Of a stretch of 64,000 nt of DNA, positions 1-64,000 are shown piece after piece; within the stretch, counting starts at the first letter, position 1; every line of letters begins with the position of its first letter. Location: contig NZ_QEWP01000001.1 in NCBI RefSeq assembly GCF_003121985.1, positions 372,001 through 436,000 of the forward strand. Reading direction: 5' to 3'. Made by a program: the position numbers and the translations under genes. Under the pieces are notes generated by a model. That model ran no database searches. It saw only the letters and a list, made by a program, of their open reading frames with translations, and was not told the DNA's origin. The DNA is from Marinilabilia rubra. GTDB lineage: Bacteria > Bacteroidota > Bacteroidia > Bacteroidales > Marinilabiliaceae.

Positions 1-260
1 AACTTTACAAATATGCCTTTAGTGTGGAAGAAGTAAACCGCCGGGTTTTAAAGGGAGTGCCATTTAGAGATGCTTACAAACAGGTGGGACTGGAAATTGA
101 GAAAGGCAAGTTCTCGCCTAATACTTCGGGTGTTCAGCATACTCATGAGGGGAGTATCGGAAACCTTTGTAACGCTGAAATAAAAAAGAAAATGCAGGAT
201 GTTATTGGGCAATTTTCTTTTGACAGGGTGCGCGATGCGATAGGGAATATTATTACTTAA
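1..260 (+). CDS. argH: Argininosuccinate lyase, C-terminal fragment
   Basis: This is the last 86 codons of a gene entering from the left edge; the reading frame is open from base 3 and stops with TAA at 258-260. The segment VPFRDAYKQVG followed by HTHEGSIGNL matches the C-terminal helical domain of argininosuccinate lyase, which splits argininosuccinate into arginine and fumarate in the last step of arginine synthesis. The catalytic parts lie outside the window, so activity cannot be judged. Citrate synthase starts only 20 bases downstream, which suggests read-through. The internal GTG at 24 is not a real start, because the homology runs through it to the window edge. Confidence 0.8.
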   Translation, partial: LYKYAFSVEEVNRRVLKGVPFRDAYKQVGLEIEKGKFSPNTSGVQHTHEGSIGNLCNAEIKKKMQDVIGQFSFDRVRDAIGNIIT

Positions 261-280
261 CTAACCAAAAAACTGTGTAT

Positions 281-1624
281 ATGGTCTTTTTGAATGAAAT
301 AGCAAAATCTGCAGTTCAGTCATGTGAGATTGATAAGGACTTGTATGTAAAGTACAATGTGAAGCGGGGACTGCGAAATGCCGATTTTTCAGGAGTCCTG
401 GTTGGACTTACCAATATTGGTGATGTTGTTGGTTACAACAAAGATGATGAAGGAAATATAATTCCGGATCATGGTCAGTTATTTTACAGGGGTGTCGAAC
501 TGAAGGATCTTTGCCGTGGATTTCAGAGTGAGGGGCGGCATGGTTTTGAGGAAGCAGCTTATTTATTGCTATCAGGTAAATTACCCGATAAAACCCATCT
601 TGAGATATTTTCAAAGCAATTGGCTGAAGAACGTGAGCTTCCGGATTTTTTCTCAAAAAATATGATTTTGTCATTGCGGGGCAGATGTGTGATGAACATG
701 TTGGCAAGGTCTGTTTTGGGGCTCTATACTGCAGATGATGAAGCGGAAAATTATGCTCCGGAGAATTTGCTAAAGCAATCAATGAGTTTGATTGCCAAAT
801 TTCCGGTTATTGTTGCATATGCTTATTTTGGAATGCGCCACAGTTACCAGCGTAAGTCTCTTATTATTCGCCACCCCCAACCTGAGTTAAGTGCTGCTGA
901 GAACTTCCTTTATATGCTCAAAGGTAAAAATTATACCAGGCTGGAAGCTGACTTGCTGGATCTTTCCCTGGTACTGCATGCCGAGCATGGTGGCGGTAAC
1001 AATTCATCTTTTACAACACGTGTGGTAAGTTCGGCACAGACAGATACTTATTCGGCTATTGCTGCGGCTCTTGGGTCACTGAAGGGAGGTCTCCATGGTG
1101 GTGCCAACCTGAAAGTCATCAACATGATGAATAACATTAAGCAGAATGTTAAAAACTGGGAAGATGAAGATGAGGTGGCTGCTTACCTTGAAAAAATTCT
1201 GCATAAAAAGGCCAATGACGGGACCGGGAAAATTTACGGGATTGGTCATGCCATCTATACGTTATCCGATCCCCGTGCAGTCCTGCTGAAAGAAAAAGCA
1301 AAAGATCTTGCCAAAGAAAAAAATCGTCTGGACGAGTTTAATTTGTATGCCATGATTGAGCGGCTGGCTCCTGAGGTTTTCTATAAATTTAAAGGGACCA
1401 ATTCCAAAGTGGTTTGTGCCAATGTCGATTTTTATTCAGGATTTGTTTATCAGAGTCTGGAGATTCCTGAGGAACTTTACACCCCTATTTTTGCAGTAGC
1501 ACGTATTGCAGGATGGTGTGCACACCGCATTGAGGAAGTCACTTGTTCGAGTCGTCGGATTATCAGGCCTGCCTACAAAGCAGTGTATCCCAGACTTGAA
1601 TATACACCCATTGATAAACGTTAA
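281..1624 (+). CDS. gltA: Citrate synthase
   Basis: It condenses acetyl-CoA and oxaloacetate to citrate, entering the TCA cycle; cytosolic, 447 residues. The active-site pieces are visible: HAEHGGGNNS (first His region), GLHGGAN (oxaloacetate-binding His), the GIGHAIYTLSDPRA segment (second catalytic His) and the catalytic Asp in ANVDFYSG. A His-Arg pair near the C-terminus (WCAHRIEE) fits the family. The ATG at 281 is preferred over the in-frame GTG at 275. The gene follows argH by 20 bases with no promoter visible between them. Citrate here would feed 2-oxoglutarate to the glutamate synthase genes further right, which is inference. Confidence 0.92.
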   Translation: MVFLNEIAKSAVQSCEIDKDLYVKYNVKRGLRNADFSGVLVGLTNIGDVVGYNKDDEGNIIPDHGQLFYRGVELKDLCRGFQSEGRHGFEEAAYLLLSGKLPDKTHLEIFSKQLAEERELPDFFSKNMILSLRGRCVMNMLARSVLGLYTADDEAENYAPENLLKQSMSLIAKFPVIVAYAYFGMRHSYQRKSLIIRHPQPELSAAENFLYMLKGKNYTRLEADLLDLSLVLHAEHGGGNNSSFTTRVVSSAQTDTYSAIAAALGSLKGGLHGGANLKVINMMNNIKQNVKNWEDEDEVAAYLEKILHKKANDGTGKIYGIGHAIYTLSDPRAVLLKEKAKDLAKEKNRLDEFNLYAMIERLAPEVFYKFKGTNSKVVCANVDFYSGFVYQSLEIPEELYTPIFAVARIAGWCAHRIEEVTCSSRRIIRPAYKAVYPRLEYTPIDKR

Positions 1625-1688
1625 AACTGAATATTTATTCTGAATTTTGATGGGTCTGTAATAAATATTCAGATAATCTTATGTGAGG

Positions 1689-1720
1689 TGTGATTTTATG
1701 CAAAATAATTGCTAATTTTG
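1689..1720 (+). promoter_or_regulatory. Predicted carA promoter
   Basis: The -7 element TAATTTTG (1713-1720) matches the Bacteroidota consensus TAnnTTTG exactly. A weaker -33 element, TGTG, lies 20 bases upstream at 1689-1692. Transcription would begin near 1727, giving carA a leader of about 100 nt that contains the hairpin at 1744-1784. Confidence 0.5.
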
Positions 1721-1743
1721 CAACCTGACAGAACCCATACAAT

Positions 1744-1784
1744 ATGCATTTACCAAGGTGAATTGACCGGTAAATGCATTTTTT
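1744..1784 (+). terminator. Terminator-like hairpin in the carA leader
   Basis: Arms ATGCATTTACC (1744-1754) and GGTAAATGCAT (1769-1779) are a perfect 11-bp inverted repeat followed by six T. It lies after the predicted carA promoter and 43 bases before the carA start, so it could be an attenuator; the alternative is a distal terminator for citrate synthase. A five-codon open frame (ATG at 1744, TGA at 1759-1761; Met-His-Leu-Pro-Arg) covers the upstream arm, so a ribosome on it would block the hairpin. That role is speculative. Confidence 0.55.
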
Positions 1785-1826
1785 ACGGGAAAAAAGAGCG
1801 TTGGATTTTTAACGAAGATTGTTAGT

Positions 1827-2915
1827 ATGCCTGATTTTAAGCCAATTAAGCTGGTTCTGGAAGACGGGACTGTTTTTAAAGGAAAATCCTTTGGTTACCA
1901 TAAGTCGGTGGCCGGAGAAGTTGTTTTCAACACTGCCATGACGGGATATCCTGAAAGTTTGACCGATCCATCCTACGAAGGTCAGATTCTAGTATCCACT
2001 TACCCCCTTGTTGGTAATTACGGAGTGCCACATGACGATAAGGAGAATGGTATACCCAAGTTTTATGAGTCGGACCGGATTCATGTTTCCGGATTCGTGA
2101 TTTCTGATTACTCTTTTGATTACAGCCACTGGAATGCCAGAGGGAGCCTTGGTGATTGGTTGGAGCAAAACGAGGTGCCGGGTATTTTTGGTATTGACAC
2201 CAGAGCTTTGACAAAGATTCTGCGTGAAAAAGGAACCATGTTGGGAAAAATTGAGGTTGATGAAGATGACATTGATTTTTACGATCCTAATAAAGAAAAT
2301 CTTGTTGCAAAAGTCAGTACCAATGAAAAAATCACCTACGGCAACGGGAAGCATAAAATTGGACTGGTAGACACAGGTGGTAAGTACAATATTGTTCGTT
2401 GTTTGCTTAAGCGCGATACCACGGTTACAATGGTGCCCTGGGATTATGATTTTAACAATGACGATTTTGATGGAATTATGCTGGCTAACGGACCCGGTGA
2501 TCCTCAAATGTGTCAGGCAACCATAAAGAATATTAGTAAGGCATTAAATGGTAATAAACCTATTTTTGGTATCTGCCTTGGAAATCAGTTACTGGGAACT
2601 GCTGCCGGAGGATCCACACATAAACTCAAATACGGACACCGTGCGCACAACCACCCGGTAATAAAAGTTGGAACCGGAACTTGTTATATCACTAGTCAGA
2701 ATCATGGTTATGTGTTGGATACGGATTCATTGAGCGACGAGTGGGAACCACTTTTTGTGAATATCAATGATGATACCAACGAAGGAATCCGCCATAAAAC
2801 CAAACCTTTCTTTTCCACTCAGTTTCATCCTGAAGCTTCCAGTGGGCCTACCGATACGGAGTTTCTTTTTGATGAGTTTGTAGATTTGATTAAGGCATCA
2901 AAAGGAGAGAAATAA
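1827..2915 (+). CDS. carA: Carbamoyl-phosphate synthase, small (glutaminase) subunit
   Basis: It hydrolyses glutamine and passes ammonia to the large subunit CarB for carbamoyl phosphate, the precursor of arginine and pyrimidines. The 362 residues show the CPSase small-chain N-terminal domain (DGTVFKGKSFG, then FNTAMTGYPESLTDPSYEGQ) and a class I glutamine amidotransferase domain. The nucleophile Cys is in GICLGNQLLG, and the partner His and Glu are in STQFHPEASSGP. The usual GICLGHQ reads GICLGNQ, a tolerated change. carB is not adjacent: a strong terminator follows 20 bases after the stop, so the subunits are encoded apart. Confidence 0.95.
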   Translation: MPDFKPIKLVLEDGTVFKGKSFGYHKSVAGEVVFNTAMTGYPESLTDPSYEGQILVSTYPLVGNYGVPHDDKENGIPKFYESDRIHVSGFVISDYSFDYSHWNARGSLGDWLEQNEVPGIFGIDTRALTKILREKGTMLGKIEVDEDDIDFYDPNKENLVAKVSTNEKITYGNGKHKIGLVDTGGKYNIVRCLLKRDTTVTMVPWDYDFNNDDFDGIMLANGPGDPQMCQATIKNISKALNGNKPIFGICLGNQLLGTAAGGSTHKLKYGHRAHNHPVIKVGTGTCYITSQNHGYVLDTDSLSDEWEPLFVNINDDTNEGIRHKTKPFFSTQFHPEASSGPTDTEFLFDEFVDLIKASKGEK

Positions 2916-2935
2916 TATTCTACAGAACCAAATAT

Positions 2936-2969
2936 AAAGCCCCGGGAATAGATCTTCCCGGGGCTTTTT
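2936..2969 (+). terminator. Rho-independent terminator after carA
   Basis: GCCCCGGGAA (2939-2948) pairs with TTCCCGGGGC (2955-2964) around a six-base loop, followed by five T. Confidence 0.9.
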
Positions 2970-3005
2970 CATTGTTTCCCCCGGTTTCTGAAGCGATTTT
3001 GAGTT

Positions 3006-3041
3006 AAAAAAAACCAGAGGTTTTTAGTTTCCTCTGGTTTT
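3006..3041 (-). terminator. Terminator of the cytochrome bd operon
   Basis: AAAACCAGAGG and CCTCTGGTTTT form an 11-bp stem (about 3010-3020 with 3031-3041). Read on the minus strand the stem is followed by a run of eight T, placing it about 100 bases after the CydX-like stop. Confidence 0.8.
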
Positions 3042-3139
3042 GGGGTAATATATCATTTTTCCAGATGATTTATGGATGGCTTTAATTGAAAACCATCATA
3101 TATCATAAGAATTGTAATTGCCTCCTGCGTTATTCTTGT

Positions 3140-3280
3140 TTAGGAGGCTGTTTCTTCCGATTCGGTTTTTTCTTTCCATTTTTTGTCAAAAACCTTGATA
3201 GCATAAACCGAAGCCAGGTAACCAATAGCAACAGTTGCCAGCCATGAAAGATAGCCTAATATTGCGCCAAAATAACTCAT
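3140..3280 (-). CDS. CydX-like small subunit of cytochrome bd (candidate)
   Basis: This 46-residue protein starts MSYFGAILGYLSW, has one hydrophobic helix (residues 4-27) and ends in a charged tail. It begins 26 bases after the cydB stop and the operon terminator follows it. Position, size and topology match CydX, the single-helix peptide that stabilises cytochrome bd in Proteobacteria; the early aromatic residues and Gly9 also fit, but sequence similarity is slight. The start is set at ATG 3278-3280; a longer frame back to 3385 would overlap cydB and is rejected. The function is inferred from context. Confidence 0.6.
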   Translation of the reverse strand: MSYFGAILGYLSWLATVAIGYLASVYAIKVFDKKWKEKTESEETAS

Positions 3281-3306
3281 GATATTTATCGTCTTTAAGT
3301 CGTTTT

Positions 3307-4440
3307 TTAATAAAAGTGGGCTTCCCCCGATTTTAGTTCGTCTTTTGTTATTTTCTTTTTGTTTATAGCCCGCCATGTAAACCAAATATAAGCTATAACA
3401 AAGGGTACAAAAAGTGAAACATAACTCATTACAGTCAGTGTAAAATGGCTGGATGAAGCTTTCATTATCGTCAATGAACTTTGGATGTCATAGGTTGAAG
3501 GATAAAATGCAGTGTTGTTAAAGCCTGCAAGCAGAAAAAGGGAAAATACAGCCAGGAATGTTCCAGAACCTGTAAACCATATACCGCCGTTGCTATTCTT
3601 GAAAAGGCTTATTGCAATGCCGTACAAGACCAGCAGCACTGCTGAAAGAAATATAACCAAAACCAAAGGCATCTCAATCAGGTTGTTGAAGTATTTGTTA
3701 GCCTCCATAAATACTTTTCCGGTTTCAGAATTAACTGCAAATCCATCTCTCAGCATTAGCCAAATCACGAAAGTCAGGAAAAATACCAGGAATGGGATGG
3801 CGTTGTACCATAGTTGTTTTCTGATTCGTTGACTGATATTTTCGTCTTCAATGGTATTTTGAAAATATAACAGCCCCAGCGTTCTTGCCAAAAAGAAGAC
3901 GGCTATTCCCAAGCTCAGATTGTGAAGGCTGAATAAGAGTTCAATACCCCTCAGTGGCGACTGCCAGCGTGTCTCATTCATATCTGTAAGAGAAAACTGT
4001 GACCCTGTGAAAAAGCTGGCTATAACCACCCCTATTAATATTGTTCCAATAAAACCGTTGAAGAACAAAAATGATTCATAGGTGCGCGCCCCAAAAACAT
4101 TGCCGGGTCGGGATCTAAACTCATAGGAAACCGCTTGCAGGATGAATGCAAAAAGCAGTATCATCCATCCCCAGTAGGCACCTCCGAAACTAGTACTGTA
4201 AAAGAGTGGGAAAGAGGCAAAAAAAGCTCCGCCAAAAGTGACCAGTGTGGTAAACGTAAATTCCCACTTTCGGCCCAGGGCATTGATTAGCATGGTGCGT
4301 TCATCTTTGTCTTTTCCTATCTGGTAAATCAGTGTTTGTCCGCCCTGAACAAACATCAGGAAAGCCAGCGTTGCGCCTAATATGGATATGATTATCCACC
4401 AGTATTGTTGAAGTGCCAGGTGTGATAGAGATTCAAACAT
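3307..4440 (-). CDS. cydB: Cytochrome bd quinol oxidase subunit II
   Basis: The 377-residue integral membrane protein pairs with CydA in the high-affinity terminal oxidase that reduces oxygen with quinol electrons at low oxygen. Hydrophobic segments along the whole length, the early WWIIISILGATLAFLMF helix and the conserved GWMILLFAFILQAVSYEFR region match the CydB family. Its start overlaps the end of cydA by eight bases, so the two are translationally coupled. It carries no haem itself. The operon order DUF4492-cydA-cydB-cydX suggests a complete microaerobic respiratory module. Confidence 0.93.
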   Translation of the reverse strand: MFESLSHLALQQYWWIIISILGATLAFLMFVQGGQTLIYQIGKDKDERTMLINALGRKWEFTFTTLVTFGGAFFASFPLFYSTSFGGAYWGWMILLFAFILQAVSYEFRSRPGNVFGARTYESFLFFNGFIGTILIGVVIASFFTGSQFSLTDMNETRWQSPLRGIELLFSLHNLSLGIAVFFLARTLGLLYFQNTIEDENISQRIRKQLWYNAIPFLVFFLTFVIWLMLRDGFAVNSETGKVFMEANKYFNNLIEMPLVLVIFLSAVLLVLYGIAISLFKNSNGGIWFTGSGTFLAVFSLFLLAGFNNTAFYPSTYDIQSSLTIMKASSSHFTLTVMSYVSLFVPFVIAYIWFTWRAINKKKITKDELKSGEAHFY

Positions 4441-6046
4441 TATTTGGGTCCTCCTTTTTTTGCGGTCCTACTTTAATTTGCTTTAACATGATTTTGATCT
4501 CGGCGATGAAAAGTCCGACAAAGGTGACGGCGAAAAGAATGAATGTTGTTAAAACCGAGCCGACATCGATGTGTGTGACTGCTTTCATGGTGGGCATTAA
4601 ATCCTGAATGACCCAGGGCTGACGACCTACTTCGGCTACAATCCATCCGGCTTGGGAAGCAATGTAGGCCAAGGGGATAGTCCATACGCCTGCCCATAAA
4701 ATCCATTTTTTATTATGAAGCTGGTCTTTCATTACTAAATAGAGAAAAACAACAAAAAGCAATAAAAAAAGGCCGCCTAACATTACCATAATGTGGAATG
4801 CATAGAATGTTAATGAAATTGGAGGAACCATTTTAAAGGCATTCTTTTCCAGTTTCTCGGGATCAGGATCATAAAAGTTCCCATATCCAAAGTATTGAAC
4901 ATTGTTATCGATAAAATCTTTATCTCGGAACTTTGCTTTCAAAGCTTCAGCTTCCGGTCCGTTAGGATCAGATTTCTGTGCTTCTTTAAGGGCAATAAGT
5001 GCTTTCTGTGCTTTATGGCCTCTCCTTATTTTTTCTGCATAAGAGAGAATTCCATGTTCCTTGTTACCCATAATCAGATCCTTCATTCCTGCAACAAAAC
5101 TATCTGTGTTTCCATATGCAAGCCAGGAAAGCATCGAAGGAATTTCTATTTTAAAAAGGAAATCAGACTCTGTTTCAGGTGTAAGGTTCTCATTGTTGTA
5201 TTCTGATCCCAGAACACCAACAGCAACCAGTGGAGCGTTGGTTTGACCTTCGTAGAGGGCCTCCATTGCAGCAAATTTCATGGGTTGTGTTTTGACAATT
5301 TCTTTGGCTGAACTGTCGCCGGTTCCTATTAACACTACAGAACTGATTAACCCAAAAACGGAGGCTATAACAATGCTTCTTTTGGAAAGTAATAACTCAC
5401 GCTTCTTGATGAGATACCAACTGCTGATACCAATAACAAAAATTGCAGCAAGTACGAAACCGGAGGTGATGGTGTGAACAAATTTGTTAACGGCCGTTTC
5501 AGAAAGAAATACATCCCAGAAACTGATCATCTCATTCCTCGCCGTTTCGGGATTGAAAAATGTTCCAACAGGATTTTGCATCCAGGCATTGGCCACCAGA
5601 ATCCATACTGCACTTAAACTGGCGCCAATGGCTGTAAGCCAGGTGGCTGTGAGGTGGAAGCGCTTGCTTACTTTGTCCCAGCCAAAAAACATGACTGCGA
5701 TGAATGTACTTTCCAGAAAGAAGGCCATAATTCCCTCGATGGCCAGAGGAGCACCAAATATATCCCCGACAAACCAGGAATAATTACTCCAGTTGGTGCC
5801 AAACTCGAATTCCAGGATTATTCCTGTTGCCACTCCAATGGCAAAGTTTATCCCAAAAAGTTTCATCCAGAACTTAGTGATCCTTTTCCACTCGGGATCG
5901 CCTGTTTTGAAATACATGGTTTCCATGTAAGCAATAATGTAGGCCAGACCAAGTGTGAGAGGAACAAAGAGCCAGTGGAACATGGCTGTTAATGCAAACT
6001 GTCCTCTGGACCAGTCGACCAGTGCGAAATCAATGTTTTCCAGCAT
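4433..6046 (-). CDS. cydA: Cytochrome bd quinol oxidase subunit I
   Basis: It is the haem-bearing subunit of the bd oxidase: it oxidises quinol and reduces O2 to water in the cytoplasmic membrane. The 537 residues show the N-terminal SRGQFALTAMFHWLFVPL segment with the high-spin haem ligand His24, a FVHTITSGFVLAA helix with the b558 ligand His, and the GRQPW signature near residue 475. A long hydrophilic Q-loop region spans about residues 250-390. Coupling with cydB and the small flanking genes supports the call. No cydDC exporter is visible nearby. Confidence 0.95.
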   Translation of the reverse strand: MLENIDFALVDWSRGQFALTAMFHWLFVPLTLGLAYIIAYMETMYFKTGDPEWKRITKFWMKLFGINFAIGVATGIILEFEFGTNWSNYSWFVGDIFGAPLAIEGIMAFFLESTFIAVMFFGWDKVSKRFHLTATWLTAIGASLSAVWILVANAWMQNPVGTFFNPETARNEMISFWDVFLSETAVNKFVHTITSGFVLAAIFVIGISSWYLIKKRELLLSKRSIVIASVFGLISSVVLIGTGDSSAKEIVKTQPMKFAAMEALYEGQTNAPLVAVGVLGSEYNNENLTPETESDFLFKIEIPSMLSWLAYGNTDSFVAGMKDLIMGNKEHGILSYAEKIRRGHKAQKALIALKEAQKSDPNGPEAEALKAKFRDKDFIDNNVQYFGYGNFYDPDPEKLEKNAFKMVPPISLTFYAFHIMVMLGGLFLLLFVVFLYLVMKDQLHNKKWILWAGVWTIPLAYIASQAGWIVAEVGRQPWVIQDLMPTMKAVTHIDVGSVLTTFILFAVTFVGLFIAEIKIMLKQIKVGPQKKEDPNNV

Positions 6047-6096
6047 TTTTTTCTATTTTGTAGATTGGTTCGGTGTTTTGACTATTTTATGAATAA

Positions 6097-6315
6097 TTAA
6101 TTACCTGGTGTTGTAATGCTTTCAATTACATGCCTGGCTCTTTCTTCATCTGAGTTGAAATTGTTTTGCAATTGATCGGGGAAGAAAAAAAGGCGTAAAA
6201 CTACAAACATGATAAAAAGCTTGATAAGAATTATTGCCCACATTGTGCGCCCCCATGGCGGGAGATTGCGGAATCCTGTAATGTAAAAATCTACTATTTT
6301 CCTTAGTTTTTCCAT
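6097..6315 (-). CDS. DUF4492 small membrane protein, first gene of the cytochrome bd operon
   Basis: The 72-residue protein has an amphipathic N-terminus (KIVDFYITGFRNLP), one membrane helix (about residues 26-45) and a short acidic tail. I recognise it as the DUF4492 type often encoded just before cydA in Bacteroidota. Its function is unknown; the fixed position suggests help in assembly or stability of the oxidase. It lies 50 bases upstream of cydA on the same strand and is probably the first gene of the transcript, since a promoter-like sequence sits about 50 bases further upstream. Confidence 0.75.
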   Translation of the reverse strand: MEKLRKIVDFYITGFRNLPPWGRTMWAIILIKLFIMFVVLRLFFFPDQLQNNFNSDEERARHVIESITTPGN

Positions 6316-6363
6316 ATCTCAAGCATGAATATAGCAATTTTTCATTAATGATAATAAACTGAA

Positions 6364-6394
6364 CAAGTATAATGGGGTTGCTAAAATAATAAAA
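6364..6394 (-). promoter_or_regulatory. Predicted promoter of the cytochrome bd operon
   Basis: On the minus strand TTTT (6391-6394), 19 bases, then TATACTTG (6364-6371) resembles TTTG-N19-TAnnTTTG with one mismatch in each box. It would start transcription about 40 bases before the DUF4492 gene. Confidence 0.4.
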
Positions 6395-6465
6395 TAAAAA
6401 GGAACTCAAATGCCTGAATGTGGAAAATACTGGCTTTCGGTAGGGGAGAAGAATTTAGTGATTGC

Positions 6466-7224
6466 TTAGAAATTGAGAGTTTCTTTTAGCTTTCTATATC
6501 CTGTTCTGCTGATTTTCAGACGTTGTCCTTCAGTCATTATGGCCACGTAGGTGTCCTTGTCATAAGGTTCAAGTCGTTCCACGAAGTTGACATTAACAAT
6601 ATACGACCGATGGATTCTGACAAAATTTCCCGGGTCGAGATGATTCTCATAATACCTCATTGTTTGGGATTTTAAGTGTCTGGATTTTTCTCCATAAATC
6701 ATTACATAGTCTTCACTTGCTTCAATGAACCTGACTTTCCCGGTGGGAATAACATGCATCTTATTGCCTGTTTTTACAACAATTCGGTCAATGAAATCAT
6801 TTGATGCATCCAGGCGGTTTTGAATGACTTCTTTGGTGTTTGTCTTGCTTCCGGAATGTAATTGATCCAGCACTTTTTCGATAGCCTTGTCGAAGCGTTC
6901 CTGTGAATAAGGTTTTAATAAGTAATCAACAGCACTCATCTCAAATGCTTTGAGTGCGTATTGATCATAGGCGGTTGAAAAAATCACGACCGGAACTTCA
7001 TCAAGTACTTCAAGCAATTCCAATCCGGACACTTTCGGCATTTGAACATCTAAAAATAAAAGATCGGGGGTTTTTTCCTGAATAGCCTTGAGAGCTTCGA
7101 AACCATTAGAGCATTCTCCCACGACCTTTAAGGTGGAGTGCCTTTCCAGGAAAGAACGAATAACTTCTCTTGCCGGAGGTTCGTCGTCAACAATTAATAC
7201 TGTAAATACTTTGTTTTGGGACAT
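6466..7224 (-). CDS. LytTR-family response regulator
   Basis: This is a 252-residue DNA-binding response regulator. The receiver domain (about 8-125) has the acidic pair in VDDEPPAR, the phosphorylated Asp in LLFLDVQMPK, a Thr/Ser in IFSTAYD and the Lys in YLLKPYS. The C-terminal LytTR domain (about 150-250) includes the segment FIEASEDYVMIYGE and the typical VRIHRSYIVNV. It lies 2 bases after the sensor kinase stop, so both are co-translated. Targets are unknown; the membrane protein upstream in the same operon suggests envelope sensing. Confidence 0.93.
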   Translation of the reverse strand: MSQNKVFTVLIVDDEPPAREVIRSFLERHSTLKVVGECSNGFEALKAIQEKTPDLLFLDVQMPKVSGLELLEVLDEVPVVIFSTAYDQYALKAFEMSAVDYLLKPYSQERFDKAIEKVLDQLHSGSKTNTKEVIQNRLDASNDFIDRIVVKTGNKMHVIPTGKVRFIEASEDYVMIYGEKSRHLKSQTMRYYENHLDPGNFVRIHRSYIVNVNFVERLEPYDKDTYVAIMTEGQRLKISRTGYRKLKETLNF

Positions 7225-7226
7225 GG

Positions 7227-8297
7227 TTAATGAGTCTTTGGTAATATGAATGAAACTTCGAAGTAATCTTCTTCTTTAGATATGGATATTAAATCTTTTC
7301 GGTTGTAAAAAAGATATAACTTATTCCGAATATTTTCAAGTCCTACACCTTCGCCTTTTTGCCGGGTGCTGTCCGGGTCGAAGTTGTTTACTATTGACAA
7401 GCGCAGTCCATTTTGATAAATCCGGCAGGTAGTTTGTATGGTGACAGGTTCAATGCTTTCGTACAGGCCGTGTTTTATCGCATTCTCGTAAACAGGCTGC
7501 AGTAGCATTGCCGGTACGGGCATGTTCAGGCATTCTTCAGGAATGTCAAATTTTGATATTAGCCGTTCTCCAAAACGTACCTTTTCTATATCCAGGTAGC
7601 GTTTCATGTTTGTTATTTCATCATTAAGGGGCAAAAATGATTGGTGATTTCTCCTTAAGGAGTAGCGAAGGAAATCTGAAAGTTGGGTGAGCATTTGCCT
7701 TGCTGCTTCAGGTTTAGAGATGGTAAGTGAACTTATTGAATTCAAGCTGTTGAATAGAAAGTGTGGATTAAGTTGAGCCTTCAAGGCTTTAAGTTCAGCT
7801 TCCTTAACCATCTTTTTGAGTTGTTCTTCTCTCCGGGATTTTTCTTCAAGGTTTTGGTAAAAACTAATGAAATGGTACATGAAAATCAAAAGAAGCAGAA
7901 GGAGGCTTCCCAGAGCTGCTCTTACCGGAAGGCTTGATCTTGCAAAATCCATGTATTGAGGGTTGTTTTCAAATACCAGTTTTGCCAGAAAGAATGAAGA
8001 CCCAAGCCAAATAATAAGTGTAAATAAACCAGTGATTGTATGGTGCAGTAAATGAATAATAAAAACTTTGTTGAGGCTTGACTGTCTTGTATTGTATTCT
8101 GAGTATGTTAAAGGGAAATAAAGAGCCAACCCAATAATCATTAATATGAAATTGTAAATAAAGGCATCAATAATGGCCTCATTGAAAGGTAGTAAGTTTT
8201 GGTGAGTCAGAAAAATGGTATGCACTAAAAATAAAGTGCACCATCCTGCCAGGAATGCATATAATAATTTTTTCTGAACCAGTATTGGATGGAGCAT
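7227..8297 (-). CDS. LytS/YehU-type sensor histidine kinase
   Basis: This 356-residue membrane kinase should phosphorylate the adjacent LytTR regulator. Four hydrophobic segments occupy the first 150 residues with no large external sensor domain. A coiled linker follows, then the His_kinase (PF06580) domain with the phosphorylated His in LNPHFLFNSLNSIS. An ATPase domain follows with the N-box in VYENAIKHGLYE and a glycine motif KGEGVGLENIRNKL. The signal is unknown: perhaps the membrane state, or the LiaF-like protein encoded 11 bases upstream. Confidence 0.92.
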   Translation of the reverse strand: MLHPILVQKKLLYAFLAGWCTLFLVHTIFLTHQNLLPFNEAIIDAFIYNFILMIIGLALYFPLTYSEYNTRQSSLNKVFIIHLLHHTITGLFTLIIWLGSSFFLAKLVFENNPQYMDFARSSLPVRAALGSLLLLLLIFMYHFISFYQNLEEKSRREEQLKKMVKEAELKALKAQLNPHFLFNSLNSISSLTISKPEAARQMLTQLSDFLRYSLRRNHQSFLPLNDEITNMKRYLDIEKVRFGERLISKFDIPEECLNMPVPAMLLQPVYENAIKHGLYESIEPVTIQTTCRIYQNGLRLSIVNNFDPDSTRQKGEGVGLENIRNKLYLFYNRKDLISISKEEDYFEVSFILPKTH

Positions 8298-8308
8298 GTT
8301 GGTTTGAC

Positions 8309-9025
8309 CTAAAAATTAGAGATTTCACCGCCACCAAAGATGGTTACCCCTTTAAGGGTGAGGGTTGGTTTTGAGGTGTTTTCTTCTTCCATGTAAACTC
8401 TTTTGTCAGCAAAACCTCCCAAAATACTTACTACCTTTATCTTTACATTCCAGTCGCGGGGAACGACCAGCTTAGTGCCGCCAAAAATGTTGGCTAATTC
8501 AATGTTGGCGCCTTCGGGAGCCAACTTTGAATTGTTAAAGTAAAGCTCTGTGCCACCAAAAATTGAAGTAATTTCTCCTCCTTTAAAGTTTTGAGATTCA
8601 ATTCTCTTCATGTTGCCGCTAAAAATGGCCACCTCTTCAATGACATCGTCATCCTGAGCTTTGGGGCCTGAAGAAGAAATGCTTCTTCGCTTTTGATTTG
8701 TATAAAGGAAGAGGAGGCCGGCCAGTATGAGTAAGATAGGCCAGAAATTCCAAACTTCTTCTGTTTGTACATTGGGAAATACATCAGGAAAGACAAAAAA
8801 CAGCCAGATTGTTCCAAAAACAAAGGCGGGAACAAATTTCTTTTTGACTACATTGACAAAAGCAAAAACCAGGAATATGGTTGGCCACCGGGCGATAATA
8901 TCCCATAATTCCGGAGGAATCATGCCGAGGTTTCCTGCAAGGAAGATGACTCCTGCAATAACCAATGTAATGCCAACAAGCGAATGATGGTGTCTGTGCT
9001 TTTTTATTTCCTGATTTCGATCCAT
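8309..9025 (-). CDS. LiaF-like transmembrane protein (DUF5668 type)
   Basis: The 238-residue protein has four closely packed membrane helices (about residues 16-110) and a soluble C-terminal half. That half is built of repeated short beta motifs ending in IFGG (SIFGGTELYF, NIFGGTKLVV, SILGGFADK, TIFGGGEI). This layout matches LiaF/DUF5668 proteins. LiaF represses an antibiotic-responsive two-component system in Firmicutes; a similar role here is inference from its place as first gene of the operon with the kinase and regulator. The start ATG is at 9023-9025. Confidence 0.75.
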   Translation of the reverse strand: MDRNQEIKKHRHHHSLVGITLVIAGVIFLAGNLGMIPPELWDIIARWPTIFLVFAFVNVVKKKFVPAFVFGTIWLFFVFPDVFPNVQTEEVWNFWPILLILAGLLFLYTNQKRRSISSSGPKAQDDDVIEEVAIFSGNMKRIESQNFKGGEITSIFGGTELYFNNSKLAPEGANIELANIFGGTKLVVPRDWNVKIKVVSILGGFADKRVYMEEENTSKPTLTLKGVTIFGGGEISNF

Positions 9026-9289
9026 GATGTAATAAATATTCGTTAAAAGGTATTTTTATGCAAACTTCAATTGTCTGTTTGGTTGATGTGATTGTACTCT
9101 TTTTTTATTGAAAACAAATGTAGTATCATTTTTAAATTCTCACAGGTTTAAATCGATAAGAGAAGGAAATTGGCCGATGAAATGCGATATGAAAACTTGT
9201 ATGCAGGGTGCGTTAGTGTTAAATTCGCTTTTGGATTATTAAAAAACAATAACAAAAGGGGGTGGTTATATACATTTTTAGGCCTTAGA

Positions 9290-9321
9290 TTTGATAAATG
9301 TAATGAAAAGCAGTATTTTTG
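9290..9321 (+). promoter_or_regulatory. gltB promoter (Bacteroidota consensus)
   Basis: TTTG (9290-9293), 20 bases, TATTTTTG (9314-9321) matches both boxes. Transcription would start near 9328, leaving a leader of about 108 nt to gltB. That leader contains a GC-rich hairpin-forming stretch near 9377-9402 (GGCAGGCGCTGAGGCC region) with no T run. The rest of the gap 9026-9435 holds nothing else I recognise. Confidence 0.7.
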
Positions 9322-9435
9322 CTTTCGGTTATTAAGTTTATGTGTCTGCCAATTCAAATAATGTAAGTTTTGGTTGGTCGGCAGGCGCTGAGGCCTACCA
9401 TTATATGTATTATCTCCTTCAAAAATTAATTCAGT

Positions 9436-12400
9436 ATGCAGCAACGTTTTCCCAAGGTTCAGGGGCTGTACGATCCGGCCAATGAGCACGACAATTGTGG
9501 AATAGGATTTGTCGCTCATATCAAGGGCCAACAGTCTAATGATATTGTGCGCAAGGGGTTGGAAGTTCTGGTGAACATGACCCACAGAGGGGCCGAAAGT
9601 GCCGACAATAAATCGGGTGACGGTGCCGGTATTCTGATGCAGGTTCCGCATGATTATTTTTCAACGTTTGATTTTGATTTGCCTGCAGCCGGCCATTACG
9701 GTACAGGTCTCATTTTCCTGCCGTCGGATCCTGAAGAAGCCAAAGCTTGTCTTGAGGTTTTTAATAAAAATATTGTCGCCGAAGGTCTTGATCTGATTGG
9801 ATACCGCGATGTACCTGTTAATTCAGATGTGATTGGTGAAATTGCACGAAGCAGCGAGCCCGTTGTTCGTCAGGTTTTTGTGACCGGCGACCTGGAGGAA
9901 CAAGATGCTCTGGAACGTAAACTGTTTCTTGTTAGAAAGCTGACCGAGAATGAAATTCGTGACTCTGAAATATCGGCACGGGAATGCTTCTACATCGTAA
10001 GTCTTTCTACAAAAATATTTATCTATAAAGGAATGCTTACCCCGGCTCAGTTGGGTGAGTACTTTGCTGATCTTCAAGATCCTCAAATTGCAAGTGCTAT
10101 TGCGCTTGTACATTCTCGCTTTAGTACCAATACCTTTCCTACCTGGGACCTGGCGCAACCATTCAGGATTTTGGCACACAATGGTGAGATTAATACTATT
10201 CAGGGAAACCGTTTGTGGATGCAAGCCCGCGAAGGATTGCTGGAATCTGATATGTTTGGCGATGATCTGAAAAAGTTGTTTCCGATCATTGAAGGAGGTA
10301 AGAGTGACTCGGCATCTTTGGATAATGTCCTGGAGTTTCTGTTCCTGACAGGAAGAAGTTTGCCCCATGCGCTGACCATGCTGATTCCCGAATCATGGAA
10401 CGACAAGAACCCTATTCCTCCCAGTCTTAAAGCTTATTACGAATACCATAGTACAATTATGGAACCCTGGGACGGGCCTGCCTCAATTGTATTCTCTGAT
10501 GGTCGTTATATCGGTGGTACGCTTGACCGTAACGGGTTGCGTCCATCACGTTATGTTATTACTGATGATGACATGATTGTAATGGGATCAGAAGTTGGTG
10601 TTCAGACTTTCCCGGCTGAGAAAATTGTTGCTAAAGGGCGTTTAAAACCTGGAAAGCTGTTGTTGGTAGATACTCAATTGGGAATCATTATTCCCGACGA
10701 AGAAATAAAAGCTCAGTTATCGCGTCGTCACCCTTATGAAAACTGGTTGAATGAAAATCGCATCAGCCTTAGAGATATTGAGGTGCGTCAAAGAGTTTCC
10801 TCCGATTTGGGAGAAAAATACGATATGTATCTGAAGGCTTTTGGGTATAACAAAGAGGATTTTAATGCCATTATAAAACCAATGTCGGAGACCGGTGTTG
10901 AACCCATCGGGTCTATGGGTAATGATACTCCTATTTCCGCTCTTTCCGATAAGCCGCAAAGATTATTTACCTACTTTAGACAGCATTTTGCTCAGGTTAC
11001 CAACCCGGCTATTGACCCGATAAGAGAAGGTTTGGTAATGGCATTGACCAATTATATCGGATCTGTATCCAAAAATATTCTTGTCGAAAGCTATGAGCAT
11101 TGCCGTTCGATTAAGTTTACCAGTCCGCTGATTACCAATACGGACCTTGGTAAAATTAAGGACTTTAGAAGAGAAGAGTTTTCTCATGTGACTTTGCCCA
11201 TGCTTTTTCCTGCTGACGGAGGGGGAGAAGGACTTGAAAAGGCAGTTGAGGAAATGTGTCAGGCTGCTGAAAAGGCTGTGGATGAGGGTAATAACTATAT
11301 TATTCTCAGTGACCGTGGTGTAAGTCTCGAAAATGCTGCTATGCCTTCACTTTTGGCAACCGCTGCAGTGCATCACCACTTGATTAAGGCCAAAAAGCGG
11401 ATGCAGGTCGGATTGATTGTTGAGACAGGTGAAGCCCGCGAAGTTATGCACTTTGCTCTGCTGCTTGGATACGGTGCCAGTGTTATTAATCCATATGTTT
11501 GCTTTGCAGGAATAAATGATCTGGTAGAAAAAGGTAAAATAGAAGGCTCTTACAGCGAGGCCCGTGAGAAATATATCAAAGCAGTGGACAAAGGCTTGAT
11601 GAAAGTATTGTCCAAAATGGGTATTTCTACACTTCGAAGTTATCATGGTGCTCAGATATTCGAGGCCATTGGTGTCTCAAATGAAGTTGTTGAAAAATAC
11701 TTTACCGGTACCGCTTCCAAAATTGGAGGAGTAGGCTTTGAGGAAATTGCCAAAGAGGCGATTCAATTCCATCAAAAAGCCTTTGACGAACTGTTGCCAG
11801 AGGGACCATTTGACACTGCTGGTGCATATGCCTACAGAAAGAATGGGGAAAAGCACGCCTGGAATCCTGAAACCATTGGATTGCTTCAATGGGCTACAGC
11901 CAGAAACGATTACGAAAAATACAAACAATACAGTCGTCATGTTGAGGATGACAACCGCAAGCCATTGTTTCTTCGCGGTTTCTTTAAGCCCAAGACGGGC
12001 AAGTCTATCAATATTAATGAGGTAGAGCCTGTAGAAGCAATTATGAAGCGCTTTGTAACAGGTGCTATGAGTTACGGGTCGATTTCTAAAGAAGCTCACG
12101 AGGCGCTGGCCCTGGCTATGAATAAAGTTGGTGGTAGAAGTAATACCGGTGAAGGTGGGGAAGACGCCAAACGTTTTAAATCACCAGCCCGCAGTTCAAT
12201 TAAACAGGTAGCCAGTGGACGTTTTGGGGTGACCAATAATTACCTTGTTAATGCCGATGAGCTTCAGATTAAAGTAGCTCAGGGAGCCAAGCCGGGTGAG
12301 GGAGGACAGCTTCCCGGATATAAGGTCGACAAAGTGATTGCCAAACTGAGAAATTCTACTCCGGGAATTACATTGATCTCACCTCCACCCCACCACGATA

Positions 12401-13956
12401 TCTATTCTATTGAGGATTTGGCACAGTTGATTTACGATCTGAAAAATGCCAATCCCAAAGCAAAAATCAGTGTTAAACTGGTATCCGAAGCAGGAGTTGG
12501 AACCGTAGCTGCCGGAGTGGCCAAAGCACATGCCGATTTGATTGTCATAAGTGGTACAGAAGGCGGTACAGGAGCAAGCCCTGCAAGCTCAATTAAGCAT
12601 GCAGGATTGCCTGTGGAGCTTGGTCTCGCAGAAACACAACAAACCCTGGTGCTGAATAACCTTAGGGGGCGTGTTAAATTGCAAACCGATGGACAGCTGA
12701 AGACCGGACGTGATGTGATAAAAATGGCTCTTCTGGGAGCTGAAGAATATGGTTTTGCCACTTCAAGTCTGATTGTCTTAGGCTGTATTATGATGCGTAA
12801 ATGCCATCTGAATACCTGTCCTGCCGGTATTGCAACTCAGGACGAAGGATTGAGAAAGCGTTTTATTGGAAAGCATGAATACCTGGTAAACTTCTTTAAC
12901 TTCATTGCTCAGGAAGTTCGTGAAATCCTTGCAGAAATGGGATTCCGCTCACTGAATGAAGTTATCGGGCGCAGTGACCTTCTGGAACAGGATCCGGAAG
13001 TAAAAGGCTGGAAAACCAAGGGAATTGATCTTTCCGGATTGCTTCACTTCCCTGAAGAAGGACATAAGTATCCATTGCATAATACCATGGAGCAGGATCA
13101 TAAAATTGATTCTGTGCTGGACCGTAAACTTATAGAAGAGGCACATCCTGCTCTTCAGAGTGGATCGAGAGTTTGGATGGCTTACCCTGTAAATAATGTT
13201 GACCGTACTGTTGGAGCTATGCTCTCGGGTGAAGTATCCAAAGTATACGGTGAGGAAGGCTTGCCTAAGAATACTATTAACTGTTCTTTTGCCGGTTCAG
13301 CCGGTCAAAGCTTCGGTGCATTCCTTGTGAATGGTGTAAGTTTCCGTCTTGAAGGTGATGCCAACGACTACTTAGGGAAAGGATTGTCTGGCGGTAAAAT
13401 TGTTGTGGTTCCCCCAACAGGATATACATTTAAGGCTGAAGACAATATAATTATTGGGAATACTGTCCTTTATGGGGCTACAAGAGGAAACCTTTATGTT
13501 CATGGAATGGCCGGAGAGCGATTTGCTGTTAGGAATTCAGGTGCCAATGCGGTGGTCGAAGGTACCGGAGATCACTGTTGTGAGTACATGACCGGTGGAC
13601 GTGTAGTAGTGATCGGACCAACCGGACGTAACTTTGCCGCAGGTATGAGTGGTGGTATAGCTTATGTGTTGGATGAAGCCGGAAACTTTGACTTTTATTG
13701 TAATAAAGGGCTGGTGGATTTATTGCCGGTTCAGGATCATGAAGACGTACAGGAGCTTCAGTTCTTGTTGCACAAGCATTTGCTGCACACCAATAGTTCG
13801 AAAGCGCGACAGGTTCTTGTGAACTGGGATAAGTATCTGCCAAAATTTGTGAAGGTAATTCCATTTGAATATAAGAAAGTGTTGGAGCAGAAGAAAGTAG
13901 AAGAGATGGAGAAAAAGCTACGCGAGACAGAGGATGCACCACACTTAAGAGAGTAG
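9436..13956 (+). CDS. gltB: Glutamate synthase, large subunit
   Basis: It makes two glutamates from glutamine and 2-oxoglutarate. The 1506 residues contain: a short propeptide with the class II amidotransferase nucleophile Cys in EHDNCGIGF (about residue 21, exposed after cleavage); a central domain; an FMN-binding synthase domain with RSNTGEGGED and ISGTEGGTGASP; the 3Fe-4S cysteines in CIMMRKCHLNTC; and a C-terminal beta-helix (GXXG repeats such as GGRVVVIGPTGRNFAAGMSGG). Length is normal. It is followed by gltD after a 12-bp hairpin, and together they form the ammonia-assimilating GOGAT enzyme. Confidence 0.97.
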   Translation: MQQRFPKVQGLYDPANEHDNCGIGFVAHIKGQQSNDIVRKGLEVLVNMTHRGAESADNKSGDGAGILMQVPHDYFSTFDFDLPAAGHYGTGLIFLPSDPEEAKACLEVFNKNIVAEGLDLIGYRDVPVNSDVIGEIARSSEPVVRQVFVTGDLEEQDALERKLFLVRKLTENEIRDSEISARECFYIVSLSTKIFIYKGMLTPAQLGEYFADLQDPQIASAIALVHSRFSTNTFPTWDLAQPFRILAHNGEINTIQGNRLWMQAREGLLESDMFGDDLKKLFPIIEGGKSDSASLDNVLEFLFLTGRSLPHALTMLIPESWNDKNPIPPSLKAYYEYHSTIMEPWDGPASIVFSDGRYIGGTLDRNGLRPSRYVITDDDMIVMGSEVGVQTFPAEKIVAKGRLKPGKLLLVDTQLGIIIPDEEIKAQLSRRHPYENWLNENRISLRDIEVRQRVSSDLGEKYDMYLKAFGYNKEDFNAIIKPMSETGVEPIGSMGNDTPISALSDKPQRLFTYFRQHFAQVTNPAIDPIREGLVMALTNYIGSVSKNILVESYEHCRSIKFTSPLITNTDLGKIKDFRREEFSHVTLPMLFPADGGGEGLEKAVEEMCQAAEKAVDEGNNYIILSDRGVSLENAAMPSLLATAAVHHHLIKAKKRMQVGLIVETGEAREVMHFALLLGYGASVINPYVCFAGINDLVEKGKIEGSYSEAREKYIKAVDKGLMKVLSKMGISTLRSYHGAQIFEAIGVSNEVVEKYFTGTASKIGGVGFEEIAKEAIQFHQKAFDELLPEGPFDTAGAYAYRKNGEKHAWNPETIGLLQWATARNDYEKYKQYSRHVEDDNRKPLFLRGFFKPKTGKSININEVEPVEAIMKRFVTGAMSYGSISKEAHEALALAMNKVGGRSNTGEGGEDAKRFKSPARSSIKQVASGRFGVTNNYLVNADELQIKVAQGAKPGEGGQLPGYKVDKVIAKLRNSTPGITLISPPPHHDIYSIEDLAQLIYDLKNANPKAKISVKLVSEAGVGTVAAGVAKAHADLIVISGTEGGTGASPASSIKHAGLPVELGLAETQQTLVLNNLRGRVKLQTDGQLKTGRDVIKMALLGAEEYGFATSSLIVLGCIMMRKCHLNTCPAGIATQDEGLRKRFIGKHEYLVNFFNFIAQEVREILAEMGFRSLNEVIGRSDLLEQDPEVKGWKTKGIDLSGLLHFPEEGHKYPLHNTMEQDHKIDSVLDRKLIEEAHPALQSGSRVWMAYPVNNVDRTVGAMLSGEVSKVYGEEGLPKNTINCSFAGSAGQSFGAFLVNGVSFRLEGDANDYLGKGLSGGKIVVVPPTGYTFKAEDNIIIGNTVLYGATRGNLYVHGMAGERFAVRNSGANAVVEGTGDHCCEYMTGGRVVVIGPTGRNFAAGMSGGIAYVLDEAGNFDFYCNKGLVDLLPVQDHEDVQELQFLLHKHLLHTNSSKARQVLVNWDKYLPKFVKVIPFEYKKVLEQKKVEEMEKKLRETEDAPHLRE

Positions 13957-13977
13957 TAACCAGATTTCAAAAATTAG

Positions 13978-14011
13978 GAATACAGCGTTATTCAGGACAA
14001 ACGCTGTATTC
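13978..14011 (+). other. 12-bp hairpin between gltB and gltD
   Basis: GAATACAGCGTT (13978-13989) and AACGCTGTATTC (14000-14011) form a perfect stem with a 10-base loop. No uninterrupted T run follows (TTCTTAATAAA), so it is more likely an mRNA-stabilising or partial-termination element that sets the GltB:GltD ratio than a full terminator. Confidence 0.55.
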
Positions 14012-14030
14012 TTCTTAATAAATATTAGCT

Positions 14031-15452
14031 ATGGGAAATCCAAAAGGATTCATAGAAGTTCAACGTAAGTTGAGCGGAAACAGACCGGTAAATGAGCGAA
14101 TTGATGATTACGGTGAAGTAGAGCAAACACTAAATGATGGGGATCGCAAACTACAGGCATCCCGTTGTATGGATTGTGGTATTCCTTTTTGCCACTGGGC
14201 ATGCCCTGTTAGCAGTAAAATACCAGAGTGGCAGGATGCTCTTTACAGAGGGGATTACAAGCTCGCCAGTGATATATTACATTCTACCAACAGTTTTCCG
14301 GAGTTTACCGGACGTGTTTGCCCCGCTCCTTGTGAAAAATCATGCGTTTTAGCAATTCATGAGGAAGCTGTGACCATTCGTGAGAATGAGGCATCTACTG
14401 TTGAAAAAGCTTTTGATTTAGGCTTAATTCAGCCACAACCGCCAAAAACAAGAACTGGCAAAAAGGTGGCTGTGATTGGTTCAGGTCCGGCTGGACTTTC
14501 AGTGGCCGATCAGCTTAATAAACGAGGACATAATGTGACCGTATTTGAACGTGATGACGCTATTGGTGGGTTGTTGCGTTATGGTATTCCGGACTTTAAG
14601 TTGAATAAAAAGGTTATCGATCGTCGTCTTAGGATTTTTGAAGCTGAAGGGATTGAATTTAAAACCAATACCTCAGTGGGAGAGGACGTGAAAGGGTCTG
14701 AATTATTAAAAGATTACGACGCAGTAGTTCTTGCCATTGGAGCTATGCAGCCACGAGATCTTCCGGTTGAGGGACGCGATTTGGAAGGCGTACACTTTGC
14801 GATGGATTATCTTAAACAGCAGAACAAAGTAAACCGGGGAGAAACTTTTGGCGCTGATGAACGCATCGATGCCAAAGGGAAGAGTGTTATTGTGATTGGA
14901 GGTGGTGATACCGGTAGTGACTGTGTTGGAACAGCCAATCGTCAGCGTGCATCTAAAGTGACACAGATTGAAATTATGCCTAAACCACCTGCAAAAAGGA
15001 CTCCCGACAATCCCTGGCCTTACTGGCCGAACATGATGAAGGTTTCCTCCTCGCATGAGGAGGGGTGTGATCGTATGTGGAGTTTGTCTACCCGCCGTTT
15101 CATTGGAGAAAATGGAAAGCTTAAAGGTGTTGAAGTTGTAGAAGTGGAGTGGATGCAAGACAATGGCAGATGGGTCATGGAAGAGAAAGAAGATACGGTT
15201 CGTACCATTGATGTGGATTTTGCATTTCTTTCTATGGGCTTTGTTCATCCCATTCATAAAGGTCTTGTTGAGGAACTTGGTCTGAATCTTGATCAGCGTG
15301 GTAATGTTAAGGTGAATCATGACTTTGCCACCAGCAAAGAAGGTGTGTTTGCTGCCGGAGATGCTGCAAATGGAGCCAGTTTGGTTGTGACTGCCATCGC
15401 AAAAGGTCGAGAAGCTGCAGCACAAGTACATGAGTTCCTGACAAAAGAATAA
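14031..15452 (+). CDS. gltD: Glutamate synthase, small (NADPH/FAD) subunit
   Basis: It delivers electrons from NAD(P)H through FAD and 4Fe-4S clusters to GltB. The 473 residues start with a ferredoxin-like domain (CMDCGIPFCHWACPV and GRVCPAPCEKSC, two cysteine sets). An FAD-binding motif GSGPAGLSVADQL lies near residue 150 and an NAD(P)-binding motif GGGDTGSDC near residue 290, with a closing FAD contact FAAGDAANG. This is the standard layout, with all cluster cysteines present. A strong terminator lies 39 bases after the stop, so gltBD is the complete operon. Confidence 0.96.
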   Translation: MGNPKGFIEVQRKLSGNRPVNERIDDYGEVEQTLNDGDRKLQASRCMDCGIPFCHWACPVSSKIPEWQDALYRGDYKLASDILHSTNSFPEFTGRVCPAPCEKSCVLAIHEEAVTIRENEASTVEKAFDLGLIQPQPPKTRTGKKVAVIGSGPAGLSVADQLNKRGHNVTVFERDDAIGGLLRYGIPDFKLNKKVIDRRLRIFEAEGIEFKTNTSVGEDVKGSELLKDYDAVVLAIGAMQPRDLPVEGRDLEGVHFAMDYLKQQNKVNRGETFGADERIDAKGKSVIVIGGGDTGSDCVGTANRQRASKVTQIEIMPKPPAKRTPDNPWPYWPNMMKVSSSHEEGCDRMWSLSTRRFIGENGKLKGVEVVEVEWMQDNGRWVMEEKEDTVRTIDVDFAFLSMGFVHPIHKGLVEELGLNLDQRGNVKVNHDFATSKEGVFAAGDAANGASLVVTAIAKGREAAAQVHEFLTKE

Positions 15453-15491
15453 TATTCAGAGGGATTTTGATTTTTTTGGTTTTCCCTGTAG

Positions 15492-15529
15492 AGGAAGTAG
15501 GTTTTAATGAAAACCTGCTTCCTTTTTTT
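15492..15529 (+). terminator. Terminator after gltD
   Basis: AGGAAGTAGGTTTT (15492-15505) pairs with AAAACCTGCTTCCT (15510-15523) around a 4-base loop, followed by a T run to 15529. The remaining gap to lpxA (15530-15753) shows no gene. Confidence 0.92.
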
Positions 15530-15753
15530 ATAATGGTCCATTTTTGAAAAAAAACATGTAGCTTAAGTGTTGGATCCCTAATGCCTTATGGAGAGGGTGA
15601 TGGAAATATGAAGAAAAAATTATTTTTTTGTACGTGTAGTTGCGATCAGGATTGTCTTATATAAAGGTTAAATTGATGAAGTGTTAATAAGCAGGTAATT
15701 TATAGATTGTTACAATTTTCTGAATGTCCTGCTTTTTTAAAAGTTTATAAAGA

Positions 15754-16563
15754 ATGGAGCAACTCATTTCGACCAAAGCGGATATTCATCCTGATGCTAA
15801 GATTGGAGAAAATGTAACAATTGAAGCTTTTGCTAAGATTGACAAAGATGTGATAATAGGGGATGGGACATGGATTGGAGCTAACGCTACTATTTATCCT
15901 GGCGCCCGCATTGGCCAAGAATGTAAGGTATATCCAGGAGCTGTTATCTCGGCAGAACCCCAGGACCTGAAATTTAAGGGAGAATACACAAATGTTGAAA
16001 TAGGTGATCGGACGACTGTAAGGGAATATGTTACTATTAACAGAGGAACTTCGGCTAAGGGGGTTACCAGGGTTGGTAATGATACCTTGTTAATGGCATA
16101 CACGCACCTTGGGCATGATGTGGAAGTTGGTAATCATTGCGTCGTGTCTAACAGTGTTCAGCTAGCCGGAGAGGTGGTTCTTGAAGACTGGGTTGTTGTT
16201 GGTGGCATGAGCGCCATTCACCAGTTTTGTCGTATTGGAGAGCATTCAATGGTGTCTGGTATGAGCGGAGTGTTATCCGATGTTGCACCTTTTACCAAGG
16301 TATTTGGCCTGCCTGTAGCCTATATGGGCGTTAACCTGGTAGGGCTGAGACGTAGAGGATTTAACAGGGAGCAAATTGACAACATTCATGAAATTTACCG
16401 GGCCATCTATCAACAGGGAAGAAATGTTTCTCAAGCCATTGAATATGTCCAGGCATATTTGGATCCAAGTCCTGAAATGGGACAAATCATTAACTTTATT
16501 AAAGGTTCCAAACGTGGAATTGTGAAAAGTGCCATTGGACAAACAGCAACTGTCGATTCATAA
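15754..16563 (+). CDS. lpxA: UDP-N-acetylglucosamine acyltransferase
   Basis: It catalyses the first step of lipid A synthesis, transfer of a 3-hydroxyacyl chain from ACP to UDP-GlcNAc, in the cytosol. The 269 residues consist of hexapeptide repeats forming a left-handed beta helix (residues 1-190, for example IHPDAKIGENVTIEAFAKI). The catalytic His is in THLGHDVEVGNH, and a helical C-terminal domain begins GLRRRGFNREQI. Unusually for Bacteroidota it is not next to lpxC, lpxD or fabZ here; it stands alone between two strong terminators. A second lpxA elsewhere is possible. Confidence 0.93.
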   Translation: MEQLISTKADIHPDAKIGENVTIEAFAKIDKDVIIGDGTWIGANATIYPGARIGQECKVYPGAVISAEPQDLKFKGEYTNVEIGDRTTVREYVTINRGTSAKGVTRVGNDTLLMAYTHLGHDVEVGNHCVVSNSVQLAGEVVLEDWVVVGGMSAIHQFCRIGEHSMVSGMSGVLSDVAPFTKVFGLPVAYMGVNLVGLRRRGFNREQIDNIHEIYRAIYQQGRNVSQAIEYVQAYLDPSPEMGQIINFIKGSKRGIVKSAIGQTATVDS

Positions 16564-16583
16564 ATGTATTACATATCATAAAG

Positions 16584-16626
16584 AAGAAAGCGCCACATAA
16601 TGAGGATGTGGCGCTTTCTTTTTTTT
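16584..16626 (+). terminator. Terminator after lpxA
   Basis: AAGAAAGCGCCACAT (16584-16598) and ATGTGGCGCTTTCTT (16606-16620) form a 15-bp perfect stem followed by T through 16626. Confidence 0.93.
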
Positions 16627-16738
16627 AATAGTACCTGTTTGTAAATTAAGCAAATAGTGTCAAAATTTATGTGTGTGTTCAGAAAGTTTTATTTACAAGG
16701 CTTGCGTAACGATGCAAATGGTACTTTATGGACAGATA

Positions 16739-17956
16739 CTAAATAGTTTCTTCTTCCGACTGGAGATCTTTCCGGAATGGTGCTACAGCTCTGTGGTAAA
16801 TGCCATGTACCCAGGCAATGGCCATTCCGTAATTGGTCACAGGAATGCCTGCTTCAATGGCCGGTTGAAGTCGGTTGTGCAGTTGCCTGCGTGTTATCAT
16901 GCATCCACCGCACTGAATGATGAGCGAATAGTCGGTTATGGGTCTGGTAATTGTGTCCAGACCTGCAACTATGTCAAAATCAAGTTTCTTTCCTGTGAAT
17001 GCCCTAATCCATCTGGGGATTTTTACCCGGCCTATGTCATCGCAAGAAACATGATGTGTGCATGATTCAAGCATTAAGACCCTGTCGCCATCTGTGAGTT
17101 TTGAAATGGATGGAGTCCCCTGCAGGTAATTTTCAAAGTTACCTTTTAAGCGGGCCAGAAGAATGCTGAAGCTTGTTAAGGGAATGTTGCCGGGAATGGA
17201 TGCATCTGCTTTTGGAAATACCTGGGAGTCTGTAACTGCAAGTGCCGGCTTAATGCCGGTTCTTTCAATGAAAGCATCTGTTTCACGTTCTTTAAGCACG
17301 ATACAAATTGCATCGTTGTCTAATACGTCACGAATGGTTTGAACCTGAGGCAGGATCATTCGACCGGCGGGGGCTTCTATGTCAATGGGGGTAATGAGCA
17401 AAACAATATCCCCGTGCTTGATAAGATCCCCTAAAAGTGTTGGCGTGGTAAATGCCGATTCAGGAATGGCTTTTTGTATGGCTTCAATTACCGGCTCGAT
17501 GGAGTATTTATGTGAAAATTTGAGAAAACCTTTTGCTCCGGCATCTATTGCTCTCTCCTCCGATTTGGAACTGCTTTGGCTGATGTCCTCCTTGTTATGT
17601 ATAATCAAAAAGGGAACGTCACGTCTTTTAAACTCCTCAATTAGTTTTTGCTCCGGTTCTTCCAGATGGTTGTTGGTTGTGATAAGAATGGCAAGGTCAA
17701 CCAAATCAATGGCTTTGAGTGTTTTGGATACTCTTTTTTCGCCCAACTCCCCAATGTCGTCGGTTCCAGCCGTATCAACAAGCACAACCGGGCCGAACCC
17801 GGTGATTTCGAAAGACTTTTTTACCGGGTCTGTAGTAGTTCCGGGTGTATCAGAAACAATGGCAATTTCCTGGGCTGCCAAGCGGTTAATAAGGGTGCTT
17901 TTGCCGTTATTTCTTCTGCCAAATATGCCGATAAATGGTTGTCTGTCTTTGCCCAT
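16739..17956 (-). CDS. hydF: [FeFe]-hydrogenase maturation GTPase HydF
   Basis: HydF is the scaffold that assembles the 2Fe subcluster of the H-cluster and hands it to the hydrogenase. The 405 residues have a GTPase domain with P-loop GRRNNGKS (13-20), switch TPGTTTDPV and DTAG, and NKED for guanine specificity. A dimerisation domain follows, then the C-terminal cluster-binding domain with the C-x-H motif in ESCTHHVSCDD and the CxxC in QCGGC about 50 residues later. These two motifs separate HydF from other Era-like GTPases. Its usual partners hydE, hydG and hydA are not in this window. Confidence 0.93.
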   Translation of the reverse strand: MGKDRQPFIGIFGRRNNGKSTLINRLAAQEIAIVSDTPGTTTDPVKKSFEITGFGPVVLVDTAGTDDIGELGEKRVSKTLKAIDLVDLAILITTNNHLEEPEQKLIEEFKRRDVPFLIIHNKEDISQSSSKSEERAIDAGAKGFLKFSHKYSIEPVIEAIQKAIPESAFTTPTLLGDLIKHGDIVLLITPIDIEAPAGRMILPQVQTIRDVLDNDAICIVLKERETDAFIERTGIKPALAVTDSQVFPKADASIPGNIPLTSFSILLARLKGNFENYLQGTPSISKLTDGDRVLMLESCTHHVSCDDIGRVKIPRWIRAFTGKKLDFDIVAGLDTITRPITDYSLIIQCGGCMITRRQLHNRLQPAIEAGIPVTNYGMAIAWVHGIYHRAVAPFRKDLQSEEETI

Positions 17957-18163
17957 TTTTTTTTTTTGTAAAGTAATTAAAATTATTTCAGTTCGGACAA
18001 CGACCTTTGCTTGCCTGATTTAAAATTAATAAGAATACTCAGGGGGGATTGACAAGAGGCTGATTGGTTGAGGCTGTAATGATCCGACATAGAGCATGTT
18101 TGGATGCCTGGCCGTCAGAAAAAATGAGTGGCTTTTTCGGGATGAAAATCACTGGAAAAGAGT

Positions 18164-18171
18164 TATTTTTG
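18164..18171 (+). promoter_or_regulatory. Predicted -7 element of the PD40 gene
   Basis: TATTTTTG matches TAnnTTTG exactly and lies 37 bases before the ATG at 18209. No good -33 box is seen at the expected spacing. Confidence 0.35.
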
Positions 18172-18208
18172 TGACAAATAGTTACTGATTTTTAGATAAA
18201 CAGATTTC

Positions 18209-19195
18209 ATGGCCCGAAAAATATATTTTCTTGTTCTGCTGATAAGTTTGATGACATATATTAATGCCCAGACCTATCATGATTCTCCCTCCGATTTCTT
18301 TTTTTCTAAAAAAGTGGATGCACAGCCATTAATGATGTCTCCCGGCTTTATTTCTTCCGGTATGGATGAATCTGGCGGGTCACTGGGGAAAAACGGTGAC
18401 GAGTTTTTTTTTGCTTTGAAAAAACAAGGTGCTTTTTCACTGATTTTAGTTACGCGCTTCACTGATGGGTTTTGGACTTATCCTGAAGTTGCTCCATTTT
18501 CAGGCCATTACTTTGATGCAAGCCCTTTTCTTTCGCCTGGTGGCGACTATCTTTATTTTGCCTCAAATCGCCCCGAGCATCCGGAGGATGGAATTCCCAA
18601 CTGGAATATATGGAGAAGCAAAAGAGGTCCGTCCGGTAACTGGTCAAAACCTGAACTAACCGGGTTTAGCAATGCAAATGGGAATGAAACTTCAGTATCT
18701 GTGGATAAAGAGGGGAATGTCTATTTCTGTGCGGATTATGAAAGTGGAACCATTACCTTGGAAAAAGATCACCTGGATATCTACTATGTTCCGGTTTCTG
18801 ATGATGGAAAATGGGGAGAGGTGGTGAAATTTGGTATGCAAATTAATTCTGAAGCTGTGGAACAAACTCCTGCAATCTCGCCTGATGGGAGGTGCCTTGT
18901 GTTCAGTTCGTCAAGATCCGGGGGTGAAGGAACGGCAGACTTATATGTATCGTATAAAGAAAATGAAGAGTGGACTCCGTGTCAGAACCTTGAGTCTCCA
19001 GTAAATTCTCCGGCTTACGAATATTGTCCGGTGTTTTCTGCAGATGGCAAACTGCTCTTGTTTACAAGCAACCGTGAAGTAAAGATGCCGTCCGGAATTA
19101 ATTACTCCCGATTGAAAAAATGGGTGCTGGGGCCTGGAAACGGAGCCGGTGATATCTGGTATGTTAAGGCTTCATCTGTTCAAAATGAACGCTGA
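18209..19195 (+). CDS. Secreted PD40/WD40-like beta-propeller protein
   Basis: The 328-residue protein has a signal peptide (residues 1-20, ending INAQ). It then carries TolB-like PD40 repeats of the pattern SPDGRCLVFSSSRSGG...DLYVSYK and SADGKLLLFTSNREV, with an earlier SPGGDYLYFASNRPE. Such propellers in Bacteroidota sit in the periplasm or at the surface and often bind cell-wall or protein partners. No OmpA-like or catalytic domain is attached, so its role is unknown. The aspA gene converges on it, ending 4 bases away on the opposite strand. Confidence 0.8.
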   Translation: MARKIYFLVLLISLMTYINAQTYHDSPSDFFFSKKVDAQPLMMSPGFISSGMDESGGSLGKNGDEFFFALKKQGAFSLILVTRFTDGFWTYPEVAPFSGHYFDASPFLSPGGDYLYFASNRPEHPEDGIPNWNIWRSKRGPSGNWSKPELTGFSNANGNETSVSVDKEGNVYFCADYESGTITLEKDHLDIYYVPVSDDGKWGEVVKFGMQINSEAVEQTPAISPDGRCLVFSSSRSGGEGTADLYVSYKENEEWTPCQNLESPVNSPAYEYCPVFSADGKLLLFTSNREVKMPSGINYSRLKKWVLGPGNGAGDIWYVKASSVQNER

Positions 19196-19198
19196 TGA

Positions 19199-20656
19199 TC
19201 AGGGGTGTTTTTGATTTTCGGGGAGATCGTTCAGACTAAATCCTTTTGAGATCAGTGAAGATGGTTTTAATATTTCTCTGAGTAATTTATCGCTAAGAAC
19301 TTTAAGCCTGTCATTAACTTCAAAGATGCTCTCTTGTGCATCCTTCATTTCAAGTGCAATTTTCTCCGCTTCTTTGTGCCCGATGTATGGGACCAGAGCA
19401 GTGGTTATTGAAGCTGATTTAAACAAATCTTTTTGCTCATCTTCGGCATCAATTTGCAAGTCTTTAAGCATATTTTGGTGTAGGCTCCGGCATGCTGATT
19501 CAAGAAGGTTGAAGCTTTCTAGCATTGCTACACCAATGGAAGGTAAGTAGGCATTAAGATCAAGGCACCCTTGTCCGGCCAATCCCGAAATCATCTGGTC
19601 ATTGGCGTAAACTTTATGGCTTACCGATACTACATATTCAACAATTACAGGGTTTACTTTTCCAGGCATAATGGAGCTTCCCATCTGTTTTTGTGGAATT
19701 TTCAAGGATTGATGCCGGGAGATATCAGAACCGATTAGCCGAAGGTCATTTGAGATTTTTTCGAGATTGACGGCGTGAGCTTTTAAAATGGCATGAACCT
19801 CCACTAAACTATCTTGATTCATTGTGGTATCAGCCAGGTTTTCGGAGTGGGAAAGGGGCAGATTTGTTAATTTTCTGAGTTCTGCTATAGCATTCAGGAT
19901 AAAATATCTGGGGATGCCCATTCCTGTACCTGCTGCTCCCCCTCCAAGGTTGACTTCTTTGAGTCTTTCTCTTATCCGGGAAACCCGCCACCAATCTCGT
20001 GAAAGAGCATCGGAGTAGCTGCTGAACAGATGTCCGTAAGAGCTGGGCACTGCTTTTTGCATTTGAGTATACCCTTGTCGGAGGATATTCCTGTGTTGTG
20101 TTTCAAGTTCTTCAAGAGAGAATCTGAGCTTGTTGATGGAAGTCTCCAGTTTGTGGGATTGTTGCATCAGCGACAAGTGCAACGCTGTGGGCACAACATC
20201 GTTGGTGGACTGGAATATGTTGGCATGATCAAGTGGGTCTGTAATCTCGTATTCTCCGGGATTATGACCGGATTTTTTGAGGGCAGTATTTGCAATGATT
20301 TCATTGATGTTCATGTTGATGCTGGTTCCGGCCCCGCCCTGAATTCCCGGAACAATGAAATGATTAAAATAACGCCCTGAGCTTATCTCTTCTGCAGCTT
20401 CTTCAAGACTGTTTACTTGTTGGTCACTCATCCATTGATGCCCTGTGGGCCCATTGAGTTGCTTTTGCCGGGCCGTATCGCGAAAATTCCGGTAGGTTCT
20501 GTAGTAAGCCTTTTTCACAAGACCTATGGCACTGTACCATTCTATTGGGAAATGTGATTTAGCCGGAAAGTTGGCCTGTGCCCTCACGGAATGAATCCCG
20601 TAGAGCTTATCATCATGAATTTCTATTTCTCCCAGAAAGTCTTTTTCAGTGCGCAT
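19199..20656 (-). CDS. aspA: Aspartate ammonia-lyase
   Basis: It converts aspartate to fumarate and ammonia, which can supply fumarate for anaerobic respiration. The 485 residues belong to the fumarase/aspartase superfamily: N-terminal EKDFLGEIEIHDDKLYGIHSVRA, the mid-protein FQSTNDVVPTALHL, and the signature GSSIMPGKVNPV with the catalytic Ser loop near residue 320. The DKLYGIHSVRA start favours aspartase over fumarase. It begins 26 bases after the sigma-54-type regulator stop, so the two may share a transcript. Confidence 0.88.
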   Translation of the reverse strand: MRTEKDFLGEIEIHDDKLYGIHSVRAQANFPAKSHFPIEWYSAIGLVKKAYYRTYRNFRDTARQKQLNGPTGHQWMSDQQVNSLEEAAEEISSGRYFNHFIVPGIQGGAGTSINMNINEIIANTALKKSGHNPGEYEITDPLDHANIFQSTNDVVPTALHLSLMQQSHKLETSINKLRFSLEELETQHRNILRQGYTQMQKAVPSSYGHLFSSYSDALSRDWWRVSRIRERLKEVNLGGGAAGTGMGIPRYFILNAIAELRKLTNLPLSHSENLADTTMNQDSLVEVHAILKAHAVNLEKISNDLRLIGSDISRHQSLKIPQKQMGSSIMPGKVNPVIVEYVVSVSHKVYANDQMISGLAGQGCLDLNAYLPSIGVAMLESFNLLESACRSLHQNMLKDLQIDAEDEQKDLFKSASITTALVPYIGHKEAEKIALEMKDAQESIFEVNDRLKVLSDKLLREILKPSSLISKGFSLNDLPENQKHP

Positions 20657-20682
20657 ACAGGGTGGAATTGGTTTTGACTGAA

Positions 20683-21846
20683 TTAAGCCAGAGGCATAGC
20701 ATAGGTCTTTACATCATCTCCGGATATGGTGCCATTGCAAAGAATGATTAACCTTTCGATGACGTTTCTGAATTCCCGGATATTTCCCGTCCAGTTGATT
20801 TGCTGGAGCGCTTTGACAGCAGACTCTTCAAAGGTTTTTGGTTGTACGCCGAGCTCCTGGCATATCAGCTGATTGAAATGCCCGGTGAGTAAAGGAATGT
20901 CATCATTACGTTCGTTAAGCGAGGGTACTTTAATGATAATGACACTAAGCCGGTGGTAAAGATCTTCGCGAAATCTGGATTCTTTAATTTCGTCTTGAAG
21001 GTTTTTGTTGGTGGCAGCCAGGATCCTTACATCTACTTTTATGTCTTTATCGCTGCCCACCCGTGAAATGACATTCTCCTGTAATGCCCTCAGCACTTTG
21101 GCCTGGGCCGCCAGGCTCATATCTCCGATTTCATCCAGAAAAATAGTTCCCCCATTGGCTTGCTCAAATTTCCCTTTGCGCTGTTTATGGGCTGAGGTAA
21201 ATGCGCCTTTTTCATGGCCAAAGAGCTCACTTTCGATAAGTTCTGAAGGAATCGCAGCACAATTCACCTCAATAAAGGGCTGTCCTGCACGGTTACTTTT
21301 TTCGTGAAGCCATCGGGCTACCAGTTCTTTACCGGTTCCGTTTTGTCCTGTAATTAAAACCCGGGCATCGGTTGGCGCCACTTTTTCAATCATCTCTTTG
21401 ACTTGTTGCATAGGGGCTGACTCGCCTATCATGTCGTAGGTCTTGCTTACCTTTCTGCGCAAAACTTTGGTCTCGTTAACCAGGTCTTTCTTGTCCAGCC
21501 CATTTCGAATGGTAACCAAAAGCCTGTTAAGATCAAGAGGCTTTTCGATAAAGTCATAAGCGCCTTTCTTGATGGCTTCAACTGCCGTGTCAATATTACC
21601 ATGCCCGGAAATCATTATAATAGGTATCTCTGTACCCGTTTGGATCATTTTTTCCAGGACCTCCATGCCATCCATCTCCGGCATCTTTATGTCCAGAAGT
21701 ACAACATCATATTTATCGGCTGTGAACTTTTCCAGACCCTCAGGGCCGTTTTCAGCCAAAACAACTTCATGTTTTTCGTATTCCAGAATGTCTTTTAGTG
21801 TGTTTCTAATGCTTTTTTGGTCGTCAATAACGAGTATTCGGGACAT
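20683..21846 (-). CDS. NtrC-type sigma-54 activator without a DNA-binding domain
   Basis: The receiver domain (1-120) has DDQ at 7-9, the phosphoacceptor Asp in VLLDIKMPEMDG and the Lys in FIEKPLD. The AAA+ domain (about 140-380) has Walker A TGQNGTGKE, the sigma-54 contact loop as GAFTSA (usual GAFTGA), Walker B GGTIFLDEIGDM and the arginine-finger region. The protein stops at residue 387, just after NWTGNIREFRN and a short helix, so the usual C-terminal Fis-type helix-turn-helix is absent. The stop is 26 bases before aspA, leaving no room for it. It may act from solution or through a partner. No sensor kinase is adjacent. Confidence 0.9.
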   Translation of the reverse strand: MSRILVIDDQKSIRNTLKDILEYEKHEVVLAENGPEGLEKFTADKYDVVLLDIKMPEMDGMEVLEKMIQTGTEIPIIMISGHGNIDTAVEAIKKGAYDFIEKPLDLNRLLVTIRNGLDKKDLVNETKVLRRKVSKTYDMIGESAPMQQVKEMIEKVAPTDARVLITGQNGTGKELVARWLHEKSNRAGQPFIEVNCAAIPSELIESELFGHEKGAFTSAHKQRKGKFEQANGGTIFLDEIGDMSLAAQAKVLRALQENVISRVGSDKDIKVDVRILAATNKNLQDEIKESRFREDLYHRLSVIIIKVPSLNERNDDIPLLTGHFNQLICQELGVQPKTFEESAVKALQQINWTGNIREFRNVIERLIILCNGTISGDDVKTYAMPLA

Positions 21847-21909
21847 ATGAAATTGTATTATCTGGTTTATTTATTTAATAGGTGTTGGTGTTGATATGGA
21901 GTTTGTTGC

Positions 21910-22851
21910 TTATAGCTGATTTGAAATTATTTGCAAAACGGCACCCTCTTTTAGGGCAAAACTACATTGCCAAACCTCTTTTACTTTTAATTCATCAATG
22001 ATAAACTTTACGATAATGCTTGCAGGTACAATACTGTCGACCCGATGAGGGATCATGCCTGGCATTACTTTTCTTTCATCCGAGGTTGAATCCATCAGCT
22101 CTTTGTGAACTGTCATCAGCCGTTTGTCATCCAAAAACAACGAGGTGAGTTTAGTTATGTCCAGTAAAGGGAAAAACTTCTTCGCCAGTATAGCAGCCAG
22201 AGTATCGAAAGAACCGGAAGAACCAACTAGTTTCTGAATGGGGAAGTCCTTTATGGCTTCGAAAAGGGGATCTAATTCTTTTTTTAGATGTTTCTGAATG
22301 GCTTTAACTTCTGATTCATCAATGGGGTCTGAGGGTTCAAATTGTTCGAGAAGACGGGCTACCCCTATTTCAAAACTATGTTTCCAGGCTACCCCGAATC
22401 GATTGGCAATAATGAATTCGATACTTCCTCCGCCAATGTCCATTATAAGAATGTAATCTTCATCCATAGGAAAAACCTGACGTACGCCATCGAAAATGGT
22501 TTGGGCTTCTTCATCACCCTGGATGATACTAATGGTTAACCCAAGCTCATCTTTCACTGTTTTTACAAATTCCTGTCCATTGTCTGCAGACCGGATAGCG
22601 GAAGTGGCAAAGCAGAAGATGCTTTCAACCTGAAACTCCGAAATGGTAATCAGGTGAGACTTCAGTGCTTCCAGGCCCCTTCCCATGGCTTCGGGAGTGA
22701 TGGTTGATTTGTGTATTCCGCCTTTCCCCAGTTTTGCCGGATTTTTTGACTCCAGGAGAATACTGTATGTTCCATCGGGCTTAACTTCTGTGATGAGAAG
22801 GTTAAATGTGTTTGTGCCAAGGTCTATGATTGCGATCCTGTTGTGTTCCAT
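21910..22851 (-). CDS. Exopolyphosphatase / pppGpp phosphatase family protein
   Basis: The 313 residues match the short form of the Ppx/GppA family, which hydrolyses polyphosphate or pppGpp and tunes phosphate storage and the stringent response. The ASKHA fold is seen in IAIIDLGTNTFNLLI (phosphate-binding loop 1), FATSAIRSADNG, the catalytic Glu region QGDEEAQ and the second loop IMDIGGGSIEFI. The C-terminal HD-like domain of long Ppx is absent. Which of the two substrates it prefers cannot be told from sequence. No polyphosphate kinase gene is near. Confidence 0.88.
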   Translation of the reverse strand: MEHNRIAIIDLGTNTFNLLITEVKPDGTYSILLESKNPAKLGKGGIHKSTITPEAMGRGLEALKSHLITISEFQVESIFCFATSAIRSADNGQEFVKTVKDELGLTISIIQGDEEAQTIFDGVRQVFPMDEDYILIMDIGGGSIEFIIANRFGVAWKHSFEIGVARLLEQFEPSDPIDESEVKAIQKHLKKELDPLFEAIKDFPIQKLVGSSGSFDTLAAILAKKFFPLLDITKLTSLFLDDKRLMTVHKELMDSTSDERKVMPGMIPHRVDSIVPASIIVKFIIDELKVKEVWQCSFALKEGAVLQIISNQL

Positions 22852-22999
22852 AGTGATTGCTGAAATGTAAGTTCAAAGTTACAAATAATCATTATGCCGG
22901 ACTTATATTTCTATCTAAAATAAAGATTGAATTGTTCGGTAAATGAAAACGGCCGGATAACTCCGACCGTTCTGATGTTTATTAATGAGGCTAATTTAC

Positions 23000-24346
23000 T
23001 TAATCTCCGGAGTAACGGAACCATTTCCACAACTCTTTGTAATCTACTTTCTTGCCGTACATCAGGATGCCGGTGCGGTAAATTTTTCCTGCAAACCAGG
23101 TAGTGAAAATAAATCCGCCTATCAGCAGGGCCATTGACAGCATTAGCTCCCAAAGTGGCACGTCGAAGGGAATTCGGGCCATCATTACAATGGGCGATGT
23201 AAACGGTACCATGCTGAACCAGAAAGCCACTTCACTTCCGGGGTTTCGGAAGGTCATCATTGCCACATACAGCGATATAATGATTGGGATCGTTATGGGC
23301 AGCATAAATTGTTGCTGGTCGCTTTCATGGTCAATAGCTGAGCCTACTGCAGCAAAAAGAGCTGCGTAAAGCAGGTAACCGCCAAAGAAGTAAAATATGA
23401 AAAGTAACAGGGTCTTGATTGGTTCAAGACTTTTGACCATTTCCATAACTTTATCGAAATTGAAACCTTCTTCCATTGCAGCCATTTGCTGGGCAGCTTC
23501 CTGATTTCCCATCATTTCTATCTGATTTTGGGCCTGACCGGGCATAGGGGAATCTGAAAAAAATACGCTTTTTACCCCGGTGACGATCAAAATGGTGAGT
23601 ACCACCCATAGCAGGATTTGCGTAAGGGCGACCATGGCTATGCCAATGATTTTCCCCATCATGAGCTGAAACGGTTTTACCGAAGAAATAATAACCTCTA
23701 CAATGCGTGAGGTTTTCTCTTCCATCACGCCCCGCATTACCTGCGCCCCGTAAATGAAAATGAACATGTAGGATAGGAAAGCAAAGGCAATGCTAATGAT
23801 CATTGTCAACTCGGTAGAGCTTTGTTTTTCTGTGCCATCCTGACCTATCTTAACCGTGGAAATGTCAATGTTTACCTGGTTGAGTTCGTTTACAATGTTC
23901 TCCAAACCATCAACCTGATAAGAGTTGAGTTTCTGGTTTTTCAAATGATCCCGCAAACTCCTTTTCACATGGTCTTTGGCATCGATGGTTATTTGTGAGT
24001 CAGAATACAGGGTGATGGCATTCGGGTTTTCAAGGAGGTTGTCGCTGATTACCAGATAGGCATAATAACCGGATTTATCAAAATCTTTGCGTACGCGGTC
24101 TTCAGAATCCTCACTTAAAAATTCAAATTTGAGGATATCTGTGTCTTCAATCTGGCCGGCATAAAGCCCTGTTTGATCAAGGACAGCAATTGTTTTTACT
24201 TCATCATCTTCGAGTGTGGCCAGCCATGCCGGAACTACCATCAATGCGGCGAAGAGGATTGGGCCAAGAATAGACATGATAATGAAGCTCTTCTTTTTGA
24301 CCCGGGTAAGGTACTCCCTTTCTATAATAAGTGATATTTTACTCAT
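23000..24346 (-). CDS. ABC exporter permease (NatB-like)
   Basis: The 448-residue permease has one N-terminal helix after LIIEREYLTRVKKKSFI, a large extracytoplasmic loop (about 45-185) and a block of five or six helices from about 190 to the end. This is the ABC-2 / NatB layout used for sodium, antibiotic or peptide export. A Met/Gln-rich stretch (QNQIEMMGNQEAAQQMAAMEE, shortened here) interrupts the membrane block near residue 275. It starts 2 bases after the ATPase gene, so the two form one transporter. The substrate is unknown. Confidence 0.87.
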   Translation of the reverse strand: MSKISLIIEREYLTRVKKKSFIIMSILGPILFAALMVVPAWLATLEDDEVKTIAVLDQTGLYAGQIEDTDILKFEFLSEDSEDRVRKDFDKSGYYAYLVISDNLLENPNAITLYSDSQITIDAKDHVKRSLRDHLKNQKLNSYQVDGLENIVNELNQVNIDISTVKIGQDGTEKQSSTELTMIISIAFAFLSYMFIFIYGAQVMRGVMEEKTSRIVEVIISSVKPFQLMMGKIIGIAMVALTQILLWVVLTILIVTGVKSVFFSDSPMPGQAQNQIEMMGNQEAAQQMAAMEEGFNFDKVMEMVKSLEPIKTLLLFIFYFFGGYLLYAALFAAVGSAIDHESDQQQFMLPITIPIIISLYVAMMTFRNPGSEVAFWFSMVPFTSPIVMMARIPFDVPLWELMLSMALLIGGFIFTTWFAGKIYRTGILMYGKKVDYKELWKWFRYSGD

Positions 24347-24348
24347 AG

Positions 24349-25284
24349 CTATGATTTTTGGGTAGGTTGTTTTTGTTGATTAACTACCTGAATAAATACA
24401 TCGTTCATACTGGGAAGCAGCTCCTGGCAACTGTGAATACTGCAATGATCTATTACGGATGAAAGAACCTGGTTGAGCGATTGTTCTTCATTCATTTTTA
24501 CCTGTGCCGAAATGTGGTTATTGACCGGCCGGATACTTTGAAGGTGAAATTTCTCTTTCAGGATATTCTCCACCTTGTTTTGGTCTCCCGAGAAATCCAA
24601 ATTGATGAGGTTTTCCCGGTAGTCGAGCCGTACCTTGTGAGTAGGGCCTTCAATCATTGTTTTTCCATTGTTGATAAGGGAGATGTGGTCGCAAATCTCC
24701 TCAACCGACGACATGTTATGTGTGGAGAAGATGATGGTGGCCCCTTTTTTCTTAAGGTCTAATATTTCCTCCTTCAAGAGGGTGGCATTGATGGGGTCAA
24801 AACCGCTGAAAGGCTCGTCAAATATAAGAAGTGAAGGCTCGTGCAGGATGGTTACGATGAATTGCACTTTCTGTGCCATCCCTTTTGAAAGTTCTTCCAC
24901 TTTTTTGTCCCACCAGGGTTGGATTTCAAATTTCTCAAACCAGTACTTGAGTTTTTTGAGCGCATCACTGCGAGACATTCCTTTTAATCGGGCCAGGTAA
25001 ATGGCTTGTTCCCCAACTTTCATTTTTTTGTAAAGCCCGCGCTCTTCGGGAAGATACCCGATTTTTTTGATGTCAGTGGCTTTAAAGGGGTGTCCGTCAA
25101 GAGTGAGAGTCCCTTCATCAGGACCGGTAATTCGGTTGATGATGCGGATGAGAGTAGTTTTTCCGGCCCCATTGGGGCCGAGCAACCCGTAAATGGAATT
25201 TTCGGGCACATCAATGTCTACTTTGTCAAGTGCCAGGTGGTTGGCAAATCGCTTAACGATGCCCCTGGCTTCTAAAAACGCCAT
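24349..25284 (-). CDS. ABC exporter ATP-binding protein (NatA-like)
   Basis: This 311-residue ATPase drives the permease encoded directly after it. Motifs: Walker A GLLGPNGAGKTTL (about 33-45), Q-loop GYLPEERGLY, signature ELSKGMAQKV, Walker B LLIFDEPFSGFDP and the switch His in FSTHNMSSVEE. The C-terminal 80 residues form the DUF4162-type extension typical of NatA-like exporters. The pair may pump ions or a peptide; there is no regulator next to it to hint at a substrate. Confidence 0.9.
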   Translation of the reverse strand: MAFLEARGIVKRFANHLALDKVDIDVPENSIYGLLGPNGAGKTTLIRIINRITGPDEGTLTLDGHPFKATDIKKIGYLPEERGLYKKMKVGEQAIYLARLKGMSRSDALKKLKYWFEKFEIQPWWDKKVEELSKGMAQKVQFIVTILHEPSLLIFDEPFSGFDPINATLLKEEILDLKKKGATIIFSTHNMSSVEEICDHISLINNGKTMIEGPTHKVRLDYRENLINLDFSGDQNKVENILKEKFHLQSIRPVNNHISAQVKMNEEQSLNQVLSSVIDHCSIHSCQELLPSMNDVFIQVVNQQKQPTQKS

Positions 25285-25400
25285 ATTTCTTATGGGTTTA
25301 GGTTCTACAATAGATGAATTAAGTCGTTGGCAGGCATTTGAATCAATCAGAAAGTTTTCCTGTTTTTTTCAAGCCCGGACAAAGTTAATAAATTTACTTA

Positions 25401-25431
25401 TTTGGTAACTAGATGTTTCCGGAATAGTGTG
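25401..25431 (+). promoter_or_regulatory. Possible promoter of the candidate ncRNA
   Basis: TTTG at 25401-25404 is followed after 20 bases by TAGTGTGT (25425-25432), which keeps TA and a T in the TAnnTTTG box but departs in two positions. It would start a transcript near 25438. Confidence 0.3.
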
Positions 25432-25437
25432 TTTTAA

Positions 25438-25730
25438 TGGAAAAATCAGATTAGCTGATAGTTATTGTGCAAAGAGCTATGGTGATAGAAATTGACTCTA
25501 AAAGTGCAGAATTTGCTTCCGGATTTGCTGAAAAGGAATCTAAGTTAACAGACAAACCATCTTACAGCGCAGGATTGGGATCCAAGCGCAGAGAAACAGT
25601 ATCCGGGTTTGCAATGATAATATCAAAGCCGGAATATGGTAAAAACAGAAATCAATTCTTACACTTAGACAAGTATGCAATATTTTGCAAAACATCATGC
25701 GCCCGGGAACCCGGGGTTGTGTTTTTTTAT
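25438..25730 (+). ncRNA. Candidate structured non-coding RNA (rod-like, unidentified)
   Basis: This 480-base gap has no convincing protein gene. Nested complementary blocks would fold it into one long interrupted hairpin: TGCAAA 25468-25473 with TTTGCA 25684-25689; TCTAA 25497-25501 with TTAGA 25665-25669; GTG 25504-25506 with CAC 25662-25664; AGAATT 25508-25513 with AATTCT 25654-25659; TTCCGG 25517-25522 with CCGGAA 25629-25634. Inside is a small hairpin, GCGC/GCGC plus TTGG/CCAA (25567-25589). A GC stem (CCCGG-GAAC-CCGGG, 25702-25715) and a T7 run at 25722-25728 end it. The shape recalls 6S RNA, but I cannot identify it by sequence. Confidence 0.4.
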
Positions 25731-25766
25731 CAGTTAAATTTTAAATATGAGTCTCGTTGCCATTAA

Positions 25767-26228
25767 CTAACGTCCCCGATCAACCAGTACAATACCGTAC
25801 TCATCCTTTATAAACTGAAAGTAGTAATATAAGCGATAATTGAGCTCAAGGCCATAATTTTCATGCGTGTTATAGTGAATGCGGGTCTCGTAGAAATCAC
25901 CATAAGTCAGGGGTTGGTCATGACGATAATTCCATTCAACCACATACTGTTGATTCCAGGTTTCATAGTATTGTTGAGAGTGGTAGTTTGGGGGTGGCTG
26001 GGTGGCAAGGTAAGACTCAAATCCAGGGTCCAGTACAACCAGTTCATATTCAGTTGAATCTTTCATGTTCGTAGTGTCATTTTCTACCAGGTCCACTTTT
26101 TGTTCCGGAGCACTGCCTTTTTTTAGCGTTTTACAGCTTTGAAATGATATCCCGAAAACTAAAAGCAATAAAGGAATCGCTTTGAAAGTGATTTTTATAG
26201 CTGCCTCCTTGTTATTGTGCATATTCAT
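25767..26228 (-). CDS. Lipoprotein of the DUF6146 type
   Basis: The 153-residue protein has a hydrophobic signal followed by a lipobox-like SFQSC (Cys about residue 32), so it is probably anchored in a membrane facing the periplasm. The mature part is Tyr-rich, with the run YLATQPPPNYHSQQYYE, then VEWNYRHD and a closing YGLELNYRLYYYFQF. I recognise this as the Bacteroidota-restricted DUF6146 family, whose function is unknown. It stands alone, downstream of the his cluster terminator on the same strand. Confidence 0.7.
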   Translation of the reverse strand: MNMHNNKEAAIKITFKAIPLLLLVFGISFQSCKTLKKGSAPEQKVDLVENDTTNMKDSTEYELVVLDPGFESYLATQPPPNYHSQQYYETWNQQYVVEWNYRHDQPLTYGDFYETRIHYNTHENYGLELNYRLYYYFQFIKDEYGIVLVDRGR

Positions 26229-26271
26229 GGTTCAACGATTTTATTTCGGTTTTAAATTTATTATAAAATAA

Positions 26272-26303
26272 AACCCATTCCCTGAAATGTCAAGGAATGG
26301 GTT
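26272..26303 (-). terminator. Terminator after hisB
   Basis: AACCCATTCC (26272-26281) and GGAATGGGTT (26294-26303) form a 10-bp stem. On the minus strand it is followed by TTATTTTA, 25 bases after the hisB stop. Confidence 0.75.
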
Positions 26304-26327
26304 GCTTTCGTTTAATAGCTTTTTTGT

Positions 26328-27470
26328 CTATAAAGTACCTTTTGTGCTTGGGAGCTGATCGTTTAAATAGTCTTTCCTGATGGCTGCTTTTATCGATCTT
26401 GCAAGGGCTTTAAAAATACCTTCAATTTTGTGATGTTCATTTTTGCCTTTTGCCTTAATGTAGAGATTGGCAGCGGCCGCATCAGAAAAGCTTTTGAAGA
26501 AGTGGAGAAACATTTCAGTGGGAAGATCTCCTACTTTTTCGCGTTTAAATTTGGTTTTCCATACCAACCATGGCCGTCCTCCAAAGTCCAGGGCCACATG
26601 GGCCATGCAATCGTCCATCGGCAAGGAGAATCCATAGCGTTCGATACCTCTCTTGTCTCCCAGTGCTTTTTTGAAAGCTTCTCCCAGTGCAAGGGCTGTG
26701 TCCTCAATTGTGTGGTGCTCATCTACCTGAAGGTCACCTCTTACCTTAATGTTTAGGTCGCAGCCGGAATGACGCCCGATTTGCTCCAGCATGTGATCAA
26801 AAAAGCCCAGTCCTGTATCAATTTTGCAGGCTCCGGTGCCATCAAGTTTTAGTTCAACTTTGATTTTTGTTTCAGAAGTATTACGCTCAACGGTAGCTGT
26901 TCGTTCCTGCTGGAATAAAAAGCCGGCAATTTCTTCCCAGTCTTCGGTGCAGAGGGGGCAGATATCTGTTAGATTCTTCTCTTTCAATAAAGGAAGGCCA
27001 TCATCAATTGATTTTACCAGAATACCACGGCAGCCAAGATTTTTAGCAAGCTCAATATCGGTAATCCTGTCCCCTATGACGAATGAGCCGGCCAAGTCGT
27101 ATTGATCCGAAAAATAATCTTCCAAAAGCCCTGTTCGTGGTTTTCGTGTGGGGGCATCGTCTTCGGGAAAAGAGCGGTCGATGTGTATGTTATCGAATTC
27201 AATGCCTTCTCCTTTCAAAGTATTCAGCATCTTATTCTGGGCGGGCCGGAAAGTGTCTTCCGGAAAAGATGAGGTGCCCAATCCGTCCTGGTTGGTCACC
27301 ATCGCCAATTCAAAATCGAGGTGTTTGGCTATCCTGTTGAGGTTAGTGATGGCACCGGGTATAAAATCCAGTTTTTCGAGACTATCAATTTGATAATCGG
27401 TTGGGGGTTCTTTAATGATGGTGCCGTCACGGTCAATAAACAGTACTCTTTTTGGGGTATTTTTATCCAT
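26328..27470 (-). CDS. hisB: Bifunctional histidinol-phosphatase / imidazoleglycerol-phosphate dehydratase
   Basis: This fused enzyme performs the sixth and eighth steps of histidine synthesis. The N-terminal HAD phosphatase (about 1-170) has the nucleophile motif [11 protein letters not shown] and a zinc-binding loop ending CPLC. The C-terminal dehydratase (about 190-380) has [34 protein letters not shown] and [14 protein letters not shown], whose histidines bind manganese. The fusion is the enterobacterial type, also common in Bacteroidota. It is the last gene of the hisGDC-B cluster, which ends in the terminator at 26272-26303. Confidence 0.95.
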
Positions 27471-27540
27471 TTTGATTGATTTTTCCAGGTTGCAAAAAAT
27501 CTGGCGATTTTTTTTATTCGGATATTCGATTATCTAACGT

Positions 27541-28449
27541 TTATTCGATGTCTTCTTTTAGCCAATGTTCCAGATATTCAGTCCATATAAAGGCAGGACT
27601 CTCTTTGCGAAAGCCGAATCCATGTCCGCCCTTTTCAAGTAAAACTTCTTTGACTGCAACATTGTTGCTGCGGAGCGCCTTTGCATATCGGATGGTATTT
27701 TCTACAGATACTCCTTCGTCATCTTTGGCGTGAATAATGATGGTGGGTGGCGTATTCGCTGTAATTTGTTTTTCCAAAGAAAAAAGCTGCACGAGTTTAT
27801 CGGAAGCATTTTTCCCAAGCAAAGCTTCTCTTGAACCTTGATGAGTTATAGTGTCGGCCATTGATATTACTGGGTAAACCAGTATCGAGAAATCAGGTCT
27901 AACCTTGTTGCCTTCCCTGCTCAGGGGGACTCTTTGATTAAACAAATTGGATGCCGATGCAGCCAGGTGTCCACCAGCCGAAAAACCCAGGATCCCGATT
28001 TTATCGGGATTTATACTCCATTCTGAAGCCTTTTCCCGAACCAATGCGATCGCTCTTCTTGCATCGGCAAGGGGAACAAATGTGGCGTCAGAAAACAGAG
28101 AGTCTTCGGGCAGTCGATACTTTAATACAAATGCCTCATAGCCTAACTGAGAAAGCCACTCTGCAACCTGACTTCCTTCATGCTCGTAAGCTTCAACCCT
28201 ATACCCGCCTCCCGGGCAAATTATAATGGCCGGTTTAATACCTTTACCTTGGGCCGAATAATGCCACAATTCTGGTTCAGTTACATTGTAAAGGATGGGT
28301 GTCCCGTAATCGGAGATGGTTTTTCTTTCCTGAGGTGGATTCCCTTTTGATCCTGGGGATGATCCTTCGTATAAACTCAGTATTTTGTCCTGCCCTTCGA
28401 TGTTTACAGTAGCTGCCATAGCAAAAAGAAAGAGGAAAATTGAACGCAT
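27541..28449 (-). CDS. Secreted alpha/beta-hydrolase (acetyl-xylan-esterase-like)
   Basis: The 302 residues begin with a signal peptide (about 1-19, ending NIEGQ). An alpha/beta-hydrolase fold follows: oxyanion motif CPGGGYRVEAYEHEG, nucleophile Ser in GFSAGGHLA, Asp in HAKDDEGVS and His in KGGHGFGF. It resembles BD-FAE/Axe-type esterases that deacetylate plant or algal polysaccharides. It sits between hisC and hisB on the same strand although it has nothing to do with histidine; a 150-bp dispersed repeat separates it from hisC. It looks like an insertion into the operon. Confidence 0.85.
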   Translation of the reverse strand: MRSIFLFLFAMAATVNIEGQDKILSLYEGSSPGSKGNPPQERKTISDYGTPILYNVTEPELWHYSAQGKGIKPAIIICPGGGYRVEAYEHEGSQVAEWLSQLGYEAFVLKYRLPEDSLFSDATFVPLADARRAIALVREKASEWSINPDKIGILGFSAGGHLAASASNLFNQRVPLSREGNKVRPDFSILVYPVISMADTITHQGSREALLGKNASDKLVQLFSLEKQITANTPPTIIIHAKDDEGVSVENTIRYAKALRSNNVAVKEVLLEKGGHGFGFRKESPAFIWTEYLEHWLKEDIE

Positions 28450-28483
28450 ATTTTTATCCCGGGTAAAAAATGAATGTTTTAAA

Positions 28484-28633
28484 GTTCAATACTTCGTTAA
28501 ACTTTTATAAAAGTCTAAATTTCAAACTCTTGCGAGCGAATGGGCTTTCGTTTTAAAGCTCAGATTATCAGCGTTATATGATTTATCTTAAATCTTATAT
28601 CTATCCCGAAGCATCGGGACTAACGATCTATTG
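28484..28633. repeat. Dispersed 150-bp repeat, copy A
   Basis: This stretch runs from GTTCAATACTTCGTTAAAC to CTAACGATCTATTG and is close to 90 percent identical by eye to copy B at 33248-33397, in the same orientation 4.76 kb away. It ends with a palindrome (TCCCGAAGCATCGGGA, 28604-28619). It fills most of the gap between hisC and the esterase. No open frame is shared, so it is a non-coding repeat of unknown type. Confidence 0.85.
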
Positions 28634-28637
28634 AAAG

Positions 28638-29690
28638 TTAAGCTTTATTTATCCTATTTTGATAACCCTCAAGAGCAGCCAATAGTTTTTTGTTTTCTTC
28701 CTGAGTACCCACTGTAATTCTCAGACATCCTTCGCAGAGAGCTACATTGGAACGGTCGCGGATAATGATTTTGTTTCCCACCAGATAATTGTAAATATCC
28801 CTGGGAGCGTCTGCTTTTAACAAAATAAAATTGGCATCAGTAGGATAGATCTTATTGACAAATTTACATTGATTAAGAGCTTTCGTTAGCCTGGCCCTCT
28901 CAGTCAGTAAGTTCTCCACCCATTGTTCCATATCTTGGCTTTCATTCAGAAGATTCAGTGCCTTCTTTTGAGTAAGGATATTGACATTGTAAGGGTATTT
29001 TATCTTGCTAAACACGTTTATTATTTGAGTACTGGCGAATCCCATGCCCAGTCTGATACCTGCCATTCCCCATGCTTTGGAGAATGTTTGAAGAATTATG
29101 AGGTTGGGGTAATCCTCAAGTTTTGGAAGCCAGCTTTTTTCAGGGGCGAAATCGATGTATGCTTCATCCAGTACCACAATTCCCTGAAAGCCTTCCAAAA
29201 CCTTCCTGATTCCCTCTTCTTTGAAACAGTTTCCGGTAGGGTTGTTGGGAGAACAAAGGAAAATGATTTTTGTATGCTCGTCTGCTTCCCTGAGCAATGC
29301 ATCAGGATCCAGTTCAAAGTCGGGCTTTAGCAGGACCTTCCGAACTTCAATATTGTTGATGTCGGCTGCTACCTGGTACATGCCATAGGTGGGTGAAATT
29401 GAAACAATGTTGTCGACTCCGGGCTCACAGAAAGCACGGATAGCAACGTCGATGGCTTCATCACTACCATTGCCAAGAAAAGTGTTTTCAGGTTTGGTCT
29501 TTTTAAGTGAGGCAATTCGTTTCTTTAATTCCCTCTGGTATGGGTCGGGGTATCTATTATAGGGAGCATTAAATGGATTTTCATTGGCATCCAGAAAAAC
29601 AGCGGCCTCACCACTGTATTCGTCACGTGCTGAAGAGTAAGGTTTAAGGTCTCTGATATTGGGACGTAAGAGTTTTTCCAAGGGCTTCAT
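28638..29690 (-). CDS. hisC: Histidinol-phosphate aminotransferase
   Basis: This PLP enzyme transfers an amino group from glutamate to imidazole-acetol phosphate, the seventh step. The class I/II aminotransferase motifs are seen: GNGSDEAID, the PNNPTGN loop, [10 protein letters not shown] and the PLP-binding Lys in [16 protein letters not shown]-terminal arginine in LRITVG binds phosphate. The start is placed at ATG 29688-29690 ([11 protein letters not shown]); the 12 upstream residues of the longer frame have no support. It lies 61 bases after hisD. The repeat copy A follows its stop directly. Confidence 0.94.
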
Positions 29691-29751
29691 GAACTTTATT
29701 TTAAAGTATTTTGAAGAACCCGGCAACCAGGCTCTTCAATCACATGGATAT

Positions 29752-31032
29752 TTAACTGTTTTTAGTTCTCAAGGAAACTGCCATTTTGTGGGCCTCCAGT
29801 TGCTCGGCTGCCGCCATTGTTTCAATGGTCGGGCCAAGTTTCTGCAACCCTTTTGGGGTGATCTCCTGGAAAGTAATCTTTTTGCAGAAACTATCCAGAT
29901 TGACACCACTGTAAGCTTTGGCATATCCGTAAGTCGGAAGTGTATGATTGGTGCCGGAGGCATAATCACCTGCACTTTCGGGTGTATAGTTTCCAAGAAA
30001 AACAGATCCTGCATTTACAATTTTTTCACTAACCCAATTATAGTCCCTTACAGAAAGAATCAAGTGCTCCGGAGCATATTGATTGGTGAAGTCTATCATC
30101 TCGGAGATGTCTTTCAGGAGAATCATCCGGCTGTTTTTGAGTGCTTTTTTAGCAGTTTCTGTACGGGGAAGTGTTTTCAACTGCTTTTCAATTTCCTTCT
30201 CCACCTGCTTAATCATGTTTTCTGAGTCAGTAACCAATATAGATTGGCTGTCAGGGCCATGTTCAGCTTGAGAAAGAAGGTCGGAAGCTACAAATTCAGG
30301 GTTGGCACTCTCATCGGCCATAACCTCCACTTCAGATGGACCTGCCGGAAGATCAATAGCAACGCCGTCAAGCGTAATGAGCTGTTTGGCTGCTGTGACA
30401 AAACTGTTTCCCGGTCCGAAGATTTTGTCCACAGCAGGAATGGTTTCTGTGCCATAAGCCATGGCAGCAATAGCCTGCGCTCCTCCTGCCTTATAGATTT
30501 TTGTGACCCCGGCAATGTGTGCAGCAAACAAAATGGCCGGGTGAATTTTGCCATCTTTTCCGGGAGGGGAGCAAAGCACAATTTCTTTACAACCGGCAAT
30601 GTCTGCTGGTATTGCCAGCATCAGGACTGTCGAAAACAGAGGTGCCGATCCTCCGGGAATATAGAGACCAACTTTTTCAATGGGGGTGCTTCTTTGCCAG
30701 CAAACTACACCCGGCGCTGTTTCAACCTTCTTAACTTTTTGGATCTGTGCTTCGTGAAACTTCCGAATGTTGATAATGGCATTATTTATGGCTCCTTTTA
30801 AATTGCTGTCAACACGCAGGCACTCTTCGCGGATTTCATCTTCCGAAATTGCAAAGGAATCAATGGATACCCCGTCAAAGCGTTCGGTAAACTCTTTCAA
30901 TGCCTTGTCTTTGTCTCTTTTTACAGCGTCCAGAACAGGTCGTACTTTTTCAATAACGTCCTGTTGGTTGCTGATGGCTCTTGTTGTGAGATGGCTCCAC
31001 TCACCCGGTGCTGGAAATTTGAATGTTTCCAT
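29752..31032 (-). CDS. hisD: Histidinol dehydrogenase
   Basis: It oxidises L-histidinol to histidine in two NAD-dependent steps, the end of the pathway. The 426 residues carry the zinc and substrate signatures: [23 protein letters not shown] split across two motifs, [21 protein letters not shown], the catalytic-region [10 protein letters not shown] and the conserved EHL of [10 protein letters not shown]-terminal His sits in SGTNHTLPT. The length is normal. It starts 17 bases after hisG stops, and no terminator lies between, so hisG and hisD share one attenuated transcript. Confidence 0.96.
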
Positions 31033-31049
31033 GATAAACTGTTAAATAA

Positions 31050-31910
31050 TTACAGAATCATTTTTTCGATAGGAACGATGAGGATACCCTCTGCGCCATT
31101 TTCTTTCAACTGGCCGATAACATCCCAAAACTGATCTTCTTTGATCACAGAGTGAACACTGCTCCATCCTTCTTGTGCCAAAGGTAAAACAGTGGGGCTT
31201 TTCATTCCGGGCAAAATCTCTATTATTTTATCCAGATTATTGTTTGGGGCGTTAAGAAGAATGTACTTGTTCGAGTTGGAAGCCATCACAGCATTCATCC
31301 TGAAGATCATTTGCCCCAGAATGGCTTCTTTCTCAGGAGATAATTTTCCGCTGGAAACCAATACTGCTTCAGAATCCATTACTTTTTCAACCTCTTTAAG
31401 GTGATTGGCTACAAGTGTACTGCCCGAACTAACAATGTCAAAGATGGCATCTGCCAGACCTATTCCCGGCGCAATCTCAACCGATCCTGCAATTTCATGT
31501 ATCTCAGCATTGATTTTCTTTTCATCAAAGAACTTTTTAAGGATTTCGGGATAAGAGGTGGCGATTTTTTTGTTCTCAAACCATTCAAAACCTGTGTAAT
31601 CGATCTCCTTGGGAATGGCCAAAGAAAGTCGGCACTTGCTGAATCCCAGTTCTTTCTCGGTTTTCAGGGAGAACCCTTTTTCTTCCAGTTCGTTTTGCCC
31701 CACAATACCGATGTCTGCCACACTGTCGGCTACTGTTTGCGGAATGTCGTCGTCACGCAAGAACAATACTTCCAAAGGAAATTTGGTGGCAGTGGCAACC
31801 AGGCGTCCGTTTCCTAAGTTAAACTTAATACCTGCTTCTTTGAGCAAGTTACGGCTGTCTTCAAAAAGTCTCCCTTTTTTTTGTAGTGCAATTCTGAGTT
31901 TTGTTTCCAT
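31050..31910 (-). CDS. hisG: ATP phosphoribosyltransferase, long form
   Basis: It catalyses the first committed step: ATP plus PRPP to phosphoribosyl-ATP. The 286 residues include the catalytic periplasmic-binding-like domains with KKGRLFEDS, DIGIVGQNELEE and the PRPP-binding segment DAIFDIVSSGSTLVANHL. A C-terminal ACT-like domain of about 70 residues (NKYILLNAPNNNLDKI onward) is also present. This long form is inhibited by histidine and needs no HisZ. It is the first structural gene behind the leader-peptide attenuator, so it is controlled both at transcription and by feedback. Confidence 0.95.
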   Translation of the reverse strand: METKLRIALQKKGRLFEDSRNLLKEAGIKFNLGNGRLVATATKFPLEVLFLRDDDIPQTVADSVADIGIVGQNELEEKGFSLKTEKELGFSKCRLSLAIPKEIDYTGFEWFENKKIATSYPEILKKFFDEKKINAEIHEIAGSVEIAPGIGLADAIFDIVSSGSTLVANHLKEVEKVMDSEAVLVSSGKLSPEKEAILGQMIFRMNAVMASNSNKYILLNAPNNNLDKIIEILPGMKSPTVLPLAQEGWSSVHSVIKEDQFWDVIGQLKENGAEGILIVPIEKMIL

Positions 31911-31973
31911 TTTTTTGTCAGTTATTATGTTCTTAATTAACTTGTTTTGCCAATCTGATGTTCGTTTTTAGCA

Positions 31974-32006
31974 TAAAAAAAGGCTTACCAACGAGGTAAG
32001 CCTTTT
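31974..32006 (-). terminator. Attenuator terminator of the his operon
   Basis: On the minus strand AAAAGGCTTACC (32006-31995) pairs with GGTAAGCCTTTT (31989-31978) around a 5-base loop, followed by a run of seven T. It lies between the leader peptide and hisG, which starts 64 bases further on. The arm could instead pair with GAGGGTGGGCT (32045-32035) just after the leader stop: GAGG with CCTC and TGGGCT with AGGCTTA by Watson-Crick and G-U pairs with one bulge. That alternative would act as antiterminator. Confidence 0.85.
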
Positions 32007-32046
32007 CAGAGTAATATTCTTGCATAGTACAACCAGCCCACCCTCG

Positions 32047-32097
32047 CTATATGAGGTAGAAATGATGATGAGCATGATGATGTACTGAAAAAATCAT
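32047..32097 (-). CDS. hisL: his operon leader peptide (histidine-rich)
   Basis: The 16-codon frame reads MIFSVHHHAHHHFYLI and ends with TAG. It has six His codons out of seven positions (6-12), as expected for histidine-sensing attenuation. It begins about 26 bases after the predicted transcription start, and its stop lies one base before the proposed antiterminator segment. When charged tRNA-His is scarce a ribosome would stall on the His run, leave that segment free and prevent the terminator at 31974-32006. I see no Shine-Dalgarno, as usual for the phylum. Codon content, position, promoter and terminator agree. Confidence 0.88.
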   Translation of the reverse strand: MIFSVHHHAHHHFYLI

Positions 32098-32129
32098 AGT
32101 TTTTATCGGTTTTTTGTTTCGATTCAATG

Positions 32130-32160
32130 CAAAAGTAGATTCTTTTTGCATAAAATCAAA
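32130..32160 (-). promoter_or_regulatory. his operon promoter (perfect consensus)
   Basis: On the minus strand TTTG (32160-32157), exactly 19 bases, TACTTTTG (32137-32130) matches the Bacteroidota consensus TTTG-N19-TAnnTTTG in every defined position. Transcription should begin near 32123, 26 bases before the leader peptide. It lies 16 bases after the stop of the bacteriohemerythrin gene. Confidence 0.85.
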
Positions 32161-32175
32161 TTTTAGAGCAAAAAA

Positions 32176-32565
32176 TTATGAAGCGACATAGGCTGCATAT
32201 TGTTTGTCTTCACTCTTAATGTGATTGGTAATCCATTTTTTGATAAAATTGGTGACCTCCAGAGACAAGATTAATTTACCGGAAGTATGTTTGTCATAAA
32301 AATCTGTTGCCTTCCCGATAAATTCTTTGTGCTCTTTTTTGTGTTTTTCCAGATTGGGAAAGCCAATGGATTTCATATAGTCCTCTTCATTGCTGAAATG
32401 GAAGTTGGCATAATCCAATAGTCCTTTGATGAGGTTGCCTAACTCTTCTTTTGATGACCCGTTTTGAAGACCCTGATAAAAGTCATCCAGAAGTTTGAAC
32501 AGTTCTTTGTGTTCATCATCAATTTTCGGGTTTTCGACGGAAAACTCAGTTGTCCACTCAATCAT
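32176..32565 (-). CDS. Bacteriohemerythrin, copy 1
   Basis: This is a 129-residue non-haem di-iron oxygen-binding protein. The ligand set is visible: H19 in IDDEHKELF, HFSNEE in the second helix (His and Glu), HKKEH and a further His at the third helix, and NHIKSED with the closing His and Asp. Such proteins store or deliver oxygen, or sense it, in microaerophiles. It is paralogous to the gene just upstream (32699-33097), and the two share both ends and the spacing of all ligands. Its stop is immediately before the his promoter. Confidence 0.92.
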   Translation of the reverse strand: MIEWTTEFSVENPKIDDEHKELFKLLDDFYQGLQNGSSKEELGNLIKGLLDYANFHFSNEEDYMKSIGFPNLEKHKKEHKEFIGKATDFYDKHTSGKLILSLEVTNFIKKWITNHIKSEDKQYAAYVAS

Positions 32566-32698
32566 AGTTACAAGGGGTTTGTAGATTTATTAATATCAAA
32601 GTGTTGGCTGTTTTTAACATTTAAGTGTTAAATGACTTTTAGCATTGGCCATATTAAATTTGATAGTTTGAAATTATCTTGAATTAAAAAAATTGTTT

Positions 32699-33097
32699 TT
32701 AATCAATTGTATTTGCAAACCTGGCATATTGCTGGTCGGTGCCTTTAATGTGGTTGATGAGCCATGTTTTCAGGAAATTGGTGACTGTAAGTGAAAGGAT
32801 CATCTTATCGTTCACAATTTTTTCATGAAATTCAGTTATTTTCGCTACATACTCGTTGTGTTTTTCTTTATGTAGCTCAAAGTCAGGGTAATTAATTGAT
32901 TTCATGTAACGCTCCTCATTGGCAAAGTGGTATTTGGTATAATCCAACATTCCAAGGACCAACTCTGTCAGTTTTTCCTTTGATTTCCCGTTCATTAAAC
33001 CCTGGTAGAAATCATTCAAAAGAGAAACCCATTTTTTATGCTCATTATCAATTTCTTCTATTCCAACGGATAGGTCGGGTGTCCATTTAATAATCAT
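32699..33097 (-). CDS. Bacteriohemerythrin, copy 2
   Basis: This is a 132-residue paralogue of the neighbouring hemerythrin. Its ligands sit in IDNEHKKWV, HFANEE, LHKEKHNEY and NHIKGTDQQYA. Roughly half of the residues agree between the two by eye, so the tandem duplication is not recent. The pair lies 133 bases apart on the same strand, with an AT-rich gap between. With cytochrome bd at the left of the window they fit a cell living at low oxygen; a role in oxygen delivery is inference. Confidence 0.92.
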   Translation of the reverse strand: MIIKWTPDLSVGIEEIDNEHKKWVSLLNDFYQGLMNGKSKEKLTELVLGMLDYTKYHFANEERYMKSINYPDFELHKEKHNEYVAKITEFHEKIVNDKMILSLTVTNFLKTWLINHIKGTDQQYARFANTID

Positions 33098-33247
33098 ACA
33101 GTTTGCTTTTTTTATGTTTCTTGAAATAGGAAGAGAAAAGGTGATGTCCTGGTTGTATTTCCAGGAGGTTTTCTGATTATAGGGATTTAAGGTACAGGAG
33201 GTCGTTTTTATTCGATCGATAAAATTAATTAATTGCCGGTTCTAAAC

Positions 33248-33397
33248 GATCAATACTCCGTTAAACTTTTATAAAAGTCTAAAGTTCAAGCTCTTGGGGA
33301 TGAATAGTTTTTCGTCTTAAAGCCCAGATTATCAGTGTTATATGATCTATTTTAAATCTTATATCTATCCCGAAGCATCGGGACTAACGATCTATTG
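33248..33397. repeat. Dispersed 150-bp repeat, copy B
   Basis: This is the second copy of the repeat at 28484-28633, same orientation, with near-identical blocks such as TTAAACTTTTATAAAAGTCTA and TTAAATCTTATATCTATCCCG (both longer in the genome). It ends in the same palindrome at 33368-33383. It occupies the middle of the 461-base gap between the hemerythrin pair and pssA; the rest of that gap holds the pssA promoter and nothing else recognised. Confidence 0.85.
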
Positions 33398-33476
33398 ATT
33401 GAAAGGATGGTTTTAATAAAATTAACGGTAGAAGCCGACGCTGTTTGCAATTTTATTCTAATTCGTCCAAAAACGT

Positions 33477-33484
33477 TACTTTTG
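33477..33484 (+). promoter_or_regulatory. Predicted -7 element of pssA
   Basis: TACTTTTG matches TAnnTTTG and lies 74 bases before the pssA ATG. The best -33 candidate, TTTA at 33452-33455 (21-base spacing), is weak. Confidence 0.4.
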
Positions 33485-33558
33485 TTGAGCATATGTATCT
33501 CTTTGTAGGAAATACGAAGGGTGCCAGTGCTGATTCAAGTTGAATAAAATCCTTTCAA

Positions 33559-34293
33559 ATGAGAATAGTTAAAATAATTCCGAATACACTTACCAGTCTC
33601 AATTTGTTTTTTGGTGCAACAGGTATGTTGCTTGCTTTTCAGGGAAGACCGGATTTAACTGCCTGGTGTATCCTGATTGCAGCTGTTTTTGACTTTACAG
33701 ATGGTTTTGCTGCACGGATGTTAAATGCTTACAGTGACATCGGGAAAGAGTTGGATTCTCTGGCTGATCTTATCAGCTTTGGGTTGGCTCCAGCAGCCGC
33801 ATTTGTGAGCTTACTCAGTTTTCATTTTACAGGAAGTTGGCGGCTAGACTTCTTTGAAATGGAAATACCCCTTCAATTTGTGTTTTTATTGCCATTTGTC
33901 TTAACTGTGTTCTCTGCCCTGCGGCTTGCCAAATTTAATATTGATACCCGTCAGACAGAATCATTCCTGGGACTTACGACCACGGCAGCGGGTATGTTCT
34001 CTGTTTCACTGATTCATTTGATTTTTACCCGTGAGGGAGGCTGGACAGCCTTGTCTTCTCCCTATGTTATTTTTCCTTTGATTGTTGTGTTTTGCTATTT
34101 GCTGGTGAGTGAAATTCCAATGTTTTCTCTGAAATTTAAAAGCTTTGGCTTTAAAGATAATGTAATCAGATATCTGCTTTTGCTGGTTGGCCTGGTAGCT
34201 ATTATAGCCTTTGGTGTAGGTGGAATTGCTGTGACGATTCTGGGCTATATTCTTTTTTCGGTGGGGGGGGATGTTATGGACGGAAAAAAATAA
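33559..34293 (+). CDS. pssA: CDP-diacylglycerol-serine O-phosphatidyltransferase
   Basis: It makes phosphatidylserine from CDP-diacylglycerol and serine in the cytoplasmic membrane, the precursor of phosphatidylethanolamine. The 244 residues form about seven membrane helices and show the CDP-alcohol phosphotransferase motif DGFAARMLNAYSDIG followed by KELDSLADLIS (pattern DG-AR-G-D-D), which binds the metal and CDP. The N-terminus MRIVKIIPNTLTSLNLFFGATG is typical of this subfamily. Eight G (34263-34270) sit ten codons from the end. psd is not adjacent. Confidence 0.93.
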   Translation: MRIVKIIPNTLTSLNLFFGATGMLLAFQGRPDLTAWCILIAAVFDFTDGFAARMLNAYSDIGKELDSLADLISFGLAPAAAFVSLLSFHFTGSWRLDFFEMEIPLQFVFLLPFVLTVFSALRLAKFNIDTRQTESFLGLTTTAAGMFSVSLIHLIFTREGGWTALSSPYVIFPLIVVFCYLLVSEIPMFSLKFKSFGFKDNVIRYLLLLVGLVAIIAFGVGGIAVTILGYILFSVGGDVMDGKK

Positions 34294-34349
34294 AGGCCAT
34301 CTGTTTCGACGGCCCTTAGTATTTTATGTAATGCATTTCCCAGTTTCTT

Positions 34350-34670
34350 TTAACCTACAAGTTCCAGCTCCTTTACATTGATGTTGAGCGCGGATTTGAT
34401 GTCGCCTTCTTTTCCTTTGAAGCCTTCACTCGAAGGTGTTCCTTCAATCAGGACTTTTTGTCCTTTTTTTAGAAAATCAGCAATCTTCGTGCTTTGGCCG
34501 TCGTTTTTCCAAATTACGGCTTTCACCCATTCGGTCCGCTCAACTTTGTTGCCCTGCTGGTCTTTGTAATTCATCGAAACGCCAACATTAAAATTGATGG
34601 CTTTTCTTTTGCCTACTTCTCTGATTTCGGCATCCCGTCCGAGGGCTCCGGACATAATCATCTTTAGCAT
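34350..34670 (-). CDS. Single-stranded DNA-binding protein, short
   Basis: The 106 residues form a single OB fold of the SSB family: MLKMIMSGALGRDAEIRE, FNVGVSMNY, the aromatic WVKAVIWK and FLKKGQKVLIEGTP. It lacks the flexible linker and acidic DDDLPF-like tail of housekeeping SSB, so it probably cannot recruit the usual SSB partners. It may be an accessory SSB used in recombination or competence, or derived from a mobile element. It stands alone, convergent with pssA. Confidence 0.85.
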   Translation of the reverse strand: MLKMIMSGALGRDAEIREVGKRKAINFNVGVSMNYKDQQGNKVERTEWVKAVIWKNDGQSTKIADFLKKGQKVLIEGTPSSEGFKGKEGDIKSALNINVKELELVG

Positions 34671-34858
34671 AGAAACATAATTTTAGGGTAAAAAAATAAT
34701 AATTAAATATTTATGTCATGTAAATATATGAATATGTTTTGTAAGACTCTAATATTCTGATGATTTTATTAAATTTATTTGAGAAAAGAGCGAATGATGA
34801 ATTAAGCTGGGCTGTCAATAGCTGCGATATGTCATTCAAGATTAAAGGGGAACTGAAT

Positions 34859-34866
34859 TATCTTTG
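34859..34866 (+). promoter_or_regulatory. Predicted -7 element of the zinc-peptidase gene
   Basis: TATCTTTG matches TAnnTTTG and lies 31 bases before the ATG at 34898. No clear TTTG is found at the expected -33 position. Confidence 0.4.
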
Positions 34867-34897
34867 TATATACTTATCCATTTAAATTCCATGCAAA

Positions 34898-36934
34898 ATG
34901 AAGAAATCCTTGTTTTTCCTGAGTGTGCTGATAACTGCACTTTTCTCGTGTAGTCAAACTAAAGAGACTGATATGCAATCTGCTACGATTCCTCAAAACG
35001 TGATTGATCAAACCATCACTACCATCAGTGAAAAGTTTCCTGATGAAGCTGCGCGAATTGAAAAGGGGGTACGTCATTCTGCCTCTCTATGGCGTGATAG
35101 GGATGGGGATGTCAATCAATTTTCGAGCTTCTGCGTAGAAAATTTTATCGGAGAAGAGGAGTCGCTTGATCTGTTTTTTGAAAAGGTTAGCAGAAATCTT
35201 GAGATTTTAAATGGTCATTTTAATCAGATTTCCCTGGAGCTGCTCGAGCCGCTTCATTTAAGATATGGTGAAGTTACTCCAATTGATGAGGTATTTGGGG
35301 GATTTAGTCCGGGGGCTCATCTGGACGAGGATCTTTATTCCAGTAAAATTGCTTTCCGCATAACCCTTAATTTTCCTTATTATTCTCTTTCCGAAAAAGA
35401 AGAGTTGGGGAAAGACTGGTCGCGCAAACAATGGGCTTATGCCCGTCTGGGGGACTTTTTTACTTCAAGAGTGCCGGCAGAATTGAAGCAGGAAGTTTCA
35501 AGAGTAGGTTCCAATTCGGATGTTTATATAAGTGCTTACAATATTTATGCAGGTCAATTGGAGGACAATGAAGGCAAAAAACCATTCCCTGAAGATATGG
35601 TTCTGCTTTCACATTGGAATCTGAGAGATGAGTTGAAGGCGAATTATCCTCTTGGAATACAGGGCTTGCATAAGCAGAAGATGATTTATGAGGTAATGAA
35701 GCGAATCATAGATCAAACCATTCCCCGTGAAGTCATTGATAGTGACGAATATGTTTGGAATCCGTTTTCAAACCGGGTGACTAAGGGTGGTCAGGTTGTT
35801 ACCATTGAAAGAGAGCCTGATACCAGGTATAAACAAATAGTAGACAACTTCAAAGCTCTGAAAGCAATTGATAAATACACTCCGCTTGATACCTACATTA
35901 AAAGAAAATTTGAGGGAGAGATGGAAATTGCTCAACCAGAGGTGGAAACGCTGTTCGTTAAGTTTCTGGAGTCAGATGTTCTTAAAGAAGTGGGCCTTTT
36001 GATCAGTGAGCGATTGAAACGACCGCTTGAGCCTTTTGATATCTGGTATGATGGTTTTAAATCACGTAGTACAATCAATGAAGACGTGTTAACTGCCAAA
36101 ACACGGAACCGCTACCCTAATACTGAAACTTTTGACAAAGACCTGCCTGTTCTTTTGACTCAACTTGGTTTTTCTAATGAAAAGGCCAATTGGATAGGTG
36201 AAAGAGTTTCGGTTGATCCGGCACGTGGATCCGGACATGCATGGGGTGCTGCTATGAAGGGGCAGCAGTCGCATTTGCGCACCCGCATTCCGGAGTCAGG
36301 AATGGATTATAAAGGGTACAATATTGCTATTCATGAGTTTGGACATAATGTGGAACAAACCATATCATTGTATGATATGGACTATTATACCCTCAACGGA
36401 GTCCCTAATACTGCATTCACAGAAGCATTGGCATTTATTTTTCAAAAACGGGACCTTCAGTTGTTGGGAATAGAAACAAATAATCCGAGGCAGGAAGCTC
36501 TTCAGACTCTTGATGTTCTGTGGTCTACTTACGAAATCATGGGGGTTTCATTGCTGGATATGCGTGTTTGGAAATGGCTTTATAAACATCCTGATGCAAC
36601 TCCGGGAGAGTTAAAACAAGCCACTATTCGCCTTGCTCAGGATATTTGGAACAATTATTATGCTCCTGTTTACGGAATGAAGGATGAACCCATTCTGGCT
36701 ATTTACAGTCATATGATTAGCTACCCCTTGTATTTATCAGCCTATGCTTATGGCAATATTATCGAATTCCAGCTTGAACAGCATTTAAAGGACAATGACT
36801 TTGCCAGTGAAGTGCAACGCATCTATAAGCAGGGCAGACTGACCCCGAATGAATGGATGCAGGAGGCGGTTGGCTCTTCTTTGGATGTTGAGCCCATGCT
36901 GCTGAGTGCGGAAGAAGCTTTGAAAGAAATGTAA
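34898..36934 (+). CDS. Zinc metallopeptidase lipoprotein (gluzincin, family uncertain)
   Basis: The 678-residue protein starts with a lipoprotein signal (MKKSLFFLSVLITALFSC, Cys18) and so is membrane-anchored, likely outside the cytoplasm. The zinc motif HEFGH stands in YNIAIHEFGHNVEQ near residue 480, with the likely third ligand Glu in FTEALAF about 30 residues on. This arrangement fits gluzincins such as M3, M32 or M2, but the rest (for example DWSRKQWAYARLGDFF and RARGSGHAWGAA-like segments) does not let me name a family. It is followed by its own terminator. Confidence 0.8.
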   Translation: MKKSLFFLSVLITALFSCSQTKETDMQSATIPQNVIDQTITTISEKFPDEAARIEKGVRHSASLWRDRDGDVNQFSSFCVENFIGEEESLDLFFEKVSRNLEILNGHFNQISLELLEPLHLRYGEVTPIDEVFGGFSPGAHLDEDLYSSKIAFRITLNFPYYSLSEKEELGKDWSRKQWAYARLGDFFTSRVPAELKQEVSRVGSNSDVYISAYNIYAGQLEDNEGKKPFPEDMVLLSHWNLRDELKANYPLGIQGLHKQKMIYEVMKRIIDQTIPREVIDSDEYVWNPFSNRVTKGGQVVTIEREPDTRYKQIVDNFKALKAIDKYTPLDTYIKRKFEGEMEIAQPEVETLFVKFLESDVLKEVGLLISERLKRPLEPFDIWYDGFKSRSTINEDVLTAKTRNRYPNTETFDKDLPVLLTQLGFSNEKANWIGERVSVDPARGSGHAWGAAMKGQQSHLRTRIPESGMDYKGYNIAIHEFGHNVEQTISLYDMDYYTLNGVPNTAFTEALAFIFQKRDLQLLGIETNNPRQEALQTLDVLWSTYEIMGVSLLDMRVWKWLYKHPDATPGELKQATIRLAQDIWNNYYAPVYGMKDEPILAIYSHMISYPLYLSAYAYGNIIEFQLEQHLKDNDFASEVQRIYKQGRLTPNEWMQEAVGSSLDVEPMLLSAEEALKEM

Positions 36935-36956
36935 CATTAATAGGGTTGTTATCATG

Positions 36957-36990
36957 AAAGGTTGTCTTTTTCAGGACAACCTTTTTTTTT
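36957..36990 (+). terminator. Terminator after the zinc-peptidase gene
   Basis: AAAGGTTGTC (36957-36966) and GACAACCTTT (36975-36984) form a 10-bp stem followed by T to 36990. The rest of the gap to 37290 contains nothing I recognise. Confidence 0.9.
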
Positions 36991-37290
36991 GGGTGTGGCC
37001 TGCGATTTTTCTATTGAATTGCAAACTAATAATTTAATGATTGTTTTGAATTCTTGTGATTTCTTGCCCGTCTGCCGGAAAAATGTTTTGTCAAGCTCAA
37101 AAAATAATTGAGATGGTGAGGTCTAAGTATCCCATAAACAAGGAAAAGTAAGTGTCTTGATGTTTTTTTTCTGGGATATGGTGCCGGATGGATAAAAAGG
37201 ATGTAATTATCCATTAATTGTATTGACAAAGAAGAAAACTAAGAATAACTTGAAGGATTGGATTATGAGTTAAACCAAAAATTTAGGACA

Positions 37291-38268
37291 ATGAAATTTT
37301 ATGTTAAAACTTGCCTGCTTCTAATGTTCTTGTCTTTTTCAATAAGCTCCTTTTCACAGGGATTTCTGGAAAGGGTTGCCAAAAAAGCTTCTGAAAAAAT
37401 AGAGAAGAAAGCCGAAAAGAAAGCGGAAGAGAAGATGGATGAAAAGATTGATGAGGGATTTGATGAAGCAGAGGAATCTCTTGAAGGGAGGAAAGAACAG
37501 GAGCCTGAATCCAATAAGAGGCAAAGCTCGAAGCGTATGGAGGAAATGATGAAAAAAATGGGGGTTTCATCAGAGCCTGCACCCGTTGCCGATCAATACG
37601 AGTTTAGCTCAAAAATGAGGATGGAATTTCAGAATTATGATGAGAAGGGAAAATTAAAAGACGAAGGAGAAGTGGTGACCTTTATTTCACCGGGGGAAAA
37701 GAATTTTGCTTATGAGTTTTTATCTGGCACTCCGGATAATAGCCGCGGGCCCGCGAAAGGCATTTTTATTATGGACTATGAAAACGGGTCAACCATTATT
37801 CTGTCTGAAGAAGATGGTGAAAAATCAGGTGTGGTTTACGGTATAAAGTTTTTTGATGAGGCCGTTCAGGATGATGATCCTGAATATACTGAAGAGTACG
37901 AAGAGAAGCAGGATATAAATTACACTAGCCCAGGTTTTAAGAAAACAGGGAGGACCAAAGATATTCTTGGCTATAAATGCAATGAGTATGCTTTTGATGA
38001 CGAGGAGAGTGAAGGAACTGTGTGGATTACGGAAAAGATTGACTGGAAAGCAAAAGATACTTTCTCTACCATTTTCAAGTCAGCTATGACAGCAAGAGGG
38101 ATTTACAATGGGATGATGTTGGAGAGTGAAAGCAAAGATAAATCTTCGGGAGAAGTAAATAAAATGCAAGTGACAGAAATAGACGATAATGCCAATAAAG
38201 TGTTCTCCCCCGGTGAATACCAGTTAGTGAATATGGGCTCTATGAATTTCAGGCAGGGGGAGGAATAA
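37291..38268 (+). CDS. Secreted DUF4412-type protein
   Basis: The protein starts with a signal peptide (MKFYVKTCLLLMFLSFSISSFSQ, shortened). A highly charged coiled-coil-like stretch follows (KKASEKIEKKAEKKAEEKMD, about residues 30-80), then a beta-rich domain with the sequence TKDILGYKCNEYAFDD. The latter matches the DUF4412 family, seen widely in Bacteroidota and of unknown function. The start is set at ATG 37291, because an 11-residue extension to a TTG at 37258 has no support and would lead the signal peptide. It stands alone and converges with the MFS gene. Confidence 0.72.
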   Translation: MKFYVKTCLLLMFLSFSISSFSQGFLERVAKKASEKIEKKAEKKAEEKMDEKIDEGFDEAEESLEGRKEQEPESNKRQSSKRMEEMMKKMGVSSEPAPVADQYEFSSKMRMEFQNYDEKGKLKDEGEVVTFISPGEKNFAYEFLSGTPDNSRGPAKGIFIMDYENGSTIILSEEDGEKSGVVYGIKFFDEAVQDDDPEYTEEYEEKQDINYTSPGFKKTGRTKDILGYKCNEYAFDDEESEGTVWITEKIDWKAKDTFSTIFKSAMTARGIYNGMMLESESKDKSSGEVNKMQVTEIDDNANKVFSPGEYQLVNMGSMNFRQGEE

Positions 38269-38327
38269 CCTCTGTTCCCAAAAGATGAATCTGACTTTTT
38301 ATTCGAATGGATTCTGAAAAGGGCTGT

Positions 38328-39710
38328 TTACTCCCGGTTGATTGATCCCCGGTACCAGGAGAAGTATATGCCGGCCACACCGATAATAGAAAAAGTGATA
38401 AATCCGTAATTCATCGCTTTAAGAAACGTTTCGTTCGGTACCTGTTCCACCTGGCTGTTTCCAAATAACAGAGCGAAGAAAAAAGTAGCAATGGTCATGC
38501 TGATGATTTGGCCCACTACGCGCATAGTGGCAGCGGAACCCGATGCCATCCCGTATTTCGTTTTATCAACGCTACTCATTATGGTGTTCATATTTGGAGA
38601 GGAAAAGAAGGCAAATCCCAGTCCGACCCATGTTAGTAATCCTACAATAAGCAAGGTGGCGGTTTCTGGTCCAAGAAAGGCAAAGGCTGCCAATCCCAGT
38701 GTGCACATTGCCATGCCAATGGTTGCAAGGTAACGCGGCTGTATACGGTCCGATAAACGTCCGGCCAGAGGAGAAAAAATGGCCATCATTATCGGTTGTG
38801 CAACCAGGATCATTCCGGCTTCCCCTGGATCTAAATCTTGTATTTTTTGAAGGTACAGACTCAGTAAAAAAACTATGGCAAAGGTGGCGCTGTAGTTGAT
38901 TAATGCTGCCATGTTGGAGTATGCAAAGAGCCGGTTGCCGGTGTATAGCTTTGTGTTTATCACCGGATTGGCTGACCTGGATTCAACGCCCCAAAAAATG
39001 GCAAGGGAACTAGCCCCTGCTGCAATTAAAATCCATCCTTTCCAAGCCGGGATGGCTGAAGAACCATACACCAGCGCTGTTAATCCAACCATATAAAATA
39101 ATACTCCTTTAAAACTCATGGTTGGCCCGGGTCCATTTTCTTTCTTTTCATCTTTTTCCAGAAAGATCCAGGTGATGGCTATTACGATTATACCAAGTAT
39201 GGTTGATGCTCCGAAGATTGACCTCCAACCAAAGGCCTGAGTTAAAAATCCTCCAAAAAAGGGACCAAATGCCAGCCCCAGGTATACGGCAGAAACGGAA
39301 ATCCCCAATACTCTTCCTTTTTGTTGTGGAGGGAAGGCGGATACTAAAATTGCCGGACCGGTGGTACTTGTTAATGCGGCTCCTCCTCCCTGAAGTAAAC
39401 GGAATCCAATTAACCAATATCCCGAGGTGGCCAGACTGCATAACAAAGATGATAAGGTAAATAGAATAACCCCGATTTTGAACAACCGGTTTATGCCGGT
39501 GAGATCGCCCCAGCGACCTACAGGCAATAGCAAAATTGCCATAGATAACAGGAAAGCTGTTACTACCCAGCTAAGAGTTACAGCATCAAGGCCAAAACTT
39601 CTTTCAATAGCAGGAAGGGCAATGTTAATTGAGGATATTAGAAAGGTTCCCATGAAAGAAGTGGTGGCTACTATTGCCAGAATTGATAATTGTTTTTTAG
39701 TCCAACTCAT
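38328..39710 (-). CDS. MFS drug/metabolite exporter (DHA2, 14-helix type)
   Basis: The 460-residue membrane protein has about fourteen hydrophobic helices. The motif A-like LPVGRWGDLTGINRLFK lies between helices 2 and 3, and the antiporter motif C is suggested by GLAFGPFFGGFLTQAFGWRSIF. It resembles EmrB/QacA proton-driven exporters. No EmrA membrane-fusion partner or regulator is adjacent. A 15-bp perfect inverted repeat flanks its promoter directly upstream, which suggests control by a dimeric repressor that is encoded elsewhere. The substrate is unknown. Confidence 0.88.
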   Translation of the reverse strand: MSWTKKQLSILAIVATTSFMGTFLISSINIALPAIERSFGLDAVTLSWVVTAFLLSMAILLLPVGRWGDLTGINRLFKIGVILFTLSSLLCSLATSGYWLIGFRLLQGGGAALTSTTGPAILVSAFPPQQKGRVLGISVSAVYLGLAFGPFFGGFLTQAFGWRSIFGASTILGIIVIAITWIFLEKDEKKENGPGPTMSFKGVLFYMVGLTALVYGSSAIPAWKGWILIAAGASSLAIFWGVESRSANPVINTKLYTGNRLFAYSNMAALINYSATFAIVFLLSLYLQKIQDLDPGEAGMILVAQPIMMAIFSPLAGRLSDRIQPRYLATIGMAMCTLGLAAFAFLGPETATLLIVGLLTWVGLGFAFFSSPNMNTIMSSVDKTKYGMASGSAATMRVVGQIISMTIATFFFALLFGNSQVEQVPNETFLKAMNYGFITFSIIGVAGIYFSWYRGSINRE

Positions 39711-39713
39711 AAA

Positions 39714-39758
39714 AACGAGATGATTGTTCTAAACAAATATAGAAACAATCATCTCGTT
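39714..39758 (-). promoter_or_regulatory. Operator-like inverted repeat around the MFS promoter
   Basis: AACGAGATGATTGTT (39714-39728) and AACAATCATCTCGTT (39744-39758) are perfect 15-bp inverted copies. The 15-base centre holds the minus-strand -7 element TATATTTG (39734-39741), exact to TAnnTTTG. The proximal arm begins 4 bases before the ATG. A protein bound to both arms would cover the promoter and start region. The next stretch, 39783-40081, shows nothing recognised. Confidence 0.65.
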
Positions 39759-40087
39759 TTAGGTTTTGTTTGCGGTTTATTTATAGTTGCCAATAGAATA
39801 TAGTGTCGTCAGATTCTCTGTTTGCCGTCAGACCGGAGGGGGTGTAAGGGGATTTTTTAGCTGCTTTTTCATTGATGTCTGTCGCCGGGTTATTTTCAAA
39901 GTGTGAAACCATCTTCAAAATAATAATTGGTTTCAAATACCTCCTCCGGAATTTCCGAAGGACTACTTTTTCAGCATATTACCCTCATTAAAGGTTGCCG
40001 GCTTCAAGCTCTTTGCACCGGAGACCTGCCTCAATCGGGGCAAGACGATGTTAAACTTCATAGAGCAGATTTAATTTCCGGTATTTA

Positions 40088-40319
40088 GGGGCTGCTGAAA
40101 AAGTCAAAAGGGCAAAATTTACAAGCCGCCCAATCGAAGGAGTATTGAAATACTTCGAGATTCGGGCGGGGAAGAAAATTTTGTTCTTTTGATTAGCTGT
40201 ATTTTAGGATTAAGTGCAAAGAAATTCGAGTGTGATGCGAAATAAGCTTGCACTTTGGAGTTTGTTGATGTGACTTAAGATTTTAGTATTTAATAATGCA
40301 AGGGTTTTTCAGCGCCCCC
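40088..40319. mobile_element. MITE-like element with terminal repeats and target duplication
   Basis: The 232-bp element has ends GGGGCTGCTGAAAAA (40088-40102) and, inverted, GGGGGCGCTGAAAAA (40319-40305), agreeing in 13 of 15 positions. The flanks carry the same six bases, TATTTA, at 40082-40087 and 40320-40325, as a target duplication would. The 40105-40191 stretch folds into a long hairpin (CAAAAG/CTTTTG, CAAAATTT/AAATTTTG, CCGCCC-AATC/GATT-C-GGGCGG). There is no transposase gene, so it must be moved in trans. Confidence 0.75.
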
Positions 40320-40354
40320 TATTTACAACGATTCTGCAATGATTAGTCATTACT

Positions 40355-42697
40355 CTATCCACAGGTCAGAGAATCTCTTTTTTGTGAGGGAGAAAGTGCA
40401 TGTTTAGTTGCATCTTCGACCTTAAGTTCTTTGTGTAGTGAAAAAACGGCGGTTTGGGTAACCTTGATGGAAGAAGGGCCAGTCCGGACTTTGTATTCCC
40501 CTGGTTCTGCGACCCACTTACCTCTTTCGGTATTAAAATAGCTTAAGTCGCGGGCAGAAATTTTGAATGTGAGTTTCTCTGATTCACCAGGTTGAAGAAG
40601 TTTTGTTTTTGCGAATTGTATCAGTTCCATTACAGGCTTTTTTATCTGACTTTCCGGAGAAGTGAGATAAATCTGAACAACTTCCCGACCGGCAGTAATA
40701 CCCGTATTTTTGATGTTAAGATTTATTGTTACATGCTCCTTAAAATCATACGAAGAAAGTTTTATCTCACTATAATCAAAGGTTGTGTAAGAGAGTCCAT
40801 ATCCAAACTCATAAGCAACCGGGACCTCAAATGTGTTGTAATACCTGTATCCCACAAAAATGTCTTCTTGATATATTACTTCCCAGGGTGTTCTTTTCAT
40901 CATTGAGAAACCTGACAAATCTTTGGTCTCATCAACAACTCCCTCTATTGCATGTCCGGGAAAGTTGGAAGCGGTTGGACAGTCTTCATAAGTAATTGGA
41001 AATGTGACGGCCAGTTTGCCTGATGGGGTTACCTTTCCCGTTAATATATCCACCACGGAGTTTCCGGCTTCTTGTCCTGGGTGCCAGGCAAGCAGTATGG
41101 CATCAGGAAGGTTCCTCCAACTTACCGTTTCAATGGGGGCTCCAATATTAAGGATAACAATGGCTTTTTTATTTTGCTGTTGGAAAGCTTCCGAGACATC
41201 TCTGATCATCTGCTTTTCTTTTTGCGTCAGATAAAAATCACCTTCAATGGCTTCCCTGTCAACTCCTTCTCCCGAATTTCTACCAATGGTGATTATCGCC
41301 AGGTCGTTTTCAAGTGCCATTTTCCGGGCAATTTCCGGGGTTATCTCCAATTCGGAGACCGGTTCTTTTCCTCCAAGCAGAAAGGTTATGAAGTTTTTGG
41401 GCTTTCCTGCTTGCTGACGCATTTTAGTGATGTGTTGGTCGTATGTCAGAGAAAGGTTTTCGTTTGGCTCGAAACCTCCATTTTTGAGGCCTTCAATGAG
41501 AGATATTGTGTAAGCCTCATTGACATCGCCACTACCTGTACCTCCGGAAATAAATTCGTAGGAAGCATTTCCAAAGGCTGCAACTTTTCTTGTTCGCCCT
41601 GAGTCCAAAGGTAAGGCGTTATTTTGGTTTTCGAGAAGTACTATCCCATCTGTTGCAGCCTGGCGGGTTATTTGAGCATGCTTCCCAAGATCGGGCTTTT
41701 GAGAACACTTGTAACTTTTGTACCGAGGTGTCTTCAGCATAACTGATAGTATCCTTTTAATGTTTCTGTCCAGCACCTTTTCTTCCAAAAGGCCGCTTTC
41801 TACAGCCTCAATAATGCTTTCAACCTGATGGGGCTGACCTGGCATGATCAGATCGTTCCCTGCCTGCATTTGTTTTACAAGGTCGTTGCCTGCACCCCAG
41901 TCTGTCACCACGTAACCTTCAAAACCCCATTCATCCCGGAGGATTTTTGTCAATAAATCATGGCTTTCGGATGCATATTGTTCATTGATTTTATTGTAAG
42001 CCGACATTACAGTCCATGGCTGTGATTCTTTGACTGCAATTTCAAATCCTCTTAAGTATATTTCCCTCAACGCGCGTTCGCTGATTACGGTGTTGACTGA
42101 CAAACGGTTTGTTTCCTGATTGTTGGCTGCAAAGTGCTTAATGGAGGTTCCTACGCCGTTGGATTGTACACCGTTTACTATCGCAGCTGCCATTTTTCCA
42201 CTGATTAGCGGATCTTCCGAATAGTATTCAAAGTTTCTTCCACACAGCGAATCACGTTGGATATTGAGTGCGGGTGCCAGTAGAACATCGCCACCATACT
42301 CCAGGACCTCTTTTCCCATGGCTTTTCCAACTTCTTCAGCAAGTTTGGTATCCCATGATGAGGCAAGAACGGTTGCAATGGGGAATGCCGTACAAAAAAA
42401 GGTTTCATTGGAGCCTTCTCGTTTGGGGGAAATCCTTAATCCTGCCGGCCCATCGGCCAGGACCTGTGTTGTTACACCAATATCAGGAAAGGCGGCAGTG
42501 AAGCCAGCTGCCCCCGGCAAGATTTTCCTTATGGTGCGGACCATATCGGTATATGTCGCATCGTCAACCTTTTTTAAGGGGTCTTCAAAGGGAGCTTCAG
42601 CCGACCCGGGAACATCAAAAATTATCCCTGTTCCGATGACCAATTGAGCTTTCTGCTTTAAGGTCATTTTTGATATTAATTCCTGCAAACCACTCAT
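40355..42697 (-). CDS. Glycoside hydrolase family 3 beta-glucosidase-like enzyme
   Basis: The 780 residues show the GH3 order: N-terminal barrel with KHFAANNQE and the nucleophile Asp in VVTDWGAGNDL (about residue 255), then the C-terminal alpha/beta domain with the acid/base region IGRNSGEGVDREA, then a fibronectin III-like domain closing the protein (AGREVVQIYL). No signal peptide is seen, so it should act in the cytosol on imported oligosaccharides. Substrate is likely beta-glucosides but not fixed by sequence. No SusCD pair or transporter flanks it. Confidence 0.93.
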   Translation of the reverse strand: MSGLQELISKMTLKQKAQLVIGTGIIFDVPGSAEAPFEDPLKKVDDATYTDMVRTIRKILPGAAGFTAAFPDIGVTTQVLADGPAGLRISPKREGSNETFFCTAFPIATVLASSWDTKLAEEVGKAMGKEVLEYGGDVLLAPALNIQRDSLCGRNFEYYSEDPLISGKMAAAIVNGVQSNGVGTSIKHFAANNQETNRLSVNTVISERALREIYLRGFEIAVKESQPWTVMSAYNKINEQYASESHDLLTKILRDEWGFEGYVVTDWGAGNDLVKQMQAGNDLIMPGQPHQVESIIEAVESGLLEEKVLDRNIKRILSVMLKTPRYKSYKCSQKPDLGKHAQITRQAATDGIVLLENQNNALPLDSGRTRKVAAFGNASYEFISGGTGSGDVNEAYTISLIEGLKNGGFEPNENLSLTYDQHITKMRQQAGKPKNFITFLLGGKEPVSELEITPEIARKMALENDLAIITIGRNSGEGVDREAIEGDFYLTQKEKQMIRDVSEAFQQQNKKAIVILNIGAPIETVSWRNLPDAILLAWHPGQEAGNSVVDILTGKVTPSGKLAVTFPITYEDCPTASNFPGHAIEGVVDETKDLSGFSMMKRTPWEVIYQEDIFVGYRYYNTFEVPVAYEFGYGLSYTTFDYSEIKLSSYDFKEHVTINLNIKNTGITAGREVVQIYLTSPESQIKKPVMELIQFAKTKLLQPGESEKLTFKISARDLSYFNTERGKWVAEPGEYKVRTGPSSIKVTQTAVFSLHKELKVEDATKHALSPSQKRDSLTCG

Positions 42698-42935
42698 GTT
42701 GCTTTGTATTTTATAGGTTGACGTACATTGTACAATAACATATAAGAATACAAAGGAAAGAATTTATTGTTAACATTCTCACATGGTGTTTCAAAGATAC
42801 AGGATAGGATTAAAAACAGGGCTTCTTTGCAGTCTGAAAATACCTTAAGTAGTGCCAGCAAGAAAACTCATGTTTTTCATCTGTGCTTGCAAGAAGGCGT
42901 CAAGTGTAAGTCTTGCGATGTCAGAAAAACTGGAG

Positions 42936-42951
42936 TCCCGATGCTTCGGGA
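42936..42951. repeat. Short palindrome of a dispersed family (TCCCGATGCTTCGGGA)
   Basis: The same 16-base palindrome frame, TCCCGA-4-TCGGGA, also occurs at 28604-28619, 33368-33383, 51833-51848 and 51870-51885. It lies in the 330-base gap 42698-43028, which otherwise shows only a small palindrome ATTGTACAAT (42727-42736) upstream of the GH3 gene. Confidence 0.6.
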
Positions 42952-43028
42952 TGACTGTTTTGAAGACAAGCATAACGTAGCAATTGTCGATTTCTTGCAA
43001 ATACTAATAAATGCAAGCGTGGCATTCG

Positions 43029-45044
43029 TTACTGCTTTAAAAACTTCCTGGAAATGGTTTTTTTGTTTGTATCTGTTACAACTAAAAAATAGACTCCGGG
43101 TGACAGCTCAGAAACATTTATTTGATTCTGTCTGAAATTTGAATTTTCGAAGACTATCTGGCCGCTAGCGGATATTATTTTCAATGCTTTTACCGATATT
43201 CCTTCAATATATAATTTTCCCTTTACCGGAACGGGGAAAATTTTCAGTTCCTGCTCTTTTTGGAATAAAAGATTGTTGGGAACACCATATTCTGCAACTG
43301 CCTCCAGGTCCTTAGATATGCCGGTTTTAATAAATGACGAATAATCATCGTTGTCAGTCAGTTTGTCTGAATAATCAATTTCGTTAATGGTGAAGCCAGC
43401 TATTTCATAGCCCATGTCAGGGGTTAAGATGAACTCCACATCTGCACCTTTTGTGATCTTGATGGTCCCATCCGGAGTTATCGACCCATTTCCTGAATTA
43501 ACAATACCTGAAACATTATAGTATTCGGCTTCGATAGCTCCAATATCAATGACGGCTTTTGTAATACGCGGTACATCCAGAAGGTCAAAGTCCGGAACAG
43601 GTAACCCGGACAAATTGGTTTTTCCGGCGTCTAATAATGCTGAGTTGAGGTTGAATTGGTAATCACTGTTTAATATCTCTTCTAATTCCTGTTCATTGGA
43701 GGGAGGGCCAGAAAAAGATACAGGATTTTTGAATTCAGGGTGGTTTTCAGTTCCGGAGTTGTCGGAAGAGAGGATAATGAGGTTGTCAACTTCAGGTGAA
43801 GCGGTTCCTTCCTGTATGGCGCAGAAATCAATGAGAGGAGACTGCGATGTAGATGTGTTGTCATCAAATGATAATTGACGATTACTGGAATAAGGAGTTG
43901 TATTTCCCCACATTACAGTATTGTAAATCCGGCCACCGTCGTTGCAATAAACAGCAGCCCCTCTTTCTCCCTTGTTTGAAACCACGGTATTATTTAAAGC
44001 AAGACCACCCAGCTGAAGGAAAATGCCCCCTCCTTTTCCGGAGGCTTCATTGTTACCAATGTAATTATTTATAATTTGCCCTCCTTCGTAAGTGGCTACA
44101 CCGCCTCCCTTGTTCGTCGAACTGTTGGCAAAAACATAGGAGTGAGTTAGTTTACCCTCCTGAGTTTCATCACAGGCAATGAAAATGCCACCTCCTTTTC
44201 CATCAGTGGTTAAATTTCCTGCTGTGTTTTTGAAAATGGCACATTTCGAAACAGTGCCTCCCAGATTGGAATAAACTCCGCCACCCTGAACAGTGGCGGC
44301 ATTTCCTTTGATGATACAACTGTCCGCCCTTCCTCCTTTGTAAAGGTAAACACCGCCTCCGCTTCCTTCTGATTTATTATTAACGACCATACATTCCTTT
44401 AATAATCCCCCTTCCCGGATGTGCACTCCAGCTCCCGTTTTAGCAAAGTAAATGTCGGGACCATCGGCATAACCTCCGGATACTTCTACATTTTTTAATA
44501 TGGCGGTATTATCTGATTCAGGAGGGAATATTACCACGTGATAGACATTGTCTTCTGTTTGGCCTTCCACGCCTATGTCCCCGCTAAGAATGACCTTGTT
44601 TTCCGAAGCAAATAGATCTGTCGTTCTTTCTTCTAAACTTGATTCGGTTCCCATAAATCCACCAACGACAGATACTCCGCTAGACATAATAAAGGACAGC
44701 TGGCGCTCGTCAGGGGGAGAGTTAAGATCAGTTGGGTTTTGTAAAGGTGGATTTGGAGCATCCGGGGCTGCAGCCAAATATTCTGTAGGTAAATAAGTCC
44801 CACCGGCTACCCATATTGTGCCACCTCCATTGCTGGCAACCTGGTCAATTGCTTTCTGGAGGTCATACGTTGCTGTTCCCCATGTGCTGTGGTTGTTGAC
44901 ATCCGAAAAAGCAATGCCTCCTTTTTCGGAAGTTTTAACCTTTACAATGAGTTGAGCATCTGTTGCGACCGGCGCTGTAATGACTGCTAAAAGAATGAAA
45001 ATGAAAAAGAGATTTGAGGTTCGGAAGGATGTGAATGACTGCAT
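43029..45044 (-). CDS. Surface beta-helix protein with T9SS sorting domain, copy 1
   Basis: From ATG 45042-45044 the protein is 671 residues with a signal peptide ending near TDAQ. A right-handed parallel beta-helix follows, made of repeated short motifs (GGGVYLYKGG, GGGIFIACDE, GGGVATYEGG, GGGIFLQLGG). Then comes the choice-of-anchor Q motif SALLDAGKTN with VIDIGAIEAEYY, a loose beta domain, and a C-terminal T9SS type A sorting domain (IFPVPVKGKLYIEG to the KFLKQ end). It should be exported by the type IX system and held on the cell surface. The 21-residue upstream extension is rejected. Confidence 0.88.
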   Translation of the reverse strand: MQSFTSFRTSNLFFIFILLAVITAPVATDAQLIVKVKTSEKGGIAFSDVNNHSTWGTATYDLQKAIDQVASNGGGTIWVAGGTYLPTEYLAAAPDAPNPPLQNPTDLNSPPDERQLSFIMSSGVSVVGGFMGTESSLEERTTDLFASENKVILSGDIGVEGQTEDNVYHVVIFPPESDNTAILKNVEVSGGYADGPDIYFAKTGAGVHIREGGLLKECMVVNNKSEGSGGGVYLYKGGRADSCIIKGNAATVQGGGVYSNLGGTVSKCAIFKNTAGNLTTDGKGGGIFIACDETQEGKLTHSYVFANSSTNKGGGVATYEGGQIINNYIGNNEASGKGGGIFLQLGGLALNNTVVSNKGERGAAVYCNDGGRIYNTVMWGNTTPYSSNRQLSFDDNTSTSQSPLIDFCAIQEGTASPEVDNLIILSSDNSGTENHPEFKNPVSFSGPPSNEQELEEILNSDYQFNLNSALLDAGKTNLSGLPVPDFDLLDVPRITKAVIDIGAIEAEYYNVSGIVNSGNGSITPDGTIKITKGADVEFILTPDMGYEIAGFTINEIDYSDKLTDNDDYSSFIKTGISKDLEAVAEYGVPNNLLFQKEQELKIFPVPVKGKLYIEGISVKALKIISASGQIVFENSNFRQNQINVSELSPGVYFLVVTDTNKKTISRKFLKQ

Positions 45045-45249
45045 CGGATACTGCTTTAGTGGTTCAAAAAGAAATCCTAAGTTCCAAAAAGGGATCATAA
45101 GATGCAATTGAATTATTGTGAATGGCCTCTTTTTTTATAGAAAGGGAGCTTTTTCTTATGCGAGAGAAAAATGGCCGAAATGGTTTTTGTGCTTTCCTTC
45201 AAAGTTTTCAGGGTGATTTTTTTCAGGAAAAAGGTTATGTGCAGGACGA

Positions 45250-45290
45250 CAAAACCCCCTGTCCTGGAATAATTCCTTAAGACAGGGGGT
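45250..45290 (-). terminator. Terminator after beta-helix copy 2
   Basis: ACCCCCTGTC and GACAGGGGGT (45254-45263 with 45281-45290) form a 10-bp stem; on the minus strand TTTT follows. It separates the two paralogous genes, so they are transcribed apart. Confidence 0.72.
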
Positions 45291-45343
45291 AACTCTGCTT
45301 TGGTTTAGCAGTCTCCTTCAAAAATGGTTATTAAGAAAATTCG

Positions 45344-47323
45344 CTAATTTTTCACGAAGCGAACAGTTCGTACTTCTCCACTTATGTCTTCAATGATAAG
45401 AATATAAAGGCCTTTGGTGAGGTCAGATACCACTACCGGGGATTCGATATTACCTTTAAGTTGTTTTACCAATTTACCACTTGCTGAGTAAATCTCCAAC
45501 CCATTAATCTCAATACCTTCGATAAAGAGCTGGTCATTGGTTGGAATCGGATAAACGTTAAATGCATCCAGTCCTGTTTCGGCAAGTGAATTTGGAATAC
45601 CAAACGATACCACTGCATCTATATCGTCGGAAATTGAAGCCTCGGTGTATGTATAAGAATCACCTTGATCTGCAATTTGATCAAAATAATCAGTTGAATT
45701 AATGGTAAAGGTTGAAACATCATACCCTTCTTCCGGCGTTAATGTTATTACAACTTCTTCACCAGCAAGATAATTAGCTGGTCCAACAGGATCAATGGTG
45801 CCATTGCTGCCTGAAACAGCTCCGGTTACGGTGTAGTACAATGCTTCGTAGGCACCAATGTCTATTACTCCTTTGGTGATTCTTTGATTTCCGCCTAAAT
45901 CAAAGGAGGGGATTCCGGCGAATGCATCATTACCCGCATCTAAAAGTGCTGATGTGAGATTGATGCGAAAATCACTGTTTAAAAGGGTTTCTACTTCAGA
46001 TGAAGTTAGCGGTTGTGCTGCGAAAGAAACAGGATCCCTAAATTCGGGGTAGTTTTCAGTTCCTGACCCTGGATCTGAATTACTAGTTGAGAGGTTGATT
46101 ACATTGGTTATACCTGTTCCTGTGGCTCCCCCTTGGATGGCAGTAAAATCAATAATGGTGGAATTATCAGTTCTTACAAATTGCACATTGGAGTAAGGGT
46201 TTTCATTATTCCATAAAACGGAATTGTAGACAGCTCCCTGAGTGTCTGCATATACTCCTGGACCTAAGTCTGAATAATTGGCAACCACGGTGTTGTTCAG
46301 AACAGTTCCACCTCCTTGTAAAAAAATACCACCCCCGTTTCCAAGGGCTTCATTGCTGAGAATAAGATTATTGATAATGGAAGCTTCCCCGAAGGTGCCA
46401 ATTCCACCTCCTTTATCATCAGATAGGTTAGTAGCAACAACGCAATGAGTTAATGTTCCAAATAAGCCAGGCTCAGAATCAAAGAAAACACCAGCCCCAT
46501 TTGCCACGCTGTTATCTGTTGAATGATTGGAGTGTATTAAGCTATTCGAAACAGTACCTCCCAGATTAAGAAGGATTCCAGCTCCATTTGACGGGGTGAG
46601 ATTGTTGGATATCTCACTTTCTGTAATCAAGCCTCCTTTATACAAGTAGGCTCCACCACCACCATCAGAAGAACCATTCTCGGTAATAACGCAATTATTC
46701 AAAGTTCCATCTTCCCGCATGTGAACTCCACCTCCACGGAAAGAGAAATAATTTGCTCCATTAGCAAGGCCTCCGGTAATATAGACATCCTCAAGTATGG
46801 CCGAATTGTCTACTCCCAGAGGGAAAAGAACAACATGATAGGAATCATTATCAGGATCGACTCCATCCTGATCAATATCTCCACTTAGGGTAACCCTGTT
46901 GGTAGTTCCAAATAGATCTGATGGCCTTTCAGCCGCAGTAGTTTCGGTTCCTTCAAACCCCCCCATTACAGTTACGTTGGAGGCCATCACAAAGGTCGCA
47001 TGTCGGGGATTCCCACTTATATCCACGGCCTCAGGATCTGATGCTGGATCTGCAGCTTGTCTTTTGGTAGGATAGTAAGTACCGCCTTCGATCCATATGG
47101 TGCCACCTCCTGTTGCTACAGCAGCCGCATCAATGGCAGTTTGAAGTTCACTTGTGGCCGTGGCCCATGTGCCGTGGCTGTTGGCATCTACAAAGGCACC
47201 ACCGTCAGTTGTCACCATTATCTGTACCTGTGCGTGGACCCCCAGGGTGGTAAAAGAGAGGAAGAGGATTCCAATAAGAATGCTCCGCACTAATTGCTTT
47301 GAGTTGTTGTAAAAATGCATCAT
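45344..47323 (-). CDS. Surface beta-helix protein with T9SS sorting domain, copy 2
   Basis: The 659-residue paralogue of the gene downstream has the same order of parts: signal peptide (ending VHAQ), beta-helix with GGGIGTFGEA and GGGIFLQGGG turns, the motif SALLDAGNDA with VIDIGAYEALYY, a beta domain, and a T9SS type A tail (VYPIPTNDQLFIEG to the VKN end). ATGs at 47321-47323 and 47318-47320 are both possible starts. Many positions agree between copies, including FGGTNRV-like and EDGTLNNCVITEN stretches. A polysaccharide- or host-adhesion role is only inference. Confidence 0.9.
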   Translation of the reverse strand: MMHFYNNSKQLVRSILIGILFLSFTTLGVHAQVQIMVTTDGGAFVDANSHGTWATATSELQTAIDAAAVATGGGTIWIEGGTYYPTKRQAADPASDPEAVDISGNPRHATFVMASNVTVMGGFEGTETTAAERPSDLFGTTNRVTLSGDIDQDGVDPDNDSYHVVLFPLGVDNSAILEDVYITGGLANGANYFSFRGGGVHMREDGTLNNCVITENGSSDGGGGAYLYKGGLITESEISNNLTPSNGAGILLNLGGTVSNSLIHSNHSTDNSVANGAGVFFDSEPGLFGTLTHCVVATNLSDDKGGGIGTFGEASIINNLILSNEALGNGGGIFLQGGGTVLNNTVVANYSDLGPGVYADTQGAVYNSVLWNNENPYSNVQFVRTDNSTIIDFTAIQGGATGTGITNVINLSTSNSDPGSGTENYPEFRDPVSFAAQPLTSSEVETLLNSDFRINLTSALLDAGNDAFAGIPSFDLGGNQRITKGVIDIGAYEALYYTVTGAVSGSNGTIDPVGPANYLAGEEVVITLTPEEGYDVSTFTINSTDYFDQIADQGDSYTYTEASISDDIDAVVSFGIPNSLAETGLDAFNVYPIPTNDQLFIEGIEINGLEIYSASGKLVKQLKGNIESPVVVSDLTKGLYILIIEDISGEVRTVRFVKN

Positions 47324-47466
47324 AGTCCCTTGTTTTTCAGAATTTGATATATAAGCTTAACTCAAGTTCCGAAAAACAGTTCAAAAATGCACCTTTTTTT
47401 TTATGAACGACGAAAATTTAACGTTAAAGCTGCCATTCTCAATGAATGGCGATGTCTCTTTTTGAT

Positions 47467-48666
47467 TTAGCTACATCCACCCTGTACCCTCGTCATCTTT
47501 TTCTTTACGGGTTTTTCGCGAGAAGCAAGATTTTCTTCTATTTCAGTCATTTTTTCAGCTGCTTTTTGCCTGAAATTGGCCACCGTTTTTTCCTGCTTTG
47601 ACGGATCATCAGAAATAGTAATCTCCCCATAGAAGGTTTCCTGAAATTGAGTGGCTGTTTGTTCCAGTGCAAGACTTGTTTGATTGCCGTGGTATCTGGC
47701 TATTAGACAAGCTTGTTTGGCTTGTTGGGTAGAAGCGCCGTAAAATACATTTGTCCTGATGCGCTGGTTCAATAACTGCCGGTATGCAGTACTGTGCAAA
47801 TCGTCAAGTGGAATATTAATGGCTGTGGCGATATGGAATTTCTCATATTCTTCCGGACTTCTGACATCAATGACATTGTATTTATAGTAATTGTTCGTCA
47901 ATTCGAAGGCCAGTTTATCTGCATCAATTAAGTCAGGTTTACACTCACCGGAAGCAGCTTTGGCTTCTAGCTTAGACATGACAAATTCTTTTCTTGATGG
48001 AGTGACCATGACCAATAGCACGAGAAGCACGGGTATGGCTGCAGCTAATACTTTGTTTTTGGGGTTGCCACCCAACAGACTAACTGGCCTTTTATTGACC
48101 TTGTCTTCAATAATACCCGTGGCAAAGAAGGCAAACAGAGCAATAAAAGTCATTATGAGTGCAAATGAAATTCGATTGATTCCAAGTTTCTCATAAATCA
48201 AAACAGGCCCTTGGGCATCCATTAGGTAGAAGTCTTTCAGTAAAGGATAAAACTCTCCAAAGGAAAAAATCCCAAGTGTTGCTCCAAGGATGAAGGCCCA
48301 CCCATCAAGTTTGCCGATGGCAGCAGCACAGGCACTGGTTCCGGGGCAGAACCCCCCAATTACAAACCCCAATCCCATAATGACGCCTCCAGTGAGTGCT
48401 GATGGCAGAAACGTAGGATTAACAAAAATGATATCGGTATTTAGTAATTCAAGGTGGGAAAGAATTAACACCCCAGTCATGGCTGTGATACCGGCCGTGA
48501 AAAAAACTCTTAAAACTGTGAAGTCGTAACCGTAAAAAAGACCAACCAGTTTTCTGGTGGAAGAAAAACCTGCCTGCTCCAATGCAAAACCAAAGCCTAT
48601 GCCTACGATTAATGCAATGAGATAATTGTATTCAGGTGCTATAATGTCTGGAATTAATGGTGCCAT
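47467..48666 (-). CDS. YeeE/YedE transporter fused to a rhodanese-like domain
   Basis: The 399-residue protein has about nine membrane helices of the YeeE/YedE sulfur-transport family (residues 10-235), including the typical GFCPGTSACAAAIGKLDG with its cysteine. A rhodanese-like domain follows (about 255-345: NVIDVRSPEEYEKFHIATAINIP). At the place of the catalytic cysteine loop it reads NVFYGASTQQA, so that Cys is missing. The extreme C-terminus ends QGGCS. It closes a four-gene operon with an octaheme cytochrome; transport of thiosulfate or other sulfane sulfur is the likely role. Confidence 0.82.
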   Translation of the reverse strand: MAPLIPDIIAPEYNYLIALIVGIGFGFALEQAGFSSTRKLVGLFYGYDFTVLRVFFTAGITAMTGVLILSHLELLNTDIIFVNPTFLPSALTGGVIMGLGFVIGGFCPGTSACAAAIGKLDGWAFILGATLGIFSFGEFYPLLKDFYLMDAQGPVLIYEKLGINRISFALIMTFIALFAFFATGIIEDKVNKRPVSLLGGNPKNKVLAAAIPVLLVLLVMVTPSRKEFVMSKLEAKAASGECKPDLIDADKLAFELTNNYYKYNVIDVRSPEEYEKFHIATAINIPLDDLHSTAYRQLLNQRIRTNVFYGASTQQAKQACLIARYHGNQTSLALEQTATQFQETFYGEITISDDPSKQEKTVANFRQKAAEKMTEIEENLASREKPVKKKMTRVQGGCS

Positions 48667-48678
48667 ATTACCCTTTCT

Positions 48679-49203
48679 TTATCCTTTGATCCATAATTTT
48701 CTGAAAAACCAGGCAAACGCGTAAGCGCCGCCAAAAATTGCAAGCATAGTCATTATACCGCCGAAGGACATCACTGCCATTCCACTTAAGGCTGAGCCGC
48801 TTGTACATCCGCGGCCTAGTTGACTTCCGAAACCAAATAGAAATCCGCCCAAAATAGCGCCGATAATGCGGGTTGTGTTCTGAACGCCGGGTCCTTTTTC
48901 AAGTTTCAGGCCCAAACGGCCTGCCAGAGCGCCTGAAAGAAAAGCACCAACCAAAACGCCCAGCATTTCAAACACCAGCCATGATTTCATGGGCCCATCA
49001 GGATGATCCGCTGCATAGTTTTGATAGTAAGCGGTTTCTTCAAAATGCTCAGGTGCAGCTTTTTGTACTGCAGAAACGGCAACACTTTTCATCGCACCGC
49101 TGGCACCGAGGCCCCGGCCTGTGACATATATGGTTACCAGCAAAACGAAGCCAAGTAAAACTCCGGCCAGGTATGGGTTCATAAATTTATTACTGTGGTC
49201 CAT
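48679..49203 (-). CDS. YeeE/YedE family membrane protein (second subunit)
   Basis: The 174-residue protein has four or five membrane helices and the family motif FGSQLGRGCTSGSALSG with the transport cysteine. Together with the fused gene 12 bases downstream it would make the two halves of a YeeE/YedE-type sulfur transporter. A soluble loop (residues 45-70) faces one side. It starts 12 bases after the cytochrome b gene. The split into two genes is common in Bacteroidota and anaerobes; the substrate is not fixed by sequence. Confidence 0.82.
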   Translation of the reverse strand: MDHSNKFMNPYLAGVLLGFVLLVTIYVTGRGLGASGAMKSVAVSAVQKAAPEHFEETAYYQNYAADHPDGPMKSWLVFEMLGVLVGAFLSGALAGRLGLKLEKGPGVQNTTRIIGAILGGFLFGFGSQLGRGCTSGSALSGMAVMSFGGIMTMLAIFGGAYAFAWFFRKLWIKG

Positions 49204-49215
49204 ATTGTTGTGTTT

Positions 49216-49875
49216 TTATTTTTTAGGAATGTCGGAAAATTCCGATTCGTATAAGTTCTCTTCAGGCTCATCCTCTTCGAGGTTTTCATAACCAGTAAGC
49301 ATGGCTTTAATGTTGGATGTGGGTGTTTCTCCTGTTGTGGTCATGTATATGTGTATAATGGCAAACATGAGTATTAGATATGCTCCCAACGTATGTAAAA
49401 ATGCGATTACATTTAAGGGGATATCGCTAACAATCACCATATCGTTGGCATCAATAGAGCGGTAATACATATAAACCAATCCGGTAATGACCAGCAAAGG
49501 TGCCATTACCAGTTTGAAACCAAGATAGGTAAGTGCCTGAAGCGGGTTGAGCTTGTTTCTTACTGATTTTCGGGTGGGATGAGGTTCTCCCTTGAAAATG
49601 CCTAATGTATAATATCGTATTTGCGCCTGTAACTTTGAAAATGTGGGGATGTACTGCTTCCATTCTCCGGTTGTAAAGTGCCAAAATATGGAAAAAGCAA
49701 TCAGGGTCAGCAACATCCAGGCTGCAAATCTGTGAGATTCTACCGCCTGCTCATATCCAAAGAGTGAAAAGCTGCCATGTACTTCAAAGCCTGTTAGAGC
49801 CAGAAAGAAAATTAATGCAGCTTGTGACCAGTGCCAGAATCTTTCGAAACCTTTATATATATATACCTTTTGCAT
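49216..49875 (-). CDS. Membrane cytochrome b (PF01292 type)
   Basis: This 219-residue four-helix cytochrome b would pass electrons from menaquinol to the octaheme cytochrome. Haem-ligand histidines are in FERFWHWSQAALIFF, VESHRFAAW, the third-helix region and LHTLGAYLILMFAIIHIYMT. It resembles the b-type subunits of thiosulfate and formate reductases. It is encoded between the octaheme cytochrome and the transporter genes with gaps of 16 and 12 bases, which supports one redox complex. Confidence 0.87.
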   Translation of the reverse strand: MQKVYIYKGFERFWHWSQAALIFFLALTGFEVHGSFSLFGYEQAVESHRFAAWMLLTLIAFSIFWHFTTGEWKQYIPTFSKLQAQIRYYTLGIFKGEPHPTRKSVRNKLNPLQALTYLGFKLVMAPLLVITGLVYMYYRSIDANDMVIVSDIPLNVIAFLHTLGAYLILMFAIIHIYMTTTGETPTSNIKAMLTGYENLEEDEPEENLYESEFSDIPKK

Positions 49876-49891
49876 AATTCAAAATGGAATT

Positions 49892-51484
49892 TTAGAGTTC
49901 GGTGTTAATTTCTCTTGTTTCTACTTCTTTGTTTTTGATGGAAGCTACGATGCGTCCTAAACCATGGAGAACAACCCCTGCAAGGGCAGCAATAAGAAGA
50001 AGTTTTCCGATTAAATCTAATCCTGCATTGGAATCACGGCCGGGCATGTAAAAATTGTCCAGTCCGGCAAGGCGGCTGTCTTCCCGTCGATGGCATTCTT
50101 CGCATGACAGTGCCTCTTCCTTGGGGGCTACCATATGATTGACCGGCCAATACATTTCTGTGTTTACGAACTTGTAATTTCCACTGTAAGGTAAGCCAAC
50201 TCTTTTCATACCTGCCTCGGCAGCTAAATCCCAGTTGAAATCTTTCCAATAGGCGCTATCGCCTTTTTCAGCTGCCCATAGTTTTGGCTGAACAAGCATA
50301 TTGTTATCAATATCATATATTTGGTCTCCACGGTGAACTTTTACCGGATATATTTTGGCATTTCTGTCGGTTGCTGATCCAAGCAGACTGTTAATCTGAA
50401 TGGGTATTGAGTTTACCTGATCACCAAGAATGTAATGGGTGGCATGCCCGTTGAACCAATAATACTCAGGTTCAACATTGGTTTCCCAAACAAAAGATCC
50501 TTTGATGGACATGTACGTTTCAGCACCGGTAACTGTGTCAGTTTCATGGTAAGGCTTCCCTTCTTTTAGTTTTCCGGCTTCCGACCATCTCCATTCCATC
50601 TTGGTTGGATTTACTTTTGCGTAAGTGGGAATGTGGCACGTCTGGCAGGCTACCTTTGAAGTGTGAAGATCCAGGTTTCTGTCCATGTGTGGGGTGCTGG
50701 TGTGGCAATGATCGCATGTCAGGCGGTTCTGATCGCTTGATGAAACAGAGTATAGTTTTCCCTTTATATTATGATCTTCTGCAGAGTGACAATCAACGCA
50801 CGTCATGTTTATACCATTTGCAGCCATGTGCACATCCACCTCTCTGGTTGTAGCCAAAAGTGCTTCTTCCAAATCACCATGTTTCACATTGTTGCCGCCT
50901 CCACTGTAAAAGTGACAGGCTCCACAGTTGATGCTCTGAGGTCTCCCGACACTTTGAGCAACCTTTGTCAGGTTTACAGATCTGTCGGGATATCCTGCCA
51001 TGGAGGCTCCCTTGATGTATTCTTCACTATTGTCATGGCAGACCATGCAATCTACGTTACGGGCATTTTCGAAATCAAAATGATCGTCGCTCATCCCAAA
51101 TCCAATGTGGCATTTGGCGCAGGCTTGTTCGTTTGAGCTGGCTCCGATACAATAATTATTAAGGACATTGCTTTTTCCCATACTGGCAATCCCTCTTCCT
51201 TCGACATAGGATATTCGTTCCCAATTCCAGTGACTGGATGCAATTACCTCTTTATGTCTTTGGTTGTGACACTCAATGCAAGCCTCTGTGACTTCCTGTG
51301 GGGTTTTGAAAGTTTTTTGAAGTTCAGGAAACAGAGAATGATCAACATCCGGTTCCGGTTTGATAGCAAATTCCTGCTTGAGCTTTAATTCTCCCAGGTT
51401 TGGCAAGGGAGGTTTATAGGCGATGTGAAGTAAAATCAGGATCCCTATTGTAATGGCAATAACAGAAAGTACGACCTTCTTCAT
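49892..51484 (-). CDS. Octaheme c-type cytochrome, tetrathionate reductase family
   Basis: The 530 residues carry exactly eight CxxCH haem motifs (Cys at 69, 122, 146, 187, 229, 257, 280 and 461). An N-terminal membrane anchor lies at about 4-23 and a C-terminal membrane helix at about 490-512. Motif spacing and length match the Shewanella octaheme tetrathionate reductase (OTR), a periplasmic enzyme that reduces tetrathionate and also nitrite or hydroxylamine in vitro. Here it is tethered, not soluble. As first gene of the sulfur operon it is likely the catalytic subunit; the true substrate needs biochemistry. Confidence 0.88.
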   Translation of the reverse strand: MKKVVLSVIAITIGILILLHIAYKPPLPNLGELKLKQEFAIKPEPDVDHSLFPELQKTFKTPQEVTEACIECHNQRHKEVIASSHWNWERISYVEGRGIASMGKSNVLNNYCIGASSNEQACAKCHIGFGMSDDHFDFENARNVDCMVCHDNSEEYIKGASMAGYPDRSVNLTKVAQSVGRPQSINCGACHFYSGGGNNVKHGDLEEALLATTREVDVHMAANGINMTCVDCHSAEDHNIKGKLYSVSSSDQNRLTCDHCHTSTPHMDRNLDLHTSKVACQTCHIPTYAKVNPTKMEWRWSEAGKLKEGKPYHETDTVTGAETYMSIKGSFVWETNVEPEYYWFNGHATHYILGDQVNSIPIQINSLLGSATDRNAKIYPVKVHRGDQIYDIDNNMLVQPKLWAAEKGDSAYWKDFNWDLAAEAGMKRVGLPYSGNYKFVNTEMYWPVNHMVAPKEEALSCEECHRREDSRLAGLDNFYMPGRDSNAGLDLIGKLLLIAALAGVVLHGLGRIVASIKNKEVETREINTEL

Positions 51485-51780
51485 GGGGAATATAGTTTGT
51501 TTAAAGGTATTGTTAATTTACTTTTTTTTACGGAAATTGTTAATAAATGTTTGAAGTTTCATCGCCACTGAATGGGTGAAGCTTCAAATTGTACATTTTA
51601 ATGAAAAGTGTTGTGTTCTAAAAGTCCTTAAATCAGTATTTATATCAGTGTTTTAAGGGGTTTGTATGCTGTGTTTTGGTATGGGTAAAAGTAATTATTA
51701 ATCAAGATATATAAAAATACAAATATATGTAATTAGTAATTTGTAACAAGATTGTTTCTAAATAGTACCAGTCAATAAAG

Positions 51781-51990
51781 TCAGCTTTTAAACTTATTAG
51801 CCATGTGTCTGGTCAGAAAGTGCCAGTTGCAATCCCGAGGCTTCGGGAGCGAAGCTCCAAAAAACGGAGTCCCGATCCTTCGGGATGAGTAATTTTCGGG
51901 CAAACGTAACGCGGTAAATGGGACTTTTGGGACACGCACTAAATAGGGACTTAGTCCGCTGGCTGTTATATTTCTCAAATTTGGTTTTCA
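51781..51990. repeat. Repeat element with two short palindromes
   Basis: The stretch holds TCCCGAGGCTTCGGGA (51833-51848) and TCCCGATCCTTCGGGA (51870-51885), with a third inverted pair GGAGC/GCTCC between them. A minus-strand open frame (51781-51978) exists but its peptide is not like a protein I know, and similar ones are seen as artefacts of Bacteroidota repeats. It lies in the 727-base gap 51485-52211, which otherwise shows only AT-rich sequence. Confidence 0.45.
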
Positions 51991-52211
51991 CAATTTTTAT
52001 TCATTCAAAATCTTGCGGGATAAAAAATCCTTCCCCTAAATCTTTTGTATTCTGTTTGTGTTTTTGTAGGTTCGCATTAACTGATTGGTAGATAAATAGT
52101 TGTTTTCAACTTATTCACGGTCAGGAGAAGCGAAATGAATAGCGGACCGAAGGTCATATTGGGTGACCTGAAGATTAAGTTCCGTTAATATTAAAAATTA
52201 AAAAGAAGAAT

Positions 52212-52709
52212 ATGAATTCATTTAGGAAAACAGTTTTTAGTTTGATGATGTCAATCTTTCTGATTGCGGGAGTAGGTATACAGGCACAGACGCAGCAAGG
52301 TATGATGCCTGCTAATGCCCAGCAGTCTCAAAAGGAGTACAGTGAGAAGGAGATTGATGTATTTGCCGGAACGGTTGCAGAGGTAATGCCTATCCAGCAG
52401 GAAGCTCAGAAAGAAATGATTAAGAAAATCCAGGAAGGCGGAATGGAACTTAATAACTTCAACCAGATTGCCCGGCAGGTTCAGCAAGGAGGCCAACCTG
52501 AAGGGGTGTCTGAAGAGCAGATGGAAAAGTTTCAGGCCATTTCTAAAGAGATCCAGACCATAAACATGGGGATTCAGAAGAAAATGACAAAGGTTATCAC
52601 AGATGAAGGGATGACGCCTGCTAAGTACCAGGAGATGATTGGAGCGTATAGTTCTAATCCCCAAATGAAGCAAAAAGTGGATCAGAAGTTGGCTGCTATG
52701 CAGCAATAA
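52212..52709 (+). CDS. Secreted DUF4168-type protein
   Basis: The 165-residue protein has a signal peptide (about 1-26, ending GIQAQ), a Gln- and Met-rich linker, and a helical domain (about 40-160). The domain includes VFAGTVAEVMPIQQEAQKEMI and ends MTPAKYQEMIGAYSSNPQMKQ. I recognise the DUF4168 family, of unknown function, found in many Bacteroidota and Proteobacteria envelopes. It stands alone with its own terminator and is convergent with the neighbouring minus-strand genes. Confidence 0.72.
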   Translation: MNSFRKTVFSLMMSIFLIAGVGIQAQTQQGMMPANAQQSQKEYSEKEIDVFAGTVAEVMPIQQEAQKEMIKKIQEGGMELNNFNQIARQVQQGGQPEGVSEEQMEKFQAISKEIQTINMGIQKKMTKVITDEGMTPAKYQEMIGAYSSNPQMKQKVDQKLAAMQQ

Positions 52710-52739
52710 GATTAAGGTAAAAGTCAATGCAATATTATT

Positions 52740-52773
52740 CCCGTTGTTCATTTCCTGAGCAACGGGTTTTTTT
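52740..52773 (+). terminator. Terminator after the DUF4168 gene
   Basis: CCCGTTG (52740-52746) and CAACGGG (52760-52766) form the stem, followed by seven T. Confidence 0.85.
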
Positions 52774-52776
52774 GTT

Positions 52777-53142
52777 TTAAAGGTTTTGTTGCAAAAAAGA
52801 GGAAAGTGTTTTATCTGCAATTTCAATGCACCGTCGGCAGCTTATCGTTCCCTGCTTGCGAATTTGTCTGCAGAAAGGACTTCCCGTTTCTTCTGAAAAA
52901 GCTTTGATACATGCATTTTGGGATAAAGGGTGCTTATCTAAAAGAACAAGGGCTCCGTGCAGGGCACCGCAGTAACCTTTGGGCGCACGTCCTGATCCCA
53001 TTGGTTTCATTTCAGAAATGTCGGCCTCACTTCCTCCGAAATGACAGACCATAGCCTGGGCACAGTTGTATCTGTAATCGGGATGATGGTAGTACCCCGA
53101 TGCATTTTCAAATTCTTTTTTTACAGGAACATTTGGCACCAC
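52777..53142 (-). CDS. C_GCAxxG_C_C family redox protein
   Basis: The 121-residue protein shows the cysteine pattern of this family: NCAQAMV, YCGALHGAL (the CGA-x-x-G core), CIKAF, FCRQI and SCRRCIE. Members bind redox metal or clusters, but their function is unknown. The GTG start at 53140-53142 gives 22 bases of overlap with the HD-domain gene, so translation is coupled; the next internal Met would lose the first conserved cysteine. The operon partner gives no clear hint of function. Confidence 0.8.
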   Translation of the reverse strand: MVPNVPVKKEFENASGYYHHPDYRYNCAQAMVCHFGGSEADISEMKPMGSGRAPKGYCGALHGALVLLDKHPLSQNACIKAFSEETGSPFCRQIRKQGTISCRRCIEIADKTLSSFLQQNL

Positions 53143-53687
53143 AATGAAAATATTTTCACTTTTTCTTCTCCGAATTTCCCCAAGGATTTCATAATCTTTT
53201 CCGGGGTTTTTTCTTCTTTCAAATCACGTCCTTTACTGAAGAAGGTGTCTGCAAAGCAGATGATTTGCTCTTCGATGGATCTCGGGATCATATCACGAAG
53301 GGGGAGCGGCAGATTTTGTGCTTTTATCTCTTCCTCTGTAAGTCCTGTTCCGGTATGACGCTCACTGACCAGTCCATGCTTATAGAGACCTTCCTTTTCA
53401 AGAAGTTCCCGCCCAAGGTAGCCGTGACAGATATATGGATACTCGCCATTGCATCCAATGTCAGGGGCCTCCGTCATGAAAATACCAATGTCGTGAAGTA
53501 GGGCGGCTTCAGATAGAAATTGTTTATCGGCATTTAATTCCGGGTGCTTTATCGCTATCTCCAGACTCTTATCCCGGACAAGTTGGCTATGAGTCAACAA
53601 AATCTCCCTTGCCGGATGAATGTTTGAGTAGTATTTGTCAAAAATGGTATGAGCCATTTCTATCCCTGACTGCGACATAATCAGCAA
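53121..53687 (-). CDS. HD-domain phosphohydrolase
   Basis: The 188-residue HD protein has H in LLTHSQLVRDKS, the HD pair in ALLHDIGIF, further His in ICHGYLGRE and RHTGTGL, and Asp in CFADTFFSK. It is like the YqeK/predicted-hydrolase group that cleaves nucleotides or dinucleotides, but the substrate is not fixed. Starts at 53687, 53678 or 53657 are all ATG; the last begins MAHTIFDKYY. It precedes and overlaps the C_GCAxxG_C_C gene. Confidence 0.82.
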   Translation of the reverse strand: MLIMSQSGIEMAHTIFDKYYSNIHPAREILLTHSQLVRDKSLEIAIKHPELNADKQFLSEAALLHDIGIFMTEAPDIGCNGEYPYICHGYLGRELLEKEGLYKHGLVSERHTGTGLTEEEIKAQNLPLPLRDMIPRSIEEQIICFADTFFSKGRDLKEEKTPEKIMKSLGKFGEEKVKIFSLWCQMFL

Positions 53688-53697
53688 AAAATTAAAG

Positions 53698-53729
53698 ATG
53701 ATCGGGGAGCGTCACACTCCCCGGATCAT
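53698..53729 (-). terminator. Terminator after hisIE
   Basis: ATGATC-GGGGAG and CTCCCC-G-GATCAT (53698-53729) form a stem with one bulged base, followed on the minus strand by CTTTAATTTTTT. It ends the hisH-A-F-IE cluster 8 bases after hisIE. Confidence 0.75.
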
Positions 53730-53736
53730 AATAGTT

Positions 53737-54333
53737 TTATTTATGTCTTCCCTGAAGCACTTTGATGACGTCTTCAATTCGATGTCCCTTAGCTGTTAAA
53801 AGTACCAAAGTGTGGTAGGTTAAATCAGCCACTTCATTGAGGAATAGTTCTTCGTTGCTGTCTTTAGCTTCAATGACTGTTTCTACAGCCTCTTCTCCTA
53901 CTTTTTGGGCTATTTTGTTGATGCCTTTGTTAAACAAAGAAGTGGTGTAGCTTCCCTCCGGCATGTCTTGCAGACGTTTGTCAATCAGATCCTGAAGGTG
54001 GATAAGGAATTCGGCATTACCAAGGTTGGATTCGTTGAAGCAGGTGTCGCTTCCGGTATGACAAACAGGCCCAACCGGGTTGGCTTTAATCAAGATGGTA
54101 TCGCTGTCGCAATCAGGGGTAATGGAGACCACATTAAGGAAGTTTCCTGATTCTTCGCCTTTTGTCCATAAGCGATCCTTTGAACGGCTATAGAAAGTAA
54201 CTTTTCCCTCTTTCTGGGTTTTTTCAAATGCTTCTTCATTCATAAATCCCAGCATTAGTACAACGCTGGTTTGCGAGTCCTGCACAATGGCAGGGATTAA
54301 TCCGTTTCCTAACTTAGAGAAATCTAATTGCAT
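53737..54333 (-). CDS. hisIE: Bifunctional phosphoribosyl-AMP cyclohydrolase / phosphoribosyl-ATP pyrophosphatase
   Basis: This fused enzyme does steps two and three of histidine synthesis. The N-terminal HisI domain (about 1-105) has VLMLGFMNEEAF, FYSRSKDRLWTKGEESGN and the zinc cysteines in PDCDSD, VCHTG and DTCF. The C-terminal HisE domain (about 110-198) has LQDLIDKRLQDMPEGSYTTSLF and KVGEEAVETVIEAKD, the magnesium-binding glutamates. It is the last gene of the second his cluster. A promoter-like element (54369-54376) just upstream may give it extra expression. Confidence 0.95.
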   Translation of the reverse strand: MQLDFSKLGNGLIPAIVQDSQTSVVLMLGFMNEEAFEKTQKEGKVTFYSRSKDRLWTKGEESGNFLNVVSITPDCDSDTILIKANPVGPVCHTGSDTCFNESNLGNAEFLIHLQDLIDKRLQDMPEGSYTTSLFNKGINKIAQKVGEEAVETVIEAKDSNEELFLNEVADLTYHTLVLLTAKGHRIEDVIKVLQGRHK

Positions 54334-54368
54334 GGTATTGTCTGTCTTTTATTTTAATTACTTGATTG

Positions 54369-54376
54369 CAAAGATA
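54369..54376 (-). promoter_or_regulatory. Possible internal promoter before hisIE
   Basis: On the minus strand TATCTTTG matches TAnnTTTG and lies 36 bases before hisIE. There is no matching -33 box at 19-20 bases. Confidence 0.35.
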
Positions 54377-54404
54377 ATAATTTGTCTGTCTTTGCGTGTT
54401 TTGG

Positions 54405-55160
54405 TTATCTTATAGTGATTCCTTCCTTTATCAGGTAGTCTTTTAATTCCGGAACAGGGATTTCATTAAAGTGAAAGATGCTTGCAGCCAAACCGGCATC
54501 AGCTTTCCCAATAGTGAATACATCCTTGAAGTGCTCTTTGGCTCCTGCTCCTCCCGAAGCAATAATAGGAATGCCTCTTTCGTCGGAAAGTTTGGCAAGG
54601 GCTTCATTTGCAAACCCCTGTTTTACGCCATCGTGGTCCATGCTGGTAAATAAAATTTCACCCGCACCACGCTCTTCAGCTTCTTTTGCCCAGGAGAAAA
54701 GTCGCTTGTCGGTTGGGATGCGCCCGCCATTAACGGTTACCGTCCATTCATCTCCCTGCAGTTGTTTTGCATCTATGGCTGCCACAACAAATTGACTGCC
54801 GAAATGCCGGGCCATGTCGCTAATTAGTTGCGGATTCTTTACAGCTGACGAGTTGATAGAGATTTTGTCAGCACCGGCATTCAGCAAAGCATCGGCATCG
54901 CTCAACTCACTAATGCCGCCACCTACGGTAAAGGGGATGTTGATATGTTGGGCAATCCGCTTAACCAGGTCAACAAATGTTTTTCTTTTCTCGTGACTTG
55001 CAGTGATGTCCAGAAACACCAGTTCATCGGCCCCTTGTTCCGCATATAGTGCGCCCAGTTCTACCGGATCACCGACTTCTTTGATGTCCAGAAATTTCAC
55101 TCCCTTTACGGTTTGGCCGTTACGGATGTCAAGACAAGGTATGATTCTTTTTGCGAGCAT
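54405..55160 (-). CDS. hisF: Imidazole glycerol phosphate synthase, cyclase subunit
   Basis: HisF uses ammonia from HisH to close the imidazole ring and release AICAR. The 251 residues form a TIM barrel beginning [20 protein letters not shown] (catalytic Asp11), with VAAIDAKQ (second catalytic Asp), FTVGGGISE and [12 protein letters not shown] phosphate loops. The expected partner hisH is in the same cluster, separated by hisA and a four-helix-bundle gene. The 457-base gap to hisA is filled by that inserted gene. Confidence 0.96.
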
Positions 55161-55180
55161 TTTTTTAGTTTTTTAGTTCG

Positions 55181-55604
55181 TAAGGCAGAAGGCAGAAGTT
55201 GTGTTAGTTTTTTCGCAATTTCCAGATTAATGACGAAAGCATCTTCTCTATTTCATGGCTTAGGGTGTCAATTTTCTCAAACTCCTCATTGGTACAATAG
55301 TGAAGACGATTTGCAATCTCCAGTTGCGTTTGAAACTCATATAAAGAGCCACTTGCAATCTGTAGAAATCTTATATAATCATTTTTGCTGTTCCTGCCAT
55401 AACCTTCTGCTATATTGCTGGGAATCGATATTGATGATCTTTTTATCTGACTAGTTAATGAATAAATTTCTTCAGAGGGAAATTTTTTAGACAACTTATA
55501 GGTGAGGCAGACAAGGTCAATGGCTTTTTGCCAAACAATTAAATCACGATATGATTTCATAATTTATATGGATTAGTTGGTAAAATCTTCTGCCTTCTGC
55601 CTTA
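55181..55604. mobile_element. Inverted-repeat-bounded cassette carrying the S23 gene
   Basis: TAAGGCAGAAGGCAGAAG (55181-55198) and its exact inverse (55587-55604) bound the four-helix-bundle gene, with a further GGCAGAAG copy at 55609-55616. The 18-bp perfect arms stand within an operon where no spacer is needed, so the unit looks like an inserted cassette. No transposase is present and no flanking target duplication was seen. Confidence 0.55.
55204..55560 (-). CDS. Four-helix-bundle protein (S23/IVS family)
   Basis: The 118-residue protein matches the family first seen as an open frame in 23S rRNA intervening sequences and also as Avd of diversity-generating retroelements: DLIVWQKAIDLVCLTYKL, FPSEEIYSLTSQIKRSS, SIPSNIAEGYGR and FLQIASGSLYEFQTQL. 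It probably forms pentameric basic barrels that bind nucleic acid; its cell role as a free-standing gene is unknown. It sits between hisA and hisF, bounded by inverted repeats. Confidence 0.9.
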   Translation of the reverse strand: MKSYRDLIVWQKAIDLVCLTYKLSKKFPSEEIYSLTSQIKRSSISIPSNIAEGYGRNSKNDYIRFLQIASGSLYEFQTQLEIANRLHYCTNEEFEKIDTLSHEIEKMLSSLIWKLRKN

Positions 55605-55617
55605 TAACTTCTGCCTG

Positions 55618-56349
55618 TTATCTCCCCCTTCCCTCAAGCTCCTTAAGTCCAATCCGTCCTTCATAAATGGCTTTGCCAAAAATGACGGCCGGAACACCTG
55701 CTTCTTCCAGTTTATCAATGTCGTTCATACTGCTGACCCCACCACTGGCAATTAGCCATAAATCCGGGAATTTCCCAAGAATTTCTTTGTAAAGGTCGGT
55801 TGACGGGCCCTCTAACATTCCATCTTTGCTGATGTCGGTGCAAATGGTTTTGGTGATGCCTTTATTTATGTAATCCTCTAAGAAATCAAACAGGTCCAGG
55901 GTAGAGGTTTCTGTCCAGCCAGAGACCGCAATTTTTCTATCCTTCGCATCTGACCCCAGAATGATTTTCTCAGATCCGTATTTCTCAATCCAGCCGGTGA
56001 ATTCATCAGGGTTTTTAACAGCTATGCTGCCTCCGGTTACCATCTGAGCACCACATTCGAAAGCTATCCTTAAATCCTCTGTGGTTTTAAGTCCACCACC
56101 AAAGTCCACCACCAGGTTGGTATTACCGGCAATTTTTTCAAGAATGTTATAGTTGATGATTTGTCCGGCTTTAGCGCCATCCAGGTCAACCAGATGAAGG
56201 CGGCTGATGCCGCTATCCTGAAACTGGCGGGCTACTTCAAGCGGATCTTCATTGTAAACTTTCTTCGTATTATAATCTCCCTTGCTTAACCGCACACATT
56301 TTCCATCAATGATGTCGATCGCCGGGATAAGTTCTATTCTTTTTTTCAT
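55618..56349 (-). CDS. hisA: Phosphoribosylformimino-5-aminoimidazole carboxamide ribotide isomerase
   Basis: HisA catalyses the Amadori isomerisation in step four. The TIM barrel begins [21 protein letters not shown] with the catalytic Asp in PAIDI, and has [14 protein letters not shown], the second Asp in [12 protein letters not shown] and [11 protein letters not shown]. The start is the ATG at 56347-56349; the longer frame to 56427 would overlap hisH and its first 26 residues have no homology. It lies 4 bases after the hisH stop, so both are coupled. Confidence 0.95.
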
Positions 56350-56353
56350 TGTC

Positions 56354-56956
56354 TTAAAGCTCCAGAAAGTTTTTAAGAATTCTTGCCCCTGCGTCGCTGC
56401 TCTTTTCGGGGTGAAACTGAGTAGCAAAAAAGTTGTCTTTTTGAAGTGCAGCGCTAAAAGGATGTATGTAATTGCTTTGGGCTGCGGTATCGGGGCCCAC
56501 TGCTACGTAATAACTATGTACAAAGTAGACGAATTCATTTTCCAGCGAAGCATCAAAGAGTGGCGTTTTTAATTTTGTAAGATTGTTCCATCCCATATGG
56601 GGAATCTTCACCTTTTCGGGATTTGAGGTATCCGGAATAAATTTCTTTACGGGTTCGTCGAAGATTCCCAAACAGGGGGTGTTGCCTTCTTCTGAATGAC
56701 TGCACATCAATTGCATACCCAGGCAAATTCCAAGTACCGGTTGCTTTAAAGAAGGTATCAGTTTATCCAATCCTTCCTGCTTCAGAAATGCCATTGTGGT
56801 ACTGGCTTCCCCAACTCCCGGGAAGATTACCTTGTCGGCATTTCGGATCGCCTCATGGTCGCTGGTAATCAGGTGGTCTTTGTAACCCAAACGGTCAAGT
56901 GCAAAACTTACCGACTGGATATTACCGGCGTTGTATTTTATTATGACAATGTTCAT
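56354..56956 (-). CDS. hisH: Imidazole glycerol phosphate synthase, glutaminase subunit
   Basis: HisH produces the ammonia used by HisF. The 200-residue class I amidotransferase has the nucleophile Cys in [11 protein letters not shown], the oxyanion GVGEAS, and the His and Glu of the triad in TQFHPEKSS. It lies 13 bases after the TlpA-like gene on the same strand and is therefore probably read from the same transcript as the trp/purU block upstream. No separate leader peptide is seen before it. Confidence 0.95.
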
Positions 56957-56969
56957 CTCTGTTTTGTTA

Positions 56970-57491
56970 TTATTGCATCAATTCATCAATCCTCTCCACA
57001 AGAGAGGAAAATTCTTTTTCGTTGAAAAGGCGGGTAAGAAAAACAATTTTTCCTTCCCGGTCAATCAAAACATTCCTTGTTACACCGGCTTCTTTTTCGG
57101 CATAAAGAGAAAATATTTCAGCACCCGGATCCAGTGCCAGAGGATATGTGATACCTGTTTGTTTGGCAAATTCTTTAACTGTTTTAAGTGGCTCATCGCG
57201 ATCAATGCCAATTACAATCAAGCCGTTCTCTTTGTGTTTTTGCCAGATCTCTTTCTCAATATGCGGCATCTCTTTTCGGCAAACGCCACACCAGCTTGCC
57301 GTAAACTGAAGCAAGACCACTTTGCCTTTTTTTTCTTGCAGATTGAATTCTTCACCATTCGTAAGCGTGGTTTTGAAGACCGGTGCTTTTTCACCAACTT
57401 CTACAATGTAGCCGCGGCTTTCATTTTTGCTTTGACAAGCTGTAAGTCCTGAAATTATCATTATTGCAAACAGGTATTTGAATAGATGCAT
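56970..57491 (-). CDS. TlpA-like thioredoxin lipoprotein
   Basis: The 173-residue lipoprotein has a lipobox ending GLTAC (Cys19) and a thioredoxin fold with the redox motif WCGVC, KGKVVLLQFTASWCGVCRKEMP, then the cis-Pro region GVTRNVLID. It should act in the periplasm as a thiol-disulfide reductase, for instance in cytochrome c maturation, which would suit the octaheme cytochrome encoded nearby. It sits between purU and hisH, 18 and 13 bases away; the link with histidine is only positional. Confidence 0.9.
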   Translation of the reverse strand: MHLFKYLFAIMIISGLTACQSKNESRGYIVEVGEKAPVFKTTLTNGEEFNLQEKKGKVVLLQFTASWCGVCRKEMPHIEKEIWQKHKENGLIVIGIDRDEPLKTVKEFAKQTGITYPLALDPGAEIFSLYAEKEAGVTRNVLIDREGKIVFLTRLFNEKEFSSLVERIDELMQ

Positions 57492-57509
57492 GTTGGTAGT
57501 TTTGAGTTT

Positions 57510-58373
57510 TTAGGCAAACACGACGGTTTTGTTATTATATACAAGCGTTTTTCTGTCCAAATGGGCTTTTACAGCTCTTGAAAGAACTATTTTTTCGATG
57601 TCCTTGCCTTTCTGAACCAGACTTTCCACAGAGTCATGGTGCGAAATCCGGATAACATCCTGATCTATGATGGGCCCCGCATCCAGGTCAGATGTAACAT
57701 AATGGCTGGTTGCCCCTATGATTTTAACTCCTCTGGAATGGGCTGCATGATAAGGCTTGGCCCCCGCAAATGCCGGTAAGAAAGAGTGGTGAATGTTGAT
57801 CACACTGTTGGGGAAATTGGCCACAAATTCTGAGGATAAAATCTGCATGTAACGGGCCAGAACCACAAAATCAACCCGGTGATTTTTTAATATCTCCAGT
57901 TCCTTTTCTTCCTGCTCCTTTTTGTTTCCTTTATTAACCGGAATGTGGTAAAAAGGGATGTCGAACTGTTTTGCCACCCGCTCCATCTCTTTGTGGTTAC
58001 TAATTATTACCGGAATTTCAACCTTAAGTTCCCCTGCTTCATATCTTGCCAGTAAGTCATAAAGACAATGCGAACTTTTAGATACGAATATACCCATACG
58101 TGGAATCTTGTATGAGAATTTGAGATCCCAGTACATGTCGAGCGGCTTTCCCAGTAACGGGCCAAAAACGGTTCCAATGTCATTGCGGTCTAATAAGAAC
58201 CCTTCCAGTTCCCATTCCACCCTCATGAAAAAACGCCCTTCTTCACGGTTGGTGTACTGATCCAGAGCCACCACATTTCCATGATTCTGATGAATAAAAT
58301 CAGTTACTCTTGCTACAATTCCACGTTGATCCGGACAATGAATCCGTAATATTGCTGTTTCTGTTCTCGGCAT
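57510..58373 (-). CDS. purU: Formyltetrahydrofolate deformylase
   Basis: PurU hydrolyses 10-formyl-THF to formate and THF, supplying formate for purine synthesis or balancing the folate pool. The 287 residues begin with an ACT domain (RIHCPDQRGIVARVTDFIHQN, about 8-85), which usually senses methionine or glycine. The formyl transferase domain follows (about 90-280), with the catalytic His in NIHHSFLPAF and the Asp in DLDAGPIIDQD. A perfect -7 box lies 21 bases upstream. AICAR, released by HisF, also needs formyl groups; that link is inference. Confidence 0.93.
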   Translation of the reverse strand: MPRTETAILRIHCPDQRGIVARVTDFIHQNHGNVVALDQYTNREEGRFFMRVEWELEGFLLDRNDIGTVFGPLLGKPLDMYWDLKFSYKIPRMGIFVSKSSHCLYDLLARYEAGELKVEIPVIISNHKEMERVAKQFDIPFYHIPVNKGNKKEQEEKELEILKNHRVDFVVLARYMQILSSEFVANFPNSVINIHHSFLPAFAGAKPYHAAHSRGVKIIGATSHYVTSDLDAGPIIDQDVIRISHHDSVESLVQKGKDIEKIVLSRAVKAHLDRKTLVYNNKTVVFA

Positions 58374-58393
58374 ATTTGTTAGGTTTTTGATTG

Positions 58394-58401
58394 CAAAAGT
58401 A
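58394..58401 (-). promoter_or_regulatory. Possible internal promoter before purU
   Basis: On the minus strand TACTTTTG matches TAnnTTTG in the 65-base trpA-purU gap. The flanking TGCAATCAA is shared with the hisIE element (54369-54376). A -33 box is missing. Confidence 0.4.
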
Positions 58402-58438
58402 ATAATTTAAAAACCGTTGAGTGTTTGCAGATAACAGT

Positions 58439-59218
58439 TTATTGGCCATTTTTGAGTTTTTTAATGAATCCGACAATTTCGTTGTGGTCGTCCCCAATGT
58501 TTTCAAGATGCTTAATAAAAGCGCTTCCAACAATTGCTCCATGGGCATAATTGCAGACCTCTTTATAATTTTGATGATTGCTGATTCCGAAACCAACCAT
58601 ACACGGCGTTTTTAATTCCATAGAATTGACTCTTTCAAAGTAATCAACCTGTTTAGGTGACAGTCCTCCGTTCCGGGCACCTGTTACTGCTGCAGATGAT
58701 ACCATGTAAATGAAAGAAGTTGAAGCTTTGTTCAGTTTTTTGATTCGGTCGTCAGGCGTTTGGGGGGTAATTAGGAAAATATTGCTAATGCCGTTTTCGG
58801 TAAATAACTTTTCGTACTCTTCGATGTAGGTTTCGTAGGGCAGATCCGGAATTATTAGGCCACTGATGCCAACTTCTTTGCATTCTTCAATGAATGCTTC
58901 AACTCCAAACTTCAGAACAGGATTAAAATAGCCCATCAAAATCATCGGGATTTTCACCGATTTTTTCAACTCTTTGAGCTGTTCGAAAAGCACTTTGAGT
59001 GACATTCCGTTTTTCAGTGCAACTGTGCTGCTGTTCTGAATGACAGGTCCGTCTGCCAGAGGATCGGAATAAGGCATGCCAATTTCCACGAAATCGGCAC
59101 CTCCTTCTTCCAGGGCTTTAAGCACCGGAAGGGTACTGTCAATATTTGGGAAACCTGCTGTAAAGTATACAGATAATAAATCTTTTTTCTGCTTGAAAAG
59201 GGTTTGTAATTTTTCCAT
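58439..59218 (-). CDS. trpA: Tryptophan synthase alpha subunit
   Basis: TrpA splits indole-3-glycerol phosphate and channels indole to TrpB. The 259-residue TIM barrel shows the catalytic Glu in GGADFVEIGMPYSDPLADGPVIQ (split by motifs), the Asp in GLIIPDLPYE and the phosphate loops of GFGISNHQN. It follows trpB after a 194-base gap that holds a short dyad (AAGATG/CATCTT, 59324-59348) without a T run. This wide gap is unusual for trpBA and may carry a regulatory or processing site. Confidence 0.95.
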   Translation of the reverse strand: MEKLQTLFKQKKDLLSVYFTAGFPNIDSTLPVLKALEEGGADFVEIGMPYSDPLADGPVIQNSSTVALKNGMSLKVLFEQLKELKKSVKIPMILMGYFNPVLKFGVEAFIEECKEVGISGLIIPDLPYETYIEEYEKLFTENGISNIFLITPQTPDDRIKKLNKASTSFIYMVSSAAVTGARNGGLSPKQVDYFERVNSMELKTPCMVGFGISNHQNYKEVCNYAHGAIVGSAFIKHLENIGDDHNEIVGFIKKLKNGQ

Positions 59219-59412
59219 TATTCTGTTTGTTCGGTTCGCAGAATTTTTCTGCTAAACGGTAAATGAATAGGTTTGTGTTATTATGGCCTGCTAACTTCTA
59301 CAATAATCGTAATACATTTATTTTAAGATGGTGGGTTTAACCCATCTTGCCGGGCATGTCTATATTCTGTTTACAGTTTCTTATTTCGTGCGATTTATTG
59401 TGTTTGGTTTCA

Positions 59413-60603
59413 TTAAACCAGTTGCAGTCGATCCATGTAGGTCTTCATATCCTTGTCTCCACGACCAGAGATGGTGACAACTACATTTTCACCCGATTTC
59501 AGATCGAGTTGATTTAAGGCGGCCAAAGCATGAGCTGATTCAAGGGCCGGAATAATGCCCTCTTTTCGGGTGAGCAACAAGGCTGCATCCAAAGCTTCCT
59601 GGTCAGTTACCGACAGGTATTTTGCTCGTCCTGTGTGATTGAGCCATGCATGAAGTGGCCCAATTCCCGGGTAGTCCAGACCGGCAGAAATACTGTATGG
59701 TTCAGTAATTTGACCGTCATTGGTTTGCATCAGGTTGGTCATGCTTCCGTGAATAACGCCTGTTTCTCCCAGTGCAATGGAGGCGGCTGTTTTTCCTGAA
59801 GACAATCCTTCGCCGGCTGCTTCAGCTCCAATGAGTTTGACATCCGGGTTGTCCATGAAATGATAAAAAGAACCTGCTGCGTTGGATCCACCACCAACAC
59901 AGGCCACCACATAATCGGGGTCCGACTTATCGGTCTTGTTCCGCAATTGCCATTGAATTTCACCACTAATCACCGATTGCATTTTTGCCACCAAATCAGG
60001 ATAGGGGTGAGGGCCCACTACTGATCCTATTAGGTAAAATGTGTCCAATGGATTAGCGATCCAGTCCCGTAAGGCTTCGTTTGTGGCATCTTTAAGAGTC
60101 CTGCTGCCCGAGACTGCTGATCTTACCTCTGCTCCAAGCATTTTCATCCTTGCCACATTTGGTGCCTGTCGTTCGATGTCTGTTTCACCCATATAAACTA
60201 TGCATTCTAATCCCATTAGTGCACAAACTGTTGCAGTGGCTACCCCGTGCTGACCAGCGCCGGTCTCAGCAATAATTCGCTTTTTGCCCATTTCGTGCGC
60301 AAGCAGAATCTGACCAATAGTATTGTTGACTTTATGACTTCCGGTGTGGTTCAGGTCTTCACGTTTAAGCCAAATATTGCAACCATATTGCTCCGAAAGC
60401 CTGGTTGCATAGTATAGGGGAGAAGGCCGTCCTGCATAATCCTCCAGAAGGGTTTTGAAATTCTTCCGAAAACTCTCCGAATTCATGATCCTGATGTAGT
60501 TTTCTCGAAGGTTTTCTATGTTTGGGATGAGCATTTCCGGAATATATGCCCCGCCATAGGGACCATAAAATCCTTTTTCGTCGGGTTGAAATGATTCTGA
60601 CAT
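59413..60603 (-). CDS. trpB: Tryptophan synthase beta subunit
   Basis: It condenses indole with serine, using PLP. The 396 residues include the PLP lysine in [13 protein letters not shown], the substrate loop [12 protein letters not shown], the glycine-rich phosphate site [11 protein letters not shown] and a Ser near SGRGDKDM. The N-terminus [23 protein letters not shown] is typical of the TrpB1 class that works with TrpA. It starts 28 bases after trpF stops. Confidence 0.96.
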
Positions 60604-60631
60604 GAGCTTGTTTGTTGTAAGTTTGGTTACT

Positions 60632-61273
60632 TTATGATTGTTTTCTGATGGTTTTTATGAATCGTTCAATGGATTCAATGTTTTTTAATCCGGGTTCGAT
60701 TTCAAATTTACTATTGATATCTACCGCAAAGGGACTGACCGGACAGTCCTCAATGAGTGTTTCAGCATCATTTTCTTCGATGCCACCGCTTAAAAAAAAT
60801 GGCTTCTCAGAGGGCAGAGCTTTGAGTAAAGACCAGTCGAATTTTTTACCGCTCCCACCATATTTGCGGGTTGGGGTATCGAAGAGAAAATAATCACAGA
60901 CTTCTTCGTAAGCCATAATTTGGTCAATTTCCTCCATTGAATTTAAACTGAAAGCTTTGATGACTTCCAGCCCCAGGTTTTTTATCGCCCTGCATTGCTC
61001 CGGAGATTCTTTTCCATGCAACTGAACAGTGTTTAGGCTTAAGTTCTTGCATATTTCAAGGATGTCCTGATTTTTCAAATTTACAAAAACCCCGGTTTTT
61101 TTTATGGATTCCGGGATTTGTTTGATAATCTTGGGCGTTAAGAAACCTCCTGCAAACCTTGGAGATTTAGAGTAAAAAATAAACCCCATATAATCGGGCC
61201 CAAGGGCAGTAAGAGCTTCAATGTTCTCTTGCTGTCGCATGCCGCAAACTTTTATTTTTAGGTTATTTTGCAT
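60632..61273 (-). CDS. trpF: Phosphoribosylanthranilate isomerase
   Basis: It converts phosphoribosylanthranilate to CdRP. The 213-residue barrel begins [12 protein letters not shown] with the catalytic Cys, followed by [26 protein letters not shown], the catalytic Asp in FLFDTP and [13 protein letters not shown] separate trpF and trpC (not fused) is the normal arrangement in this phylum. It lies 11 bases after trpC. Confidence 0.95.
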
Positions 61274-61284
61274 TGTCTTTAATT

Positions 61285-62088
61285 TCAGGTATTGGCGGTT
61301 TTTTGATGGGTGATTTGCTGCCTGAATTCGATGCAGGCTCTAGCCGGATCATCGTGCTTCATAAAGTATTCTCCCATCAGGAACCCTTTGAAGCCTGCTT
61401 CTTTCAAAAAAAGGAAATCTTCAGCTGAGTGGATACCGCTTTCAGCTATGGGGAGCATGCTTTCGGGCAGTGAGGAGGCCAGATTGGCAGCGTGCTCCAG
61501 ATTAACCTCAAAGGTTTTTAGGTTGCGGTTGTTGATGCCCACAAGATCTACGTAGCTGTTGAGAATCTCGGTTTCCGATTCATCGTGTAATTCCATTAGA
61601 ACTTCCATGCCCAGATAATTGGCCAATGCTGCCAGATCAAATGCCTGCTGCTTGTCAAGGATGGCTGCGATAAGTAGTATTGCACTGGCTCCTATAGCTT
61701 TGGCCTCATAAACCTGGTAGGGGTCTATGATGAATTCCTTTCTGATGATAGGCGTTTCGGTCAGATCTCTGGCGGTACTGAGGTCATCATTGCAGCCACC
61801 GAAAAAGTCTTTGTCTGTTAATACAGAGATGCCTGAAACACCAGCTTTGGTGTATCCGGGGATAATGTCCTTAATTTTAGCATCAGCATTTATGTTGCCT
61901 TTGGATGGTGAGCATCTTTTGAATTCTGATATTACAGGGAATTCAGGATTATTTATCAGACTCTCCTTTAGAGACCTCACCGAAGTTTTAAAATGCCGGT
62001 AGTACTCCAGCTCTTTGATGGATGTTTTCTGTTTGGCTCCGGCAACTTCGGTTTTTTTGCGTTCTACTATTTTATCGAGAATATTCAT
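61285..62088 (-). CDS. trpC: Indole-3-glycerol phosphate synthase
   Basis: It closes the indole ring from CdRP. The 267 residues show ILDKIVERKKTEV, EFKRCSPSKGNIN (catalytic Lys and Glu region), ISVLTDKDFFGG, RKEFIIDPYQVYEA and the C-terminal IAESGIHSAEDF phosphate site. All catalytic regions are present. It starts 17 bases after trpD stops. Confidence 0.96.
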   Translation of the reverse strand: MNILDKIVERKKTEVAGAKQKTSIKELEYYRHFKTSVRSLKESLINNPEFPVISEFKRCSPSKGNINADAKIKDIIPGYTKAGVSGISVLTDKDFFGGCNDDLSTARDLTETPIIRKEFIIDPYQVYEAKAIGASAILLIAAILDKQQAFDLAALANYLGMEVLMELHDESETEILNSYVDLVGINNRNLKTFEVNLEHAANLASSLPESMLPIAESGIHSAEDFLFLKEAGFKGFLMGEYFMKHDDPARACIEFRQQITHQKTANT

Positions 62089-62105
62089 TTTGCCGCTTTG
62101 TTTGA

Positions 62106-63101
62106 TTATTGCAAAGACAATAAGGTGTCCAACGTTTTTTTAGCGTTCCCGCTTTTGAGTGAATTTACCGCTTCTTCAATGCTTTGATCAAGCGTTAATC
62201 CCGGATTTATGGTATTAATGGCCAGAGCAGCATTGGCTGCTACTGCATTGTTTTGGGCGCTTGAGCCATCTCCTGAGAGAACTTTTTTAAAAATTCCGGC
62301 CGATTCTTCCACTGTGCTTCCTCCAAATATGTCTTCTGGCTTATTCTGTGGCAGATTTATATCTTCCGGTGTCATCAGTTTTTCACCATTGTGAGAAATG
62401 ATCTTGAAGGCATCTGTCAGTGAAACTTCATCGTAACCGTCAATGCTGTGCACAATGCTGAAATTCTTGTCGGTTTGCTGATAAATGTACTGATAGATTC
62501 TTGCCAGCTCCAGACTGAATACTCCGACTAATTGATTCTTTGGATCTGATGGGTTTACCATGGGGCCGAGCATGTTGAAAAATGTTTTAATCCCCAACTC
62601 TCTTCTAATAGGACCAACGGCTTTCATTGCCGGGTGAAAAAGAGGGGCGTGCAAAAAGCAAATGCCTGCTTTGTCTATTTGATTTTTCAGTTTGTCATTG
62701 TCGTTGGTGAATTTATACCCCATGTACTCCATTACATTGGATGACCCGCAAGCCGAACTGACACCTGCGTTCCCGTGTTTGGCCACTTTGTATCCTGCTC
62801 CGGCAACGACCAGGGAGGCGAGGGTGGAAATATTAAATGTGTTTTTGCCATCTCCTCCCGTTCCACACATGTCAATGGTGTTGAAATCGGAGAGATCCAG
62901 CTTTTTGCATTGCTCAAGAAGGCCGTCGCGAAACCCGGAAAGTTCTTCAACGGTAACCGAACGCATCATGAATACCGATAAAAAGGCCACTACTTCTGAT
63001 TTGCTGTAGTTTTCGCTGGTAATATTTACCAGTATATTGCGGGCTTCATTTCTGGTAAGGGTGTTGTATTCAAATAGTCTTTTTAATGTAGGTTGTAACA
63101 T
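62106..63101 (-). CDS. trpD: Anthranilate phosphoribosyltransferase
   Basis: It joins anthranilate and PRPP. The 331 residues carry the PRPP-binding CGTGGDGKNTFNIST, the KHGNAGVSSACGSSNVMEYMG anthranilate region (split by motifs), a KTFFNMLGPMVNPS loop and VVHSIDGYDEVSL-like segment SIVHSIDGYDEVSL. Length is normal. It is encoded separately from TrpG, 38 bases downstream, so the trpGD fusion of enterics is absent. Confidence 0.96.
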   Translation of the reverse strand: MLQPTLKRLFEYNTLTRNEARNILVNITSENYSKSEVVAFLSVFMMRSVTVEELSGFRDGLLEQCKKLDLSDFNTIDMCGTGGDGKNTFNISTLASLVVAGAGYKVAKHGNAGVSSACGSSNVMEYMGYKFTNDNDKLKNQIDKAGICFLHAPLFHPAMKAVGPIRRELGIKTFFNMLGPMVNPSDPKNQLVGVFSLELARIYQYIYQQTDKNFSIVHSIDGYDEVSLTDAFKIISHNGEKLMTPEDINLPQNKPEDIFGGSTVEESAGIFKKVLSGDGSSAQNNAVAANAALAINTINPGLTLDQSIEEAVNSLKSGNAKKTLDTLLSLQ

Positions 63102-63139
63102 TTCTCAGGTGCTAAGTTGTTAAACAATAATTGAATGAT

Positions 63140-63709
63140 TTATCCTTCCAACCAGTTTTTAATCATTTGTTTGCCATGCTCTGTAAGTATAGACTCCGGA
63201 TGGAATTGAACCGCCCTGACGTCATATTTTTTATGAGTTATAGCCATGATTTGTCCCTGAATATCTCGGGCAGTTATTTGAAGATCATCCGGAAGGTCAT
63301 CCTCATTTACGACCCATGAGTGGTAACGGCCTCCCATAAAGGATTCAGGAATCGTATTGAAAAGCAACTCTCTGCGCTCGCATACGGTAATAGGAGTGGC
63401 GATGCCATGATAAACACGTGGTAAATTGTAAATGCTTCCGCCAAATACTTCTGCAATGGCCTGGCATCCAAGACAAACGCCAAAAATGGAGTGTGTGGGA
63501 GCGAGTTCTTTTATCAAAGATTTTAGAATTCCTGCCTCATCAGGAATCCCGGGACCGGGGGACAAGACTATCTTGTCATAAGCCTTAGCTTCTTCAATCG
63601 TAATTTTGTCGTTGCGGAATACAGCCACTTCCTGATTGGCAACTTCTTCAAGGTAATGAACCAGGTTGTAAGTGAATGAATCGTAGTTGTCTATAACGAG
63701 TATTTTCAT
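63140..63709 (-). CDS. trpG: Anthranilate synthase glutaminase subunit
   Basis: TrpG supplies ammonia to TrpE; in many bacteria it also serves p-aminobenzoate synthesis. The class I amidotransferase begins MKILVIDNYDSFTYNLVHYL and has LSPGPGIPDEAG, the nucleophile Cys in FGVCLGCQAIAE and the His-Glu of AVQFHPESILTEHG. The start is ATG 63707-63709; the longer frame adds a short Lys/Arg-rich stretch without support. It lies 88 bases after trpE. Confidence 0.95.
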   Translation of the reverse strand: MKILVIDNYDSFTYNLVHYLEEVANQEVAVFRNDKITIEEAKAYDKIVLSPGPGIPDEAGILKSLIKELAPTHSIFGVCLGCQAIAEVFGGSIYNLPRVYHGIATPITVCERRELLFNTIPESFMGGRYHSWVVNEDDLPDDLQITARDIQGQIMAITHKKYDVRAVQFHPESILTEHGKQMIKNWLEG

Positions 63710-63797
63710 TTTTCTTTTTTTTCGCAAAGACTCAGTGTCTTTTGTTCTTTGTGATTTTCTGTTTTCTCTACTTGGCTATTGTCTGCTTTGACCTGAC

Positions 63798-64000
63798 TTA
63801 AAACTCAGCGGCCATTTCGATGGCTTTTTTCAATGCACCAAGTTTGTTGTTTACTTCCTGTAGCTCTTTTTCTTCCACCGATTCCGAAACAACTCCGGCC
63901 CCTGCCTGATAGAATAAAGTGTTGTCTTTACTCAGGAAAGAACGAATCATAATTGCCTGGTTGAATGATCCGTCTAGGCCCAGTTTTCCGATGCAACCAC
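63798..64000 (-). CDS. trpE: Anthranilate synthase component I, C-terminal fragment
   Basis: This is the last 67 codons of a gene entering from the right edge. The translated end reads CIGKLGLDGSFNQAIMIRSF, then YQAGAGVVSESVEEKE and NNKLGALKKAIEMA, which is the C-terminal chorismate-binding region of TrpE. It stops with TAA at 63798-63800. The first trp gene and any trp leader are beyond the window, so regulation cannot be judged. Confidence 0.88.
   Translation of the reverse strand, partial: GCIGKLGLDGSFNQAIMIRSFLSKDNTLFYQAGAGVVSESVEEKELQEVNNKLGALKKAIEMAAEF

Follow-up and report, generated by a model that had tools for sequence, protein, structure and literature searches.

Leader-peptide attenuation of the his and trp operons is textbook knowledge. 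In enteric bacteria the his leader is located upstream of hisG and encodes a short peptide with a run of His codons, followed by mutually exclusive pre-emptor, antiterminator and terminator structures drawn from a set of stems designated A to F. The main class of Bacteroidota does not use Shine-Dalgarno (SD) pairing. According to a passage of PMC8305728, an article on the his genes of the superphylum from which the word 'leader' is absent, regulation of the histidine operon has received little study beyond enteric bacteria. The mechanism as such is known, and in the open-access literature searched one study bears directly on Bacteroidota, a transcriptome study of Flavobacterium psychrophilum (PMC9723704). 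The relevant passages of that study reported 'strong clues' that amino-acid operons are attenuated through leader peptides, together with 5' elements of hisG and pheA that occur in other Flavobacteriaceae and have no Rfam matches. Attenuation at hisG of Bacteroidota was already hinted at there. The same passages concern the phylum and the genes studied here. They are confined to Flavobacteriaceae, and for hisG they describe neither a peptide nor alternative stems nor a mechanism. Small ORFs in 5' UTRs of Bacteroides thetaiotaomicron were described as 'reminiscent of leader peptides' in a passage of PMC7366714, an article from which the word histidine is absent. Amino-acid attenuators, including that of hisG in gamma-proteobacteria, were surveyed on a large scale by Lopatovskaya, Seliverstov and Lyubetsky (2010), as cited in a passage of PMC4833913, and the survey may already list Bacteroidetes cases.

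The window, i.e. the whole stretch of 64,000 nt analysed here, carries a his operon on its minus strand. The first structural gene is hisG for a long-form ATP phosphoribosyltransferase (31050..31910; Pfam HisG and HisG_C), followed by hisD for histidinol dehydrogenase (29752..31032; Pfam), a class I/II aminotransferase gene in the position of hisC (28638..29726; Pfam Aminotran_1_2; named from its context), an alpha/beta hydrolase gene (27541-28449; Pfam BD-FAE / Abhydrolase_3) and hisB for a bifunctional protein with a HAD-type phosphatase and an IGP dehydratase (26328..27470; Pfam). Two hemerythrin-like ORFs lie upstream of the his promoter on the same strand, one directly adjacent (32176-32565; Pfam Hemerythrin) and one farther away (32699-33097; resemblance by eye). 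A second cluster, hisH-hisA-hisF-hisIE, is located at 53737-56956 of the minus strand according to Pfam and, for hisA, to a family search, and no ORF with 4 His in 8 codons was found near it.

Between 32160 and 31910 of the minus strand we read, in order, a promoter, a 32 nt A-rich leader and a short ORF. The promoter is of the Bacteroidota type, TTTG-N19-TACTTTTG (32130..32160), from which transcription probably starts a few bases 3', at about 32123 and about 26 nt before the leader ATG. The ORF, MIFSVHHHAHHHFYLI (32047..32097), has an A-rich start context and 16 codons, from the ATG at 32097 to the stop TAG at 32049-32047, and is kept in relatives. Its six His codons form two triplets with an Ala codon between them. 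The space between the promoter and the first gene thus holds a short reading frame with a cluster of codons for the amino acid that the operon makes. A G-rich block begins at the leader stop codon, and about 32 nt further on is the sequence GGCTTACC-TCGTT-GGTAAGCC (32002-31982), followed by seven T (31981-31975); A's flanking this hairpin extend its stem. The ATG of hisG is at 31910, 64 nt beyond the T run. A preliminary description of this DNA had named the promoter, the six-His leader, a block one base after its stop (GAGGGTGGGCT, 32045-32035) able to pair with the 5' arm of the terminator, and the seven-T terminator before hisG. Direct reading found all four in place (32160-32130, 32097-32047, 32045-32035 and 32002-31975) and the coordinates correct within 1-2 bases.

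The arrangement of the His codons is rare. A single match to (CAY)3-NNN-(CAY)3 was found in the 64 kb, and none of 100 shuffles had one. The promoter pattern was found 3 times in the window with 3.1 expected, and because this count is at chance level the promoter draws its support from place and conservation. Across relatives, 93 of 122 first units had a TAnnTTTG no more than 90 nt before the leader ATG, as against 7.9% of shuffles.

Four segments of the leader RNA can form three stems. Segment 1, GTACATCATCATGCTCATCA (32066..32085), is part of the His-codon run. Segment 2, AGCGAGGGTGGGCTGGTTGTAC (32027..32048), overlaps the leader stop, and its 5' part is the antiterminator arm according to folds, duplex test and spacing. 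Minimum free energy folds and a duplex test paired segments 1 and 2 as a pre-emptor (1:2). Segment 3, GGCTTACCTCGTT (31990..32002; folds and alignment), is common to the antiterminator (2:3) and the terminator (3:4), and segment 4, GGTAAGCC with the seven-T run (31975..31989; folds and family alignment), completes the latter. An intrinsic terminator of about -18 kcal/mol thus lies between the leader ORF and the first gene. The 157-nt leader folded with a z-score of -3.9 (1 of 200 shuffles as good), and folds containing the terminator gave z-scores of -4.1 to -5.3. Duplex energies were -20.5 kcal/mol for 1:2, which 2% of shuffles equalled, and -17.1 kcal/mol for 2:3, which 0 of 100 shuffles equalled. 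Judged on this one sequence, z-scores of -0.4 to -1.9 for the antiterminator fold and of -1.5 for the pre-emptor fold are ordinary for RNA of such composition; the case for these two predicted stems is comparative and does not come from single-window folds. A simple terminator scan of the window did not flag the attenuator terminator, probably because the A-T pairs of the stem consume most of the T run.

The preliminary description had taken a pairing of CCTC near the end of the leader with GAGG as the pre-emptor. That pairing does occur in the fold (4 bp, 7-nt loop), as the inner and minor part of a longer stem joining GTACATCATCATGCTCA to TGGGCTGGTTGTAC, and it is the main stem that sequesters the His codons. 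The pre-emptor thus lies over the regulatory codons, where a translating ribosome would be expected to break it.

To compare relatives, hisG loci were collected from three sources. A HisG search of relatives gave matches in 83 of 100 genomes, all of which were used. A search across the phylum gave matches in 128 of 148 genomes; 90 of these were used, made up of the own genome, 29 new loci and 60 fetched places, and the other 38 were left aside. A named collection supplied 80 loci kept from at least 585 encoding stretches. The resulting 232 loci, less 7 duplicates in the last 200 nt and 2 upstreams shorter than 150 nt, left 223 upstreams for scanning; for L232, one of them, the anchoring match is weak (E 0.58). 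Twenty loci with distant HisG (L233-L252) had no tblastn match and were outside the scan. Among the matches listed, the nearest named genome was Anaerophaga thermohalophila (Marinilabiliaceae), with HisG 87% identical.

Taking 4 or more His in 8 codons as the mark of a His-rich leader, we found a short ORF of this kind in 154 of the 223 distinct upstreams and in 7 of 1115 shuffles. The leader was present in 71/83 upstreams of the order, 52/68 of the rest of the phylum and 31/72 of the named set, and at least one leader-bearing upstream occurred in 22 of the 27 family labels of the order and in 12 of the 16 other family labels sampled. These counts do not represent independent events because the upstreams are related. 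A terminator alone is weak evidence, since 53 of the 69 leaderless upstreams had a terminator-like hairpin somewhere in 400 nt by the loosest criterion. A control on the residue was better: a short ORF followed by a terminator 15-110 nt downstream was found for His in 122 of 223 upstreams, and the next residue, Leu, reached 25.

The preliminary description had proposed the His codons of relatives as a check, and the 154 upstreams with a His run bear it out; against them stand 55 of the 223 in which no leader was found even at 3 His in 8 codons. The named ones among the latter include many records of Prevotella (such as L124, L133, L135, L151 and L153) and Paludibacter (such as L095, L103, L145 and L154), whose hisG upstreams had no His leader at that threshold. 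The attenuator is widespread in Bacteroidota and far from universal, and it looks lost or replaced in some gut lineages.

Both alternative stems were also sought in relatives, as the preliminary description had proposed. In MAFFT alignments (A2, the family alignment, with 43 of 53 units, one per locus, and A3) the 1:2 stem of the pre-emptor changes register between genera, and RNAalifold on A2 gave the terminator only. Pairing was therefore tested without alignment, by duplex formation against shuffles, in 134 leader-terminator pairs. The antiterminator 2:3 beat 95% of shuffles in 89/134 units and the pre-emptor 1:2 in 75/134, the window being included in both; 73/134 units had both stems at the 10% level. 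The terminator was stronger than the antiterminator in 114/134. An antiterminator excluding the terminator is accordingly found across relatives, by a test of pairing and not of aligned covariation. The 75 significant 1:2 stems comprised 62 different sequences of the longest helix, e.g. GTACA/TGTAT, TGCATAAC/GTTATGCA and TTTTATACATCA/TGATGTGTAAAA; the sequence changes and pairing is kept, as seen from whole helices and not from aligned columns. In the alignment of the window's family, at least one sequence has both sides changed with pairing kept at 5 of the 9 predicted terminator pairs. When partners were swapped, duplexes of -9 kcal/mol or better formed in 59% of cases, compared with 87% for real and 32% for shuffled partners; the swapped figure is inflated because many terminators share GGCTTACC, and the shuffles were relied on instead. 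These comparisons support the classical attenuator interpretation of the preliminary description, with its pre-emptor corrected as above.

The terminator arms differed by clade. They were GGCTTACC-like in the window's order, CCCCGGCG-like in one family label (f55) and CCCGTTTGAG in a Flavobacterium-like clade, the last being recognised from two named loci (L146 and L150); in this the Flavobacterium-like units differ from the window. The existence of alternative terminator and antiterminator folds would also be expected if the leader RNA were a riboswitch or T-box sensing histidine or uncharged tRNA-His directly, with the ORF incidental. The ORF, however, is kept as His codons while the arm sequences change from clade to clade, and Rfam gave no family match in the window at gathering scores. 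At E up to 10, the region 31900-32200 had 13 matches, with neither T-box nor His_leader among them, and Thr_leader (E 0.026) and Phe_leader (E 0.15) were far below their gathering scores. On this evidence direct sensing by the RNA is extremely improbable. Membership of the T-box family and of His_leader (RF00514) was rejected by the same searches, at gathering and at E up to 10.

The position of the antiterminator arm was related to the His codons. Toeprinting places the front edge of a ribosome about 10-11 nt past the last His codon when that codon is in the A site, and equally far past the stop when the stop codon has been reached. With this footprint, a stall in the run would expose the arm and completion of the peptide would hide it. 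In the window the distance from the last His codon to the start of the arm is 12-13 nt. Among 118 units with a strong antiterminator, 91 (77%, compared with 25% of shuffles) have an arm that starts at a distance of 9-18 nt from the last clustered His codon, and in 71% (41% in shuffles) the arm ends no more than 11 nt after the leader stop. In 110 units the arm start had a median distance of 12 nt from the last His codon with a median absolute deviation of 2 nt, and the deviation from the stop codon was 5. The standard deviations of the two distances were similar (5.6 from His and 6.1 from the stop), and the gap between His and arm still lengthens with the leader tail (r = 0.67). The distance was shorter than 9 nt in 23 of the 118 units, some of them Flavobacterium-like, and in these the ribosome would have to stall further back among the His codons.

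Leader starts lacked SD signals. An SD-like 5-mer preceded the leader ATG in 0 of 130 cases, which is consistent with SD-less starts and no proof of them, as only 1.15 were expected from shuffles. All 15 positions before the ATG had A as their most frequent base, with 62-65% at -2 to -4. This start context fits Bacteroidia ribosomes, which were reported in a passage of PMC9976891 to fail to recognise SD sequences.

Similar leaders were found before other amino-acid genes. The trpE gene of the same genome (L259, contig C1 at about 437.4 kb, about 1.4 kb past the end of the window) is preceded by a leader, MNKTVCNIWWWRHSFLPHSG, with WWW, and then by a terminator with AGGCTTGCC arms. Its pheA gene is preceded by MIQHAYSFFFFFFYFFGSTTRRGRLMHN (L262:1325-1411), with seven Phe in eight codons, and then by a CCCGCC/GGCGGG hairpin and eight T. 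Matches to pheA and trpE were obtained in 44 and 48 of 61 genomes, and 30 loci were fetched per gene; all 30 were scanned for pheA and 28 for trpE, 2 having been dropped as too short. A Trp leader ORF was found in 24 of 28 trpE upstreams and a Phe leader ORF in 25 of 30 pheA upstreams, the own genome included in both. These counts have no shuffle control; the Phe ORFs are T-rich and the Trp test, 2 Trp in 4 codons, is lenient. A run of three Trp is present in 22 of the 24 Trp ORFs; of the remaining two, at least one (L318) does not look like a leader. No such leader was seen by eye before the homoserine dehydrogenase, aspartokinase-homoserine dehydrogenase, three HMGL-like genes and hisA of the own genome.

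A His-rich ORF conserved as such could also encode a functional small protein, e.g. a metal-binding one, the terminator then ending a short transcript of its own with hisG left unregulated. Several observations make this highly improbable. The peptide outside the His run varies between genera, Trp- and Phe-rich ORFs occupy the same place before trpE and pheA in most upstreams examined, and the antiterminator arm keeps its preferred distance from the last His codon.

We conclude, with a probability of about 0.92, that the region from 32160 to 31910 would control the hisGDC-hisB operon by ribosome-mediated attenuation of transcription, as in the classical his/trp attenuators of enteric bacteria. 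The window and its relatives show the parts of the element and their conservation, pairings that exclude one another, and the spacing of the arm. Like enteric hisL (RF00514), the locus has a leader with His codons and mutually exclusive pre-emptor, antiterminator and terminator before hisG. Unlike it, the window has three stems in place of the A to F set, its six His codons are split by Ala into two triplets, initiation would proceed without an SD sequence, and the RF00514 model is unmatched at E up to 10.

The following course of events is proposed from the arrangement of these parts. RNA polymerase would start about 26 nt before the leader ATG, and a ribosome would begin on the leader without an SD sequence. 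When charged His-tRNA is available, the ribosome would reach the stop codon, and its footprint of about 10-11 nt beyond would cover the antiterminator arm of segment 2. Segments 3 and 4 would then be left to form the terminator, and transcription would end. When charged His-tRNA is scarce, the ribosome would stall in the His run and open stem 1:2, segment 2, now free, could pair with segment 3 ahead of the synthesis of segment 4, and hisG would be transcribed. If no ribosome were on the leader, 1:2 would form and then the terminator, which would make termination the default state. Stalling, coupling of the ribosome to the polymerase and the response to histidine are what we infer from this arrangement.

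Variants of the element were found among the relatives. In 14 of the 223 upstreams, hisG was preceded by two successive His leaders with a terminator after each (L010, L011, L012, L013, L015, L021, L031, L033, L035, L046, L051, L062, L086 and L108). These tandem units are found in Carboxylicivirga and its kin (named in L086, probable in the others) and in loci of at least three other family labels, L046, L051 and L062 belonging to other labels and L108 being a further case. The promoter pattern was sought in 11 of the 14 (L011, L015 and L033 were outside this set). There was a single match, before the first unit, in seven loci of the Carboxylicivirga type, and none was found in L046, L051, L062 and L108. 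With a single promoter before the first unit in those seven loci, the second terminator would be met only by polymerases that have passed the first. The series is a possible variant of the known attenuator and suggests a simple route to tighter repression.

In the mgtCBR leader of Salmonella two ORFs respond to different signals. That leader was described, in a passage of PMC3641672, as having tandem attenuators with two short ORFs. The tandem units of the relatives resemble it in having two short ORFs in one leader and differ in that both ORFs are His leaders, each with a terminator.

Two family-level groups had leaders and no terminator by the criteria used. In f62, a deep group (L216-L225), His leaders were found in 10 of 11 upstreams and a terminator, by the criteria used, in none. 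The RNA following these leaders had 8.4% G and 23.8% C, compared with 18.4% and 16.3% in 139 other leader-bearing upstreams. As judged from this composition, which would suit Rho, the intrinsic terminator may have been replaced in f62 by a Rho-dependent one. In f42 all 5 upstreams had a leader and none had a terminator passing the criteria used. Of the 10 leader-terminator upstreams of f45, only 2 had an antiterminator that beat shuffles, and in several the predicted start of the arm is just 6 nt past the last His codon.

It could be asked whether attenuation at the window itself is real and acts mainly via Rho or via translation of hisG in place of the intrinsic terminator. The f62 leaders, in which no terminator was found and whose downstream RNA is G-poor like Rho-loading regions, lend some weight to this reading. 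The strong intrinsic terminator of the window and its conservation in the window's family weigh against it and make it very improbable there. Intrinsic termination remains the preferred reading for the window.

A broader view, which we consider probable with clearly less confidence than the reading of the window, is that ribosome-coupled attenuation is general for the His, Trp and Phe operons of Bacteroidota, that polymerase and ribosome are closely coupled in the phylum, that some lineages use two His leaders in series, and that f62 may depend on Rho. Leader-peptide attenuation requires a ribosome close behind RNA polymerase from the first codons; if such attenuation is general in Bacteroidota, RNA polymerase and the leading ribosome would therefore be closely coupled there. 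Attenuators would add a layer of control to the histidine operons. Those for His, Trp and Phe in an SD-independent phylum would also offer a natural quantitative test of transcription-translation coupling, with ready-made reporters.

Some minor features were also seen. Upstream of hisG in some loci of the Carboxylicivirga type, the end of a coding region resembled hemerythrin-like ORFs by eye. The f62 leaders had GTGCA near the leader stop, often followed by GCAC, and some weaker hairpins ahead of T runs were visible in f42. One trpE upstream (L320) had two WWW ORFs, perhaps tandem Trp leaders.
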